Both the position numbers and the translations under genes were made by a program. Below are positions 1 through 40,167 of a DNA stretch of 40,167 bases, in pieces. The DNA comes from Oscillospiraceae bacterium. Lineage in GTDB: Bacteria; Bacillota; Clostridia; Oscillospirales; CAG-272. A model generated the notes under the pieces. The model was not told where the DNA came from. It made no database searches and saw only the letters and a program-made list of their open reading frames with translations. Every line of letters begins with the position of its first letter. Within the stretch, counting starts at the first letter, position 1. The stretch covers positions 1 through 40,167 of the forward strand of contig SVSG01000020.1 of assembly GCA_015064415.1 (NCBI GenBank), read 5' to 3'.

Positions 1-45
1 AGGGCGGCAAAAGAGGCAAAGGCAATAGGCTTGAGTATACGAAAG

Positions 46-119
46 CCAGCGGCTTGAGCCGCTGGCCGGTAGTATTGGGCTTTTAGCCCTTGTGCAAACC
101 ACCCGTTTGACGGGTGGTT
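46..119. repeat. Cluster of three perfect hairpins (dispersed-repeat type)
   Basis: Three perfect palindromes follow one another: 46-65 (8-bp stem CCAGCGGC, loop TTGA), 77-89 (GGGCT/AGCCC) and 97-119 (AACCACCCGT-type stem, loop TTG). The last stem core, CCACCCG, recurs in the hairpin cluster at the other end of the window (40085-40103). No open reading frame is present. Such clusters are usually dispersed intergenic repeats in clostridial genomes. A link to IS200/IS605-type elements is an inference. Confidence 0.5.
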
Positions 120-140
120 ATGATTATGATGGGATTAGCG

Positions 141-292
141 AAAAGCTACCCTCCGAGAGGGAGGGGGACCGCGATAGCGGTGGAAAGAGCCTGCGTGACC
201 TTGAGCTTAGCTTGACTTTATTGTAACGCACTCTCCCTCAGTCACCGTCTGTGACAGTTCCCTCCCGAAGGGAGACTTAGAATGCGCACAAC
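141..292. repeat. MITE-like palindromic repeat
   Basis: About 150 bases bounded by imperfect inverted ends. The left end (AAGCTACCCTCCGAGAGGGAG) and the reverse complement of the right end (AAGTCTCCCTTCGGGAGGGA) agree at most positions. Internal hairpins include ACCGCGATAGCGGT and GTCACCGTCTGTGAC. The pattern resembles the small CTCCCTC...GAGGGAG repeats scattered through gut clostridial genomes. It has no coding capacity. Copy number elsewhere in the genome cannot be judged from this window. Confidence 0.5.
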
Positions 293-314
293 CAAAGGGG
301 TATGGGCTTTGCCC

Positions 315-339
315 TACGCCTTTGTATTACAAAGGCGTA
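315..339. terminator. Perfect 11-bp hairpin, possible terminator of the membrane-protein gene
   Basis: TACGCCTTTGT (315-325) pairs perfectly with ACAAAGGCGTA (329-339) across a 3-base loop. It lies 65 bases beyond the stop of the minus-strand gene 405-1304. No clear T-run follows on the minus strand, so it could equally be part of the repeat cluster to its left. Confidence 0.35.
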
Positions 340-404
340 ACCGGCGATAAAACGGAGCAGTTAAATAAGAGCTTGAAGAGCAATAAACCGCTTCAGCATC
401 CGGA

Positions 405-1304
405 TTAAGGGTAGATAACGAATGCGAAGAAAAAGTGCAGAATTTTTTGCAGGAAGCCGAGGGGAACCTCATAGAAGTCCAATTGTCCGACATTGGAGTA
501 GATGGGCTCTATGAATAGGGAAAGGATAGCGACGATGGTACCGATCGTCAATGTAATGCAAAGGATGGGGCTGAACAAAAGTGTCAGAATCAAGTAGATA
601 GAAATATGCATTTCAAAGCCACCGCTTACCTTACCCCAGCCGGCTTCGATGGCGTCATTGGTCAGAGAAAGGGGGTTGGAGGAATACGTCTTGAACTTCG
701 CGCCGCTTCGATGCTCAAACTTATAGTTGCCATTGTAGGTTTCAACCGTCACAGCGCAACCGCGAATCGACACCAAGAACGCTGCCGAGAGGAAGAGGAT
801 AAAAAATGATAAAATGGGGTTGAGCAGCGGTATATTTAAACCCGCGAGGAAAGAGGGAACGCTACCTATCATTCCGAAAAGACCATATGCCATCAAAAGG
901 GATAGGGGGAGAACAAAGAAAGCCATCAGAATTAGATTTGCCACCCGCCCTATACGGAATTCACTCCCGAGTTCGATGTAAAACAGGTATCCAAAGATGG
1001 CGGCGATCACGTTGTCATCATCGAAGGTCAACTCAAGGCTACTTTCTTGAAAGCGCGTGCTAACAATCGTTCCGAGAAGAATGCGAATGAAGGCGATGGG
1101 GGCCAAAAGGAACTCCATCAGATAGGGGAAGATCTGAATACATTCTCTAAGCCGCCCCATAGCCAATGCAAGGGCAGCCAAAAGAACTGCAAGGAAGATA
1201 ATGGGCACGGCCTTGTCCTGCATGCTCGACGTTGCAATCCCGATTATGCTCATGCCAAGGATTGTCTGAAAAATGGAAACAACATATGCGAAAAACTTTT
1301 TCAT
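405..1304 (-). CDS. Multi-pass membrane protein of unknown function
   Basis: The 299-residue product is strongly hydrophobic. Roughly six to eight membrane segments can be seen, near residues 4-22, 30-50, 60-80, 120-145, 155-180, 235-265 and 278-299. A hydrophilic loop at about 182-230 (GCAVTVETYNGNYKFEHRSG) is probably a soluble domain. There is no cleavable signal peptide, no transporter signature and no catalytic motif that I recognise. The ATG at 1304 has a good ribosome site (AAGGGGAG) about 8 bases upstream. Its own promoter is at 1355-1383. It stands alone, between repeats and the tRNA-Ser flank, outside the integrated element. Function cannot be inferred. Confidence 0.75.
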   Translation of the reverse strand: MKKFFAYVVSIFQTILGMSIIGIATSSMQDKAVPIIFLAVLLAALALAMGRLRECIQIFPYLMEFLLAPIAFIRILLGTIVSTRFQESSLELTFDDDNVIAAIFGYLFYIELGSEFRIGRVANLILMAFFVLPLSLLMAYGLFGMIGSVPSFLAGLNIPLLNPILSFFILFLSAAFLVSIRGCAVTVETYNGNYKFEHRSGAKFKTYSSNPLSLTNDAIEAGWGKVSGGFEMHISIYLILTLLFSPILCITLTIGTIVAILSLFIEPIYSNVGQLDFYEVPLGFLQKILHFFFAFVIYP

Positions 1305-1354
1305 AATACGAACTCCCCTTATAATAATAGCTCAATATGCAATGGTCCGACCCC

Positions 1355-1383
1355 ATTATAGCACACACTTTTAGAAAAGTCAA
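1355..1383 (-). promoter_or_regulatory. Promoter of the membrane-protein gene
   Basis: On the minus strand, a -35 box TTGACT (1378-1383) and a -10 box TATAAT (1355-1360) are separated by 17 bases. They lie about 50 bases upstream of the ATG at 1304. This is a near-consensus housekeeping sigma promoter. Confidence 0.7.
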
Positions 1384-1592
1384 CAATTGAGGGCTACATT
1401 ACGTGGATTTTCGGCGTTTATTTACAGTCGATATTCAGTAGGCGTTTTTGTAAAAGATAGTAAAAGATATTATTAAAGGGCTAACGGCAAAAAGGTATTA
1501 GCGGTGTTGACGTCACGCTTGATATTTATTCTCACCCGGACGTTTCCATGCAGCAGATCTGTGTCGATTTTCTGCCAAAATAACAAAAAAGA
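1384..1592. other. Intergenic stretch with no recognisable gene
   Basis: AT-rich sequence between the promoter of the membrane-protein gene and the hairpin chain. Open frames crossing it are short, overlap on both strands and have no ribosome site. I see no RNA gene, clear promoter or repeat here. Confidence 0.5.
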
Positions 1593-1756
1593 GCACCCGA
1601 TTGGGTGCAAGCGCGATTTCGCGTCGAGAGAGAGGTATTCGCGCGATGCGCGAAAATTCGCACGCCCTCGCCCAGTGAATGCCGCGCGTTGCGCGGCGCT
1701 CCCCGATCTTCGGGCGGCGAAACCGAACTCTCGCCCCGCTATGCGGGGCAGAGTTC
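1593..1756. repeat. Chain of six short GC hairpins beside the attachment site
   Basis: Six consecutive palindromes with 3-4 base loops: 1593-1608 (GCACCC/GGGTGC), 1612-1623 (CGCGA/TCGCG), 1638-1654 (TTCGCGC/GCGCGAA), 1681-1697 (GCCGCGC/GCGCGGC), 1702-1714 (CCCGA/TCGGG) and 1725-1756 (GAACTCT plus CCCCGC paired with GCGGGG plus AGAGTTC). They lie just outside the element, in what was the sequence downstream of tRNA-Ser before integration. Open frames crossing them on both strands look like compositional artefacts. Confidence 0.55.
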
Positions 1757-1768
1757 TCTCTCCGGCAC

Positions 1769-1800
1769 AAAAAAAGCAGGGCGATTGCCCTGCTTTTTTT
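1769..1800. terminator. Displaced terminator of tRNA-Ser
   Basis: The stem GCAGGGC/GCCCTGC (1776-1782 with 1787-1793) is flanked by seven A residues on one side and a T-run on the other, so it can work in both directions. It touches the left copy of the tRNA 3' end. Before integration it would have followed the tRNA gene directly; the element now separates them by about 5.9 kb. Confidence 0.75.
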
Positions 1801-1824
1801 ATGGCGGAGAGAGAGAGATTCGAA
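1800..1824. other. attL: attL: left 25-bp copy of the tRNA-Ser 3' end
   Basis: This block is identical to 7654-7678. It contains the CCA end, the 3' acceptor strand, the 3' strand of the T stem and part of the T loop of tRNA-Ser. Downstream of the duplicated block the sequence departs from the tRNA (ATTTTCC in place of CTCTCG). A direct repeat of a tRNA 3' end with an integrase gene next to the other copy is the classic footprint of tyrosine-integrase insertion. Confidence 0.9.
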
Positions 1825-2220
1825 TTTTCCAACCGATGAAAAAACGGATAAAAACGAGTGCAATCAAATGCCGTCAAATCCTTGCGCAATCGGGGCTTTT
1901 AGGTTTTCTTGTGAAATTGAGGCAAATCGAAAGTTAAGGGGTAAGGGGTACGATAAGGGGTATGAAAATGGAGCGTGAATATCTCGCGCGCACGCGCTTT
2001 GTCGGCCCGAAAACGGGGGTGGTGGCTCCTTTGCGTCGGTGGTTTCTTGTGTGACCTCGCCGTAGCGGATGAAATTCACAAACGTCTACGTTTTTGCGTT
2101 CCCTCTCGGGCGATTTTCGTATTTTTGGGGGAGTGGTCAGCGTTCGAACTTCGACGAGCATCGAACGCCCCAACGCGCGCCTGCGCGTTTTTGTGTTCGA
2201 ACTTGTTCAAAGACCAACGA
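1825..2220. other. Left non-coding arm of the element
   Basis: Holds the integrase arm-type repeats (1936-1962) and several palindromes, including CGTTCGA...TCGAACG at about 2136-2168 and GCGCGCCTGCGC near 2176. Open frames here occur on both strands, lack ribosome sites and have biased composition, so I do not call a gene. The palindromes could be protein-binding sites or a replication or packaging region of the element, but nothing proves this. Confidence 0.4.
1936..1962 (+). repeat. Left integrase arm-type repeats
   Basis: Three copies of AAGGGGTA lie at 1936-1943, 1943-1950 and 1955-1962. The last 20 bases (1943-1962) are identical, in the same orientation, to 7551-7570 at the other end of the element. 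Paired subterminal repeats near both att cores are where tyrosine integrases bind with their N-terminal domain. Confidence 0.6.
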
Positions 2221-2249
2221 AAAAGGAGCGAGAGATCTCGCCCCTTTTT
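2221..2249. terminator. Terminator of the RHH-Fic operon
   Basis: An AAAAGG-GCGAGA stem pairs with TCTCGC-CCTTTT with one mismatch. It sits directly after the Fic stop codon on the minus strand and has A/T runs on both sides, so it could act in both directions. Confidence 0.65.
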
Positions 2250-2254
2250 GATGG

Positions 2255-2920
2255 TCATATTTCCAAGCCCTGGATGGCATTCTCGTATAGGAATAATTTC
2301 AGTGCCTCGGGCTCGCCGTTGTTATAATAATCAAACAGCAGACCGTTAAACTGCTCCATGTGTTTGTCTGTGATCGTCAGTATGCCCGCGCCCGCTTCAA
2401 GCAGGATCTTATTAGCGACCGTCAAGCTCGTGCGCTTGTTGCCGTCCCAAAAAAATTGCCCTCTCGCGCCCCAAACAAAAGCATTGAGCGCTTTTTCCGT
2501 GGCGGTGGTATCGGAGGCGAGGAGTGCGACTAATTGCTCCTCCACGCTCGAAAATTCGGGGATAGGCGGCAAATAGTCGGTGCCGGATATGCCTACGGTA
2601 CCTGTGCGGAGCTTTCCCCACTCTAACGCCTCATTTCGCGCGATAAACTCATTGAGCTTGCAAATATACTCCACGGTCAGTGGGGCGTCGATGCTACCCA
2701 TCAGATAACGCCAGGCGTCGCGCATATTGAGAATGGCTTGAATATCATCGAGCTGCACGCTCGGCACGTTCACGCCGTTTAAGATCGTGCGCGTTTGTGG
2801 GAAGGTCACGGCGCGGTTTTCCATCCGCATACCGCAATACACGTTTTCGTCCCACTTCTTTTTGGCAAGGAACGCGCTTTGCTCGGGGGTCAGATGGTAT
2901 TTGTCTTGGTATTTCATCAT
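2255..2920 (-). CDS. Fic/Doc-family protein with Gln in place of the catalytic His
   Basis: The 221-residue product shows the Fic fold. An N-terminal helical part is followed by the flap region at 102-120 (G-x-x-R-x-x-x-V-x-I-x-G-x-x-Y-x-P-P) and the Fic motif at 155-163. That motif reads QFFWDGNKR, against the family consensus HxFx(D/E)GNxR. D159, G160, N161 and R163 (nucleotide and phosphate binding) are present, but the catalytic His is Gln155. Canonical Fic enzymes transfer AMP, and Doc transfers phosphate, to protein hydroxyls using that His. This one may bind nucleotide without the usual chemistry, or use another mechanism. Its start overlaps the stop of the RHH gene by 4 bases (ATGA), so the two are translationally coupled. 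It could be a toxin, a regulator or an anti-phage factor. Confidence 0.85.
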   Translation of the reverse strand: MMKYQDKYHLTPEQSAFLAKKKWDENVYCGMRMENRAVTFPQTRTILNGVNVPSVQLDDIQAILNMRDAWRYLMGSIDAPLTVEYICKLNEFIARNEALEWGKLRTGTVGISGTDYLPPIPEFSSVEEQLVALLASDTTATEKALNAFVWGARGQFFWDGNKRTSLTVANKILLEAGAGILTITDKHMEQFNGLLFDYYNNGEPEALKLFLYENAIQGLEI

Positions 2921-3105
2921 AGCTTTTTATCCCTCTCTATGGTTTCCCGTATCGCTCTTTGGATAAATCCGTTAACGCTACCATTGTCATATTTGTCCGC
3001 GTGCGCCTTTAACGTTTCTTTTTCGCCCTTGGGCACTGTTAGATTGATGCGATCATAGTTTTTATCATTGTATCGGTTTTTAACTGCGGCTGATGTTTTT
3101 CCCAT
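2917..3105 (-). CDS. Ribbon-helix-helix protein, putative antitoxin and autoregulator
   Basis: The product has 62 residues. Residues 18-27 (DRINLTVPKG) form the expected beta strand. Two helices follow (about 28-40 and 43-58, SVNGFIQRAIRETIERD), as in Arc/CopG DNA-binding proteins. The frame is open further upstream, but the ATG at 3105 is preceded by a strong AGGAGGTG site, which fixes the start. It is the first gene of a two-gene operon with the Fic protein. The inhibitory helix motif of VbhA/FicA-type Fic antitoxins (S/T-x-x-x-E-G/N) is not seen, nor a Phd-like sequence. If it is an antitoxin it is of a different kind. The repeated operator in its promoter fits autoregulation. Confidence 0.75.
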   Translation of the reverse strand: MGKTSAAVKNRYNDKNYDRINLTVPKGEKETLKAHADKYDNGSVNGFIQRAIRETIERDKKL

Positions 3106-3124
3106 GATTTCACCTCCTGCATAT

Positions 3125-3153
3125 ATTATACTATACCCAAGGGGATTGCGCAA
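3125..3153 (-). promoter_or_regulatory. Promoter of the RHH-Fic operon
   Basis: On the minus strand, the -35 box TTGCGC (3148-3153) and the -10 box TATAAT (3125-3130) are separated by 17 bases. The -35 box lies inside the first copy of the TTGCGCAAGTAT repeat (3146-3157), so a protein bound there would block RNA polymerase. Confidence 0.7.
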
Positions 3154-3224
3154 GTATGCAAAATGCACAAAAATACTTGCGCAAGTTCGTGTAAAATTCC
3201 GGCTTGACATAGTTGCGCAAGTAT
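3146..3224. promoter_or_regulatory. Three copies of a 12-bp operator between divergent promoters
   Basis: TTGCGCAAGTAT occurs exactly at 3146-3157 and 3213-3224, and inverted (ATACTTGCGCAA) at 3173-3184. The core TTGCGCAA is itself palindromic. Copy 1 covers the -35 box of the RHH-Fic promoter. Copy 3 lies in the spacer of the opposing promoter. The RHH protein is the likely ligand, since RHH antitoxins commonly bind such repeats. This is inference. Confidence 0.65.
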
Positions 3225-3232
3225 GATACAAT
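3204..3232 (+). promoter_or_regulatory. Promoter of the small-gene operon
   Basis: TTGACA (3204-3209), a 17-base spacer and TACAAT (3227-3232) form a strong promoter reading right, about 50 bases before the ATG at 3281. A copy of the 12-bp operator fills most of the spacer. Confidence 0.75.
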
Positions 3233-3280
3233 ATAGGTGTAAGGCAAGGGAGCCACCCCGATACGAAAGGAAGTGAGGCA

Positions 3281-3403
3281 ATGACCGATGGCATGACAAA
3301 TGCAGAGTTCAACGCTTTTCTTGAAACGCTGGCGAAGCTGATCGAGAGCAAAGCGCAGACACCTGCCGAGGCCGCCGAGATCGTTCGGCAAGCCAAGGCA
3401 TAA
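3281..3403 (+). CDS. 40-residue small protein, first gene of the plus-strand operon
   Basis: The ATG at 3281 follows a good ribosome site (AAGGAAGTGAGG) and lies about 50 bases downstream of a strong promoter. The product, MTDGMTNAEFNAFLETLAKL followed by IESKAQTPAEAAEIVRQAKA, is predicted to be helical and acidic, with no cysteines and no membrane segment. It resembles short host-regulation or accessory proteins of phages but is not recognised. It is followed by a 130-base gap before the next gene. Confidence 0.6.
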   Translation: MTDGMTNAEFNAFLETLAKLIESKAQTPAEAAEIVRQAKA

Positions 3404-3408
3404 GAAAA

Positions 3409-3447
3409 AGGTAGCGACCGCCAACCAAGCAAACCGCTACCTAACCC
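3409..3447 (+). terminator. Inverted repeat after the 40-residue gene
   Basis: GGTAGCG pairs with CGCTACC around a loop rich in CAACC/CAAACC, a few bases after the stop at 3403. No T-run follows, so it may be an attenuator, an RNA-processing stem or a protein site rather than a true terminator. Confidence 0.3.
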
Positions 3448-3549
3448 CCAAAAAGGGCGAGCAGAGAGCCTTACCCCTGCCGCCCTCCATTATACACGAG
3501 TAAGGCGACAAAGTCAAGTCAAAAATCAAAATTTATGGAGGAACACAAA

Positions 3550-3825
3550 ATGAGCGTTAATGAAATGAGCAGCAAGATCCGCGAGCTGAAGGAGCTGAAA
3601 GCATTTGCCGAGCAGATTGCCGAGGAGATCACCGCCCTGGAGGATGCCATTAAGGCGGAAATGACCGCCCGCAACACCGAGGAGCTGACCGTGGACGTTT
3701 ACAAGGTCAGATGGACCACCGTCAACAGCAGCCGCTTTGATACCACGGCTTTCAAAAAGGCCATGCCCGAGCTTGCAGAGCGTTACACCAAGCAAACGAC
3801 CACCCGCCGCTTTTCTATCGCGTAA
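3550..3825 (+). CDS. 91-residue coiled-coil-type protein, mobile-element associated
   Basis: I place the start at the ATG at 3550, because GGAGGA lies just upstream. The in-frame ATG at 3535 overlaps that site and is unlikely to be used. Residues 1-45 are heptad-like and charged (SSKIRELKELKAFAEQIAEE and on), predicting a coiled coil. Residues 46-91 carry RWTTVNSSRFDTTAFKKAMP and end in TTTRRFSIA. Proteins of this design are common in clostridial phages and plasmids, where they sit among early genes. A role in nuclease inhibition or single-strand handling has been suggested for similar shapes but cannot be shown here. It is followed 11 bases later by the next gene, so the two share an operon. 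Confidence 0.7.
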   Translation: MSVNEMSSKIRELKELKAFAEQIAEEITALEDAIKAEMTARNTEELTVDVYKVRWTTVNSSRFDTTAFKKAMPELAERYTKQTTTRRFSIA

Positions 3826-3836
3826 GGAGGCAAAAA

Positions 3837-4076
3837 ATGACCGAGAACACACAACGCCTCTTGAACAACGCACACGACCATATGCAAAGCGCAAGCAGCT
3901 TACTGACCGTATTTTATGACCGATACTTTGAAAACCGAGAGGGCGGAGCCGCCGCCCTCTCCGAGGATGTCAAAGCGCGCCCCGAAATGATCGGCAATTT
4001 CGTTTGCACCGTGCTTCGCCTGCTCAACACCGCAGAAAAGAACCTCGGTGTCGCCCTCTCGGAGGTGGATGCGTGA
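3837..4076 (+). CDS. 79-residue element protein, paralogue of its downstream neighbour
   Basis: The ATG at 3837 has an AAGGAGG site at a normal distance. The product has no membrane segment or metal-binding motif. Its C-terminal part (RPEMIGN, then LRLLNTAEKNLGV) matches the next gene (RPDFVGN, then LHLLYEVKKELGV), with a similar aromatic patch upstream (FYDRYF against FWEHYF). The two are therefore probably diverged tandem duplicates. Function is unknown; the position in an early operon of the element suggests a role in replication control or host take-over. Confidence 0.65.
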   Translation: MTENTQRLLNNAHDHMQSASSLLTVFYDRYFENREGGAAALSEDVKARPEMIGNFVCTVLRLLNTAEKNLGVALSEVDA

Positions 4077-4408
4077 TGCAGTACACAAAGCAAGAGATCG
4101 TGACAATTGCGATCGCCACATACGATGCCGGAGTTTATCTTGATACCGCATACGATAGCTTGCACGCTTTTTGGGAACATTATTTTGGTTACACAGATCC
4201 TATCCATCGAAGCGAGCTTGTTTCTGATGCCCAAGACCGCCCCGATTTCGTTGGAAACCAGCTGTATGGAATTCTTCACCTGCTCTACGAGGTAAAAAAG
4301 GAATTGGGTGTGTTCGCGGATCCCGATTGCCCAGCCGTGCAAGCATACATGGCAAATGCAAGGGAAAAGCAGGCGATCATAGACACCCAAAAAGAAACGG
4401 AGAAATAA
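4076..4408 (+). CDS. 110-residue element protein, paralogue of its upstream neighbour
   Basis: The ATG (4076-4078) shares one base with the TGA of the previous gene, and GGAGGT lies at 4061-4066 inside that gene, so translation is coupled. The first residues (MQYTKQEIVTIAIATYDAGV) are helical. The central motif RPDFVGN-x-x-x-x-x-L-x-LL-x-x-x-K-x-LGV is shared with the 79-residue neighbour. The product is longer at both ends and finishes with a charged helical tail (AREKQAIIDTQKETEK). No known domain is recognised. Confidence 0.65.
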   Translation: MQYTKQEIVTIAIATYDAGVYLDTAYDSLHAFWEHYFGYTDPIHRSELVSDAQDRPDFVGNQLYGILHLLYEVKKELGVFADPDCPAVQAYMANAREKQAIIDTQKETEK

Positions 4409-4417
4409 AAGTGCAGA

Positions 4418-4447
4418 GCCGGCAAGATTAGGCCTTGTCGGCTTTTT
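4418..4447 (+). terminator. Terminator of the plus-strand small-gene operon
   Basis: GCCGGCAAG pairs with CTTGTCGGC (one G-T pair) and is followed by TTTTT. The stop codon of the convergent gene (4428-4430) lies in the loop, so the two operons meet tail to tail with a shared end. Confidence 0.75.
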
Positions 4448-5165
4448 GTTCGCCCTCTCCGTATGTGCGATTGAGTGCAGCTTGAAAAAAATCGTCAACA
4501 TCAAAAGAAGATCCCTCTCGCTCCCGGAGAAGCTCGTCTTCCCATTGCTCGCGCCTTAACCAAGTCGCAGGGTTGGGAATGTATTGTTTATCTTGCCATT
4601 GCCCGCTTTGTTTTTGGGCTTGAATGGCTACGAGTATGGTATCTAATAGGATAGTGCCCGGCTTGATCTTTTCAAACGCTTTTTGAGCCTCTTTTTTAGC
4701 AACCTTTTTCGGGTATGCCTCCCAAAAACGATCAAATGCGGTTTCTGTTTCTATCTCTCCCTCGGGAGAGGGAGTAATATCATTATCATTGTCATTATCA
4801 TTATCATTGTCATTATCATTATCATTGTCATTATCATTATCATTATCGGTTTTTTTCGGTTTTTCTAAAAACCGTTCGGTTTTTGATAAAACCGTTTGCT
4901 TTCTCGGTCTGCCGCCCTTGGCGCCGTTTTTGGCGTTTATTTGGCATTTTTTATCGTACTCAGCCCTATTGATATCAAGAGCAGTTTTGATAAATGAAAA
5001 CGCCATCCCCACAACTGGCGACATCTCGATTTCGACCGTGCCGCTTCTCTCGTATTCAAAAATGGCAGTTATGAGCCGCCCGCGATCCTCCAAGGCAAGT
5101 AGCTTAAATTGTTCCTCGTGAGTTTTATAAAGAACAAACGAGTTTTTTCCGTTTTTGTCATTCAT
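4428..5165 (-). CDS. Replication-type protein with DUF6291-like N-terminus and Asp-Asn repeat
   Basis: The product has about 245 residues. Residues 8-70 (SFVLYKTHEEQFKLLALEDR, then MAFSFIKTALDINRAEYDKK) match the N-terminal domain of clostridial phage replication or DnaD-like proteins (DUF6291). A basic GRPRK patch follows. A run of eleven Asp-Asn pairs forms a flexible acidic linker. The C-terminal part (FDRFWEAYPKKVAKKEAQKA, then YIPNPATWLRREQWEDE) is typical of phage replisome organisers and helicase-loader-like proteins. The ATG at 5165 is preferred over an in-frame TTG two codons earlier because AAGGTG is well spaced from it. It is the last gene of a three-gene minus operon after two HTH genes. 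The role in element replication is inferred. Confidence 0.75.
   Translation of the reverse strand: MNDKNGKNSFVLYKTHEEQFKLLALEDRGRLITAIFEYERSGTVEIEMSPVVGMAFSFIKTALDINRAEYDKKCQINAKNGAKGGRPRKQTVLSKTERFLEKPKKTDNDNDNDNDNDNDNDNDNDNDNDITPSPEGEIETETAFDRFWEAYPKKVAKKEAQKAFEKIKPGTILLDTILVAIQAQKQSGQWQDKQYIPNPATWLRREQWEDELLREREGSSFDVDDFFQAALNRTYGEGEQKADKA
4781..4846 (-). repeat. Hexanucleotide microsatellite encoding Asp-Asn pairs
   Basis: Eleven 6-base units, CATTAT or CATTGT on the plus strand, occur mostly in an 18-base pattern (CATTAT CATTGT CATTAT). On the coding strand they give alternating Asp and Asn codons. Gain or loss of units keeps the frame, so the linker length of the replication protein can vary without inactivating it. 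Confidence 0.9.
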
Positions 5166-5177
5166 GACCAAAACACC

Positions 5178-5363
5178 TTAAAACCCTTCCGCTTGCTTCA
5201 CCAGCCACCGCTTCAAGCTCTCCACCGGGATAATAATACGCCGTTCCGACACTCTGATGGCGGGGAACCCCTCTTTTTTGGATAGCTCATAGGCAACGGG
5301 GCGCGAGATCCCCAGCATTGCCGCCATTTCATCCACCGATAACGTTAATTTTTCTTCGCTCAT
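5178..5363 (-). CDS. Excisionase-like helix-turn-helix protein
   Basis: The 61-residue product fits the HTH_17/excisionase family. Residues 7-28 (LSVDEMAAMLGISRPVAYEL) form the winged-helix recognition part, and residues 29-55 (GFPAIRVSERRIIIPVESLK, then RWL) form the wing and the characteristic closing helix. Such proteins direct excision by bending DNA at the attachment sites, or act as AlpA-type activators in satellites. The ATG overlaps the stop of the upstream HTH gene by 4 bases (ATGA). It lies 12 bases before the replication gene. Its location away from the integrase, in the lytic-side operon, matches a gene expressed on induction. Confidence 0.75.
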   Translation of the reverse strand: MSEEKLTLSVDEMAAMLGISRPVAYELSKKEGFPAIRVSERRIIIPVESLKRWLVKQAEGF

Positions 5364-5542
5364 TTGTCCCCCTCCTTCAATTTTTGAATAGCAGCCATCA
5401 CGTTGGCTTTCTGCTCCGCCGAAAGCTCCTTGCGCGCGATCAGACGCGAGAAGGAGGCCTCATGCATCCCGAGCGCGGCGGCGACCTCGTAATTATACAC
5501 TCTTGCTTTTTTGATGGCATCTCGAATTTCAATGTTGAACAT
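5360..5542 (-). CDS. Small Cro-like DNA-binding protein
   Basis: The 60-residue product is basic and helical: NIEIRDAIKKARVYNYEVAA, then LGMHEASFSRLIARKELSAE. The part from about residue 16 to 40 fits a helix-turn-helix of the Cro/XRE or phage-regulator type. It is the first gene after the leftward promoter at 5598-5626, divergent from the repressor. That is the position of Cro in a lambda-like switch. The ATG at 5542 is followed by a 4-base overlap with the next gene. No other feature is recognised. Confidence 0.7.
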   Translation of the reverse strand: MFNIEIRDAIKKARVYNYEVAAALGMHEASFSRLIARKELSAEQKANVMAAIQKLKEGDK

Positions 5543-5570
5543 TATTTTTTCTCCTTTTCGTTAATTCTTG

Positions 5571-5599
5571 TTGACATAACGTGTTCGTTATGGTACAAT
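5571..5599 (+). promoter_or_regulatory. Rightward promoter of the repressor (and integrase)
   Basis: TTGACA (5571-5576), a 17-base spacer and TACAAT (5594-5599). The spacer is almost filled by a perfect inverted repeat, ATAACG-TGTT-CGTTAT (5576-5591), a likely operator. The -10 box overlaps the -10 box of the opposing leftward promoter. Confidence 0.8.
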
Positions 5600-5626
5600 T
5601 ATAACATAGCAATCAATCATTGTCAA
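5598..5626 (-). promoter_or_regulatory. Leftward promoter of the Cro/excisionase/replication operon
   Basis: On the minus strand, TTGACA (5621-5626) and TATAAT (5598-5603) are separated by 17 bases: a consensus promoter. It overlaps the rightward promoter by 2 bases at the -10 boxes, so polymerase should not be able to occupy both at once. Confidence 0.8.
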
Positions 5627-5660
5627 CAAGATTTTGCTATGTCGAGCAACAACATAGCAA
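5604..5660. promoter_or_regulatory. Three ACATAGCAA operator repeats
   Basis: ACATAGCAA occurs at 5604-5612 and 5652-5660 and inverted (TTGCTATGT) at 5634-5642. The first lies in the spacer of the leftward promoter. The others lie in the leader of the repressor gene. They are candidate binding sites for the XRE repressor or the Cro-like protein. Confidence 0.55.
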
Positions 5661-5690
5661 ATGTGATATTTTGGAAAAGAGGTAAATTGT

Positions 5691-6383
5691 ATGGATAACA
5701 AAATTTCCCTTGGAACACGCTTGAATAACGCACTTGCCTGCCGTAATGTGAAGCAGAAAGAGCTCGCTCGGTATTTGAACGTCCCCGATAACACCATTTC
5801 TTATTTCTGTAAAGACAAGAGAACGCCGAATGTGCGGCAAATTGCCGAGATTGCCAAACGTCTGGAAGTTTCGGCGGATTATCTTTTGGGCGTTTCGGAT
5901 GTAATGACGACAGACACCGCCACACGCGAGCTGTGCTTGACTTTGGGATTGACCGACATTGCGATAGAACACCTGCGGAACGATCAAGAAAGGAGCGTTC
6001 GTGATGCGGTTAATTTCCTTTTTTGGCAACACGAGCAATATAAGAAAGCCAAACCTGCAGACGATGCCTTTGAAAAAAACACTTCTTTTTTAGAACTTCT
6101 ATCTCGATTTTGTGATTTGAAGAATGCAACGCAAGATTTAATGATAGGTCTAAATTTAGACGGTGAATTAACAGTTCGTTTGTCGGATATATCGACAAAC
6201 TCTCTCAATGAAGAAAACGCCCTCAAATGTCAAATGACGGGCTTGCGCGGATTTGTTTCAACTTCTTTGATAGAGGCAGTAACCAACGATATTATTTATG
6301 ACATTACGCAACTATTGCGTTCGATCTCCGTCAAACAAGTGGAGAAAATCGAATGGGAACAGTGGCGCAAAGAAAGCAAATAA
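5691..6383 (+). CDS. XRE-family repressor of the element
   Basis: The product has 230 residues. Residues 8-67 form a clear HTH_3 domain (TRLNNALACRNVKQKELARY, then TPNVRQIAEIAKRLEVSADYLLG). The remaining 160 residues are mainly helical and lack the Ser-Lys LexA/CI self-cleavage motif, so inactivation would need another signal. The ATG at 5691 is preceded by AAAAGAGG. It is transcribed right from the promoter at 5571-5599 and lies 12 bases before the integrase, so both are probably expressed together in the integrated state. It would repress the leftward operon. The ligand or antirepressor is unknown. Confidence 0.85.
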   Translation: MDNKISLGTRLNNALACRNVKQKELARYLNVPDNTISYFCKDKRTPNVRQIAEIAKRLEVSADYLLGVSDVMTTDTATRELCLTLGLTDIAIEHLRNDQERSVRDAVNFLFWQHEQYKKAKPADDAFEKNTSFLELLSRFCDLKNATQDLMIGLNLDGELTVRLSDISTNSLNEENALKCQMTGLRGFVSTSLIEAVTNDIIYDITQLLRSISVKQVEKIEWEQWRKESK

Positions 6384-6395
6384 GAGGTGAGGGAT

Positions 6396-7541
6396 ATGCC
6401 AAATAAAAGAAACGCCAAAGGCGGCGGATCTGTGCGCCAACGCGACAACGGCTCGTGGGAAGCTCGTTGCATGATCAACGGCAAGCGCAAGAGCTTTTAC
6501 GGGGATCGGCAAGCGGACGTATTAAAGGCCATGCGCGCCGCGCAAAAGGCGGCGGACGATGGCGCGTACTTTGAGCCGGCGAAAACCTCCCTCTCGAAAT
6601 GGCTTGATTTATGGCTCGAGGAATACGTTCGCCCCTCGGTGAAGCCGTTGACCTACTCCACCTATAAAAGCCGCGCGGAAACGCGCATAAAGCCGGCGCT
6701 TGGCAGGCAAAAACTTACAACGCTGAACGCCACGCAAATACAAGCATTTTACAACGATCTTTTGCGAGTGCAAGCGCTGCACCCGAAAACGATAAAGAAC
6801 ATTCACGGCATATTGCACAAGGCGTTAGAGCAGGCGCTGAAGCTCCGTTATATCGGCTTCAATCCCGCGGATGCCTGCACACTGCCGCGCATTGAAAAAA
6901 AGGAGATTAAGCCCCTCTCGGAGAGCGAGATTTCAGCGTTTTTGGATCTGATCCGAGAGGGAGAGCCCCTGCGAGATCTGTTTACCGTCGCGCTGTTCAC
7001 GGGGATGCGTAAGGGCGAGATCTGCGGCTTGTCCTGGAGCGCCGTCAACTTTCGAGAGGGAGCGATCACGGTCAAGCAGCAGCTTTGCAAGGAAAAAGAA
7101 AAAGGCGGGCGGCATTATATCGCACCCACCAAAAGCGACAAGGCAAGGACCTTGACCGTTGCGCCGTTTGTTATAGAGATTTTGAGAAGGGTAAAAAGGG
7201 AGCAGCTTGCCAACCACCGCGCGGCGGGCTTGGCTTGGCAAAATGAATTTGATCTCGTGTTTACCGATAAGGCGGGCCGCTATATCGTGCCGCAAACCGC
7301 CCTCAAACGGTTCAAAGCGGTTGCGAGCAGGATCGGGCGCCCCGATGCGCGCTTTCACGACCTGCGCCATACCTACGCGGTCACAGCCCTGCAGGAGGGG
7401 GACGACGTTAAGACTGTGCAGCAAAACCTCGGGCACGCAACCGCGAGCTTTACGCTCGACGTGTACGGCCATGTGTCGGAAAAGATGAAGAAGGAAAGCG
7501 CCGCCCGAATGCAGTCCTATTTTGAGAAAATCAACGCCTAA
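6396..7541 (+). CDS. int: Tyrosine integrase of the element
   Basis: The product has 381 residues. The N-terminus (GGGSVRQRDNGSWEARCMIN) is an arm-binding AP2-like domain. Residues 63-150 form the SAM-like core-binding domain. Residues 170-375 form the catalytic domain. The catalytic residues are visible: R205 (TGMRKGE), a Lys near 247, H321-x-x-R324 (HDLRHTYA), H347 (LGHA) and Tyr357 (DVYGH). I start at the ATG at 6396 after AGGTGAG; an in-frame GTG lies 3 codons upstream. The gene ends 112 bases from the right att core, as expected for site-specific insertion into tRNA-Ser. Two arm-type repeats follow its stop codon. Confidence 0.95.
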   Translation: MPNKRNAKGGGSVRQRDNGSWEARCMINGKRKSFYGDRQADVLKAMRAAQKAADDGAYFEPAKTSLSKWLDLWLEEYVRPSVKPLTYSTYKSRAETRIKPALGRQKLTTLNATQIQAFYNDLLRVQALHPKTIKNIHGILHKALEQALKLRYIGFNPADACTLPRIEKKEIKPLSESEISAFLDLIREGEPLRDLFTVALFTGMRKGEICGLSWSAVNFREGAITVKQQLCKEKEKGGRHYIAPTKSDKARTLTVAPFVIEILRRVKREQLANHRAAGLAWQNEFDLVFTDKAGRYIVPQTALKRFKAVASRIGRPDARFHDLRHTYAVTALQEGDDVKTVQQNLGHATASFTLDVYGHVSEKMKKESAARMQSYFEKINA

Positions 7542-7550
7542 AAAACCTAT

Positions 7551-7570
7551 AAGGGGTACGATAAGGGGTA
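7551..7570 (+). repeat. Right integrase arm-type repeats
   Basis: Two AAGGGGTA units (7551-7558 and 7563-7570) form a 20-base block identical to 1943-1962. It lies 83 bases from the right core. The matching subterminal blocks are the best candidates for integrase arm sites. Confidence 0.6.
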
Positions 7571-7603
7571 AAGCACCAAAAATCTCTACAAAATCAAGAA
7601 AAG

Positions 7604-7648
7604 AAAAAACCTTGGAAACCCAGTAAAATCGGGCGTTCCAAGGTTTTT
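7604..7648. terminator. Terminator shared by integrase and tRNA-Ser
   Basis: CCTTGGAA (7610-7617) pairs with TTCCAAGG (7636-7643), with an A-run before and a T-run after. It ends integrase transcription on the plus strand. On the minus strand it replaces the tRNA terminator that integration moved to 1769-1800. Confidence 0.75.
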
Positions 7649-7653
7649 CTGTA

Positions 7654-7678
7654 TATGGCGGAGAGAGAGAGATTCGAA
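7654..7678. other. attR: attR: right 25-bp core inside tRNA-Ser
   Basis: Identical to 1800-1824. It covers the CCA end, the acceptor 3' strand and the T-arm 3' half of the intact tRNA gene. Confidence 0.9.
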
Positions 7679-7747
7679 CTCTCGTTGGGGTATTAGCCCA
7701 AACACGATTTCCAGTCGTGCGCCTTAGACCAGCTCAGCCATCTCTCC
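7656..7747 (-). tRNA. tRNA-Ser (anticodon GGA)
   Basis: The gene is 92 bases long. The 7-bp acceptor stem is GGAGAGA/TCTCTCC, followed by discriminator G and an encoded CCA (7656-7658). The anticodon arm is CACGA-CTGGAAA-TCGTG with anticodon GGA (complement at 7710-7712). There is a long variable arm (TTGGGCTAATACCCCAA), as in serine tRNAs, and a T arm GAGAG-TTCGAAT-CTCTC. The alternating GA run of the T and acceptor stems forms the insertion core. The tRNA is complete, so the host function is preserved. Confidence 0.97.
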
Positions 7748-7832
7748 ACGCGACCCACACATTATAACAGATTTTGCGCTGCTTGTCAAGGGGGTATTTG
7801 AAAAAAGTTGCACTTTTTGCACTTTTTTGAAC

Positions 7833-7876
7833 AAAGGGATGGAAATCGCGGCAAAGTGCGCGATTTACATCCCTTT
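7833..7876. terminator. Long hairpin after the AraC-family gene
   Basis: AAAGGGATG...AAATCGCG (7833-7850) pairs with CGCGATTT-CATCCCTTT (7859-7876), giving about 17 pairs with one mismatch on each arm. It lies immediately after the stop of the minus-strand regulator. The T-run is weak, so termination strength is uncertain. Confidence 0.5.
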
Positions 7877-7880
7877 TGCA

Positions 7881-8726
7881 TCATCCCATGCGGTATTTGG
7901 AGGGTGGTGTGCCAAAATGCTTTTTGAAATAGGCGGAAAAGTAGGCAATGTCACAAAAGCCTGCCGCCAAGGCGACCTCTCCCACCGACATTCCCGTGTT
8001 CTCCAGCAATCCGGCGGCGCGCATCAGTCGCAGATGCAGAACGTACCGGTGAAGCGGCATCCCCGTCATACGCTTGATCAGCGCGCTGATGTAATTGGGA
8101 TGATAGCCAAAGGCCTTGGCAACGATTTGGTTGGTGATCTCCTCTGCATAATGCTTTTGCACATAGGAAATGACGGCATGGGAGCTTTCGGTCGCGTTGG
8201 GGGCTTGACCGATCTGCTGGCAGCGCAGACAATCGGCAATGCATTCCGCCAATAAATGCCCGCACTTTTCACTGTGATACAGCAGCTGCCGCGTGTACTC
8301 GCCAAGAAGCCGCACCAGATTTTTGTGGATGCTGTCGATCTCCCGCAGATAAAGCACACCCGAAAGCGGAGTGGCATCCTCAAATTGACGAGGGTCGGTG
8401 CGCATGCTTTCCTTGAAATTCACCTTTGATTCCGGCTTGATGGGAATATTCAGATGTGCCGCTGTCCGCGTGTGGTCGAAATTGATCGCAATATAATCCG
8501 CAAAATCCAAAGGCGTTTCGATGTGATAGGGAATTCCCGAATGAATCAGCAAAAGCGCGTGAGGAGCCATTTCATACGTCATATGACCGACCTTTATTTT
8601 ACCGTATCCGCCAATGGCGTAGAACAGTCGCGCATCCGGCGCGATCACCTCGTCATAGCGGCTTGATCTGTCAAGCTTCAGGTATCTTGCATACCTGACA
8701 AAGGGATTGATCTGTGAAAAAAGCAT
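7881..8726 (-). CDS. AraC-family regulator of the carbohydrate locus
   Basis: The product has 281 residues. The N-terminal half (VIAPDARLFYAIGGYGKIKV, then MAPHALLLIHSGIPYHIETP) is a cupin-like sensor domain. The C-terminal 95 residues hold two helix-turn-helix motifs (EEITNQIVAKAFGYHPNYIS and MSVGEVALAAGFCDIAYFSA), ending in the usual FKKHFGTPPSKYR. I prefer the ATG at 8726 because GGGTGAG is just upstream; an in-frame TTG 4 codons earlier includes that site. It is divergent from the isomerase-like gene, so it probably controls it in response to a sugar. The ligand is not identifiable. Confidence 0.85.
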   Translation of the reverse strand: MLFSQINPFVRYARYLKLDRSSRYDEVIAPDARLFYAIGGYGKIKVGHMTYEMAPHALLLIHSGIPYHIETPLDFADYIAINFDHTRTAAHLNIPIKPESKVNFKESMRTDPRQFEDATPLSGVLYLREIDSIHKNLVRLLGEYTRQLLYHSEKCGHLLAECIADCLRCQQIGQAPNATESSHAVISYVQKHYAEEITNQIVAKAFGYHPNYISALIKRMTGMPLHRYVLHLRLMRAAGLLENTGMSVGEVALAAGFCDIAYFSAYFKKHFGTPPSKYRMG

Positions 8727-8751
8727 ACTCTCACCCAATCTTTATTTTACA

Positions 8752-8765
8752 CAAACTTGTGTTTG
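8752..8765. promoter_or_regulatory. Inverted repeat between AraC gene and isomerase gene
   Basis: CAAAC-TTGT-GTTTG is a perfect 14-base inverted repeat in the divergent intergenic region, between the regulator start and the rightward promoter. It is a candidate regulator site; binding is not shown. Confidence 0.35.
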
Positions 8766-8774
8766 AATTATATA

Positions 8775-8803
8775 TTGATTATATCATCTGCACGTGCTAA
8801 AAT
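8775..8803 (+). promoter_or_regulatory. Promoter of the isomerase-like gene
   Basis: TTGATT (8775-8780), 17 bases and TAAAAT (8798-8803) lie about 36 bases upstream of the ATG at 8840. The -35 box is imperfect, as expected for an activated promoter. Confidence 0.55.
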
Positions 8804-8839
8804 CAAGTAGAAAAGAAAATTTTTAGGGGGGGCTTTCTC

Positions 8840-10282
8840 ATGATAGAAAGACAAAAAAAGCGTACGGCGCGGGTGGGGATCTTTGCGGTGGCGCACGGCA
8901 CCTATTTCACTCAGTTTGAAGGGCTTTTCGAAAACCTTTTGCGCTATCACGTGGATCTTTGCGGCATTGTCAGTGCCAATGAAGTTGAGCTGATCGACTT
9001 CGGTATGGTAGACAGCAACGAAAAAGCGTACAGCGTGGCAGATCAAATGATGGGGGCGCGGCTTGATCTTGTGTTTTGCAATATGATCACCTATGCCACC
9101 TCGTCGGTTTTCGCCCCAATCATGCGGGCACTGCCGTGTCCTGTGGTGCTACTTGCATTACAGCCGCGCGCGGCTTTGGATTATAGCAGGGCCAACACCT
9201 TTATGCAGCTGGAAAACGATAATATCTGCTCGGTTCCCGAATTTATCGGGGTGGCAAACCGTCTGGGTAAGCGAGTCAGCGATTGTATCATTGGCACGCT
9301 TTACGGTGGAGAGTGCTTGCCGGAGATTGCCGAGTGGTGCGATATAGCGAAGGTTCTGCACGATCTGAAGGGGGCGCGCCTTGGGCTGATGGGGCACACC
9401 ATGGAGGCTATGTACGATATGCACACCGATCCCACGGCAGTATCGGCGGCGTTTGGCGTGCACGTGCCTCTTCTGGAGATCGATGATGTGATCCGATTGT
9501 ACGGCGAGATCAGCGAAGCCGAGGTGGCGGAAAAGATCGGGCAGATCAAGGCGGAATTCGACATGCCGGATCCCGGCTCTGACCCGATCGCCTCTAAGCT
9601 TACCGAGGCGGATCTTGATCAGGCGGCAAGAACGGCGGTGGCGCTGGACAAGCTGGTGCAGGCGTACGGTCTGACGGGACTTGCCTATTATTATGAGGGT
9701 GGAGAAGACACGATGCACAGACAACTTGCCACCACCTTTATCGTGGGTAATTCCATTCTCAATGCCAAGGGGATCCCCATGTGCGGCGAGTACGATATCA
9801 AGACCTGCATCGCGATGCTGATCATGGATAGATTGGACATCGGCGGCAGCTTTGCCGAATTCCATCCTTTCGACTTTGCGAAGGACTTTGTTCTGGTCGG
9901 TCATGACGGTCCCCATCACCTGAAAATTGCCGAGGGGCGCCCCGTACTGCGCAGTCTTTGCAAGTACCACGGAAAGCCCGGTAGCGGCGCTTCGGTCGAG
10001 TTCAAGATCAAGGAGGGGGAGATCACCATTTTTGGCATCACTCAAACCGCCGAAAACAAGTTCAAGTTCGTGATCGGAGAGGGGTATTCCAAGGCGGGCC
10101 CCATTCCTCCGACGGGTAACACCAACACGAGAGGATTTTTCGCCCCTAGCACGAAGGAATTTGTCAAAAAGTGGGTGATGGAGGGCCCCACGCACCACTT
10201 CGCGCTCGGAGTGGGGCATCACGCCAATACCATCGCCAAGATCGCACAGGCACTTGGCATCGAGTACGTCATCGTGAAATAA
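8840..10282 (+). CDS. L-arabinose/L-fucose isomerase-family protein
   Basis: The 480-residue product is close to the length of L-arabinose isomerase. Residues expected to bind the metal and substrate are in place and in order: E286 (YYYEGGED), E317 (CGEYD), H355 (VGHDGPHH) and H452/H453 (THHFALGVGHH). The N-terminal part (VAHGTYFTQFEGLF, then YSVADQMMGARLDLVFCNMI) also fits the family. Such enzymes interconvert aldoses and ketoses in the cytoplasm. It is not the classical AraA of an araBAD operon: no ribulokinase or epimerase is nearby. The true sugar is therefore open. Its stop is followed 10 bases later by the WbsX-like gene, with which it forms an operon. Confidence 0.8.
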   Translation: MIERQKKRTARVGIFAVAHGTYFTQFEGLFENLLRYHVDLCGIVSANEVELIDFGMVDSNEKAYSVADQMMGARLDLVFCNMITYATSSVFAPIMRALPCPVVLLALQPRAALDYSRANTFMQLENDNICSVPEFIGVANRLGKRVSDCIIGTLYGGECLPEIAEWCDIAKVLHDLKGARLGLMGHTMEAMYDMHTDPTAVSAAFGVHVPLLEIDDVIRLYGEISEAEVAEKIGQIKAEFDMPDPGSDPIASKLTEADLDQAARTAVALDKLVQAYGLTGLAYYYEGGEDTMHRQLATTFIVGNSILNAKGIPMCGEYDIKTCIAMLIMDRLDIGGSFAEFHPFDFAKDFVLVGHDGPHHLKIAEGRPVLRSLCKYHGKPGSGASVEFKIKEGEITIFGITQTAENKFKFVIGEGYSKAGPIPPTGNTNTRGFFAPSTKEFVKKWVMEGPTHHFALGVGHHANTIAKIAQALGIEYVIVK

Positions 10283-10292
10283 GGAGGTGCTT

Positions 10293-11507
10293 ATGTATCA
10301 CATCAAATTGAATTCCTATATTCCCGAGCCCCATCCTGCCGAAAGTGACCGCATTGTTGCATGTCATTACTATGCGGCTTGGAAAAAAGGTGCCGCAGGT
10401 GTGCACGAGGGGTTTGATGATCTGGCACAGGAGTATCCCGACAGAACCCCGTTGATGGGCTACTATGACGAGGAAAATCCCGAGGTGTGCGATTGGGAGA
10501 TCAAATGGGCGAGCGAGCACGGCATCAACTGCTTTATCTACTGCTGGTACCGCAAGCCCGGAAACCTCGGAAAGCCGGTGACACTGCAGGATCTGCGCTG
10601 TGGGCACGGACTGCACGAGGCGCTTTTCAACGCCAGATTTGCGCAAAAAATGAGGTTTGCCATCATGCTGGAGTCATCGCCCCGCTGGTGCGGCACAAAT
10701 GAAACGGATATGGTCGAGCATCTGATGCCTTTTTGGATGGAGAATTACTTCAAAAGACCCAATTATCTTTTGATCGACAACAAGCCCGTTTTGTTCGTAT
10801 TTCAACAGCGCCGCCTTGCCACGGAATGCTTTGAAAGTGTCGATTCACAGCGTAAAACCTTTGATGCGTGCCGCGAATATGCCAGAAAATGCGGCTTTGA
10901 CGGTATGCTGTTTGCCGTGTGCAAGATCGCGGGGGACAAGCAGTACTATGACGAGCTTGCGGCGCGCGGATACGATTTCCGCTTTGGTTATACCGCGGGC
11001 TACAATTCGCCCTATGATTTCTTCTCAGACGAGGAGGCGATCATAGAAGGGCAGCTTGACAATTTTTGCAAGGAGCTTGCCTTTGACCCAAAGCACTTCG
11101 TCCCCACGGCCTCCTGCTTCTGGGACCCCACGCCGAGATTCAGCCGCCGCTGGGTGGAGCTTGGATATGATTTTCGGAGCAACTGGAACATCTGGTATTT
11201 GCAGCCGGAGGGCTTCAAAAAGCTACTGACGCGCTTGAGGGAGACGTGTGATACGCTCCCGGAGGATGCCTATGCGCGAAAGATGATCATGATCGACAAC
11301 TGGAACGAGTGGGATGAGGGGCATTTCGTAGCCCCCAGTCACAAGTTCGGCTTTAAGTATTTGCAGGCCATTCGCGAGGCACTTACGGCATGCAACAATC
11401 TTCCCGATTACATCACCCCGCGCGATGCGGGCTTCGGGGATTATAACAGATCATGGAAAACACCTGATTTTTCTGCATTTTGTGAAAAAAGGGAGGAGGA
11501 AAAGTAA
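10293..11507 (+). CDS. WbsX/GH99-like glycan-active protein
   Basis: The product has 404 residues. The N-terminal part (VACHYYAAWKKG, then EHGINCFIYCWYRKPGN) and the C-terminal signature (IDNWNEWDEGHFVAPSHKFG, then FKYLQAI) match the WbsX family (Glyco_tran_WbsX), a TIM-barrel related to GH99 endo-mannosidases. Family members are found in polysaccharide biosynthesis and, as here, in degradation loci. The start ATG at 10293 follows AAGGAGGT. There is no signal peptide, so it should act on an imported oligosaccharide in the cytoplasm. The catalytic residues of this branch are not established, so hydrolase rather than transferase activity is inferred from context. Confidence 0.75.
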   Translation: MYHIKLNSYIPEPHPAESDRIVACHYYAAWKKGAAGVHEGFDDLAQEYPDRTPLMGYYDEENPEVCDWEIKWASEHGINCFIYCWYRKPGNLGKPVTLQDLRCGHGLHEALFNARFAQKMRFAIMLESSPRWCGTNETDMVEHLMPFWMENYFKRPNYLLIDNKPVLFVFQQRRLATECFESVDSQRKTFDACREYARKCGFDGMLFAVCKIAGDKQYYDELAARGYDFRFGYTAGYNSPYDFFSDEEAIIEGQLDNFCKELAFDPKHFVPTASCFWDPTPRFSRRWVELGYDFRSNWNIWYLQPEGFKKLLTRLRETCDTLPEDAYARKMIMIDNWNEWDEGHFVAPSHKFGFKYLQAIREALTACNNLPDYITPRDAGFGDYNRSWKTPDFSAFCEKREEEK

Positions 11508-11553
11508 CTTGACACGCGGGGAAGAAATCTACCGAAAGTAGATGAAAAAAGCC

Positions 11554-11582
11554 TTTACTTTTGCGCTTTTCAATGCTATAAT
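11554..11582 (+). promoter_or_regulatory. Promoter of the DUF4838-SGNH operon
   Basis: TTTACT (11554-11559), 17 bases and TATAAT (11577-11582) lie 30 bases before the ATG at 11613. A small hairpin, CTACCGAAAGTAG, is found just upstream (about 11529-11541). Confidence 0.6.
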
Positions 11583-11612
11583 GAGGAAAAGAAATCAAAG
11601 GGGGATCCCGCA

Positions 11613-13517
11613 ATGAGACTGAGACTGACCAAGATCGGCACGCATCCGACGCTTGCCTATGCCACCGAGGAGCTGTCGCGCTATATCCATCTGATGGACA
11701 ACCGTTTTCCCGTGGACGAGTTCACCTGCGAGAGCTACGAGGAGGTACAAAACGACACCTGCGAGACCGTAGCGATCGGTGTAGGGCTTGGCGTGGCGTG
11801 CGGCGAGGAGGACCACATCCGCGTGTCGGTGCAAAACGGCAACGGCGTGATCACGGGCTCGAATCCCCGCTCGGTGTTATTCGCCGTATACCGCTTCTTG
11901 TATGCGCTCGGCTGTCGCTTTCCCACGCCGGAGGATGACGGCGACGTGATCCCCCAAAGAAAGCTGAGCTTGGCAGACATCACCGCCGAGCTTGATGAAA
12001 CGCCTTCCTATCGCCACCGCGGCATCGTGCTGGAGGGGAGTCTGGACTATACCCAAGCGAAAAATATGATCAAATGGATGCCGAAATTGGGGCTCAACGA
12101 GTATTTCATCCAATACCTTGTGCCGCGCCAGTATTTTTGGCGCGTGTATAAGCATTACGGCGAAACGCTGACCGAGGCCGAGACCTTGCGGATGCAAGCG
12201 CGTTTGGTGGAGGAGATCAAAAAGCGCGATCTTATCTATCACGCGGTGGGTCACACGTGGCAATGCGTCCCCTTTGGCATTGAGGGGAGCTACGGCAAAA
12301 AGGGAGTGAGTGTGCCAGAGGCATCGCGCAAGTATCTGGCGCTGGTCAACGGTAAGCGGGGATTATTCGACGACAACCCCTTGGCGACCGAGGTGTGCTA
12401 TTCCGACAAGGAGGCGCGCGACATTATGATCCGCGCCGCGGTGGACTATTGCAAGGCGCACCCCGAGGTGGATTATCTGCATTTCTGGCAATCGGATGCC
12501 ACGAACAACTGCTGTGAGTGCGAAAAATGCCGCGACAAAACGATGGCCGATCTGTATATTCCGTTGCTCAACGAACTGGATGAGGCGTTTGAAAAAGAGG
12601 GGATCGACGCGAAGATCGTATTCCTTTGCTATACCAATCTGACCTGGGCACCGCTTGTCGAGCGCCTTAAAAACGAGGACCGTTTCGTCTTTATGGCGAC
12701 CATCGCGCACTCTTACTCCAAGCCCATCAACCATATGGAGCGTGTGCCTTCGCCGCAGCCCTACCGCTTGAACCAAAACGAGGTGCCGCGCAACAACGAG
12801 GACAGCATCGCTATGGTGAAAAAGTGGCAGGAGGTCTTCAAGGGTGACAGCTTCCTTTTTGACTACAACCAGATCTGGGATCACTACAAGGATCCCGGTT
12901 ATATGCACTGCGCGGCGCGCATTGCGGGGGACAACCGCCTTTTGCGCGAGCTTGGAATGAACGGTCTGCACAGCTGTCAGTTCACGCAGGTGGGCTCCCC
13001 CACATGGCTGCCGACCTACACCCACGGTGTCAGTATGTGGAACAATCGCCTTGACTTTGCGGATATTGCAAAGGAGTATTTCACCGCCGTGTTCGGAGAG
13101 AGCGCCGAGGCGGCAGAGACGTGGCTGCAAAAAATGTCGGACGATTTCGATCCGCCCTATCTCCGCCACGAAAAGGAGGAGATCGACGCGGACGCGCGTG
13201 TACGCTACGAGCGACTTGCGCGTGAGATCACCGAGAAGCTGCCCGAGCTGAAGGCACTTGCCGAGACCTGTGAGCCGTGGAAGAAGATCTATTGCCACGC
13301 GCGTCTTGACGCGCTGCTTGCCGAGGGGCTTTGCGCCCGCGCCGCAGGGGATGCAGAGGGCGCCGCGCAAAAGGCGGAGGAGATCCGTGAGCTTGCATTT
13401 TCGATGTATGAGGAGACCTTCGGCAGCTTGGATACCAAGTTTTACGTCAGCATCATCAAGTCTGTCCTGACCGCTGAGCAGACCACCTTTGCCCGTGTGG
13501 TGCAGACCAAGCGTTAA
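11613..13517 (+). CDS. DUF4838-type glycoside-hydrolase-like protein
   Basis: The product has 634 residues. Residues 1-110 resemble the alpha/beta N-terminal domain found in alpha-glucuronidase and hexosaminidase-like enzymes (GSNPRSVLFAVYRFLYALGC). The core shows RHRGIVLEGSLDYTQAKNMI and, at 285-306, DYLHFWQSDATNNCCECEKC. That Cys cluster (C300, C301, C303, C306) is typical of DUF4838 proteins. A helical C-terminal domain follows. There is no signal peptide. DUF4838 proteins are common in polysaccharide-use loci but their reaction is not established. The Cys-x-Cys-x-x-Cys could bind a metal. It is followed 13 bases later by an SGNH esterase, suggesting joint action on an acylated glycan. Confidence 0.75.
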   Translation: MRLRLTKIGTHPTLAYATEELSRYIHLMDNRFPVDEFTCESYEEVQNDTCETVAIGVGLGVACGEEDHIRVSVQNGNGVITGSNPRSVLFAVYRFLYALGCRFPTPEDDGDVIPQRKLSLADITAELDETPSYRHRGIVLEGSLDYTQAKNMIKWMPKLGLNEYFIQYLVPRQYFWRVYKHYGETLTEAETLRMQARLVEEIKKRDLIYHAVGHTWQCVPFGIEGSYGKKGVSVPEASRKYLALVNGKRGLFDDNPLATEVCYSDKEARDIMIRAAVDYCKAHPEVDYLHFWQSDATNNCCECEKCRDKTMADLYIPLLNELDEAFEKEGIDAKIVFLCYTNLTWAPLVERLKNEDRFVFMATIAHSYSKPINHMERVPSPQPYRLNQNEVPRNNEDSIAMVKKWQEVFKGDSFLFDYNQIWDHYKDPGYMHCAARIAGDNRLLRELGMNGLHSCQFTQVGSPTWLPTYTHGVSMWNNRLDFADIAKEYFTAVFGESAEAAETWLQKMSDDFDPPYLRHEKEEIDADARVRYERLAREITEKLPELKALAETCEPWKKIYCHARLDALLAEGLCARAAGDAEGAAQKAEEIRELAFSMYEETFGSLDTKFYVSIIKSVLTAEQTTFARVVQTKR

Positions 13518-13530
13518 AGGAGAACGTCGT

Positions 13531-14223
13531 ATGATAGACATCAAAAACAACACCGTGGATGCGCGCGATCAGATGGTCAACGTGTCCTCGATTGTTTCCT
13601 ATATGGGGGATCCGAACGCCCCCTTAAAGATCCTTGTGGTCGGAAATTCGATCACCCGTCACGGCCCAAAAGCGGAAATCGGCTGGGAGTGCGACTGGGG
13701 GATGGCCGCAAGCGCGCCCGAAAAGGATTACGTGCATTTGCTGTACGCAAAGCTGCGCGTGGCGGGCGTAGAGGCGTATATGATGATCCGTCAGGCATCG
13801 GGGTGGGAGATCGGCTATCTGAACGAGGACATTCTGGATAAATTTGCCGAGGAACGCGCCTTTGATGCGGATATTGTGATCTATCGCCTTGGCGAGAACG
13901 TGAAAAAGGAGATGAAGCCCGCTTTCCGGGAGAAGGTGGAGGCGTTTATCAACCACATCTGTCCGCGCGGCAAGGTGATCTTTACCACTTGCTTTTGGAA
14001 AAACGAGATCGTGGACGACGCCATCCGCGACCTTGCCGAGCGGCGCGGGGAGCGTTGTGTGAGCATCACGTGCGAGGGCGAGGAACAGACCGCCGCAGGG
14101 CTTTTCGCGCACAAGGGTGTGGCAATGCACCCCGGTGATAAGGGCATGGAAATGATCGCCACGCGCATCGCCGAGGCGATTTTGAAGAAAAAACAAATTA
14201 AAAATTACACGGGCAGTCCTTAA
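13531..14223 (+). CDS. SGNH/GDSL-type esterase
   Basis: The product has 230 residues. The motif ILVVGNSITRHG places the nucleophile at S40 (GNS in place of GDS). The oxyanion Asn is N123 (YRLGENV), and the catalytic His is H200 (AMHPGDKG). The usual D-x-x-H spacing before the His is not obvious (KGVAMH), so the acid may differ. The start is the ATG at 13531 after AAAGGAG; an upstream in-frame ATG lies inside the previous gene. It has no signal peptide. It probably removes acyl groups from the sugar handled by its operon partner. The terminator at 14208-14239 overlaps its stop codon. Confidence 0.8.
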   Translation: MIDIKNNTVDARDQMVNVSSIVSYMGDPNAPLKILVVGNSITRHGPKAEIGWECDWGMAASAPEKDYVHLLYAKLRVAGVEAYMMIRQASGWEIGYLNEDILDKFAEERAFDADIVIYRLGENVKKEMKPAFREKVEAFINHICPRGKVIFTTCFWKNEIVDDAIRDLAERRGERCVSITCEGEEQTAAGLFAHKGVAMHPGDKGMEMIATRIAEAILKKKQIKNYTGSP

Positions 14224-14239
14224 CGTCTGCCCGTGCTTT
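14208..14239 (+). terminator. Terminator of the DUF4838-SGNH operon
   Basis: CACGGGCAG (14208-14216) pairs perfectly with CTGCCCGTG (14227-14235) and is followed by CTTTTG. The stem includes the last codons and stop of the SGNH gene. Confidence 0.7.
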
Positions 14240-14324
14240 TGTCGTTATCCTTGCACCGTTTCTAATGTAACCTGTAGTTAAATGCTGTTGCGGGTATCGG
14301 GTTCGTTGAAAATCGCAGGAGAGG

Positions 14325-14353
14325 TTGAAAAGACGGGGGGGATGTGATATAAT
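14325..14353 (+). promoter_or_regulatory. Promoter of the GH20-like gene
   Basis: TTGAAA (14325-14330), 17 bases and TATAAT (14348-14353) lie 24 bases upstream of the ATG at 14378. Confidence 0.65.
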
Positions 14354-14377
14354 TATCGAAGAAAGGAGATGGAGCTT

Positions 14378-16279
14378 ATGATCAAAATTTTCTTTGAAAA
14401 TGCCGCCGATCTTGCGGACGGCATCCGCGAGGTTTCGGACATTTTGAAGATCGAAGCGGTAAGCGAAGGTTATGATTATCGTGTGTGCGCAAAAAAAGTG
14501 TCGCAGGCCGCAACCCTGAACGTCTCATTGCGGGGCAGAGAGGGTGTGATCGAATACGGGGAAAGGGCAGCGTTTTTCAGAGGGCTGATGTTGCTTTGCA
14601 AGAACATCGGTGCCGATTTTGAGGTGCGGGAAACGCGCCGCTTCAAAACCAATGGCGCGATGTTCGATATGTCGCGCAACTCGGTGTTTCGGCCCGAGAC
14701 CGTCAAGATGCTGATGCGTTATATGGCGCTGATGGGTCTGAATATGTTTATGCTTTATACCGAGGACACCTATGAGGTGGAGGGGTACCCCTACTTCGGT
14801 CATATGCGTGGCAGATACACGGCGGCGCAGATCGGGGAGATGGAGAGCTTTGGAGAAAAGCTTGGCATTGAGCTGGTGCCCTGCATTCAGCTGCTGGCGC
14901 ACCTTGCAACCGCATTGCGCTGGGATGCCTTCAGCAAAATGCGCGACACACACGATATTTTGCTGACAGACGACGAAAAAACCTATGAATTTATCGATAG
15001 CGTGCTGAAGAGCGTTTCAAAAATGTATAAGAGTCGCCGCGTACACGTGGGCATGGATGAGGCAAGATTCCTCGGTCAAGGCAGATATCTGAAAAAGCAC
15101 CCCTATTGCAAGAAAACCGAGCTTTTCTGCCGTCACCTGAACAGATGTCGCGAGATCGCGTTGAAGTACGGCCTCAAGCCGATGATGTGGAGCGATATGT
15201 TCTTTGAAAATGCAGGGGAGTTTGGTTACAGCACGGCGGCCGGCATTTCAGAGGAGGTCAAGGCAGCCGCCCCGAAGGACGTGGATCAGGTCTATTGGGC
15301 GTATAGCTGCACGGATCAGAGCACGTATGAAATGATGCTGGAAAAGCACCGCGAGATCACCGACAACGTGATCTTTGCGGGCGGTATCTGGACCTGGAGT
15401 GGTCCTTGCCCCGAATATACCAAAACAATGCGGGCCACCAAGGCGGCTTTGACGGCGTGCATCAACCAAAACGTCAGCGAGGTGTTTGCAACGGTGTGGC
15501 ACAACGGTGCCGAGTGCCCATTGGTGCTTTCTGTACCCGGGCTTGTGCTGTATGCCGAAATGGACTATACGGGCAAGGCGGATCCGGATGCCGTTAAGGA
15601 AATTTTCAAGCTTATCACGGGCGTAGATGCGGAGGATATTTTGGATATGGATATTGCCGACCATCCCGCAGGGGATGATCGCGGCGAGGTCAAAAACCCC
15701 ACCAGATATTTGCTTTATAACGACCCGCTTGCGGGGCTTTTGGATAAGCACGCCGAGGGGCTTGACCTGTCTGAGTTTTACGGCGGAATCGCTAAAAAAT
15801 ATGCGCAAAAAGCTCCAAAGGAGGGATTTTTCTTTGAGGCGTTTGCCTACTATCGGGCGGTGATCGCCGTGCTGGAGGTAAAGGGAGATTACGGCTTGAA
15901 GCTCAAGGCGGCGTATGATGCGCGGGATATTTCTGCGCTCCGGGCGCTGTATGAGCTGAGCTTTGAGATCGAAAACAGAATTTCACATCTGCAGGACGTA
16001 CATCGCGCATCCTGGCTGTATTACAACAAGGCGAACGGATTTGAGGTTTTCGACATGATATACGGTGCCCTGAGATCGAGATTTCAGACCTTGAGATTTC
16101 AGCTTGACAGACTTTTTGAGGATGCAAGCTATGTTATTGACGAGCTGGAGGAGGAGCGCCTTCCCTTTACCGCGATCCCCGAGGGTGCTTCGCCCGCGGT
16201 GCTGATCGGTCCCCGTTTTACGCGGCTGTATTCCGCCAACGTTGCGGCAACCGTATTCAATGATGCGTTTTTGGGATAA
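14378..16279 (+). CDS. GH20-like beta-N-acetylhexosaminidase family protein
   Basis: The product has 633 residues. An N-terminal alpha/beta domain (1-88) precedes a TIM barrel. RRFKTNGAMFDMSRNSVFRP, then MALMGLNMFMLYTEDTYEVE is typical of GH20 enzymes. HVGMDE at 223-228 contains the catalytic Asp227-Glu228 pair used in substrate-assisted catalysis. A long helical C-terminal domain (about 470-633) follows. I choose the ATG at 14378, because the in-frame ATG at 14369 touches the GAAAGGAG ribosome site. There is no signal peptide, unlike most secreted chitobiases, so it should act on imported amino-sugar oligomers. The real substrate may differ from GlcNAc. It is transcribed alone. Confidence 0.8.
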   Translation: MIKIFFENAADLADGIREVSDILKIEAVSEGYDYRVCAKKVSQAATLNVSLRGREGVIEYGERAAFFRGLMLLCKNIGADFEVRETRRFKTNGAMFDMSRNSVFRPETVKMLMRYMALMGLNMFMLYTEDTYEVEGYPYFGHMRGRYTAAQIGEMESFGEKLGIELVPCIQLLAHLATALRWDAFSKMRDTHDILLTDDEKTYEFIDSVLKSVSKMYKSRRVHVGMDEARFLGQGRYLKKHPYCKKTELFCRHLNRCREIALKYGLKPMMWSDMFFENAGEFGYSTAAGISEEVKAAAPKDVDQVYWAYSCTDQSTYEMMLEKHREITDNVIFAGGIWTWSGPCPEYTKTMRATKAALTACINQNVSEVFATVWHNGAECPLVLSVPGLVLYAEMDYTGKADPDAVKEIFKLITGVDAEDILDMDIADHPAGDDRGEVKNPTRYLLYNDPLAGLLDKHAEGLDLSEFYGGIAKKYAQKAPKEGFFFEAFAYYRAVIAVLEVKGDYGLKLKAAYDARDISALRALYELSFEIENRISHLQDVHRASWLYYNKANGFEVFDMIYGALRSRFQTLRFQLDRLFEDASYVIDELEEERLPFTAIPEGASPAVLIGPRFTRLYSANVAATVFNDAFLG

Positions 16280-16295
16280 AAATGACAGTAAAAGC

Positions 16296-16331
16296 AAAGA
16301 GGAGGCCCGCCTTGCAGGGCCTCCTCTTTGT
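16296..16331. terminator. Bidirectional terminator between GH20-like and AraC genes
   Basis: AAAGAGGAGGCCC (16296-16308) pairs perfectly with GGGCCTCCTCTTT (16317-16329). It lies between two convergent genes and has A/T flanks on both sides. Confidence 0.85.
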
Positions 16332-16372
16332 ATGCCCCCTATAGCGTCCGGTCGGCGTTTTGATGAGGGTGG

Positions 16373-17215
16373 TTACAGATATTTATTCATATGTGACACG
16401 TCGAAAAAGCCGCAGAGCTGTGCGATCTCGGTCTTGCTTTGCGCGCCCTTGGCAAGCAGCTCGCGCGCCCGTGCGAGGCGGCATTGCATCACGTATTGCA
16501 TCGGTGAGAGATGTAAGGCATCGCGGAAATGGCGGTTGAGCGTTGCCACGGACATATTCGCCTTGGCGGCAAGCGCTTGCAGCGTCAGCTTTTGCTCCAT
16601 ATTTTCCTTGATGTATTCCATCACACCAAGCAGCTCGCCGCCGTGGGCGTTGAGCACGTTTTTCTGCATCTTTTGGCGCAGACGCTCACAAAGCCGCCCG
16701 ATCAGTCCCAGCGTCAGCACGTTTGCATAGGTGAACTGCCCCTCTTGCTCGGTGCGGATCACCTGCGTGATCTCCTCGCTGACGGCGGCAAGCTCGCGGG
16801 GGGAAATGCGCAGATTGCAGCTGCGCCCGGAGCTGCGGCGAAGCTGTGGCTCAATGTCAAAAAGCAGGGAAAAGCCGGGGAACCCTGTCAGCTCCTCGCG
16901 GTAACGTGCCATGAAATCGGCGCGCAGCAGAACGTGCGTGATGTCCAGCTTGCCTGTTGAAAAATAGCCGTGCGGGACCTCGGGAGGGAGGATGAATACG
17001 TCCCCCACGCATGCGGGGAGCGAGGTGTCGCCGACGTAATGCCGCCCCTCGCCGTTCACGATGATGTTGATCTCGTAAAACTGGTGGGCGTGCATCTTCA
17101 GCGTATAGTTCAGATGGGGATAGGCGTGCACCAGGTGCATCGGGGCGTCGGTGAAGCAGTTGCTTTCAAGGTAATAGACCTTTCCTTTTTCAAATTCCAG
17201 CTTTTGCGGATACAT
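16373..17215 (-). CDS. AraC-family regulator with shortened C-terminus
   Basis: The product has 280 residues. A cupin sensor (MHAHQFYEINIIVNGEGRHY, then DVFILPPEVPHGYF) is followed by two HTH motifs (LTLQALAAKANMSVATLNRH and KTEIAQLCGFFDVSHMNKYL). Translation stops right after HMNKYL, whereas the family normally continues for about 15 residues to a G-x-(S/T)-P-x-x-Y-R ending. In another frame just past the stop, LIKTPTGRYRG can be read, which resembles that missing end. A frameshift is therefore possible. The last recognition helix may still be complete. It is divergent from the ADP-ribosylglycohydrolase gene, with overlapping promoters, and probably controls it. Confidence 0.8.
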   Translation of the reverse strand: MYPQKLEFEKGKVYYLESNCFTDAPMHLVHAYPHLNYTLKMHAHQFYEINIIVNGEGRHYVGDTSLPACVGDVFILPPEVPHGYFSTGKLDITHVLLRADFMARYREELTGFPGFSLLFDIEPQLRRSSGRSCNLRISPRELAAVSEEITQVIRTEQEGQFTYANVLTLGLIGRLCERLRQKMQKNVLNAHGGELLGVMEYIKENMEQKLTLQALAAKANMSVATLNRHFRDALHLSPMQYVMQCRLARARELLAKGAQSKTEIAQLCGFFDVSHMNKYL

Positions 17216-17264
17216 TTTGCCCTCCGTGACTTGATTTTACCAAAAAAAGAGGTTTATTTACTAT

Positions 17265-17279
17265 CATTGTATCACAATG
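17265..17279. promoter_or_regulatory. Perfect inverted repeat between AraC and glycohydrolase genes
   Basis: CATTGT-ATC-ACAATG is a perfect 15-base palindrome. It covers the -10 box of the regulator promoter and the weak -35 region of the opposing promoter, a layout suited to activation of one gene and repression of the other. Confidence 0.5.
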
Positions 17280-17294
17280 TGTGCTATAATGCAA
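17266..17294 (-). promoter_or_regulatory. Promoter of the second AraC-family gene
   Basis: On the minus strand, TTGCAT (17289-17294) and TACAAT (17266-17271) are 17 bases apart, about 50 bases upstream of the ATG at 17215. Confidence 0.6.
17285..17290 (+). promoter_or_regulatory. -10 box of the ADP-ribosylglycohydrolase-family gene
   Basis: A consensus TATAAT lies 35 bases before the ATG at 17325. No good -35 box is present (TATCAT at the 17-base position), which suggests activator dependence. It overlaps the -35 box of the divergent regulator promoter. Confidence 0.5.
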
Positions 17295-17324
17295 GTATCA
17301 AATCAAAAAGCGAGGGATGCAAAT

Positions 17325-18779
17325 ATGTTGAAATTAAACAGAGCAACCTATATGGATAAGCTGCACGCCTGCTGGCTTGGCAAAAACATCGGCGGCACGC
17401 TGGGCGCACCCTACGAGGGGAGTCACAGCTTTCTTGACGTCAAGGGCTTCAGATCCAAGGCGGGCGAGCCGCTGCCCAATGACGATCTTGATCTGCAGCT
17501 TGTGTGGCTGGTGGCGATGGAGCGTAACGGTCCCGCGCGCGTGAACACAAACGTGCTGGCGGATTATTGGCTGGCTTGGTTGCCGCCCTACTGGAACGAG
17601 TACGGCACGTGCAAGACCAATTTGCGCCTTGGATTGTTGCCTCCGATGAGCGGCGAGGTGGATAACGAGAGATGGAAGACCTCCAACGGTGCGTGGATCC
17701 GCAGTGAGCTGTGGGCGGCGCTTGCCCCCGGTGTCACCGACGTGGCTATCAAGTACGCGGTTGCGGACGGTATGGTGGATCACGGCCTTGCTGAGGGCAC
17801 GCAGGCGGAGGTGTTTACCGCTACGCTGCAGTCAATGGCTTATGTGGAAAGCGATATCCGCAAGCTCTTGGAGCTGGCGCTTGCCAAGATTCCCGCAAGC
17901 GGTGCCGTGGCACAGACCGTGCGCCTTGTGATGGATTGCTACGATCAGGGTGTGGATTATAAGGAAACTCGCGAGCGCGTGGTCAAATTCAACGAGGCGC
18001 TTGGCTGGTTCCAAGCCCCGAATAACCTCGGCTTTGTGACCATCGGTCTGCTTTACGGCGAGGGCGATTTCAAAAAATCTATGCTCTATGCCGTGAACTG
18101 CGGGGACGACACCGACTGCACCGCCGCCACGGTGGGTGCAACGCTTGGCATCATCGGCGGTACCGCCGCCATCCCCGAGGATTGGAAGCAGTACGTGGGA
18201 GATCGCATCATCACGATCTCGATTTCCGGTATGTATCAGCACCGCGCACCCAAATCCTGCACGGAGCTGACCGAGCGCGTTGCGGCACTGATGCCCTGCG
18301 TGATGCAGGATAATGGGGTGAAATTTGAACTGACCGACGGCGAGACAGACTATCCCGCAGAGCTTGCTGCCGTGCATAACAGTGTTTCCCCCGAGAAGTA
18401 TTTCGCATACTCGCCTTGGTCCTACGAGGTGACGCATTACGATTGCCTGAGCGCGCGCGTGGAACTCAGCGACACCCCCCGCGTTGCCCCCGGTGATACG
18501 CGCCGCGTGAAGCTTTCCGTTCATTCCAATCCCAACCTGCGCGAAACGCACAAGTTCCAGCTGCGCTTGCTTTTGCCCGAGGGCTGGACGTCAAGTCACT
18601 ACCCCCGCACGATGCACCTGCTTTACCCGCAGGCGATCCACGGACTGTACGGTGACGCCTCCGTGGAGTTTGAGATCACCGCGGGTGAGCGCATTGACGT
18701 TGTCAACCGCGCCTATATGGAGATCACCAGCCCCCACATTTGCTACCCCATGATGATCCCGATCACTTTTATCGGGTAA
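17325..18779 (+). CDS. ADP-ribosylglycohydrolase-family protein with extra C-terminal domain
   Basis: The product has 484 residues. Residues 7-330 follow the ADP-ribosylglycohydrolase fold. ACWLGKNIGGTLGAPYEG is the N-terminal signature, D53-D54 and D56 (NDDLDLQ) are the first metal-ligand cluster, and CGDDTDCTAATVGATLGIIG (259-278) is the C-terminal metal cluster. Residues of about 375-484 form an added beta-rich domain (RVELSDTPRVAPGDTRRVKL, then FQLRLLLPEGWTSSHYP), like an Ig or carbohydrate-associated fold. The classic family removes ADP-ribose from proteins or small molecules. The context here is sugar metabolism, so an N- or O-glycoside may be the substrate. I use the ATG at 17325 after GAGGG rather than an upstream frame start lying in the promoter. 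Confidence 0.8.
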   Translation: MLKLNRATYMDKLHACWLGKNIGGTLGAPYEGSHSFLDVKGFRSKAGEPLPNDDLDLQLVWLVAMERNGPARVNTNVLADYWLAWLPPYWNEYGTCKTNLRLGLLPPMSGEVDNERWKTSNGAWIRSELWAALAPGVTDVAIKYAVADGMVDHGLAEGTQAEVFTATLQSMAYVESDIRKLLELALAKIPASGAVAQTVRLVMDCYDQGVDYKETRERVVKFNEALGWFQAPNNLGFVTIGLLYGEGDFKKSMLYAVNCGDDTDCTAATVGATLGIIGGTAAIPEDWKQYVGDRIITISISGMYQHRAPKSCTELTERVAALMPCVMQDNGVKFELTDGETDYPAELAAVHNSVSPEKYFAYSPWSYEVTHYDCLSARVELSDTPRVAPGDTRRVKLSVHSNPNLRETHKFQLRLLLPEGWTSSHYPRTMHLLYPQAIHGLYGDASVEFEITAGERIDVVNRAYMEITSPHICYPMMIPITFIG

Positions 18780-18786
18780 ATCACAG

Positions 18787-18814
18787 AAAAAAGCCCCCGT
18801 TCGGGGGCTTTTTT
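18787..18814. terminator. Bidirectional terminator
   Basis: AGCCCCC pairs with GGGGGCT across a 4-base loop, with an A-run before and a T-run after. It separates the convergent glycohydrolase and collagen-like genes. Confidence 0.9.
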
Positions 18815-18820
18815 GACGTC

Positions 18821-20166
18821 TTAGGCGATCTGCAGAATGATGAGGTGTGCCGAGACGGGCTCGGTACCGCCGTCCGAGGGTGTGATCGTCAGGGCGGCAG
18901 CGTTGTCGGCAGGATTGCGCACCGTGAACACCGAGGTCGCCACACTTGTGGTGACCAGTGCCATTCCCACGATCTGCGAGGTGCCCGTGGCGCGCCCCAC
19001 AACGGTGTAGGGGAGCTCTTCGCCGTTAAGGGTCAACACCAGCTGTCCTGCTTCGGTCACATCGACCTGGAAGAGGATCAGGTAGGTGCCGACCTCGGAG
19101 ACGCTGAAGGCGGTGTCACTCACACGCGTGATGGCAGGCGTGTTCGCGCCGTCTTGCGGGAAGGCGACGTCAGCACCGGGTGCGACCGTTGCAGCGTTAT
19201 CGGGGGGCATCAGCGCGTAAAAATCCGCGTAGTTGAGCGCGCCACCGATCGGCCCCTGCGGACCTACGGGCCCTTGTTCACCGACGGGCCCTTGCAGACC
19301 AACGGGGCCCTGCGGACCTACGGGCCCTTGCTCACCAACGGGCCCTTGCAGACCTACGGGGCCTTGCTCGCCTACGGGCCCTTGCAGACCTACGGGTCCT
19401 TGCTCACCGACAGGCCCTTGCTCACCTACGGGGCCCTGCTCACCGACAGGCCCTTGCTCACCGACGGGTCCTTGCTCACCGACGGGCCCCTGCAAACCGA
19501 CGGGGCCCTGTTCACCAACGGGGCCTTGTTCACCAACAGGCCCTTGCAGACCAACGGGCCCTTGCTCACCAACGGGCCCCTGCAAACCGACAGGCCCCTG
19601 CAAACCGACGGGGCCTTGCTCACCCACAGGGCCTTGCTCACCCACGGGGCCTTGCTCACCCACGGGGCCTTGCAGACCTACGGGTCCTTGCTCACCCACA
19701 GGGCCTTGCTCACCAACGGGTCCTTGCTCACCAACGGGGCCCTGTTCACCAACGGGCCCTTGCTCACCGACAGGCCCCTGCAAACCTACGGGTCCTTGCT
19801 CACCGACAGGCCCTTGCTCACCGATAGGCCCCTGATCACCGATAGGGCCTTGTTCACCAATAGGGCCTTGTTCACCGACGGGGCCTTGTTCACCGACGGG
19901 GCCTTGTTCACCGACGGGGCCTTGTTCACCAATAGGACCTTGCGGCCCGGCAGGACCGCGTACTCCCGCAGGACCCTGGACACCGGGGAGTCCCATCGGG
20001 CCTCTCGGCCCTTCCTCTCCCGCAGGGCCACGCGGCCCGCGAATGCCCATCGGCCCGCGCGGCCCTGCCGGGCCACGCTCCCCTATTAACAAATTCACGC
20101 AGCATTCCTCGCACTCTTTCCCAAGGGCGCGATCTCTGCCGTTATCAAAGCAATTCTTGTTTGCCA
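18821..20166 (-). CDS. Collagen-like repeat protein with BclA-type C-terminal domain
   Basis: The product has 448 residues. The 28-residue N-terminus is Cys-rich (C6, C19, C22, C23) and lacks a signal peptide. Residues 29-309 are uninterrupted Gly-X-Y triplets, at first varied ([20 protein letters not shown]) and then nearly perfect hexapeptides [12 protein letters not shown] and GPIGEQ. The last 139 residues ([20 protein letters not shown], then [12 protein letters not shown]) form a beta-sandwich like the trimerising domain of exosporium protein BclA. The N-terminal cysteines could crosslink it to the spore surface. I start at the ATG at 20166, which has GAAGGAGG upstream, and not at an upstream in-frame codon. 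The spore location is inferred from family and from spoIVA in the same genome. Confidence 0.85.
19240..20082 (-). repeat. 18-bp tandem coding repeat of the collagen-like gene
   Basis: Each 18-base unit (ACGGGCCCTTGCTCACCG-like on the plus strand) encodes a GPVGEQ-type hexapeptide. Units differ mainly at silent sites, but adjacent blocks are often identical, suggesting recent unequal exchange. The repeat also keeps other frames open, producing a false 449-residue frame on the opposite strand. Confidence 0.9.
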
Positions 20167-20182
20167 TATTTTCCTCCTTCAA

Positions 20183-20203
20183 ACGGGCGACGATGCTGCC
20201 CGT
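20183..20203 (-). promoter_or_regulatory. Leader hairpin before the collagen-like gene
   Basis: ACGGGC and GCCCGT form a 6-bp stem immediately upstream of the GAAGGAGG site at about 20171-20178. Farther upstream a minus-strand GCATAAAATGG (near 20212-20222) resembles a sporulation sigma -10 box (CATA-type). Both are tentative. Confidence 0.3.
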
Positions 20204-20242
20204 CGTTACCATTTTATGCGAAAGAGAAATGTAGTGTTTGGC

Positions 20243-20271
20243 TTGACATCACATCTGCTTTGTGGTAGAAT
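20243..20271 (+). promoter_or_regulatory. Promoter of the paired SGNH esterase genes
   Basis: TTGACA (20243-20248), 17 bases and TAGAAT (20266-20271). Transcription should start near 20278, which leaves GGAGGA (20290-20295) and the TTG at 20303 as the usable start signals. Confidence 0.7.
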
Positions 20272-20302
20272 GGGGACAACGCTTATGCCGGAGGAAAAGA
20301 TC

Positions 20303-21355
20303 TTGGATATTACCAAGTTGGATCAGAATTTTGCGGTGCAGACCGTGATCGATCGCACGGGTCTTTGCTTTTATGACGTGGAGGATTTTCCTTTTCGCGT
20401 GTACGGCACTAAAATGCTGGACGGTCGCTATCGCCGCATGCCCGAGGCGGTTGCTACCGCTACGAATAACGGCGTGCGCGAGATGCATACCCATACGGCA
20501 GGCGCGCGTGTGCGCTTCGTGACCGATAGCTCCCGTATCGCCATCCGTGTCGTGATCGACAGCTTTCTGCTGCAGCCGCGTACCTCTATTTGCGGCTCGG
20601 CCGCTCTTGACGTATATCTGGATGGGGAATATTGCAATACCTTCATCCCGCCGCACGATCCGCGCGAGGTGAAAAACGGATACGAAAGTGTGATCGAAAC
20701 GCATCTTTCAAAAAAAGCGGAGGTCCTCATTCATTTTCCGCTGTTTGCCAATGTTACGCGTCTTTTTGTGGGAGTGGAAAAAGGCAGCGTGATCGAGCCC
20801 TGTGCGGAATACGCGGTCACAAAGCCCGTGGTGTGCTACGGCTCATCTATCACGCACGGTGCTTGTGCCTCCCGTCCCGGCAACTGTTACGAAAACATAT
20901 TGGCGCGTCTTTTGCATTGTGATTTTCTTAATCTCGGCTTTTCGGGCAGTGCTTACGGCGAGGATGCGATCGCGCATCATATCGCCACGCTGGAAATGTC
21001 CGCCTTCGTGCTGGATTACGATCACAACGCCCCCTCGCCCGCAAGTCTTTTAAAACACCACGAGCGCTTTTTCAAAATCATTCGCGAAGCGCAGCCGACG
21101 TTGCCGATCCTGCTGCTTTCCCGTCCGCAGCCCTATCCCAACGCGGAGGAAAAGGAGCGTCTTGCCGTGGTGCGCGCCACCTACGAAAATGCGCTGGCGG
21201 CGGGGGATCGAAACGTGTATTTCATCCCCGGCTCCGATTTGATGCGGGATGTGAAAAACGAGGGACTTGTGGACAACGTCCACCCAAACGACGCGGGATT
21301 TCTCAGCATGGCGCGCGTCATCGCGCCCGTGCTTAAAAAAATGATTTTTGTTTGA
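20303..21355 (+). CDS. SGNH esterase with GxDLY-type N-terminal domain, first of two paralogues
   Basis: The product has 350 residues. Residues 1-165 form the beta-sandwich N-terminal domain (RTGLCFYDVEDFPFRVYGTK). The SGNH domain follows: YGSSITHG holds the nucleophile Ser182, LGFSGSAYGED is block II, DYDHNAPSP is block III, and VDNVHPNDAG supplies Asp and His. The start is a TTG at 20303. GGAGGA lies 7 bases upstream, and from there LDITKLDQNFAV aligns with MELTKIDKNFAV of the next gene. The ATG at 20285 would leave the ribosome site inside the gene. It is a cytoplasmic, probable carbohydrate acyl-esterase. The next gene begins 12 bases after its stop. Confidence 0.8.
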   Translation: MDITKLDQNFAVQTVIDRTGLCFYDVEDFPFRVYGTKMLDGRYRRMPEAVATATNNGVREMHTHTAGARVRFVTDSSRIAIRVVIDSFLLQPRTSICGSAALDVYLDGEYCNTFIPPHDPREVKNGYESVIETHLSKKAEVLIHFPLFANVTRLFVGVEKGSVIEPCAEYAVTKPVVCYGSSITHGACASRPGNCYENILARLLHCDFLNLGFSGSAYGEDAIAHHIATLEMSAFVLDYDHNAPSPASLLKHHERFFKIIREAQPTLPILLLSRPQPYPNAEEKERLAVVRATYENALAAGDRNVYFIPGSDLMRDVKNEGLVDNVHPNDAGFLSMARVIAPVLKKMIFV

Positions 21356-21367
21356 GAGGAAAGAAAA

Positions 21368-22414
21368 ATGGAGCTTACCAAGATCGACAAAAATTTTGCG
21401 GTGGAGACACAAATCGACCGAACGGGTCTGCATTTTTACGACGCAGAGGAGGCGCCCTTTCGCGTTTACGGCATCAAAATGGTGGACGGCCGATATCGCC
21501 GCTTGCCCGAGGAGGTGGCGCGCGCCACCAGTGAAGGGGTGCATGTGCTGCACGCCAACACCGCAGGCGGTCGTGTACGCTTTGTGACGGACAGCCCCCG
21601 CATCGCCATTCACGCCTCTATGGACGGTCTTTATCCAAGCCCGCACTTCGCCTTTGCGGGAAAGGCGGGATTTGACGTTTACCAGAACGGTATGTACCGC
21701 AAGACCTTTATGCCCCCCGTGGACACGAAGGATGGCTTTGAAAGCGTGATCGAAACGCGCCTTACGGGCAAGGCAGAGATCCTCATTCATTTTCCGCTTT
21801 ACGCCAACGTCAAGCATCTTTACATCGGCTTGGAGGAGGGGAGCGTGCTGGAGCCCACCGCGGGCTATCCCGCAGGTGCGCCCGTGGTATTCTACGGCTC
21901 CTCGATCACACAGGGCGGATGCGCCAGCCGCCCCGGCAACTCGTATCAGAACATCCTTTCCCGCTTGCTTGACTTTGACTACGTCAACCTCGGCTTTTCG
22001 GGCGCCGCCAAGGCAGAGGATGCCATGATCGACTATATCGCGGGGCTGGAGATGTCCGCATTCGTGTACGATTACGATCACAATGCCCCCACACCCGAGT
22101 ACCTGGAGCAAACACACGAAAAAATGTTCAAGCGTATCCGTGCGGCACAGCCCGAGCTGCCGATCCTGTTGCTTTCGCGTCCTCGTTACTATCTTCTCAA
22201 CCCCGATGACGTAAGACGCCTGGAAATCATCAAACGCACCTATGAAAACGCGCTTGCCGCGGGGGATCGGAACGTATATTTCATCCCCGGCCCCGCGCTG
22301 ATGGAGGATATGAAAAACGAGGGCCTGGTGGACGATTGCCACCCCAATGACGCGGGCTTTGTCAGCATGGCGCGCGCGATGATCCCCACGATCAAGCAAA
22401 TGCTGAAAAAATAA
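21368..22414 (+). CDS. SGNH esterase with GxDLY-type N-terminal domain, second paralogue
   Basis: The product has 348 residues and is clearly homologous along its full length to the preceding gene. The N-terminal domain covers 1-165. The catalytic Ser is S179 (YGSSITQG), the block II glycine is G212 (LGFSGAA), the oxyanion Asn is N239 (DYDHNAPTP), and the dyad is Asp322/His325 (VDDCHPNDAG). The start ATG follows AGAGGAAAG. Two diverged copies suggest esters at different positions or different acyl groups. There is no signal peptide. Transcription is shared with the upstream copy and ends at 22413-22462. Confidence 0.85.
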   Translation: MELTKIDKNFAVETQIDRTGLHFYDAEEAPFRVYGIKMVDGRYRRLPEEVARATSEGVHVLHANTAGGRVRFVTDSPRIAIHASMDGLYPSPHFAFAGKAGFDVYQNGMYRKTFMPPVDTKDGFESVIETRLTGKAEILIHFPLYANVKHLYIGLEEGSVLEPTAGYPAGAPVVFYGSSITQGGCASRPGNSYQNILSRLLDFDYVNLGFSGAAKAEDAMIDYIAGLEMSAFVYDYDHNAPTPEYLEQTHEKMFKRIRAAQPELPILLLSRPRYYLLNPDDVRRLEIIKRTYENALAAGDRNVYFIPGPALMEDMKNEGLVDDCHPNDAGFVSMARAMIPTIKQMLKK

Positions 22415-22462
22415 AAAAAGAGCAATTACCCGCCAAACGGTGCGGGTAATTGCTCTTTTTTT
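22413..22462. terminator. Bidirectional terminator between SGNH and topoisomerase genes
   Basis: GAGCAATTACCCGC (22420-22433) pairs perfectly with GCGGGTAATTGCTC (22442-22455), flanked by A and T runs. It serves both convergent genes. Confidence 0.9.
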
Positions 22463-24470
22463 AAATGTCGGCGTCCTTGGCGTACTCGCTGCCGTGCTCG
22501 GCAATGAATATCTTTCTTTCTGCCAGATTGTCGCCCATCAGCACGTCGAACATATATTCGGTGCGTGCGGCATCGGCGGGGGTGACGGAGACAAGGCGGC
22601 GCGTGGCGGGGTGCATGGTGGTGAGCGACATCATGTCGGGATCGTTCTCACCAAGACCCTTGGAGCGCTGCAGGGAATACTTCTTGCCCTTGGCCTCCAG
22701 ATCGCGGATGATCTCGGCCTTTTCAAATTCGTTATAGGCGAACAGAATATCGTCCTTTGTGGTGATCTCAAAGAGGGGGGATTCGGCGATATAGACCTTT
22801 GATTCGCGAAGAAGAGTGGGAAGCAGACGGTAGAACAGCGTCAAAAGCAGCGTGCGGATCTGGAATCCGTCCTCATCTGCATCGGTACAGATGATGATCT
22901 TCGACCAGTTCAGCTTGGCAAGGTCGAACTTGTCAAGGTTGCTTTTCACCTTTCCGTCGATCTCCACGCCGCAACCGATCACGCGCAGAAGGTCCACGAT
23001 GATCTCGCTTTTGAAAATGCGCTCATAGGTGGCTTTCATGCAGTTCAGCGTCTTGCCGCGCACGGGGATGATGGCCTGATATTCGGCGTCGCGTGCCTTT
23101 TTACAGGAGGACAGCGCCGAATCACCCTCCACGATATACAGCTCGCGCACGCTTGCATCCTTGGAACGGCACCCCACAAACTTTTCCACGCGGTTGGAGA
23201 TGTTGTCGATCGAGCCGGTCAGCTTCTTTTTGAGTGTGAGACGCGTGTTTTCCGCGTGCTCGCGGCTGCGCTTGTTGGCAAGCACCTGGTTGGCGAAAAG
23301 CTCGGCCTCCATCGGGTGCTCGACAAGGTAATGGGTCAGCTGCTCCTGCAGGAAGTTGTTCAGCGCCTCGTAAATAAAGGTGTTGGTGACGGATTTTTTC
23401 GTCTGCCCCTCATAAGAGGAGATCGTCGAGAAGCTGTTGATGACAAGCAACAGGCAGTCGGCCACGTCCACGAAGGTGATCTTGGATTCGTTTTTGTTGT
23501 ATTTGCCCTTTTCCTTCAGATAGTTGTTCAATACCGCAAAAAAGGCGTTCTTCACGGCGCGGTCGGGGGAGCCGCCGTGCTCCAGATAGCTGGAGTTGTG
23601 GAAGTATTCCAGGGAGGGGCAGGTGTTGGAAACACAGAAGGAGACCTCGGCCTTCAGCTTATACTCCTCCGTGTCGCCGCGGTCGCGGCCCTGCGTTTCC
23701 ATTTGCCAGAGCACGGGTGCGGTTCTTTCGCTGCCTTCGGCCTTTTCCAGAATATAGTCGGAAATGCCGTTTTCATATAAAAAGCTTTCTTCGGTGAATT
23801 TGCCGTCCTCGCCCTCCAGTTGAAGCACGAAGGTGATGCCTGCGTTGACCACGGCCTGACGGTGCAGCGTTTCGCGGAAAAAGTCATGCGGAATGTTGAT
23901 ATCGGTAAAGACCTCAAGGTCGGGGAGCCAACGGATCACAGTACCGCGGCGACGCTCGCGGCGGTCCAGCGGGCGGCTGGTAAGCTCGGTAACGGGCTCA
24001 CCCTTCTGGAAGGAGATGGTGTGCACCTGCTCACCGTCATAGGACCACACGTCCATGTAAACGGAGGCGTACTGCGTGGCGCACGCGCCCACGCCGTTGG
24101 TGCCGAGCGAGTACTGATAGGTCGCGTTTTTCTTGTTGTTGTTATACTTGCCGCCGGCGTACAGCTCGCAGAAGATCAGCTCCCAGTTCCAGCGCTTTTC
24201 CTTGGTATTGTAGCCAAGCGGGATGCCGCGGCCTCTGTCATCCACCTGAATGGAATGGTCGCGATAGGCGGTAACGGTGATCACGTTGCCGTGTCCCTCA
24301 CGTGCCTCGTCCACAGAGTTGGAGAGAATTTCGAAAAAAGAATGCTCACAACCGTAAAGATCGTTCGAGCCGAAAATAATACTGGGGCGCTTTCTGACAC
24401 GGTCGGGACCCTTTAAGGCAGTGATCGTGTCGTTGTTATAGTCGTTGTTATAAGAGGGTGTATTTGCCAT
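22461..24470 (-). CDS. Divergent type IIA topoisomerase B subunit (GyrB/ParE-like)
   Basis: The product has 669 residues. The GHKL ATPase motifs are EILSNSVDEARE, DDRGRGIPLG and YSLGTNGVGACATQYAS. The TOPRIM domain has YIVEGDSALSS and CTDADEDGFQIRTLLL, and the C-terminal signature is LQRSKGLGENDPD. These show an active ATP-dependent subunit that would pair with a GyrA/ParC-type subunit to pass DNA through double-strand breaks. Several canonical blocks are altered (IIPVRGKTLNCMKATYERIF where PLRGKILNVEKA is usual). No A subunit gene adjoins it, which is unusual. The ATG at 24470 follows GGAGG. It is a single gene with its own promoter. Confidence 0.85.
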   Translation of the reverse strand: MANTPSYNNDYNNDTITALKGPDRVRKRPSIIFGSNDLYGCEHSFFEILSNSVDEAREGHGNVITVTAYRDHSIQVDDRGRGIPLGYNTKEKRWNWELIFCELYAGGKYNNNKKNATYQYSLGTNGVGACATQYASVYMDVWSYDGEQVHTISFQKGEPVTELTSRPLDRRERRRGTVIRWLPDLEVFTDINIPHDFFRETLHRQAVVNAGITFVLQLEGEDGKFTEESFLYENGISDYILEKAEGSERTAPVLWQMETQGRDRGDTEEYKLKAEVSFCVSNTCPSLEYFHNSSYLEHGGSPDRAVKNAFFAVLNNYLKEKGKYNKNESKITFVDVADCLLLVINSFSTISSYEGQTKKSVTNTFIYEALNNFLQEQLTHYLVEHPMEAELFANQVLANKRSREHAENTRLTLKKKLTGSIDNISNRVEKFVGCRSKDASVRELYIVEGDSALSSCKKARDAEYQAIIPVRGKTLNCMKATYERIFKSEIIVDLLRVIGCGVEIDGKVKSNLDKFDLAKLNWSKIIICTDADEDGFQIRTLLLTLFYRLLPTLLRESKVYIAESPLFEITTKDDILFAYNEFEKAEIIRDLEAKGKKYSLQRSKGLGENDPDMMSLTTMHPATRRLVSVTPADAARTEYMFDVLMGDNLAERKIFIAEHGSEYAKDADI

Positions 24471-24513
24471 TCGTTACCTCCATCTACGCATATTTTGTGT
24501 TCATCAATTTATC

Positions 24514-24542
24514 ATTATACCACATCTTGTGCTTTTTGTAAA
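24514..24542 (-). promoter_or_regulatory. Promoter of the topoisomerase gene
   Basis: On the minus strand, TTTACA (24537-24542) and TATAAT (24514-24519) have 17 bases between them, about 45 bases upstream of the ATG. Confidence 0.75.
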
Positions 24543-24592
24543 GTACTTTGTGAAGGCAAGGAAACATTTTTTAGAAAAAATTGTATATCCCC

Positions 24593-24621
24593 TTGCACCA
24601 AACGCCAAGAAGGAGTATAAT
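24593..24621 (+). promoter_or_regulatory. Promoter of the murD-peptidase-desulfurase operon
   Basis: TTGCAC (24593-24598), 17 bases and TATAAT (24616-24621) lie 38 bases before the murD ATG at 24660. No other clear promoter or terminator is seen until 32096. Confidence 0.7.
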
Positions 24622-24659
24622 ATGATAGGGATGAATTTGTTTCGTGGAGTGTGCGCGAG

Positions 24660-26033
24660 ATGAGAGAGTCCGCTTTTTCTTTGAAAGATCTGCAAAACGC
24701 TTCGGTTGCCGTGCTGGGCTTTGGGCGCGCGGGGCGCGCCGTGACCGACTATTTGCTTTCGCACGGATGCGTGCCGACCGTGTACGCCGCAGGCGGCGTT
24801 CCCGAGGCGCAAAAAGGTAATTACCCCCATAACGGTGTGAGTTTTTGCGATAAATTTCCCGAGGAGTTTGCCGAGGACGTTCTGTTCCGTTCCCCCGGGA
24901 TCCGCCCCGATCACGCGGCCATTCGCCGCGCCGTCGCCAAGGGGGCGACGCTTACGGGTGAGGTAGATTGGTTCCTTTCGCACACCCGCGCCCGTGTGAT
25001 CGGCGTGACGGGGAGCGACGGGAAGACCACGACTGCCAACCTGATCACAGCGCTTTTGCGCGAGGCGGGGCACCGCGCGGTGCTTGGCGGCAACAACGGG
25101 GATGCGCTTTTGCCGCATCTGGATACGCTTTTGGCGGAGGATTTTGCCGTGGTGGAGCTTTCCAGCTTCCAGCTGATGACCGCGCCCGCACCGGACGTGG
25201 CCGTGCTGACCAATCTCACCCCCAATCATTTGAATTGGCATACCGATTTTTGGGAATACGCAGCGGCAAAATGCCGCATTCTGGCGGGGTGCTCGCGCTT
25301 TGTGACGGACGCGGAGTGTGCGCACTCCCGCGCTGTTGGCGCGCGCACGCGCGTTCCCGTCGCGTGGTGCGCGTGTGCGCCCCCATTGCCGATCACTCCC
25401 AAAGCCGGTGACGTTTTTTTGCACACGGCGGGGGATGAGCTTGTGCTTTCGGACGGTGAAAAAGAGGTACGTATGCCCGCTTTTGCCGCCTACCGACTGC
25501 CGGGGGCGCACAACCGCAAGGATCTGCTTCTGGCGTATGGCGCCGTATATCCCTTTGTGGACACGGGCGCGCTCGTGCGCGTGGCGCAAACTTTTCGCGG
25601 TGTGGCACACCGCATGCAAACGGTGGGATGTGTTTCGGGCGTGACCTATATCGACAGCTCGATCGACACCTCACCCACCCGCACTGCGGCCACGCTTGCC
25701 GCCCTTGCGTGCGCACCCATTGTGATCGCGGGCGGTCGGGGGAAGGGCATCCCGCTTCGGCCCCTTGCCGACGCGCTGGCGCGTCATGCCAAATGTGTGG
25801 TGCTGTACGGTGAGACGGCAGAGGAAATCGAAAAGGAACTGAACGGGCGCGTGCGCTCGCACCGCACGGTGGAGTTTGCAAGGGCTTTTGCCCTTGCCGC
25901 CACGCTGGCAGGCGCGGGGGATACGGTGGTGCTTTCCCCCGGGTGCACGGCGTACGATCAATTTGATAATTTTGAAAAACGCGGCGAGTGCTTTTGCCAT
26001 CTGGTGGAGGCGCTGGCCGAAGAGAGGAGATAA
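24660..26033 (+). CDS. murD: UDP-N-acetylmuramoyl-L-alanine:D-glutamate ligase
   Basis: The 457-residue product joins D-glutamate to UDP-MurNAc-L-Ala in cytoplasmic peptidoglycan synthesis. The N-terminal Rossmann-like domain begins SVAVLGFGRAGRAVTDYLLS. The ATP loop is GVTGSDGKTTTANLI. The central domain has ELSSFQL and TNLTPNHLNWH, and the C-terminal part has IDSSIDTSPTRTAATLA and VLSPGCTAYDQFDNFEKRGE. All fit MurD better than other Mur ligases. I start at the ATG at 24660 with GGAG about 10 bases upstream; an in-frame GTG is 3 codons earlier. It lies outside the usual mur/dcw cluster and heads an operon with peptidases, which is atypical. It may be the main or a second copy. Confidence 0.9.
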   Translation: MRESAFSLKDLQNASVAVLGFGRAGRAVTDYLLSHGCVPTVYAAGGVPEAQKGNYPHNGVSFCDKFPEEFAEDVLFRSPGIRPDHAAIRRAVAKGATLTGEVDWFLSHTRARVIGVTGSDGKTTTANLITALLREAGHRAVLGGNNGDALLPHLDTLLAEDFAVVELSSFQLMTAPAPDVAVLTNLTPNHLNWHTDFWEYAAAKCRILAGCSRFVTDAECAHSRAVGARTRVPVAWCACAPPLPITPKAGDVFLHTAGDELVLSDGEKEVRMPAFAAYRLPGAHNRKDLLLAYGAVYPFVDTGALVRVAQTFRGVAHRMQTVGCVSGVTYIDSSIDTSPTRTAATLAALACAPIVIAGGRGKGIPLRPLADALARHAKCVVLYGETAEEIEKELNGRVRSHRTVEFARAFALAATLAGAGDTVVLSPGCTAYDQFDNFEKRGECFCHLVEALAEERR

Positions 26034-26037
26034 AAAA

Positions 26038-27090
26038 TTGGAGCTTCGAGAACTGATTCCTGCCATGGCGGGGCTGATGAGCATCACGGGCTATGAATGC
26101 TATGATGCGAAGGCATTGGCCGAGCTGACCGCAGGATTTGACGAGGTGCGCACCGATGCCGTCGGCAACCGCACGCTGGTGCGCCGTTGCGGACGCGAGG
26201 GGGCGCCGCGCATCCTTATCGACACGCATTTCGATGAGATCGGCATGATGGTAAGCGACGTGCTGGAGGGCGGCTTTTTGCGGGTCGTACCCGTAGGAGG
26301 GCTTGATCTGCGCACCCTGCCCGCCGCCGAGGTAAAGATCTACGGCAAAGAGGTGCTGGACGGCGTGGTCGCCTCCACCCCGCCCCACCTGCAAAAGCCG
26401 GGCGAGGAAAAAAAGCTGGTGCCCGTGGACGAGCTTCTGATCGATACGGGGTACGAAAAGGAGGAGCTTTCCGAGCTTGTCCGCATCGGCACCCCCGTGG
26501 GCTTTGCACCGCATTATCAATTTTTGGAAAACGATCGCCTTGTGGGCAAGGGGCTTGACAACAAGGCCTGCGCCGCTTGTGCCGTTTCCGCCATTTTGGA
26601 GACCCCGCGCGAGGAGCTGGCGGGCGACGTGTATCTGGTGCTTTCCGTGCACGAGGAGACAGATCCCATCGGCGGCACCGCCCCCGGTGGCTTTGCCGTT
26701 GACCCCGATTACGCCATGGTGGTGGACGTCAACCTTGCCCGCACGCCCGACACCAAAAAGCGTGACACCATCGTGATGGGCAAGGGCCCGTCGATCACGC
26801 GCAGCTCTGCGGGGGACAGGCAACTGACTAAGCTGGTTGAGGAGGCCGCCACAAGGGCGGGCATCCCCTGGCAGGTCAGCGTGGCCGCGATGAATATGGG
26901 CACCAACGCCCCCGCCTTGCATCTGGTGCGACACGGCATCCCTCTTGTGGACGTCGGCGTGCCGCTTCGCGCCATGCACACCTTTGTGGAGATGCTGGAT
27001 ATGGCGGACGCCGCACAGCTTTGCGCCATGATCCGCCTTTTCATCACAGACAAAAACATTGCGGAGGTGTACCATGAAAAAGGGCGTTGA
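26038..27090 (+). CDS. M42-family metallopeptidase, first of three
   Basis: The product has 350 residues. The metal ligands of M42 aminopeptidases are visible: H64 and D66 (DTHFDEIG), D174 (GLDNKA), E206-E207 (VHEETDP), D230 (VDVN) and H295 (NAPALHL). Family members are cytoplasmic Co/Zn aminopeptidases or endoglucanase-like FrvX proteins. The start is a TTG at 26038, 4 bases after the murD stop, with GAGGAG well placed inside murD. The next ATG is 9 codons later. It overlaps the second M42 gene by 17 bases. Its substrate is unknown; the murD context might suggest peptides from cell-wall turnover, but this is speculative. Confidence 0.85.
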   Translation: MELRELIPAMAGLMSITGYECYDAKALAELTAGFDEVRTDAVGNRTLVRRCGREGAPRILIDTHFDEIGMMVSDVLEGGFLRVVPVGGLDLRTLPAAEVKIYGKEVLDGVVASTPPHLQKPGEEKKLVPVDELLIDTGYEKEELSELVRIGTPVGFAPHYQFLENDRLVGKGLDNKACAACAVSAILETPREELAGDVYLVLSVHEETDPIGGTAPGGFAVDPDYAMVVDVNLARTPDTKKRDTIVMGKGPSITRSSAGDRQLTKLVEEAATRAGIPWQVSVAAMNMGTNAPALHLVRHGIPLVDVGVPLRAMHTFVEMLDMADAAQLCAMIRLFITDKNIAEVYHEKGR

Positions 27091-28123
27091 ACTGTTGGAA
27101 AAGCTTTGCCTTTGCTTCGGTCCCACCTCCTTTGAGGAGCCGGTGGAAAAGGCCATCCGCGAGGAGCTTTCGGGCACCCGCGCGGAATTGTATACCGACC
27201 GCATGGGCAATCTGACGGCGCATCTGAAGGGCCCCGAGGGGGCCACGCGCGTGATGCTTTGTGCGCACATGGACGAGGTCGGCTTTATGATCACCGAGAT
27301 CGACGATAACGGCTTTTTGCGCTTCGATCATGTCGGCGGCATCGACACGCGCGTGTTGTGCGGCCGTCCCGTGACGATCTATAACGGGGAAAAATATCTG
27401 CCCGGTGTGATCGCCGCCAAGGGCATCCACCTGCAAAGCGCCGAGGAACGCAAAAAGGTGCCGGACTACGACAACATGTATATCGACATCGGTGCCGATG
27501 ACCGCGAGCAGGCACAGGCGCTGGTGCAGCCGGGCGACCTTGGCACCTTCCAAACGCCCTTCGCCACCTTTGGCAAGGACGGTGCGTATATTCGCTCCAA
27601 GGCGCTGGATGACCGCCTCGGATGCGCGCTGTTGATCGAGGTGCTGCGCGAGGTGGAGCAAAAGGAGCTTCCGCTTGACCTTTGGTTCTGCTTTACCGTG
27701 CGCGAGGAGATCGGAAAGTCGGGTGCACTTGTGACCGCCAACCGCGTCGACCCCGACGTGGCCATCGTGCTGGAGACCACAGCCATTGCCGACCGCCCCG
27801 ACGTGGACGTTTCCTCCCGCGTGGCAAAGGTGGGCGCGGGCGGGGTGCTCTCGCTTCTGGATCGCGGTACCATCTATGACCGTGCGCTGGTCGATTTTGC
27901 GCTGGAAACTGCCAAAAAGCATGATATCCCCGCGCAGATCAAGCGCTACGTTGCGGGCGGAAACGATGCCGCCCACGTTCAAAGAAGTAACAGCGGCACG
28001 CGCTGTCTTGCGCTTTCGGCCGCGACGCGTTACCTGCACGCGCCCATTTCCGTGGCGGCAGTGCGCGACTATGAGGCAATGCGCGATCTGGTGCTTGCCA
28101 TGCTTAAGGATTGGAAAGGATGA
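27074..28123 (+). CDS. M42-family metallopeptidase, second of three
   Basis: The product has 349 residues. The motifs are H65 and D67 (LCAHMDEVG), KALDDRLGC, TVREEIG and LETTAIAD. At the last ligand block it reads GGNDAAHVQRS, with Gln at the position where the first copy has His. The C-terminus has the familiar CLALSAATRYLHAP. The ATG at 27074 follows GGAGG and lies 17 bases inside the first M42 gene. The end overlaps the start region of the third copy. It is more similar in pattern to the third copy than to the first. Confidence 0.85.
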   Translation: MKKGVELLEKLCLCFGPTSFEEPVEKAIREELSGTRAELYTDRMGNLTAHLKGPEGATRVMLCAHMDEVGFMITEIDDNGFLRFDHVGGIDTRVLCGRPVTIYNGEKYLPGVIAAKGIHLQSAEERKKVPDYDNMYIDIGADDREQAQALVQPGDLGTFQTPFATFGKDGAYIRSKALDDRLGCALLIEVLREVEQKELPLDLWFCFTVREEIGKSGALVTANRVDPDVAIVLETTAIADRPDVDVSSRVAKVGAGGVLSLLDRGTIYDRALVDFALETAKKHDIPAQIKRYVAGGNDAAHVQRSNSGTRCLALSAATRYLHAPISVAAVRDYEAMRDLVLAMLKDWKG

Positions 28124-28128
28124 AAGAC

Positions 28129-29133
28129 ATGTATCAAACGCTGAAAAAATTGCTGCCCTTGAACCCCTCCGTGTCGGGCAGAGAAGAATACGTGCGCGGT
28201 GTGATCGAAGGGATCATGCGCCCCCTTGTGGACGAGTGCCGCGCGGATGCGATGGGCAACCTGATCTGTGTGAAGCACGGCAAGGCGAAGGACCCCGCCA
28301 AGGTGATGCTTTGCGCCCATATGGATGAGATCGGCTTTATCGTGACCTTTATCGAGGAAAACGGTATGCTGCGCGTGGCGCCCATCGGCGGCATTTCCTA
28401 CACGGCCGCCGCCTTCTCGGAGGTTTCCTTTGAGAGCGGCTTGCGCGGTGTGCTGGTGCCCGAGGCAGGCGGCTCGCCCAAGGACGCCCCCACGGCTGAG
28501 AAGTGTGTGGTGGACATCGGTGCCGCAAGCGACAAGGAGGCCGCCCGCCGCGTGAAGGTGGGGGACTGCTGCGCCCTTTTGCCGCACGTCACCAAGCTGA
28601 ATGCAAATCGCGTAGTCGGCCGTCCGCTTGACGATCGCATCGGCTGTGCGTGTCTTGTAAAGATCGCCGAGGCGCTGACCGCCCCCGAGGATGATATTTA
28701 CTTTGTATTCTCCACGCAGGAGGAGGTCGGCTGTCGCGGTGCGCGTCCTGCCGCCTTCGGGATTGCGCCCGATCTTGCGCTCATCTATGACGTGACGGGC
28801 ACGGGCGACGCGCAGGGCGCGAAGCCGATGGCCGTCAAGCTGGGCGCAGGCGTTGCCGTGAAGATCAAGGATGCCTCTGTGATCTGTCACACGGGGCTGG
28901 TGGACGAGCTGCTGGAGACCGCCAAGCGCGAAAAGATCGCCGCGCAGTGCGAGATCCTGACCTTCGGCGGCACCGACACCTCTGCGGTGCAGATGACGGG
29001 CTACGGCTGTCGCGCGGGTGCACTCTCCATCCCTTGCCGCTATATCCATTCCGGCACGGAGATGCTGGATCTGCGTGATGCGAACGCCGCCGTGGCGCTG
29101 ACGCTGGCCTTTTTGAAGGAGAGTGTCAAATGA
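28129..29133 (+). CDS. M42-family metallopeptidase, third of three
   Basis: The product has 334 residues. The motifs are H64 and D66 (LCAHMDEIG), RPLDDRIGC, STQEEVG, YDVTGTGD, and GGTDTSAVQMTGYG with Gln in place of the last His, then IPCRYIHSG. Two starts are possible: the ATG at 28120, which overlaps the previous stop (ATGA), and the ATG at 28129, which is better spaced from AAGGA (28116-28120). I prefer the latter. The stop overlaps the start of the next gene. Three adjacent M42 paralogues suggest a tandem family with divided specificity or a mixed complex, since M42 enzymes form large tetrahedral assemblies. Confidence 0.85.
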   Translation: MYQTLKKLLPLNPSVSGREEYVRGVIEGIMRPLVDECRADAMGNLICVKHGKAKDPAKVMLCAHMDEIGFIVTFIEENGMLRVAPIGGISYTAAAFSEVSFESGLRGVLVPEAGGSPKDAPTAEKCVVDIGAASDKEAARRVKVGDCCALLPHVTKLNANRVVGRPLDDRIGCACLVKIAEALTAPEDDIYFVFSTQEEVGCRGARPAAFGIAPDLALIYDVTGTGDAQGAKPMAVKLGAGVAVKIKDASVICHTGLVDELLETAKREKIAAQCEILTFGGTDTSAVQMTGYGCRAGALSIPCRYIHSGTEMLDLRDANAAVALTLAFLKESVK

Positions 29134-30392
29134 TGTTTTCCGAAGAGCTTTTGCAGCTGGGCGAGGCGGCTGAGGCCGCCCTTGCCGAGCAATTTGCCGC
29201 CATTTCCAAAATTGCGCATGCAAACACCGCCAAGGTGATGCGCGCCTTTGCCGAGCACCGTGTGGATGCCGCCTGCTTTGCGGGCTCCAGCGGCTACGGC
29301 TATGACGATCGCGGCCGCGATACGCTGGATAAGATCTTTGCCGACGTGATGGGAGCGGAGGCCGCCTTCGTCCGTCACAGCATCGTCAACGGCACGCACG
29401 CGCTGACCATCGGCCTTTTCGGGCTTTTGCGCCCCGGTGACATCATGCTTTCCATCGCGGGCAAGCCCTACGATACGCTGGAGGAGGTCATCGGCATCGC
29501 GGGCGAGCGCGGAAACGGCTCGCTTGCCGACTACGGCGTGGAATACCGCCAGATCGACCTTGTGGGGGGCAAAACGCTGGATCTTGCCGCCATCACCGCG
29601 TTCCTTGAAAGCGAGGAGGGCAAGCGCGTCAAGGTCTGCTTCATTCAGCGCTCGAAGGGGTACCTCAACCGCCGCACGCTGACCGTTGCCGAGATCGGCG
29701 AGGCCGTCAAGTGCGTCAAGGCCGTGCGCCCCGACGCCTTTGTGGTGGTGGACAACTGCTACGGCGAGTTTACCGAAACGATCGAGCCGCCCGCCGTGGG
29801 GGCAGATCTTGCCATCGGCTCGCTGATCAAAAATCCGGGCGGCGGCATGGCCGAAACAGGCGGATATCTGGCGGGCACGGCGAAGGCCGTGGAGCTTTGC
29901 TCCTACCGCCTTACCTGCCCCGGAATCGGGCTTGAGGTGGGTGCCACGCTGGGGGAGAACAAGAATATGTACCGCGGCCTTTTCTACGCGCCGCACACGG
30001 TGGCTGAGGCACTCAAGACCGCGCATTTTGCCGCGTACGTGTTCCGTGCGCTCGGCTACGAGGTCGAGCCCGCGCCCGAGGAATTGCGCTCCGATATCAT
30101 TCAGACCGTCATCACGGGCAGCGGTGAGGCCCTTTGCGCCTTCTGTCGCGGCATTCAGGCGGGCTCTCCCGTCGATGCCTACGTGACGCCCGAGCCCTGG
30201 GCTATGCCCGGCTATCAGGACAAGGTCATCATGGCGGCGGGCACCTTTGTGCAGGGTGCCTCGATCGAGCTGTCGGCCGACGGCCCTCTGAAGCCCCCCT
30301 ATACTGCCTTCTTCCAGGGCGGACTTACCTTTGAAAGCGGACGGATCGGCGTGCTTTCTGCCGCCGCCGAGGTGCTTCGCAGTGTCAAATAA
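29130..30392 (+). CDS. Methionine-gamma-lyase-like PLP enzyme (aluminium-resistance family)
   Basis: The product has 420 residues. It matches the Met_gamma_lyase/YnbB family: FAGSSGYGYDDRGRDTLDKI, RHSIVNGTHALTIGLFGLLR (PLP phosphate region), VVVDNCYGEFTE (Asp to the pyridine ring), and the PLP lysine K234 in GSLIKNPGGGMAETGGY. The family is annotated as aluminium resistance or cystathionine-lyase-like; the reaction is not settled. The start ATG overlaps the previous stop by 4 bases (ATGA) with AAGGAGA upstream. In many Firmicutes this gene sits near miaA/hfq and glnR, unlike here. It is cytoplasmic and probably acts in sulfur amino-acid metabolism, consistent with the cysteine desulfurase two genes later. 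Confidence 0.85.
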   Translation: MMFSEELLQLGEAAEAALAEQFAAISKIAHANTAKVMRAFAEHRVDAACFAGSSGYGYDDRGRDTLDKIFADVMGAEAAFVRHSIVNGTHALTIGLFGLLRPGDIMLSIAGKPYDTLEEVIGIAGERGNGSLADYGVEYRQIDLVGGKTLDLAAITAFLESEEGKRVKVCFIQRSKGYLNRRTLTVAEIGEAVKCVKAVRPDAFVVVDNCYGEFTETIEPPAVGADLAIGSLIKNPGGGMAETGGYLAGTAKAVELCSYRLTCPGIGLEVGATLGENKNMYRGLFYAPHTVAEALKTAHFAAYVFRALGYEVEPAPEELRSDIIQTVITGSGEALCAFCRGIQAGSPVDAYVTPEPWAMPGYQDKVIMAAGTFVQGASIELSADGPLKPPYTAFFQGGLTFESGRIGVLSAAAEVLRSVK

Positions 30393-30408
30393 ACAAGGAG
30401 TGAAAACA

Positions 30409-30930
30409 ATGAAAAGAACGCTTGCCTTTTTGCTTTTACTGGTGCTTGCCGTGGGGCTTGTCGCCTGCGCGGACGAGACCGCGCCGGACGGAATGATCAA
30501 CGCCTCCACCGATTCGGCAAAATTCAACCTTTACGTGCCCGAGGGGTGGTTTTCTCAGGCCGAGGACGGCATTTCGGGCGCGCTGGCGCCCCTTGGTGAC
30601 GCCAACGTCATCGTGACGGCGCACCTTCTGGAGGAGGATTACGGAACGCCCGAGGTCTTCTGGCAGAAAAGATGCGAGCCGGAATACGCGGCGTATCTGC
30701 CCGAGTTTACCCTTGTTGAGGCCGAGTGCGGCGAGGCGATCATGGGCGGCATCAATGCGCAGAAGTACGTGTTTACGATGAAAAAGGGAAACGCTACTTA
30801 TAAATATCAGCAGTTGATCATTCTGGATTATAACATGGCCTACGTTCTGCAGTATACCGCAGAGCTTTCCGTGTACGGCAACTACGCCGACGATGTGGCA
30901 AGCATCGTGAGCAACTTTGCACTGCGCTGA
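30409..30930 (+). CDS. Small lipoprotein of unknown function
   Basis: The product has 173 residues. A lipoprotein signal peptide is clear: KR, a hydrophobic core LAFLLLLVLAVGL, and the lipobox LVAC with Cys at residue 20. The mature part (DSAKFNLYVPEGWFSQAEDG, then INAQKYVFTMKKGNATYKYQ, then SIVSNFALR at the end) resembles PsbP-like or DUF-type beta-rich lipoproteins found in clostridia. The start ATG follows AAGGAG, 16 bases after the upstream gene. It would sit on the outer face of the membrane, in contrast to its cytoplasmic neighbours. The function is unknown. Confidence 0.75.
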   Translation: MKRTLAFLLLLVLAVGLVACADETAPDGMINASTDSAKFNLYVPEGWFSQAEDGISGALAPLGDANVIVTAHLLEEDYGTPEVFWQKRCEPEYAAYLPEFTLVEAECGEAIMGGINAQKYVFTMKKGNATYKYQQLIILDYNMAYVLQYTAELSVYGNYADDVASIVSNFALR

Positions 30931-30931
30931 T

Positions 30932-32089
30932 ATGATCTATCTGGATAACAGTGCCACCACGCCGCTTTGCCGCGAGGCAAAAGATGCCATGCTGCAGGCC
31001 ATGGAGTGCTTCGGCAATCCCTCCTCCCTGCACGCGGGCGGCTCTCGCGCCGCCGCACTTTTGCGCGAGTGCCGCGCCGCCGTTGGTGAGGCACTCGGAG
31101 AACGCTATCTGAAAGACGGCCAGCTGATCTTCACGGGCTCGGGCACGGAGGCCACCGCAATCGCCCTTCTGGGCACCGCGCGCGCCAAGGAGCGCCGCAC
31201 GGCCACCACCATTCTGACAACGGATGCCGAGCACCCCTCGGTCTTGCGAAATCTGGAGATCTTGCAAAAAGAGGGCTTTCACATCGTCAAGATCCCCACG
31301 CGGGGCGGCACACTTGATATGGACGCCGTACGCGCGCATTGTAATAAGGATCTTTTCATGGTGTCGATGATGCTGGTGAACAACGAAACGGGCGCGATCT
31401 TTCCCGTGGCTGAGGTGTTTGCCGCGGCCCGCGCCGCCAACCCCGCGTGCATTTGCCATTGCGATGCGGTGCAGGGATTTTTGAAGGTGCCGATGACGGT
31501 GAAGTCGCTCGGGGCCGATCTCGTCACGGTCAGTGCGCATAAGATCCACGGCCCGAAGGGGGTGGGCGCGCTTTACGTGTCGCCGCGTCTTCTGACGGCG
31601 CGTGCCATCATCCCTGTTTACGGGGGCGGCGGGCAGGAGTTTGCCCTGCGCTCGGGCACGGAAAACATGATCGGCATTGCGGGCTTTGCCGCCGCCTGCG
31701 CGACAGCAAACGCGAGCAAGGCCAAGTTCGCCGCGCATACCGCCGCACTTTCCGCGCGATTGATCAAGGCGCTTGAGGGCGGCGAGATCCGCACAAATCT
31801 CCCCCAAAAGCGTGCACCGCATATCGTGAACATCACACTGCCCGACATCAAAAGCGAGACGATGCTGCACTTTCTGGACAGCAAGGGAATCGCCGTGTCG
31901 GCGGGCTCCGCATGCTCCTCGCACGCCGCCGCACCCAGCCACGCGCTGCTTGCCTTCGGGCTCAGTGCGGCCGAAGCCGCCTCTTCCTTGCGCGTCAGCT
32001 TCTCGATGGAAAATACCGAGAGCGACGTGGACACGCTTGTCGCGGCACTTTCGGAAGGCGTCGTCAAGCTTGTGCGCATCCATCACTGA
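30932..32089 (+). CDS. Cysteine desulfurase, NifS/IscS type
   Basis: The 385-residue PLP enzyme takes sulfur from cysteine for Fe-S clusters or thio-modified tRNA. Seen are YLDNSATTPL at the N-terminus, EHPSVLR, NETGAIFPV, the PLP lysine K204 (SAHKIHGPKG), the RSGTEN motif, and the catalytic Cys328 (SAGSACSSH). The ATG lies 2 bases after the lipoprotein stop, without an obvious ribosome site, so it is probably translated by coupling. The usual partners (thiI or an IscU-type scaffold) do not follow; the operon ends at a terminator. Whether it serves tRNA thiolation or Fe-S assembly cannot be told from the sequence. Confidence 0.9.
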   Translation: MIYLDNSATTPLCREAKDAMLQAMECFGNPSSLHAGGSRAAALLRECRAAVGEALGERYLKDGQLIFTGSGTEATAIALLGTARAKERRTATTILTTDAEHPSVLRNLEILQKEGFHIVKIPTRGGTLDMDAVRAHCNKDLFMVSMMLVNNETGAIFPVAEVFAAARAANPACICHCDAVQGFLKVPMTVKSLGADLVTVSAHKIHGPKGVGALYVSPRLLTARAIIPVYGGGGQEFALRSGTENMIGIAGFAAACATANASKAKFAAHTAALSARLIKALEGGEIRTNLPQKRAPHIVNITLPDIKSETMLHFLDSKGIAVSAGSACSSHAAAPSHALLAFGLSAAEAASSLRVSFSMENTESDVDTLVAALSEGVVKLVRIHH

Positions 32090-32095
32090 ACACAC

Positions 32096-32122
32096 GCCCC
32101 CTCACGTGAGGGGGCTTTTTTT
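32096..32122 (+). terminator. Terminator of the murD-desulfurase operon
   Basis: GCCCCCTCAC pairs perfectly with GTGAGGGGGC and is followed by seven T residues. Confidence 0.9.
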
Positions 32123-32130
32123 ACGCGCTT

Positions 32131-32160
32131 GTCATATCCCACCGCCGCTCTGCATAGCAT
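32131..32160 (+). promoter_or_regulatory. Sigma-E-type sporulation promoter of spoIVA
   Basis: GTCATATC (32131-32138), 14 bases and CATAGCAT (32153-32160) fit the known sigma-E consensus (GTCATATT and CATACAAT type). It lies 35 bases before the spoIVA ATG. Sigma-E drives spoIVA in Bacillus subtilis. No TTGACA/TATAAT promoter is seen here. Confidence 0.65.
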
Positions 32161-32195
32161 AGTAGCGACAAATCTGAATGCCGGAGGGGGATCTT

Positions 32196-33674
32196 ATGGC
32201 AGAACGTTCCATTTATGAGGACATCGCGCGTCGGACGGGCGGCGATATTTACATCGGGGTGGTGGGCCCCGTCAGAAGCGGAAAATCCACCTTCATCACG
32301 CGCTTTATGCAGGAGATGGTCCTGCCCAATATGACGGATGAGGCCGCCCGCGAGCGCGCAAGGGACGAAATGCCGCAAAGCGCCGCAGGCAAGACCGTCA
32401 TGACGACCGAGCCGAAATTTGTGCCCGAGCAGGCGGTGTCGCTTACCGTGGAGGGCGGCATCGGCCTTCGCGTCAAGATGATCGATTGCGTGGGATATAT
32501 GGTGCCTGAGGCCATGGGAACCGAGGAAAACGGTGTGGCAAGAATGGTCAGTACCCCGTGGCAGGAAAGCCCGATGCCCTTTGCCGAGGCCGCAGAGTAC
32601 GGCACGAAAAAGGTGATGCACGAGCATGCGACCATCGGGATGCTGGTAAGCTGCGACGGAAGCATCGGGGAGATCCCGCGTGCCTCCTACGCGCAGGCAG
32701 AGGAGCGATTGGTAGAGGAGATGAAGGCGCTTGGCAAGCCCTTTGCGCTGGTGCTGAACTCCGCCAAGCCCGCCGAGACGCAGGCGCGCGAGCTGGCCGC
32801 CGCGCTGGAAGAAAAGTACGGTGTGCCCGTGGCGCTGGTGAACTGCCTTGCGCTGGATGCGGGGGATATCAGCGGGATCCTTTCCATGGTGCTGGGCGAA
32901 TTTCCCGTTAGCTGTGTGCGCTTTTCCTTGCCGCCCTTTGCTGAGGCGTTGCCCGCCGATCACCCCTTGCGCGAGGGGCTTTGTGAGGAGATCTGCCGTC
33001 TGGCGGCCTCGGTGGGGCGCATGGGGGAGGTTGCAAGCTGCTTTGGGGCGCTTGCCGAGCAGGAGTCGGTCACGCGCGTTGCGGTCGAGGAGCTGGACAT
33101 GGGAAGCGGCGCCGCTACGCTTGCGGTCACGCTCAGACCCGAGCTTTATTACGACGTACTGAGCGAGCTTTCGGGCAGTGAGGTGCGGGATGAGAGGGCA
33201 TTGTTCGCCCTTGTGCACGAGCTTGCCGAGGTGCGGGAAAAATACGCCCGCGTCAAGGAGGCGCTGGCGTGCGCGGATGAGAACGGCTACGGCATCGTGA
33301 TGCCGAAGATCGAGGATCTGGTGCTGGAAAAGCCGACTATCGTGAAGCAATCGGGGGGCTTCGGGGTGCGCCTTTGCGCCTCGGCGCAGTCGATCCACAT
33401 GATCCGCGCGGATATCCGCACGGAGATCAACCCCATCGTGGGGACCGAGCAGCAATCCGAGGAGTTTGTGAAAAACATCCTTGCCGATTTTGAAAGCGAC
33501 CCCAAACAGCTCTGGGAGAGCAATATGTTCGGCAAATCGCTTTACGAGCTTGTTAACGACGGCCTGCACGAGAAGCTGACGCATATCCCGGCGGAAGCCA
33601 GACAAAAGCTTTCCGAAACGCTGGAGCGCATCGTCAACGAGGGCGCCAACGGCCTGATCTGCGTGTTGCTGTAA
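32196..33674 (+). CDS. spoIVA: Stage IV sporulation protein A (spore-coat ATPase)
   Basis: The 492-residue product is the length of SpoIVA, which polymerises with ATP hydrolysis on the forespore outer membrane to form the base of the coat. Walker A is GPVRSGKS at 24-31, and the Walker-B-like region is MIDCVGYMVP. The C-terminus ends GANGLICVLL, as in the family, where it anchors to the small protein SpoVM. The N-terminus MAERSIYEDIARRTGGDIYI is also typical. I choose the ATG at 32196 after GGAGGGGG rather than an in-frame ATG 6 codons upstream. This proves the genome has sporulation genes. It is a single gene between two terminators. Confidence 0.97.
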   Translation: MAERSIYEDIARRTGGDIYIGVVGPVRSGKSTFITRFMQEMVLPNMTDEAARERARDEMPQSAAGKTVMTTEPKFVPEQAVSLTVEGGIGLRVKMIDCVGYMVPEAMGTEENGVARMVSTPWQESPMPFAEAAEYGTKKVMHEHATIGMLVSCDGSIGEIPRASYAQAEERLVEEMKALGKPFALVLNSAKPAETQARELAAALEEKYGVPVALVNCLALDAGDISGILSMVLGEFPVSCVRFSLPPFAEALPADHPLREGLCEEICRLAASVGRMGEVASCFGALAEQESVTRVAVEELDMGSGAATLAVTLRPELYYDVLSELSGSEVRDERALFALVHELAEVREKYARVKEALACADENGYGIVMPKIEDLVLEKPTIVKQSGGFGVRLCASAQSIHMIRADIRTEINPIVGTEQQSEEFVKNILADFESDPKQLWESNMFGKSLYELVNDGLHEKLTHIPAEARQKLSETLERIVNEGANGLICVLL

Positions 33675-33697
33675 GCTACCTATATTAATATGTTGCG

Positions 33698-33733
33698 AAA
33701 AGCGGTCGCACCGACACGGTGCGACCGCTTTTT
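33698..33733. terminator. Terminator after spoIVA
   Basis: AAAGCGGTCGCACC pairs perfectly with GGTGCGACCGCTTT across an 8-base loop, followed by further T residues. Confidence 0.9.
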
Positions 33734-33888
33734 GTTTCCGGTCGAGATTTCAATGAGCAGGAAGCCGCCTTTTTTAAAAAAAGGGCTCTTCCTTAAAAAA
33801 ACTTTTGCCGAAAAAAAGAGAAATCGCGTTTTTCATCGTATATTTATTATGATCGAGGCAAAATGACGGCACGAAGGGAGGATTTTTT

Positions 33889-34896
33889 ATGTTTGACATG
33901 CAAAAAATGCAGAATGAGCACGAGGCACGTACGCTCTCGCCCTATGCATTCCGCACAGCGGATACCAAGGGTCGCGAAAAGCCGTGTGAACCGAGCGCGT
34001 TGCGCACGGAGTTCCAGCGTGATCGCGACCGTATCATTCACAGCCAGTCCTTTCGCCGCCTGATGTATAAAACGCAGGTCTTTCTGGCACCTGCGGGGGA
34101 TCACTACCGCACGCGTCTGACGCATACGCTGGAGGTCACGCAGATCGCGCGCACCATCGCACGCGCCCTTTGCCTGAACGAGGATCTGACCGAGGCGATC
34201 GCGCTCGGGCACGATCTCGGGCACACACCCTTCGGTCACGCTGGGGAAAGCGTGATGCAACAGTGCTACTCACCCGATTTTTCGCACAATCTGCAGGGCG
34301 TGCGCGTGGTGAAGCGCTTGGAAAACGGCGGGGAGGGCCTGAACCTTACCTTTGAGGTCATCGACGGTATTGCCTGCCATTCCGGCCCCGTCATGCCGCA
34401 AACGCTGGAGGGGGCGATCATCCGCTATGCGGACCGCATTGCCTACATCAATCACGATATTGACGATGCGCTTCGCGCAGGGATCCTGCACCCCGACGAG
34501 TTGCCCCGTCCGCTTTGCGATATTCTGGGGTACACGCACAGCGCCCGCATCAACACGATGGTGGGCTCGGTCGTGCGCGCCAGCAAGGATAAGCCGAAAA
34601 TTGAAATGGAGGCAGAGGTCGGGGAAGCCACCGACCGTCTGCGCGATTTTCTGTTCGAGCGCGTGTACCGCGACAATATTGCCAAGGACGAGGAGATCAA
34701 GGCGAAGGATATGCTGGTACAGCTGTTTGAATATTTCGAGGAGCACCCCGAAAAGCTTCCGATCGATTATCTGGAAACGATCAGCAAGGAGTCGGTGGGG
34801 CGTGCCGTTTGCGATTACATATCCGGCATGACCGACCGTTACGCCCTTGACCTGTATCACGAAATCTTTATTCCGGAGGTGTGGCGCGTCAAATGA
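33889..34896 (+). CDS. dgt: dNTP triphosphohydrolase, dGTPase type
   Basis: The 335-residue HD-domain enzyme cleaves dNTPs to nucleoside and triphosphate. Seen are DRDRIIHSQSFRRLMYKTQV, the first metal His H79 in RTRLTHTLEVTQ, the HD pair H108-D109 in GHDLGHTPFGHAGE, and the last Asp region RYADRIAYINHDIDDA. The ATG at 33889 follows GGGAGG. Its stop overlaps the start of dnaG. In Firmicutes dgt often precedes dnaG and rpoD, as here, linking dNTP supply to replication and housekeeping transcription. Confidence 0.93.
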   Translation: MFDMQKMQNEHEARTLSPYAFRTADTKGREKPCEPSALRTEFQRDRDRIIHSQSFRRLMYKTQVFLAPAGDHYRTRLTHTLEVTQIARTIARALCLNEDLTEAIALGHDLGHTPFGHAGESVMQQCYSPDFSHNLQGVRVVKRLENGGEGLNLTFEVIDGIACHSGPVMPQTLEGAIIRYADRIAYINHDIDDALRAGILHPDELPRPLCDILGYTHSARINTMVGSVVRASKDKPKIEMEAEVGEATDRLRDFLFERVYRDNIAKDEEIKAKDMLVQLFEYFEEHPEKLPIDYLETISKESVGRAVCDYISGMTDRYALDLYHEIFIPEVWRVK

Positions 34897-36677
34897 TACC
34901 GAAAGAAGTGGTGGAGGAGATCCGCTATCGCTGTGATATCGAGGACGTCATCAGCACCTACGTTTCCTTGAAGCGCGCGGGCTCCAACAGGAGCGGACTT
35001 TGCCCGTTCCACAGCGAAAAGACCCCGTCCTTTACCGTTTTTCCCGGCACGAAAAGCTTTTATTGCTTCGGCTGCGGCGCGGGCGGTGACGTGGTCACGT
35101 TCATTCAAAAAATCGAAAATCTGGACTACGTGGATGCGCTGGAGTTTCTGGCGAAGCGCGCGGGTGTCCAGATCCCGCAGGACACAAGGGGAGAGGAGTA
35201 CCGCCAAAGCGTATCGCGCAAGCGCGTGTACGAGATGAATCTGGAGGCGGCAAAATTCTTCCGCGCGTGCCTGTTTGACCCCAATATCGGGGCAGACGGT
35301 ATGAGATATCTGACCGAAGACCGTAAATTTTCAAGCATTACCATCAAGCGTTTTGGCTTTGGATATGCGCCGAATGATTTCGGTATGCTGACGCGGCATA
35401 TGAAAAAGCTGGGCTATTCCGACGAGGAGCTGATCGTCGCTTTCCTTTGCGGCAGATCGCAAAGGACGGGAAAGCTGTTCGATCTGTACCGCGAGCGCGT
35501 GGTGATCCCCGTGATCGACGTGGCGGGCAACGTGGTGGCTTTTACCGCCCGTGCGCTCCATCCCGACGAAAAGAACAGAAAATACTTCAACACGTCGGAC
35601 ACTCCGGCGTTCAAGAAAAGCCGTATTTTGTTCGGCATGAATTATGCCAAAAATCACTGCGCCGAGCAGATGATCCTGTGCGAGGGCGCCATGGACGCGA
35701 TCGCACTGCAGGCCGCGGGCTTTGAGAACGCGGTGGCAACGCTGGGTACTGCGATCACGCAGGAGCACGCCCGTTTGCTCTCGCGCTATACCAAGCGCGT
35801 GCTGATCAATTACGACAGCGACGCGGCGGGGCAGGCCGCTACCAATAAGGCCATGGCCCTTTTGGATCAGGTCGGCCTTGAGGTGCGCGTGCTGAAGCTG
35901 ACGGGGGCCAAGGATGCGGACGAGTATCTGAAGCAATACGGCGCGGATGCCTTCCGCTCGATCATCGCGCAGGGAAGCACGGGCTTTGATTTTAAAATGG
36001 GGAACGTGCTGGCGCAAAACGATATCAGCCAGCCCGAGGGCAAGATCCGCGCGGCAAGAGCGCTTGCGGCGATCATCGCCGCCGTCGCCTCCGGCGTGGA
36101 GCGCGAGCTTTACGTGCAATCCGCCGCCAAGCAGCTCGGCATTTCCCCGGAGGGACTTGCCAATGACGTGAAGCGCCTGCGCGCAAGGGCGGCACGCGAG
36201 TATCGGCAAAAGGAACGCCGTGAGTTGCAGCTCGGTGCGCGCAATTTCAGTGATCACGTCAATCCGGACGCGGCGAAAAGCCCCGCCGTGGCCGCCGCTG
36301 AAGAGACGGCGTTGGGGCTTTTGATGCTGTATCCCGAGCATCGGCGTGCCGTGTGTGAGGGGAAGGTGGAATTGCCCGAGGCGCATTTCTTCACGTCCCT
36401 TGGCAAGCGCGTCTTTGCGGCGATCTGCGAGATGGAAAAAAGTGAGAGCGGCTTTGTCTTTTCCGCGCTTGGCGAGCACTTTACCCCCGATGAGATGGGG
36501 CGGCTGGTGCGACTGCAGCAGGACAGACAAAAGCTTTCCAATAACGGCATCGAGGTACTGGAGGACGCGGCAAGAGTGCTTGCCGACGAGTACCAAAAGC
36601 GCAGCGAGCGCGAAGCGGGTGATCTGCAAAGCGAGATCGAACGCCGCCGCGCCGCACTGAAAAAAAAGGATAAATAA
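34893..36677 (+). CDS. dnaG: DNA primase
   Basis: The 594-residue product makes RNA primers at the replication fork. The N-terminal zinc ribbon has C37, H40, C58 and C61 (CPFHSEKTPSF, YCFGCGAGGD). The TOPRIM catalytic core has E264 (LCEGAMDAIALQAAGF) and D308/D310 (YDSDAAGQAA). A C-terminal helicase-binding domain spans about 435-594. The ATG at 34893 overlaps the dgt stop (ATGA) with GGAGG 12 bases upstream. A GTG at 34881 is also in frame but touches that site. It is the middle gene of dgt-dnaG-rpoD. Confidence 0.97.
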   Translation: MIPKEVVEEIRYRCDIEDVISTYVSLKRAGSNRSGLCPFHSEKTPSFTVFPGTKSFYCFGCGAGGDVVTFIQKIENLDYVDALEFLAKRAGVQIPQDTRGEEYRQSVSRKRVYEMNLEAAKFFRACLFDPNIGADGMRYLTEDRKFSSITIKRFGFGYAPNDFGMLTRHMKKLGYSDEELIVAFLCGRSQRTGKLFDLYRERVVIPVIDVAGNVVAFTARALHPDEKNRKYFNTSDTPAFKKSRILFGMNYAKNHCAEQMILCEGAMDAIALQAAGFENAVATLGTAITQEHARLLSRYTKRVLINYDSDAAGQAATNKAMALLDQVGLEVRVLKLTGAKDADEYLKQYGADAFRSIIAQGSTGFDFKMGNVLAQNDISQPEGKIRAARALAAIIAAVASGVERELYVQSAAKQLGISPEGLANDVKRLRARAAREYRQKERRELQLGARNFSDHVNPDAAKSPAVAAAEETALGLLMLYPEHRRAVCEGKVELPEAHFFTSLGKRVFAAICEMEKSESGFVFSALGEHFTPDEMGRLVRLQQDRQKLSNNGIEVLEDAARVLADEYQKRSEREAGDLQSEIERRRAALKKKDK

Positions 36678-36695
36678 AGAAAGGTGGAATATATT

Positions 36696-37802
36696 ATGGC
36701 AGAGAAGAATGCAAGCACGAAGAACAACGAAACCAAGAAGCTGGACCTTGGAGAGCTGATCGAAAAGGGGAAGAAGAAGGGCTCTCTTTCCGCCAGCGAT
36801 CTGGATGAGGCCATGGAGGGTCTGGACTATGATATGGACAGTCTGGACAAGCTCTATGAGGCATTGGAGGACAGCGGTATCGCCTTCGGCGAGGATATCG
36901 CTACGCTGGAGAATGAGGTAGAGGCCTTTGGCGGCGGTGAAAACATCGAGCGCCAGCTGGTGCAGGAGGGCATCTCGATCGATGACCCCGTCCGCATGTA
37001 TCTGAAGGACATCGGCAAGGTGCCGCTGCTGGATTCCGAGCGTGAGAAGGAGCTGGCACAGCGCATGGCAGAGGGCGACGAGCAGGCAAAGGACGAGCTG
37101 GTGCAGGCAAATCTGCGTCTGGTGGTCAGCATTGCCAAGCGTTACGTGGGCAAGGGAATGTTCTTCCTTGACCTGATCCAGGAGGGCAACCTTGGTCTGA
37201 TGAAGGCCGTTGGCAAGTTCGACTACACCAAGGGCTATAAGTTCTCGACCTACGCGACCTGGTGGATCCGTCAGGCCATTACCCGCGCGATCGCCGACCA
37301 GGCGCGCACCATCCGCATCCCCGTACATATGGTAGAGACCATCCACAAGGTGTCGCGCTATCAGCGTCAGATGCTGCAGGAGCTTGGCCGCGAGCCCACC
37401 CCCGCCGAGATCGGCGAAAAGATGGGCATGAGCGCAGATAAGGTGCGCGAGATCATGAAGGTCGCGCTGGACCCCGTCTCGCTGGAGACCCCCATCGGTG
37501 AGGAGGAGGACAGCCATCTTGGCGACTTTATCCCCGACGATGACACGCCCGCTCCCGCTGAGGCCGCCTCCACCACCATCCTGCGCGAGGTGATCGAGCG
37601 TGAGCTCAGCACCCTTACCCCCCGTGAGGCACACGTCATCCGTCTGCGCTTCGGCCTGTTTGACGGCCGCAGCCGCACGCTGGAGGAGGTCGGCAAGGAG
37701 TTCAACATCACCCGTGAGCGTATCCGTCAGATCGAGTCCAAGGCACTGCGCAAGCTCCGCCATCCCAGCCGTGCACGCCACCTGCGCGGATTTCTTGATT
37801 GA
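36696..37802 (+). CDS. rpoD: Housekeeping RNA polymerase sigma factor
   Basis: The 368-residue product is the sigma-70 primary factor (SigA). An acidic N-terminus (1-85) is followed by region 1.2 ([20 protein letters not shown]), region 2 ([20 protein letters not shown], then [19 protein letters not shown] and [18 protein letters not shown]), region 3 ([14 protein letters not shown]) and region 4 ([20 protein letters not shown], then [11 protein letters not shown]). It directs polymerase to the TTGACA/TATAAT promoters seen through this window. The ATG at 36696 follows AAGGTGG, 18 bases after dnaG. A GTG 4 codons earlier is in frame but less likely. Confidence 0.97.
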
Positions 37803-37885
37803 TTCTTAACAATTATCGTTTAATCTGCACAAAACCAAACTTGTTCATTTCAACATTATCACGATTTTTCTGTCTGCTTCGCAGA

Positions 37886-37924
37886 AACTTTTCCTCTCGG
37901 TTTGTGAAAAGTTACGGCAACTTT
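37886..37924 (+). promoter_or_regulatory. Alternative hairpins after rpoD
   Basis: AACTTTTC (37886-37893) can pair with GAAAAGTT (37906-37913). The right arm can instead form AAAGTT-ACGGC-AACTTT (about 37908-37924), followed by ATCCGTTTTT. The two foldings exclude each other. One may serve as a weak terminator for the rpoD operon; attenuation is speculative. Confidence 0.35.
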
Positions 37925-37969
37925 ATCCGTTTTTGACTCCCGCCGCGCTCTTGCGCGCGAGCGGGTGTC

Positions 37970-37998
37970 TTGACAGAAGCGAGAAAATAGTGTAAAAT
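37970..37998 (+). promoter_or_regulatory. Promoter of the solute-binding-type lipoprotein
   Basis: TTGACA (37970-37975), 17 bases and TAAAAT (37993-37998) lie 56 bases before the ATG at 38055. A GC palindrome (CCCGCCGCGCTC...GCGCGCGAGCGGG) lies immediately upstream. Confidence 0.75.
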
Positions 37999-38054
37999 AT
38001 GGTTTGTATTATATATTTGGTTCCCCGCGCGAGGGGAAAGGAGGTTCTGTTATT

Positions 38055-39998
38055 ATGACAAAACGACTGATCTGCCTGATGCTGGCCATGTTGATGGCAT
38101 TGTGCGTGTTTACGTCCTGCAGTGACGACGGCGATGCTATTGACGATACTGTGAATCAGGCGTCTCGCTTCACCTCTGCGATCAACCTTTGGGTGATCAC
38201 CGAAAGTGAATTGGTCGAGCAGGCAAGCGCTCTTCTTACCGCCGGCTACGATCCCGATGACTACGCCACCGAGGAAAAGCTTGCCAAGCGCACCGAGGAG
38301 GAAAAGGCCACCGTCAACGCCCTCAGCGAGGACGTGAAGGCCGCTTGGGAGCAGCTTGACGATATCGGCGAGGCCATCAACAAGATCACCAAGAAGCAGT
38401 TCAAAACTCAGGTAAACGTCAGATACGTCACCGAGGAGGGCTATTACACCGCCGTCGAGAAGGCGTTTGTGGAGCATGAGGCCGCCATTGCTGAGGCAAA
38501 GAAGAACGGTACCAGCTTGACGCCCGACGTAACGCAGGAGGAGACCGTGCTCAACGAGTACGGCATTCCGGAGCTGAAGTACCCCACCGCATACGATTTC
38601 CAGGTCGACGTTCTCTTTATCGGCTCCGCGCAGAAGTATCGCGAGTACGCCGCAAAGGAATGGATCACCACCGTGGACGATCTGGTGGAGGACTCCGCTG
38701 TTCAGCTTACCTACTTTGTCAGCAGCGTGCTGCTGAACGCCACCTACTTTGACGGTGCATCCTACGCCATTCCCAACAACAACGTGATCGGCGAGTATAC
38801 CTATCTTGCCGTCAACGAGGAGCTGACCAACTATTACCTCACCACCCCTGAAAAGCTGGAGAATTCCTTGTTCAGCAACGAGAGCAAGAAGTTCCTGGAT
38901 TACGTTTACCACAATACCGAGGGAGAGAAGGTCTACCCCATCTACAGCGAAACCGGCAAGGTGGATATGGAGATGCTGCATTACTGGACCTACGCGGTCG
39001 AGGGGAATGAGTACATTCAGGATCCCGCAACCTTCTCGCTGTTCGGCGGCTTCTATTACAAGGATTCCGTGCAGGGCTCCTCGATCAGATCCTTTAACCT
39101 TCTGACCGACCAGCTTTATACCAACAATATCCAGACTAAGCTTTACTACGAAACCACCCCCGGCTACATCACGACGGATCCCAATGCGACTGCGGCTGTC
39201 CGCATCGTCAAGGGCGGCTATGAAAAGCGCGCCGAGCTGGAGCAGATGGGCTACAAGGTCCTGACCGTTGAGGCACCTCGTGCCACTGACGAAGACGTGT
39301 TCGGCTCTATGTTCGCCGTTGGTTCTCATACCAGAGACGAGGGCCGCGCTATGGAGATCATTACCTACATCAACACCAACGCCGAGCTCCGCAACCTTCT
39401 GCAGTACGGTCTGGAGAACGTGAACTATACGCTCAAGTCCGTTACCGACGAGGAGGGCGTTTCCCGCGTATATGCCGAGATGACCCCCACCAACAAGTAC
39501 GTGATGGATCTGGCCAAGACGGGTAATATGTTTGTGGCTTACCCCAACAGCAAGGAGACCGTGAGAGCGTGGGAGTACGGCAAGCTGCAGAATCTGGATG
39601 CCGTAGAGTACCCCACCGTCGGCGTGTACTTCAACCTGGAGGACTACAAGGTAGATGCCAAGGGTATGTGCGTGCTGAACGCCGTATCCGCCAAGTTCAA
39701 GACCAACGTGCTGGATCAGCTGACCGTGCCCGGCCAGATCAAGGAGATCTATGACCGCGCCAGCATCCTGAGCACCGACCACACCAAGATGGCCGAGCTT
39801 TTGCTTGAGCTGATCGGTGAGGAAGTGACCTACACCGCTCCCGGCGCAGAGACGGCCACCACCGTGACCGTAGAGGAGCTTGCGAACGCGCTTCGCATCA
39901 TGAACACCGCGCTGGACGAGGAAAACAACAAGACTGAGCAATCCTTCCATGCATTGTATCAGGATTGGGTGAAGAACAGCGGCGTAAACGAACAGTAA
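38055..39998 (+). CDS. Large lipoprotein of the extracellular solute-binding type
   Basis: The product has 647 residues. The lipoprotein signal peptide is KRLICLMLAMLMALCVFTSC with the lipid Cys at about residue 22. The region AMEIITYINTNAELRNLLQY-GLENVNYTL and the earlier FQVDVLFIGSAQKYREYAAK resemble type 1 sugar-binding proteins of ABC transporters (lipid-anchored receptors). Repeated helical segments after about residue 560 (VPGQIKEIYDRASILSTDHT) form an extra tail. The ATG at 38055 has AAAGGAGG. No permease or ATPase gene adjoins it within the window; the cognate transporter could lie beyond the right edge. The ligand is unknown. Confidence 0.65.
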   Translation: MTKRLICLMLAMLMALCVFTSCSDDGDAIDDTVNQASRFTSAINLWVITESELVEQASALLTAGYDPDDYATEEKLAKRTEEEKATVNALSEDVKAAWEQLDDIGEAINKITKKQFKTQVNVRYVTEEGYYTAVEKAFVEHEAAIAEAKKNGTSLTPDVTQEETVLNEYGIPELKYPTAYDFQVDVLFIGSAQKYREYAAKEWITTVDDLVEDSAVQLTYFVSSVLLNATYFDGASYAIPNNNVIGEYTYLAVNEELTNYYLTTPEKLENSLFSNESKKFLDYVYHNTEGEKVYPIYSETGKVDMEMLHYWTYAVEGNEYIQDPATFSLFGGFYYKDSVQGSSIRSFNLLTDQLYTNNIQTKLYYETTPGYITTDPNATAAVRIVKGGYEKRAELEQMGYKVLTVEAPRATDEDVFGSMFAVGSHTRDEGRAMEIITYINTNAELRNLLQYGLENVNYTLKSVTDEEGVSRVYAEMTPTNKYVMDLAKTGNMFVAYPNSKETVRAWEYGKLQNLDAVEYPTVGVYFNLEDYKVDAKGMCVLNAVSAKFKTNVLDQLTVPGQIKEIYDRASILSTDHTKMAELLLELIGEEVTYTAPGAETATTVTVEELANALRIMNTALDEENNKTEQSFHALYQDWVKNSGVNEQ

Positions 39999-40004
39999 AA
40001 AAGG

Positions 40005-40036
40005 AAGGTGCGGTGCCCCGCGGGGCATCGCACCTT
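40005..40036. terminator. Terminator after the lipoprotein gene
   Basis: AAGGTGCGGTGCCCC pairs with GGGGCATCGCACCTT with one mismatch. It is very stable but has only a short T-run, 7 bases after the stop codon. Confidence 0.75.
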
Positions 40037-40040
40037 TGGT

Positions 40041-40167
40041 ATTAGTGCCTTTAGGCAGTTGAGCGCGAAGCGCGAAACAGACAACCACCCGCTATGCGGG
40101 TGGGCAACAGAGGTTATACCAAAAAATCTCCTAACATGGTACAATAAGATGCTCAAGTCTATTGCAA
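40041..40167. repeat. Second hairpin cluster, possible leader of a transposable element
   Basis: Three palindromes occur in a row: 40046-40057 (TGCC/GGCA), 40063-40073 (GCGC/GCGC) and 40085-40103 (CCACCCGC/GCGGGTGG). They are followed by AT-rich unstructured sequence to the window edge. The CCACCCG stem matches the cluster at 97-119. The arrangement suggests the leader of an IS200/IS605-type or related repeat element continuing past the window; no transposase codons are visible here. Confidence 0.4.

Follow-up and report, generated by a model that had tools for sequence, protein, structure and literature searches.

A small element in a tRNA-Ser gene of an Oscillospiraceae bacterium resembles a minimal phage satellite

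Here, we describe a 5,854-bp element found at a tRNA-Ser gene of an Oscillospiraceae bacterium, a host whose sequenced relatives are gut Clostridia. The element is intact and self-integrating by its sequence, and it probably acts in the manner of a minimal phage satellite. Most likely it is a reduced parasite of viruses, which would use the coats of viruses, and it looks like a minimal member of a satellite-like lineage and not like the remnant of a prophage. It lies in a window, the whole stretch of DNA that was analysed, of 40,167 nucleotides.

As the preliminary description had claimed, exact 25-bp copies of the tRNA-Ser 3' end enclose about 5.9 kb. The integrase gene adjoins this direct repeat, the tRNA is reconstituted, and matching candidate arm-type sites are located at both ends, which are the characteristics of a tRNA element with a tyrosine integrase. 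In the element's own genome (81% complete), a search for the 22-nt core of the att sequence that tolerated up to 2 mismatches matched the two att positions only, and the reversed control pattern has 0 matches. The possibility that attL is a copy of a repeat dispersed near tRNA-Ser genes was rejected on this ground. The hairpin that adjoins attL is probably the original tRNA-Ser terminator, shifted away by the insertion; an equivalent hairpin is seen at the tRNA 3' end in tRNA-Ser loci of relatives that have no integrase match. Such empty sites, expected from the preliminary description, were found in genomes of the genus and family that belong to other species: of 20 fetched tRNA-Ser(GGA) loci, 12 showed no match to the window's integrase in a 3' flank of 1.8 kb or more. 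In positions 1-9000 of the window, tRNA was the only known RNA family above threshold.

Table 1 Features of the element and of its insertion site.
Feature	Position	Strand	Basis or remark
Hairpin with A/T tracts, adjoins attL	1769..1800		sequence; equivalent hairpin in relatives
attL, 25-bp exact copy of tRNA-Ser 3' end	1800..1824		sequence match
Left candidate arm-type sites, AAGGGGTA x3, spacing 7 + 12	1936..1962	+	
Fic-fold protein, 221 aa	2255..2920	-	PF02661 E=2.9e-7; phrog_11900; alignments
RHH regulator, 62 aa	2917..3105	-	phrog_13890 E=4e-20; RHH_5 sub-threshold
Control region adjoining RHH, three TTGCGCAA operator candidates	3146..3232		
o40, 40 aa	3281..3403	+	L108 copy 85% identical over 39 aa
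o91, 91 aa, lineage marker	3550..3825	+	phrog_6244, phrog_434
o79, small protein	3837..4076	+	30% over 59 aa to o110
o110, small protein	4076..4408	+	weak relative in L115
Rep, 245 aa	4428..5165	-	PF19808 E=1.3e-25; phrog_16304, 9327, 270
Rep C-terminal tail, like host DnaD C-terminal tail	4446..4520	-	
18-bp tandem repeat in rep, candidate iterons/origin	4778..4844		3.7 copies, 100% match
Excisionase-type HTH, 61 aa	5178..5363	-	PF12728 E=4e-11; TIGR01764 29.7 bits (cut-off 28.8)
Cro-like HTH, 60 aa	5360..5542	-	phrog_17740 (unknown function) E=3e-9; weak HTH matches
CI/Cro switch, face-to-face sigma-70-type promoter-like sites	5571..5626		consensus matches
Palindrome CATAACGTGTTCGTTATG in the switch	5575-5592		
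CI-type repressor, 230 aa	5691..6383	+	PF01381 E=1.6e-8; phrog_8
Tyrosine integrase, 381 aa, points toward tRNA	6396..7541	+	
Right candidate arm-type sites, AAGGGGTA x2, spacing 12	7550..7570	+	
Terminator-like hairpin of the element, now downstream of tRNA	7604..7649		sequence, by eye
attR, overlaps intact tRNA	7654..7678		sequence match, identical to 1800-1824
tRNA-Ser (anticodon GGA), reconstituted target	7656..7747	-	

Every listed ORF is open, and the gene set is the one first described, with the integrase, a regulator pair and a replication gene as its core; the Cro-like partner is weak, and its name comes mainly from gene position. The excisionase-type HTH protein has an AlpA match of 13.4 bits, under the cut-off of 21. 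The four small ORFs of the plus strand span 3281-4408. Among these, o91 matches phage RecE-like/YqaJ-type recombination proteins in their C-terminal part, and o79 is a probable paralogue of o110. A resemblance to o110 was also seen by eye in the relative L174. The claim that structural and transfer genes are lacking agrees with our searches. Ten element proteins (integrase left out) were scanned with Pfam and PHROGs, and 10 (CI left out) with NCBIfam; no structural family was found, and the scans gave neither a relaxase nor a primase match among these proteins. Furthermore, tblastn (E<=0.01) with the siblings' TerL, two TerS, portal and DnaC-like loader found no counterpart in the window.

Four siblings, L113 to L116, have integrases 76-84% identical to that of the element. 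The backbone of all four is similar, and three of them adjoin tRNA-Ser GCT. L114 has a TerL (PF04466 E=7e-30, PF17288) and a TerS-like protein (phrog_2538). L113, of about 9.5 kb with an estimated right end, has the TerS of L114 (96%) and no TerL match, while L115, of 6.6 kb, has neither; L116 ends early on a cut contig, and the extents of L114 and L116 are seen in part. Another relative, L084, has Fic in common (84%) and carries TerS (PF03592) and a portal (PF06381). The distant L154 (integrase 53%, tRNA-Val, 14.8 kb) carries portal, major head and TerL genes and looks capsid-forming, with no tail gene recognised by eye. L174 is a fecal contig of 11,458 bp with an exact 124-bp terminal repeat, and it carries TerL (63% to that of L114), TerS, o91 and an integrase. 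The sole circular relative is distant, with an integrase identity of 29%. No virus coat genes were found in the closest relatives, in a search that was not rigorous and covered part of the ORFs; those of L171, L089, L099, L105 and L160 were viewed in part. The structural proteins of Flavonifractor phage Castelnaud, our tblastn yardstick, did not detect L154's portal and head genes, which came to light with PHROGs, so absence claims do not depend on this insensitive yardstick alone.

A perfect 21-bp repeat, TAAGGGGTACGATAAGGGGTA, is located inside each end of the element (1942-1962 and 7550-7570); in shuffled controls, two matches occurred in 0 of 100. The preliminary description had missed these repeats. 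L113 and L115 carry related arm arrays at each end, and L114 has one at its right end, the end that is visible. The left array of L113 has the same spacing as that of the element, with one base changed, and the left array of L115 has a spacing of 12 + 12. The right end of L116, too, has a related motif, in one copy, and both ends of L117 carry a different motif. The dN/dS ratios of sibling genes are low, and they are rough values because dS is high in all pairs: 0.06-0.07 for Int in 3 of 4 pairs (the fourth is saturated), 0.06-0.09 for Fic in 2 of 4 (the other two are saturated), 0.06-0.10 for Int, Fic and Xis together in 6 of 11 (the remainder saturated) and 0.05-0.22 for o91 in 3 of 3.

Rep is composed of an N-terminal DUF6291 domain followed by a C-terminal phage replication-initiation domain; among solved structures it had two matches, both to a low-complexity linker. 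Its last ~20 residues copy the tail of the host protein DnaD, which was found in 19 of 21 genomes of the genus, with the tail motif at the end of all 19. A DnaD-type tail is also present on 11 further ORFs of the genus, mostly initiator-like, joined to several different N-terminal domain types. Among 62 Rep-like ORFs from viral loci and from sibling loci, 0 show the tail pattern, which fits a tail bound to this genus. In the same survey, the loader regex flagged 2 of the 62 and failed to pick up the DnaC-like genes of L113-L115; this half of the count was therefore set aside. The element has the tail, and no helicase-loader gene was found in it, whereas the siblings with a DnaC-like loader (L113-L115) lack the full tail, the Rep of L113 retaining a partial one, SLDEFF. 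L116, with its cut contig, has a tail-like end and no loader match, L117 and L118 have neither tail (by eye) nor loader match, and the Rep ORF of L084 is short. The apparent contrast between tail and loader is thus a thin one.

The second control region of the element adjoins RHH. The last TTGCGCAA lies between the -35 and the -10 of a promoter-like site that reads plus, and the same motif is found upstream of RHH in L113, L114, L115 and L084, with 1-2 exact copies each and imperfect ones. The RHH and Fic genes, which overlap by 4 nt, had been described as a cargo. Both are present, but RHH looks like a promoter regulator, and the His of the Fic motif is replaced by Gln in all 5 aligned sequences, the window included (GQFFWDGNKRT or GQLFWDGNKRT), and also when aligned to FICD. 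Because the usual catalytic His is absent, the Fic-like protein, which is conserved, probably serves as cargo or in interference and not as a standard AMPylase. A named defence system was considered and rejected, PADLOC giving the Fic protein weak PDC-S04 matches only. In L113 and L114, proteins encoded between RHH and Fic match the candidate family PDC-S13 (PADLOC); we take that of L113 to be BRO-like and that of L114 to be DinD-like.

A prophage-type TerL (phrog_2) is present in 5 of 21 genomes of the genus, the source genome being among the 21, and one copy has a stop; possible helpers therefore exist within the genus. The portal PF04860 was found in 0 of 21. A prophage residing with the element, which the preliminary description had proposed to look for, did not appear: the own genome (81% complete) gave 0 matches to four probes, HK97 capsid PF05065, Terminase_3 PF04466, portal PF04860 and the genus TerL. 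The satellite reading, which was proposed at the outset and which we still infer, is strengthened by the terminase or portal genes of the siblings, but the element has none of these and its helper was not found at home. We propose that a helper phage, temperate or virulent, would relieve the CI switch, after which Int and the HTH protein would excise a 5.85-kb circle. Rep would open the origin at the repeats within its own gene, and its tail, copied from DnaD, would recruit the host helicase-loading machinery, so that the element would need no loader gene. The element DNA would be packaged wholly by helper proteins, since the TerS/TerL/portal module was lost or never present here. A second switch, with RHH on its operator sites, likely would control the o40-o91-o79-o110 operon.

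Other explanations were weighed against a satellite. The element has the kinds of gene found in the early region of a phage, and a related integrase (42%) is present in Castelnaud, a full phage of 37 kb, which could indicate a larger temperate prophage whose late genes were deleted, leaving early region and integrase. However, both ends have intact candidate arm sites, all ORFs are open, dN/dS is low, and the close siblings that can be judged are small, as given above. The closest relatives are not full-size prophages, as far as the partly seen L114 and L116 allow, and the genes of the element are not decayed. A second att copy is present in 11 of 27 related loci, and these bounded relatives, of 6.6-14.8 kb, do not show the region as part of a larger prophage; L158, L163, L167 and L168, whose flanks extend for 16 kb or more and lack a second att copy, could be larger elements. 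Decay from a prophage is thus improbable, and it was dropped in view of the small sizes, the intact ends and the selection.

It is just as doubtful that the element is a mobilizable island without a relaxase, excised by its integrase and transferred in trans by a conjugative element from an oriT in cis. The noncoding stretch 1965-2255 near attL, which lacks an explanation, could hold such an oriT, and the available text of one report describes oriT-only plasmids that use a borrowed relaxase (PMC11389934). However, no relaxase or secretion genes were noticed by eye in the siblings, whose added genes are phage packaging genes, and Rep, CI, the Cro-like protein and o91 match PHROG families. An island that maintains itself with rare excision and replication, and whose spread depends on transformation or on chance transduction (generalised or lateral), seems unlikely too, if by a hair less so. 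It would suit a genome in which neither a packaging gene nor a helper was found, and natural competence moved one satellite of Streptococcus thermophilus, according to the available part of PMC13376191. Nevertheless, the dedicated switch, the in-gene repeat and the host-fitted replication protein suggest active replication after excision.

Within the satellite reading, a broader and distinctly more tentative proposal is a tRNA-Ser satellite lineage of Clostridia with the chassis Int-CI-Cro-Xis-Rep...o91-RHH-Fic and a packaging slot with interchangeable contents (none, TerS, TerS+TerL, TerS+portal). The minimal form may have given up its loader by fusing the DnaD tail to the initiator, and this tail may be a portable host-docking module of several unrelated initiators of the genus. 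A satellite here would carry the concept, as a very small version, into gut Clostridia for which metagenomes are the main source of knowledge. Members of one backbone that have packaging genes could be compared with members that lack them, so as to study the minimal gene set of satellites. Moreover, the DnaD-tail copy gives a testable prediction on how small mobile elements get the host replicative helicase, and surveys of genomes could use such tails to recognise the initiators of mobile elements and their host range.

PICIs carry TerS. The element shares with PICI/SaPIs a site-specific tyrosine integrase, a divergent repressor/early regulator pair beside it (the Cro-like HTH matches being weak), its own replication module, seen in the Rep families and candidate iterons, and the lack of structural genes. 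The siblings L113, L114 and L084 have TerS as PICIs do, whereas the window has no TerS, TerL or portal homologue and no recognised capsid-interference gene. Furthermore, the element is 5.9 kb long, compared with a PICI average of 9.5 kb in the available text of PMC10803314. The distant L154 resembles the capsid-forming PICIs (cf-PICIs), but no capsid/portal/terminase set was found in the element. According to the same text, PICMIs (phage-inducible chromosomal minimalist islands) of Vibrionaceae average ~6.7 kb, have few excision and replication genes and no capsid-remodelling genes, and require helper packaging; they are located at fis, require int, alpA and prim, and have virulent helpers (PMC10803314). 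The element is similarly small, with few genes and none for capsid remodelling. However, it lies in tRNA-Ser, its switch is of the CI/Cro type, and its DUF6291 initiator comes with no primase; it has neither the int, alpA and prim set nor the fis site, and it is not a PICMI. The Streptococcus thermophilus satellites (StCI), as far as the available part of PMC13376191 describes them, are small, att-bounded, inducible by virulent phages and found in hosts with few prophages; the element resembles them in being small and att-bounded. Finally, Rep falls in the group of Firmicutes phage initiators (DUF6291, DnaD-like and Phage_rep_org_N), from which it differs in that only the ~20-residue tail is that of host DnaD, a tail carried on several N-terminal domain types.

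The source genome is a 2.25 Mb assembly of 43 contigs (81% complete), and the window is its entire contig C17. The preliminary description of a tRNA-Ser element with exact 25-bp repeats is correct, since the left copy of the tRNA 3' end is exact and a search of its own genome with the 22-nt att core, allowing up to 2 mismatches, found only the two att positions. A terminator-like hairpin borders attL, and a second, different one, which belongs to the element, borders attR. A hairpin of the first kind also adjoins tRNA-Ser in relatives that have no integrase match there, as expected from insertion into the tRNA 3' end. Inside both element ends is a perfect 21-bp repeat, TAAGGGGTACGATAAGGGGTA, which was reproduced in none of 100 shuffles. 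In the close sibling loci, L113 and L115 have AAGGGGT arrays at either end; the spacing on the left is 7 and 12 in L113, as in the window, with one base altered, and 12 and 12 in L115. The visible right end has two copies in L114 and one in L116. The locus L117 has a different end motif, TAAAGGGAAAAC, twice, at both ends. From their sequence and position, we read these repeats and arrays as candidate integrase arm sites.

Positions of features in the window and in compared loci.
Feature	Locus	Position	Strand	Basis
Module beside tRNA-Ser	window	1580-1799		
Terminator-like hairpin, directly left of attL	window	1769-1800		by eye
attL, exact 25-bp copy of tRNA-Ser(GGA) 3' end	window	1800-1824		
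Fic gene	window	2255-2920		
Region around the 40-aa ORF	window	3227-3518		
Matching region	L108	8730-9023		
Rep C-terminal tail matching DnaD	window	4446-4520		
Cro-CI gap	window	5571-5626 (promoter-like sites)		
Palindrome in the gap	window	5575-5592		
Second hairpin, directly left of attR	window	about 7604-7649		by eye
tRNA-Ser(GGA)	window	7656-7747	minus	
Largest bounded element	L154	2523-17308		

The genes had been described as intact, and this holds: all listed element genes are open ORFs and dN/dS between window and siblings is low, with values that are rough because dS is at least 1 in nearly all pairs (Int, 0.06-0.07 in three of four pairs, the fourth saturated; Fic, 0.06-0.09 in two of four, the others saturated; the small ORF o91, 0.05-0.22 in all three; Xis, 0.10 in the single unsaturated pair of three). 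All three RHH pairs were saturated. The Cro-CI gap has face-to-face sigma-70-type promoter-like sites over the palindrome. Upstream of RHH there are three TTGCGCAA sites. The last is placed between the -35 and -10 elements of a promoter-like site that points towards the operon of small genes. L113 keeps a single exact copy of the form CTTGCGCAAG and L115 keeps two, and ATTTGCGCAAAT occurs in the same region of L114 and of L084, a Fic-sharing relative (two each), where RHH is more divergent. Based on these arrays and their matching forms, RHH is better seen as a regulator of the divergent region than simply as a Fic antitoxin. An extra gene between RHH and Fic in L113 and L114, which matches the PADLOC candidate family PDC-S13, makes the Fic end look like a cargo slot. 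In Fic, Gln replaces the motif His in all five aligned proteins, and dN/dS of this Fic-fold protein with the conserved Gln is low. The 40-aa ORF and its surroundings, about 290 bp in all, share 74% identity with a segment of L108, from another family of the same order; the hairpin after this ORF differs in sequence between the two, and by eye pairing seems possible in both. The region suggests a structured leader.

Rep can be described as a DUF6291 domain followed by the C-terminal domain of phage initiators. The linker is encoded by 3.7 tandem copies of an 18-bp unit (100% match), and the rep genes of L113, L114, L115, L116 and L118 have DNA-level linker repeats of their own, with periods of 12-24 bp and 82-100% match. 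We infer that the repeats inside rep are iterons, and lambda O is a precedent for such in-gene iterons; alternatively, they could have arisen by slippage.

The last residues of Rep, GSSFDVDDFFQAALNRTYGE, match the C-terminus of the chromosomal DnaD, a host replication protein. DnaD was recovered from 19 of the 21 genomes of the genus, and every one of the 19 ends in this motif. Rep tail and DnaD differ at 2 of 20 positions in the genome G016 and at 6 of 20 in the source genome, and they match at the DNA level over about 50 bp (80-82%) in four genomes. A 25-residue tail query (E<=0.5) found 31 places in 19 of the 21 genomes, comprising the window Rep, 19 DnaD and 11 other ORFs (L201-L211) that are mostly initiator-like. 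Initiator-family matches were obtained for five of these 11, counting L203: L206 (Lin1244_N), L208 (Phage_rep_org_N), L202 (phage replication-initiation), L209 (DnaD-like helicase loader) and L203 (DUF6291, below cut-off). By eye, L205 resembles L206, and L204, L207, L210 and L211 resemble L203; L210 and L211 are among the tail ORFs with no recognised mobile-element neighbours. The strict motif had 24 matches, corresponding to 22 distinct genes (L180/L182 and L181/L195 overlap), in 436 ORFs of genus loci, many of them picked for the tail or dnaD; all are near the C-terminus and none is internal. None of 62 Rep-like ORFs from other hosts has the tail pattern. A DnaC-like helicase loader is present and the full tail absent in L113, L114, L115 and, weakly, L084; the window Rep has the tail and the window has no loader match; in L117 and L118 both are absent. 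Two reports on B. subtilis describe contacts of the DnaD tail with single-stranded DNA and with DnaB, a co-loader (PMC13326638, PMC10201434). A copied DnaD tail would enable Rep to recruit the host loading machinery. Among the papers listed by a limited literature search, none describes such a copied tail.

An integrase scan of genome contigs confirmed 9 loci. By integrase identity, the close siblings are L113 (83%), from an Oscillospiraceae MAG, and L114 (84%), L115 (76%) and L116 (77%), from Clostridia MAGs of roe deer, sheep and goat gut (record titles). tRNA-Ser(GCT) adjoins L114, L115, L116, L117 and L120. In L113-L115, RHH, Rep, Xis and Int follow one another as in the window. Furthermore, o91 is present in L113 and L114, as is Fic, which is cut by the contig end in L114; CI has matches in L113 and L115, and L113 is the only one with a Cro match. 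L116, cut early, has Int, Xis and nuclease matches and, by eye, a Rep-type ORF. The siblings diverge between Rep and o91. In L114, this stretch holds a DnaC-like loader, a nuclease (phrog_244), a TerS-like protein (phrog_2538), TerL (PF04466, PF17288) and DUF4417. L113 has the same genes with no TerL match, and its TerS and DUF4417 are 96% identical to those of L114. L115 has a loader and no match to the siblings' terminases or portal. The IMG/VR contig L084 (10,441 bp) has RHH-Fic (84%), TerS (PF03592), a portal (PF06381), a short Rep-type ORF and Int. The attL of L114 is unseen because the contig begins inside Fic, and the size of L113 is an estimate because attL is present but no tRNA follows the right end.

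Among 27 loci with a tRNA near the integrase, a second tRNA 3'-end copy was found in 11, at 6.6-14.8 kb (L107, L115, L157, L117, L159, L171, L160, L099, L089, L105, L154); L115 has three candidate copies, the L089 copy is imperfect, and the integrases of L089, L099 and L105 are only about 28% identical. Four of the 16 loci without a copy (L158, L163, L167, L168) have at least 16 kb of flank and could thus hold larger elements. Integrase matches at E<=1e-90 occur in 26 of 394 genomes of the order, the source genome included, and no other of these 26 is of its family. When 118 genomes, again with the source genome among them, were searched at the DNA level (best two candidates per genome), no other element-spanning match was obtained. 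Judged by similarity to the window integrase only, 4 of 20 fetched tRNA-Ser(GGA) loci have an integrase match (L089, L092, L099, L105) and 16 have none, four of the latter with <650 bp of 3' flank. The elements with these four distant integrases share the tRNA-Ser(GGA) site (9.2-10.9 kb for the three bounded elements), which is thus an integration hot spot. Modules of about 150-220 bp, composed of a terminator hairpin, an inverted piece and either part of a tRNA-Ser 3' end or a look-alike of it, lie beside tRNA-Ser in the window and in L087, L088, L091, L094, L095, L096, L097, L101 and L103, some in tandem (three matches in L087). Elsewhere in its own genome, only weak partial copies were found. 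The modules are possibly scars of earlier integrations or a nonautonomous repeat.

One relative, L174 (MT836267.1; unannotated, human fecal samples, Mexico), is 11,458 bp long; its two ends are exact repeats of 124 bp, and it is therefore probably circular, at 11.3 kb. Its TerL is 63% identical to that of L114, and it has TerS and RHH matches, o91 (49%), an integrase (29%), a primase-type protein and, by eye, a DinD-like protein; no capsid gene was recognised by profile scans, which covered some ORFs. Our guess is that it may stem from the virus-like-particle study PMC8361208, the text of which has no MT8 accession. L174 points to the existence of a relative with a terminase in circular or concatemeric form, a statement that concerns L174 and not the window element.

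The satellite status proposed earlier stands as the most likely interpretation, within two limits: none of the packaging genes that mark a PICI was found in the element, and the searches of the source genome (81% complete) found no helper. The largest bounded element, L154 (14.8 kb, in tRNA-Val), has a portal, a major head protein and TerL, with no tail gene recognised by eye, and is a candidate for a capsid-forming PICI. We class the window element neither with the PICIs nor with the PICMIs but as satellite-like and integrative, a putative minimal variant in a lineage where some members carry packaging genes.
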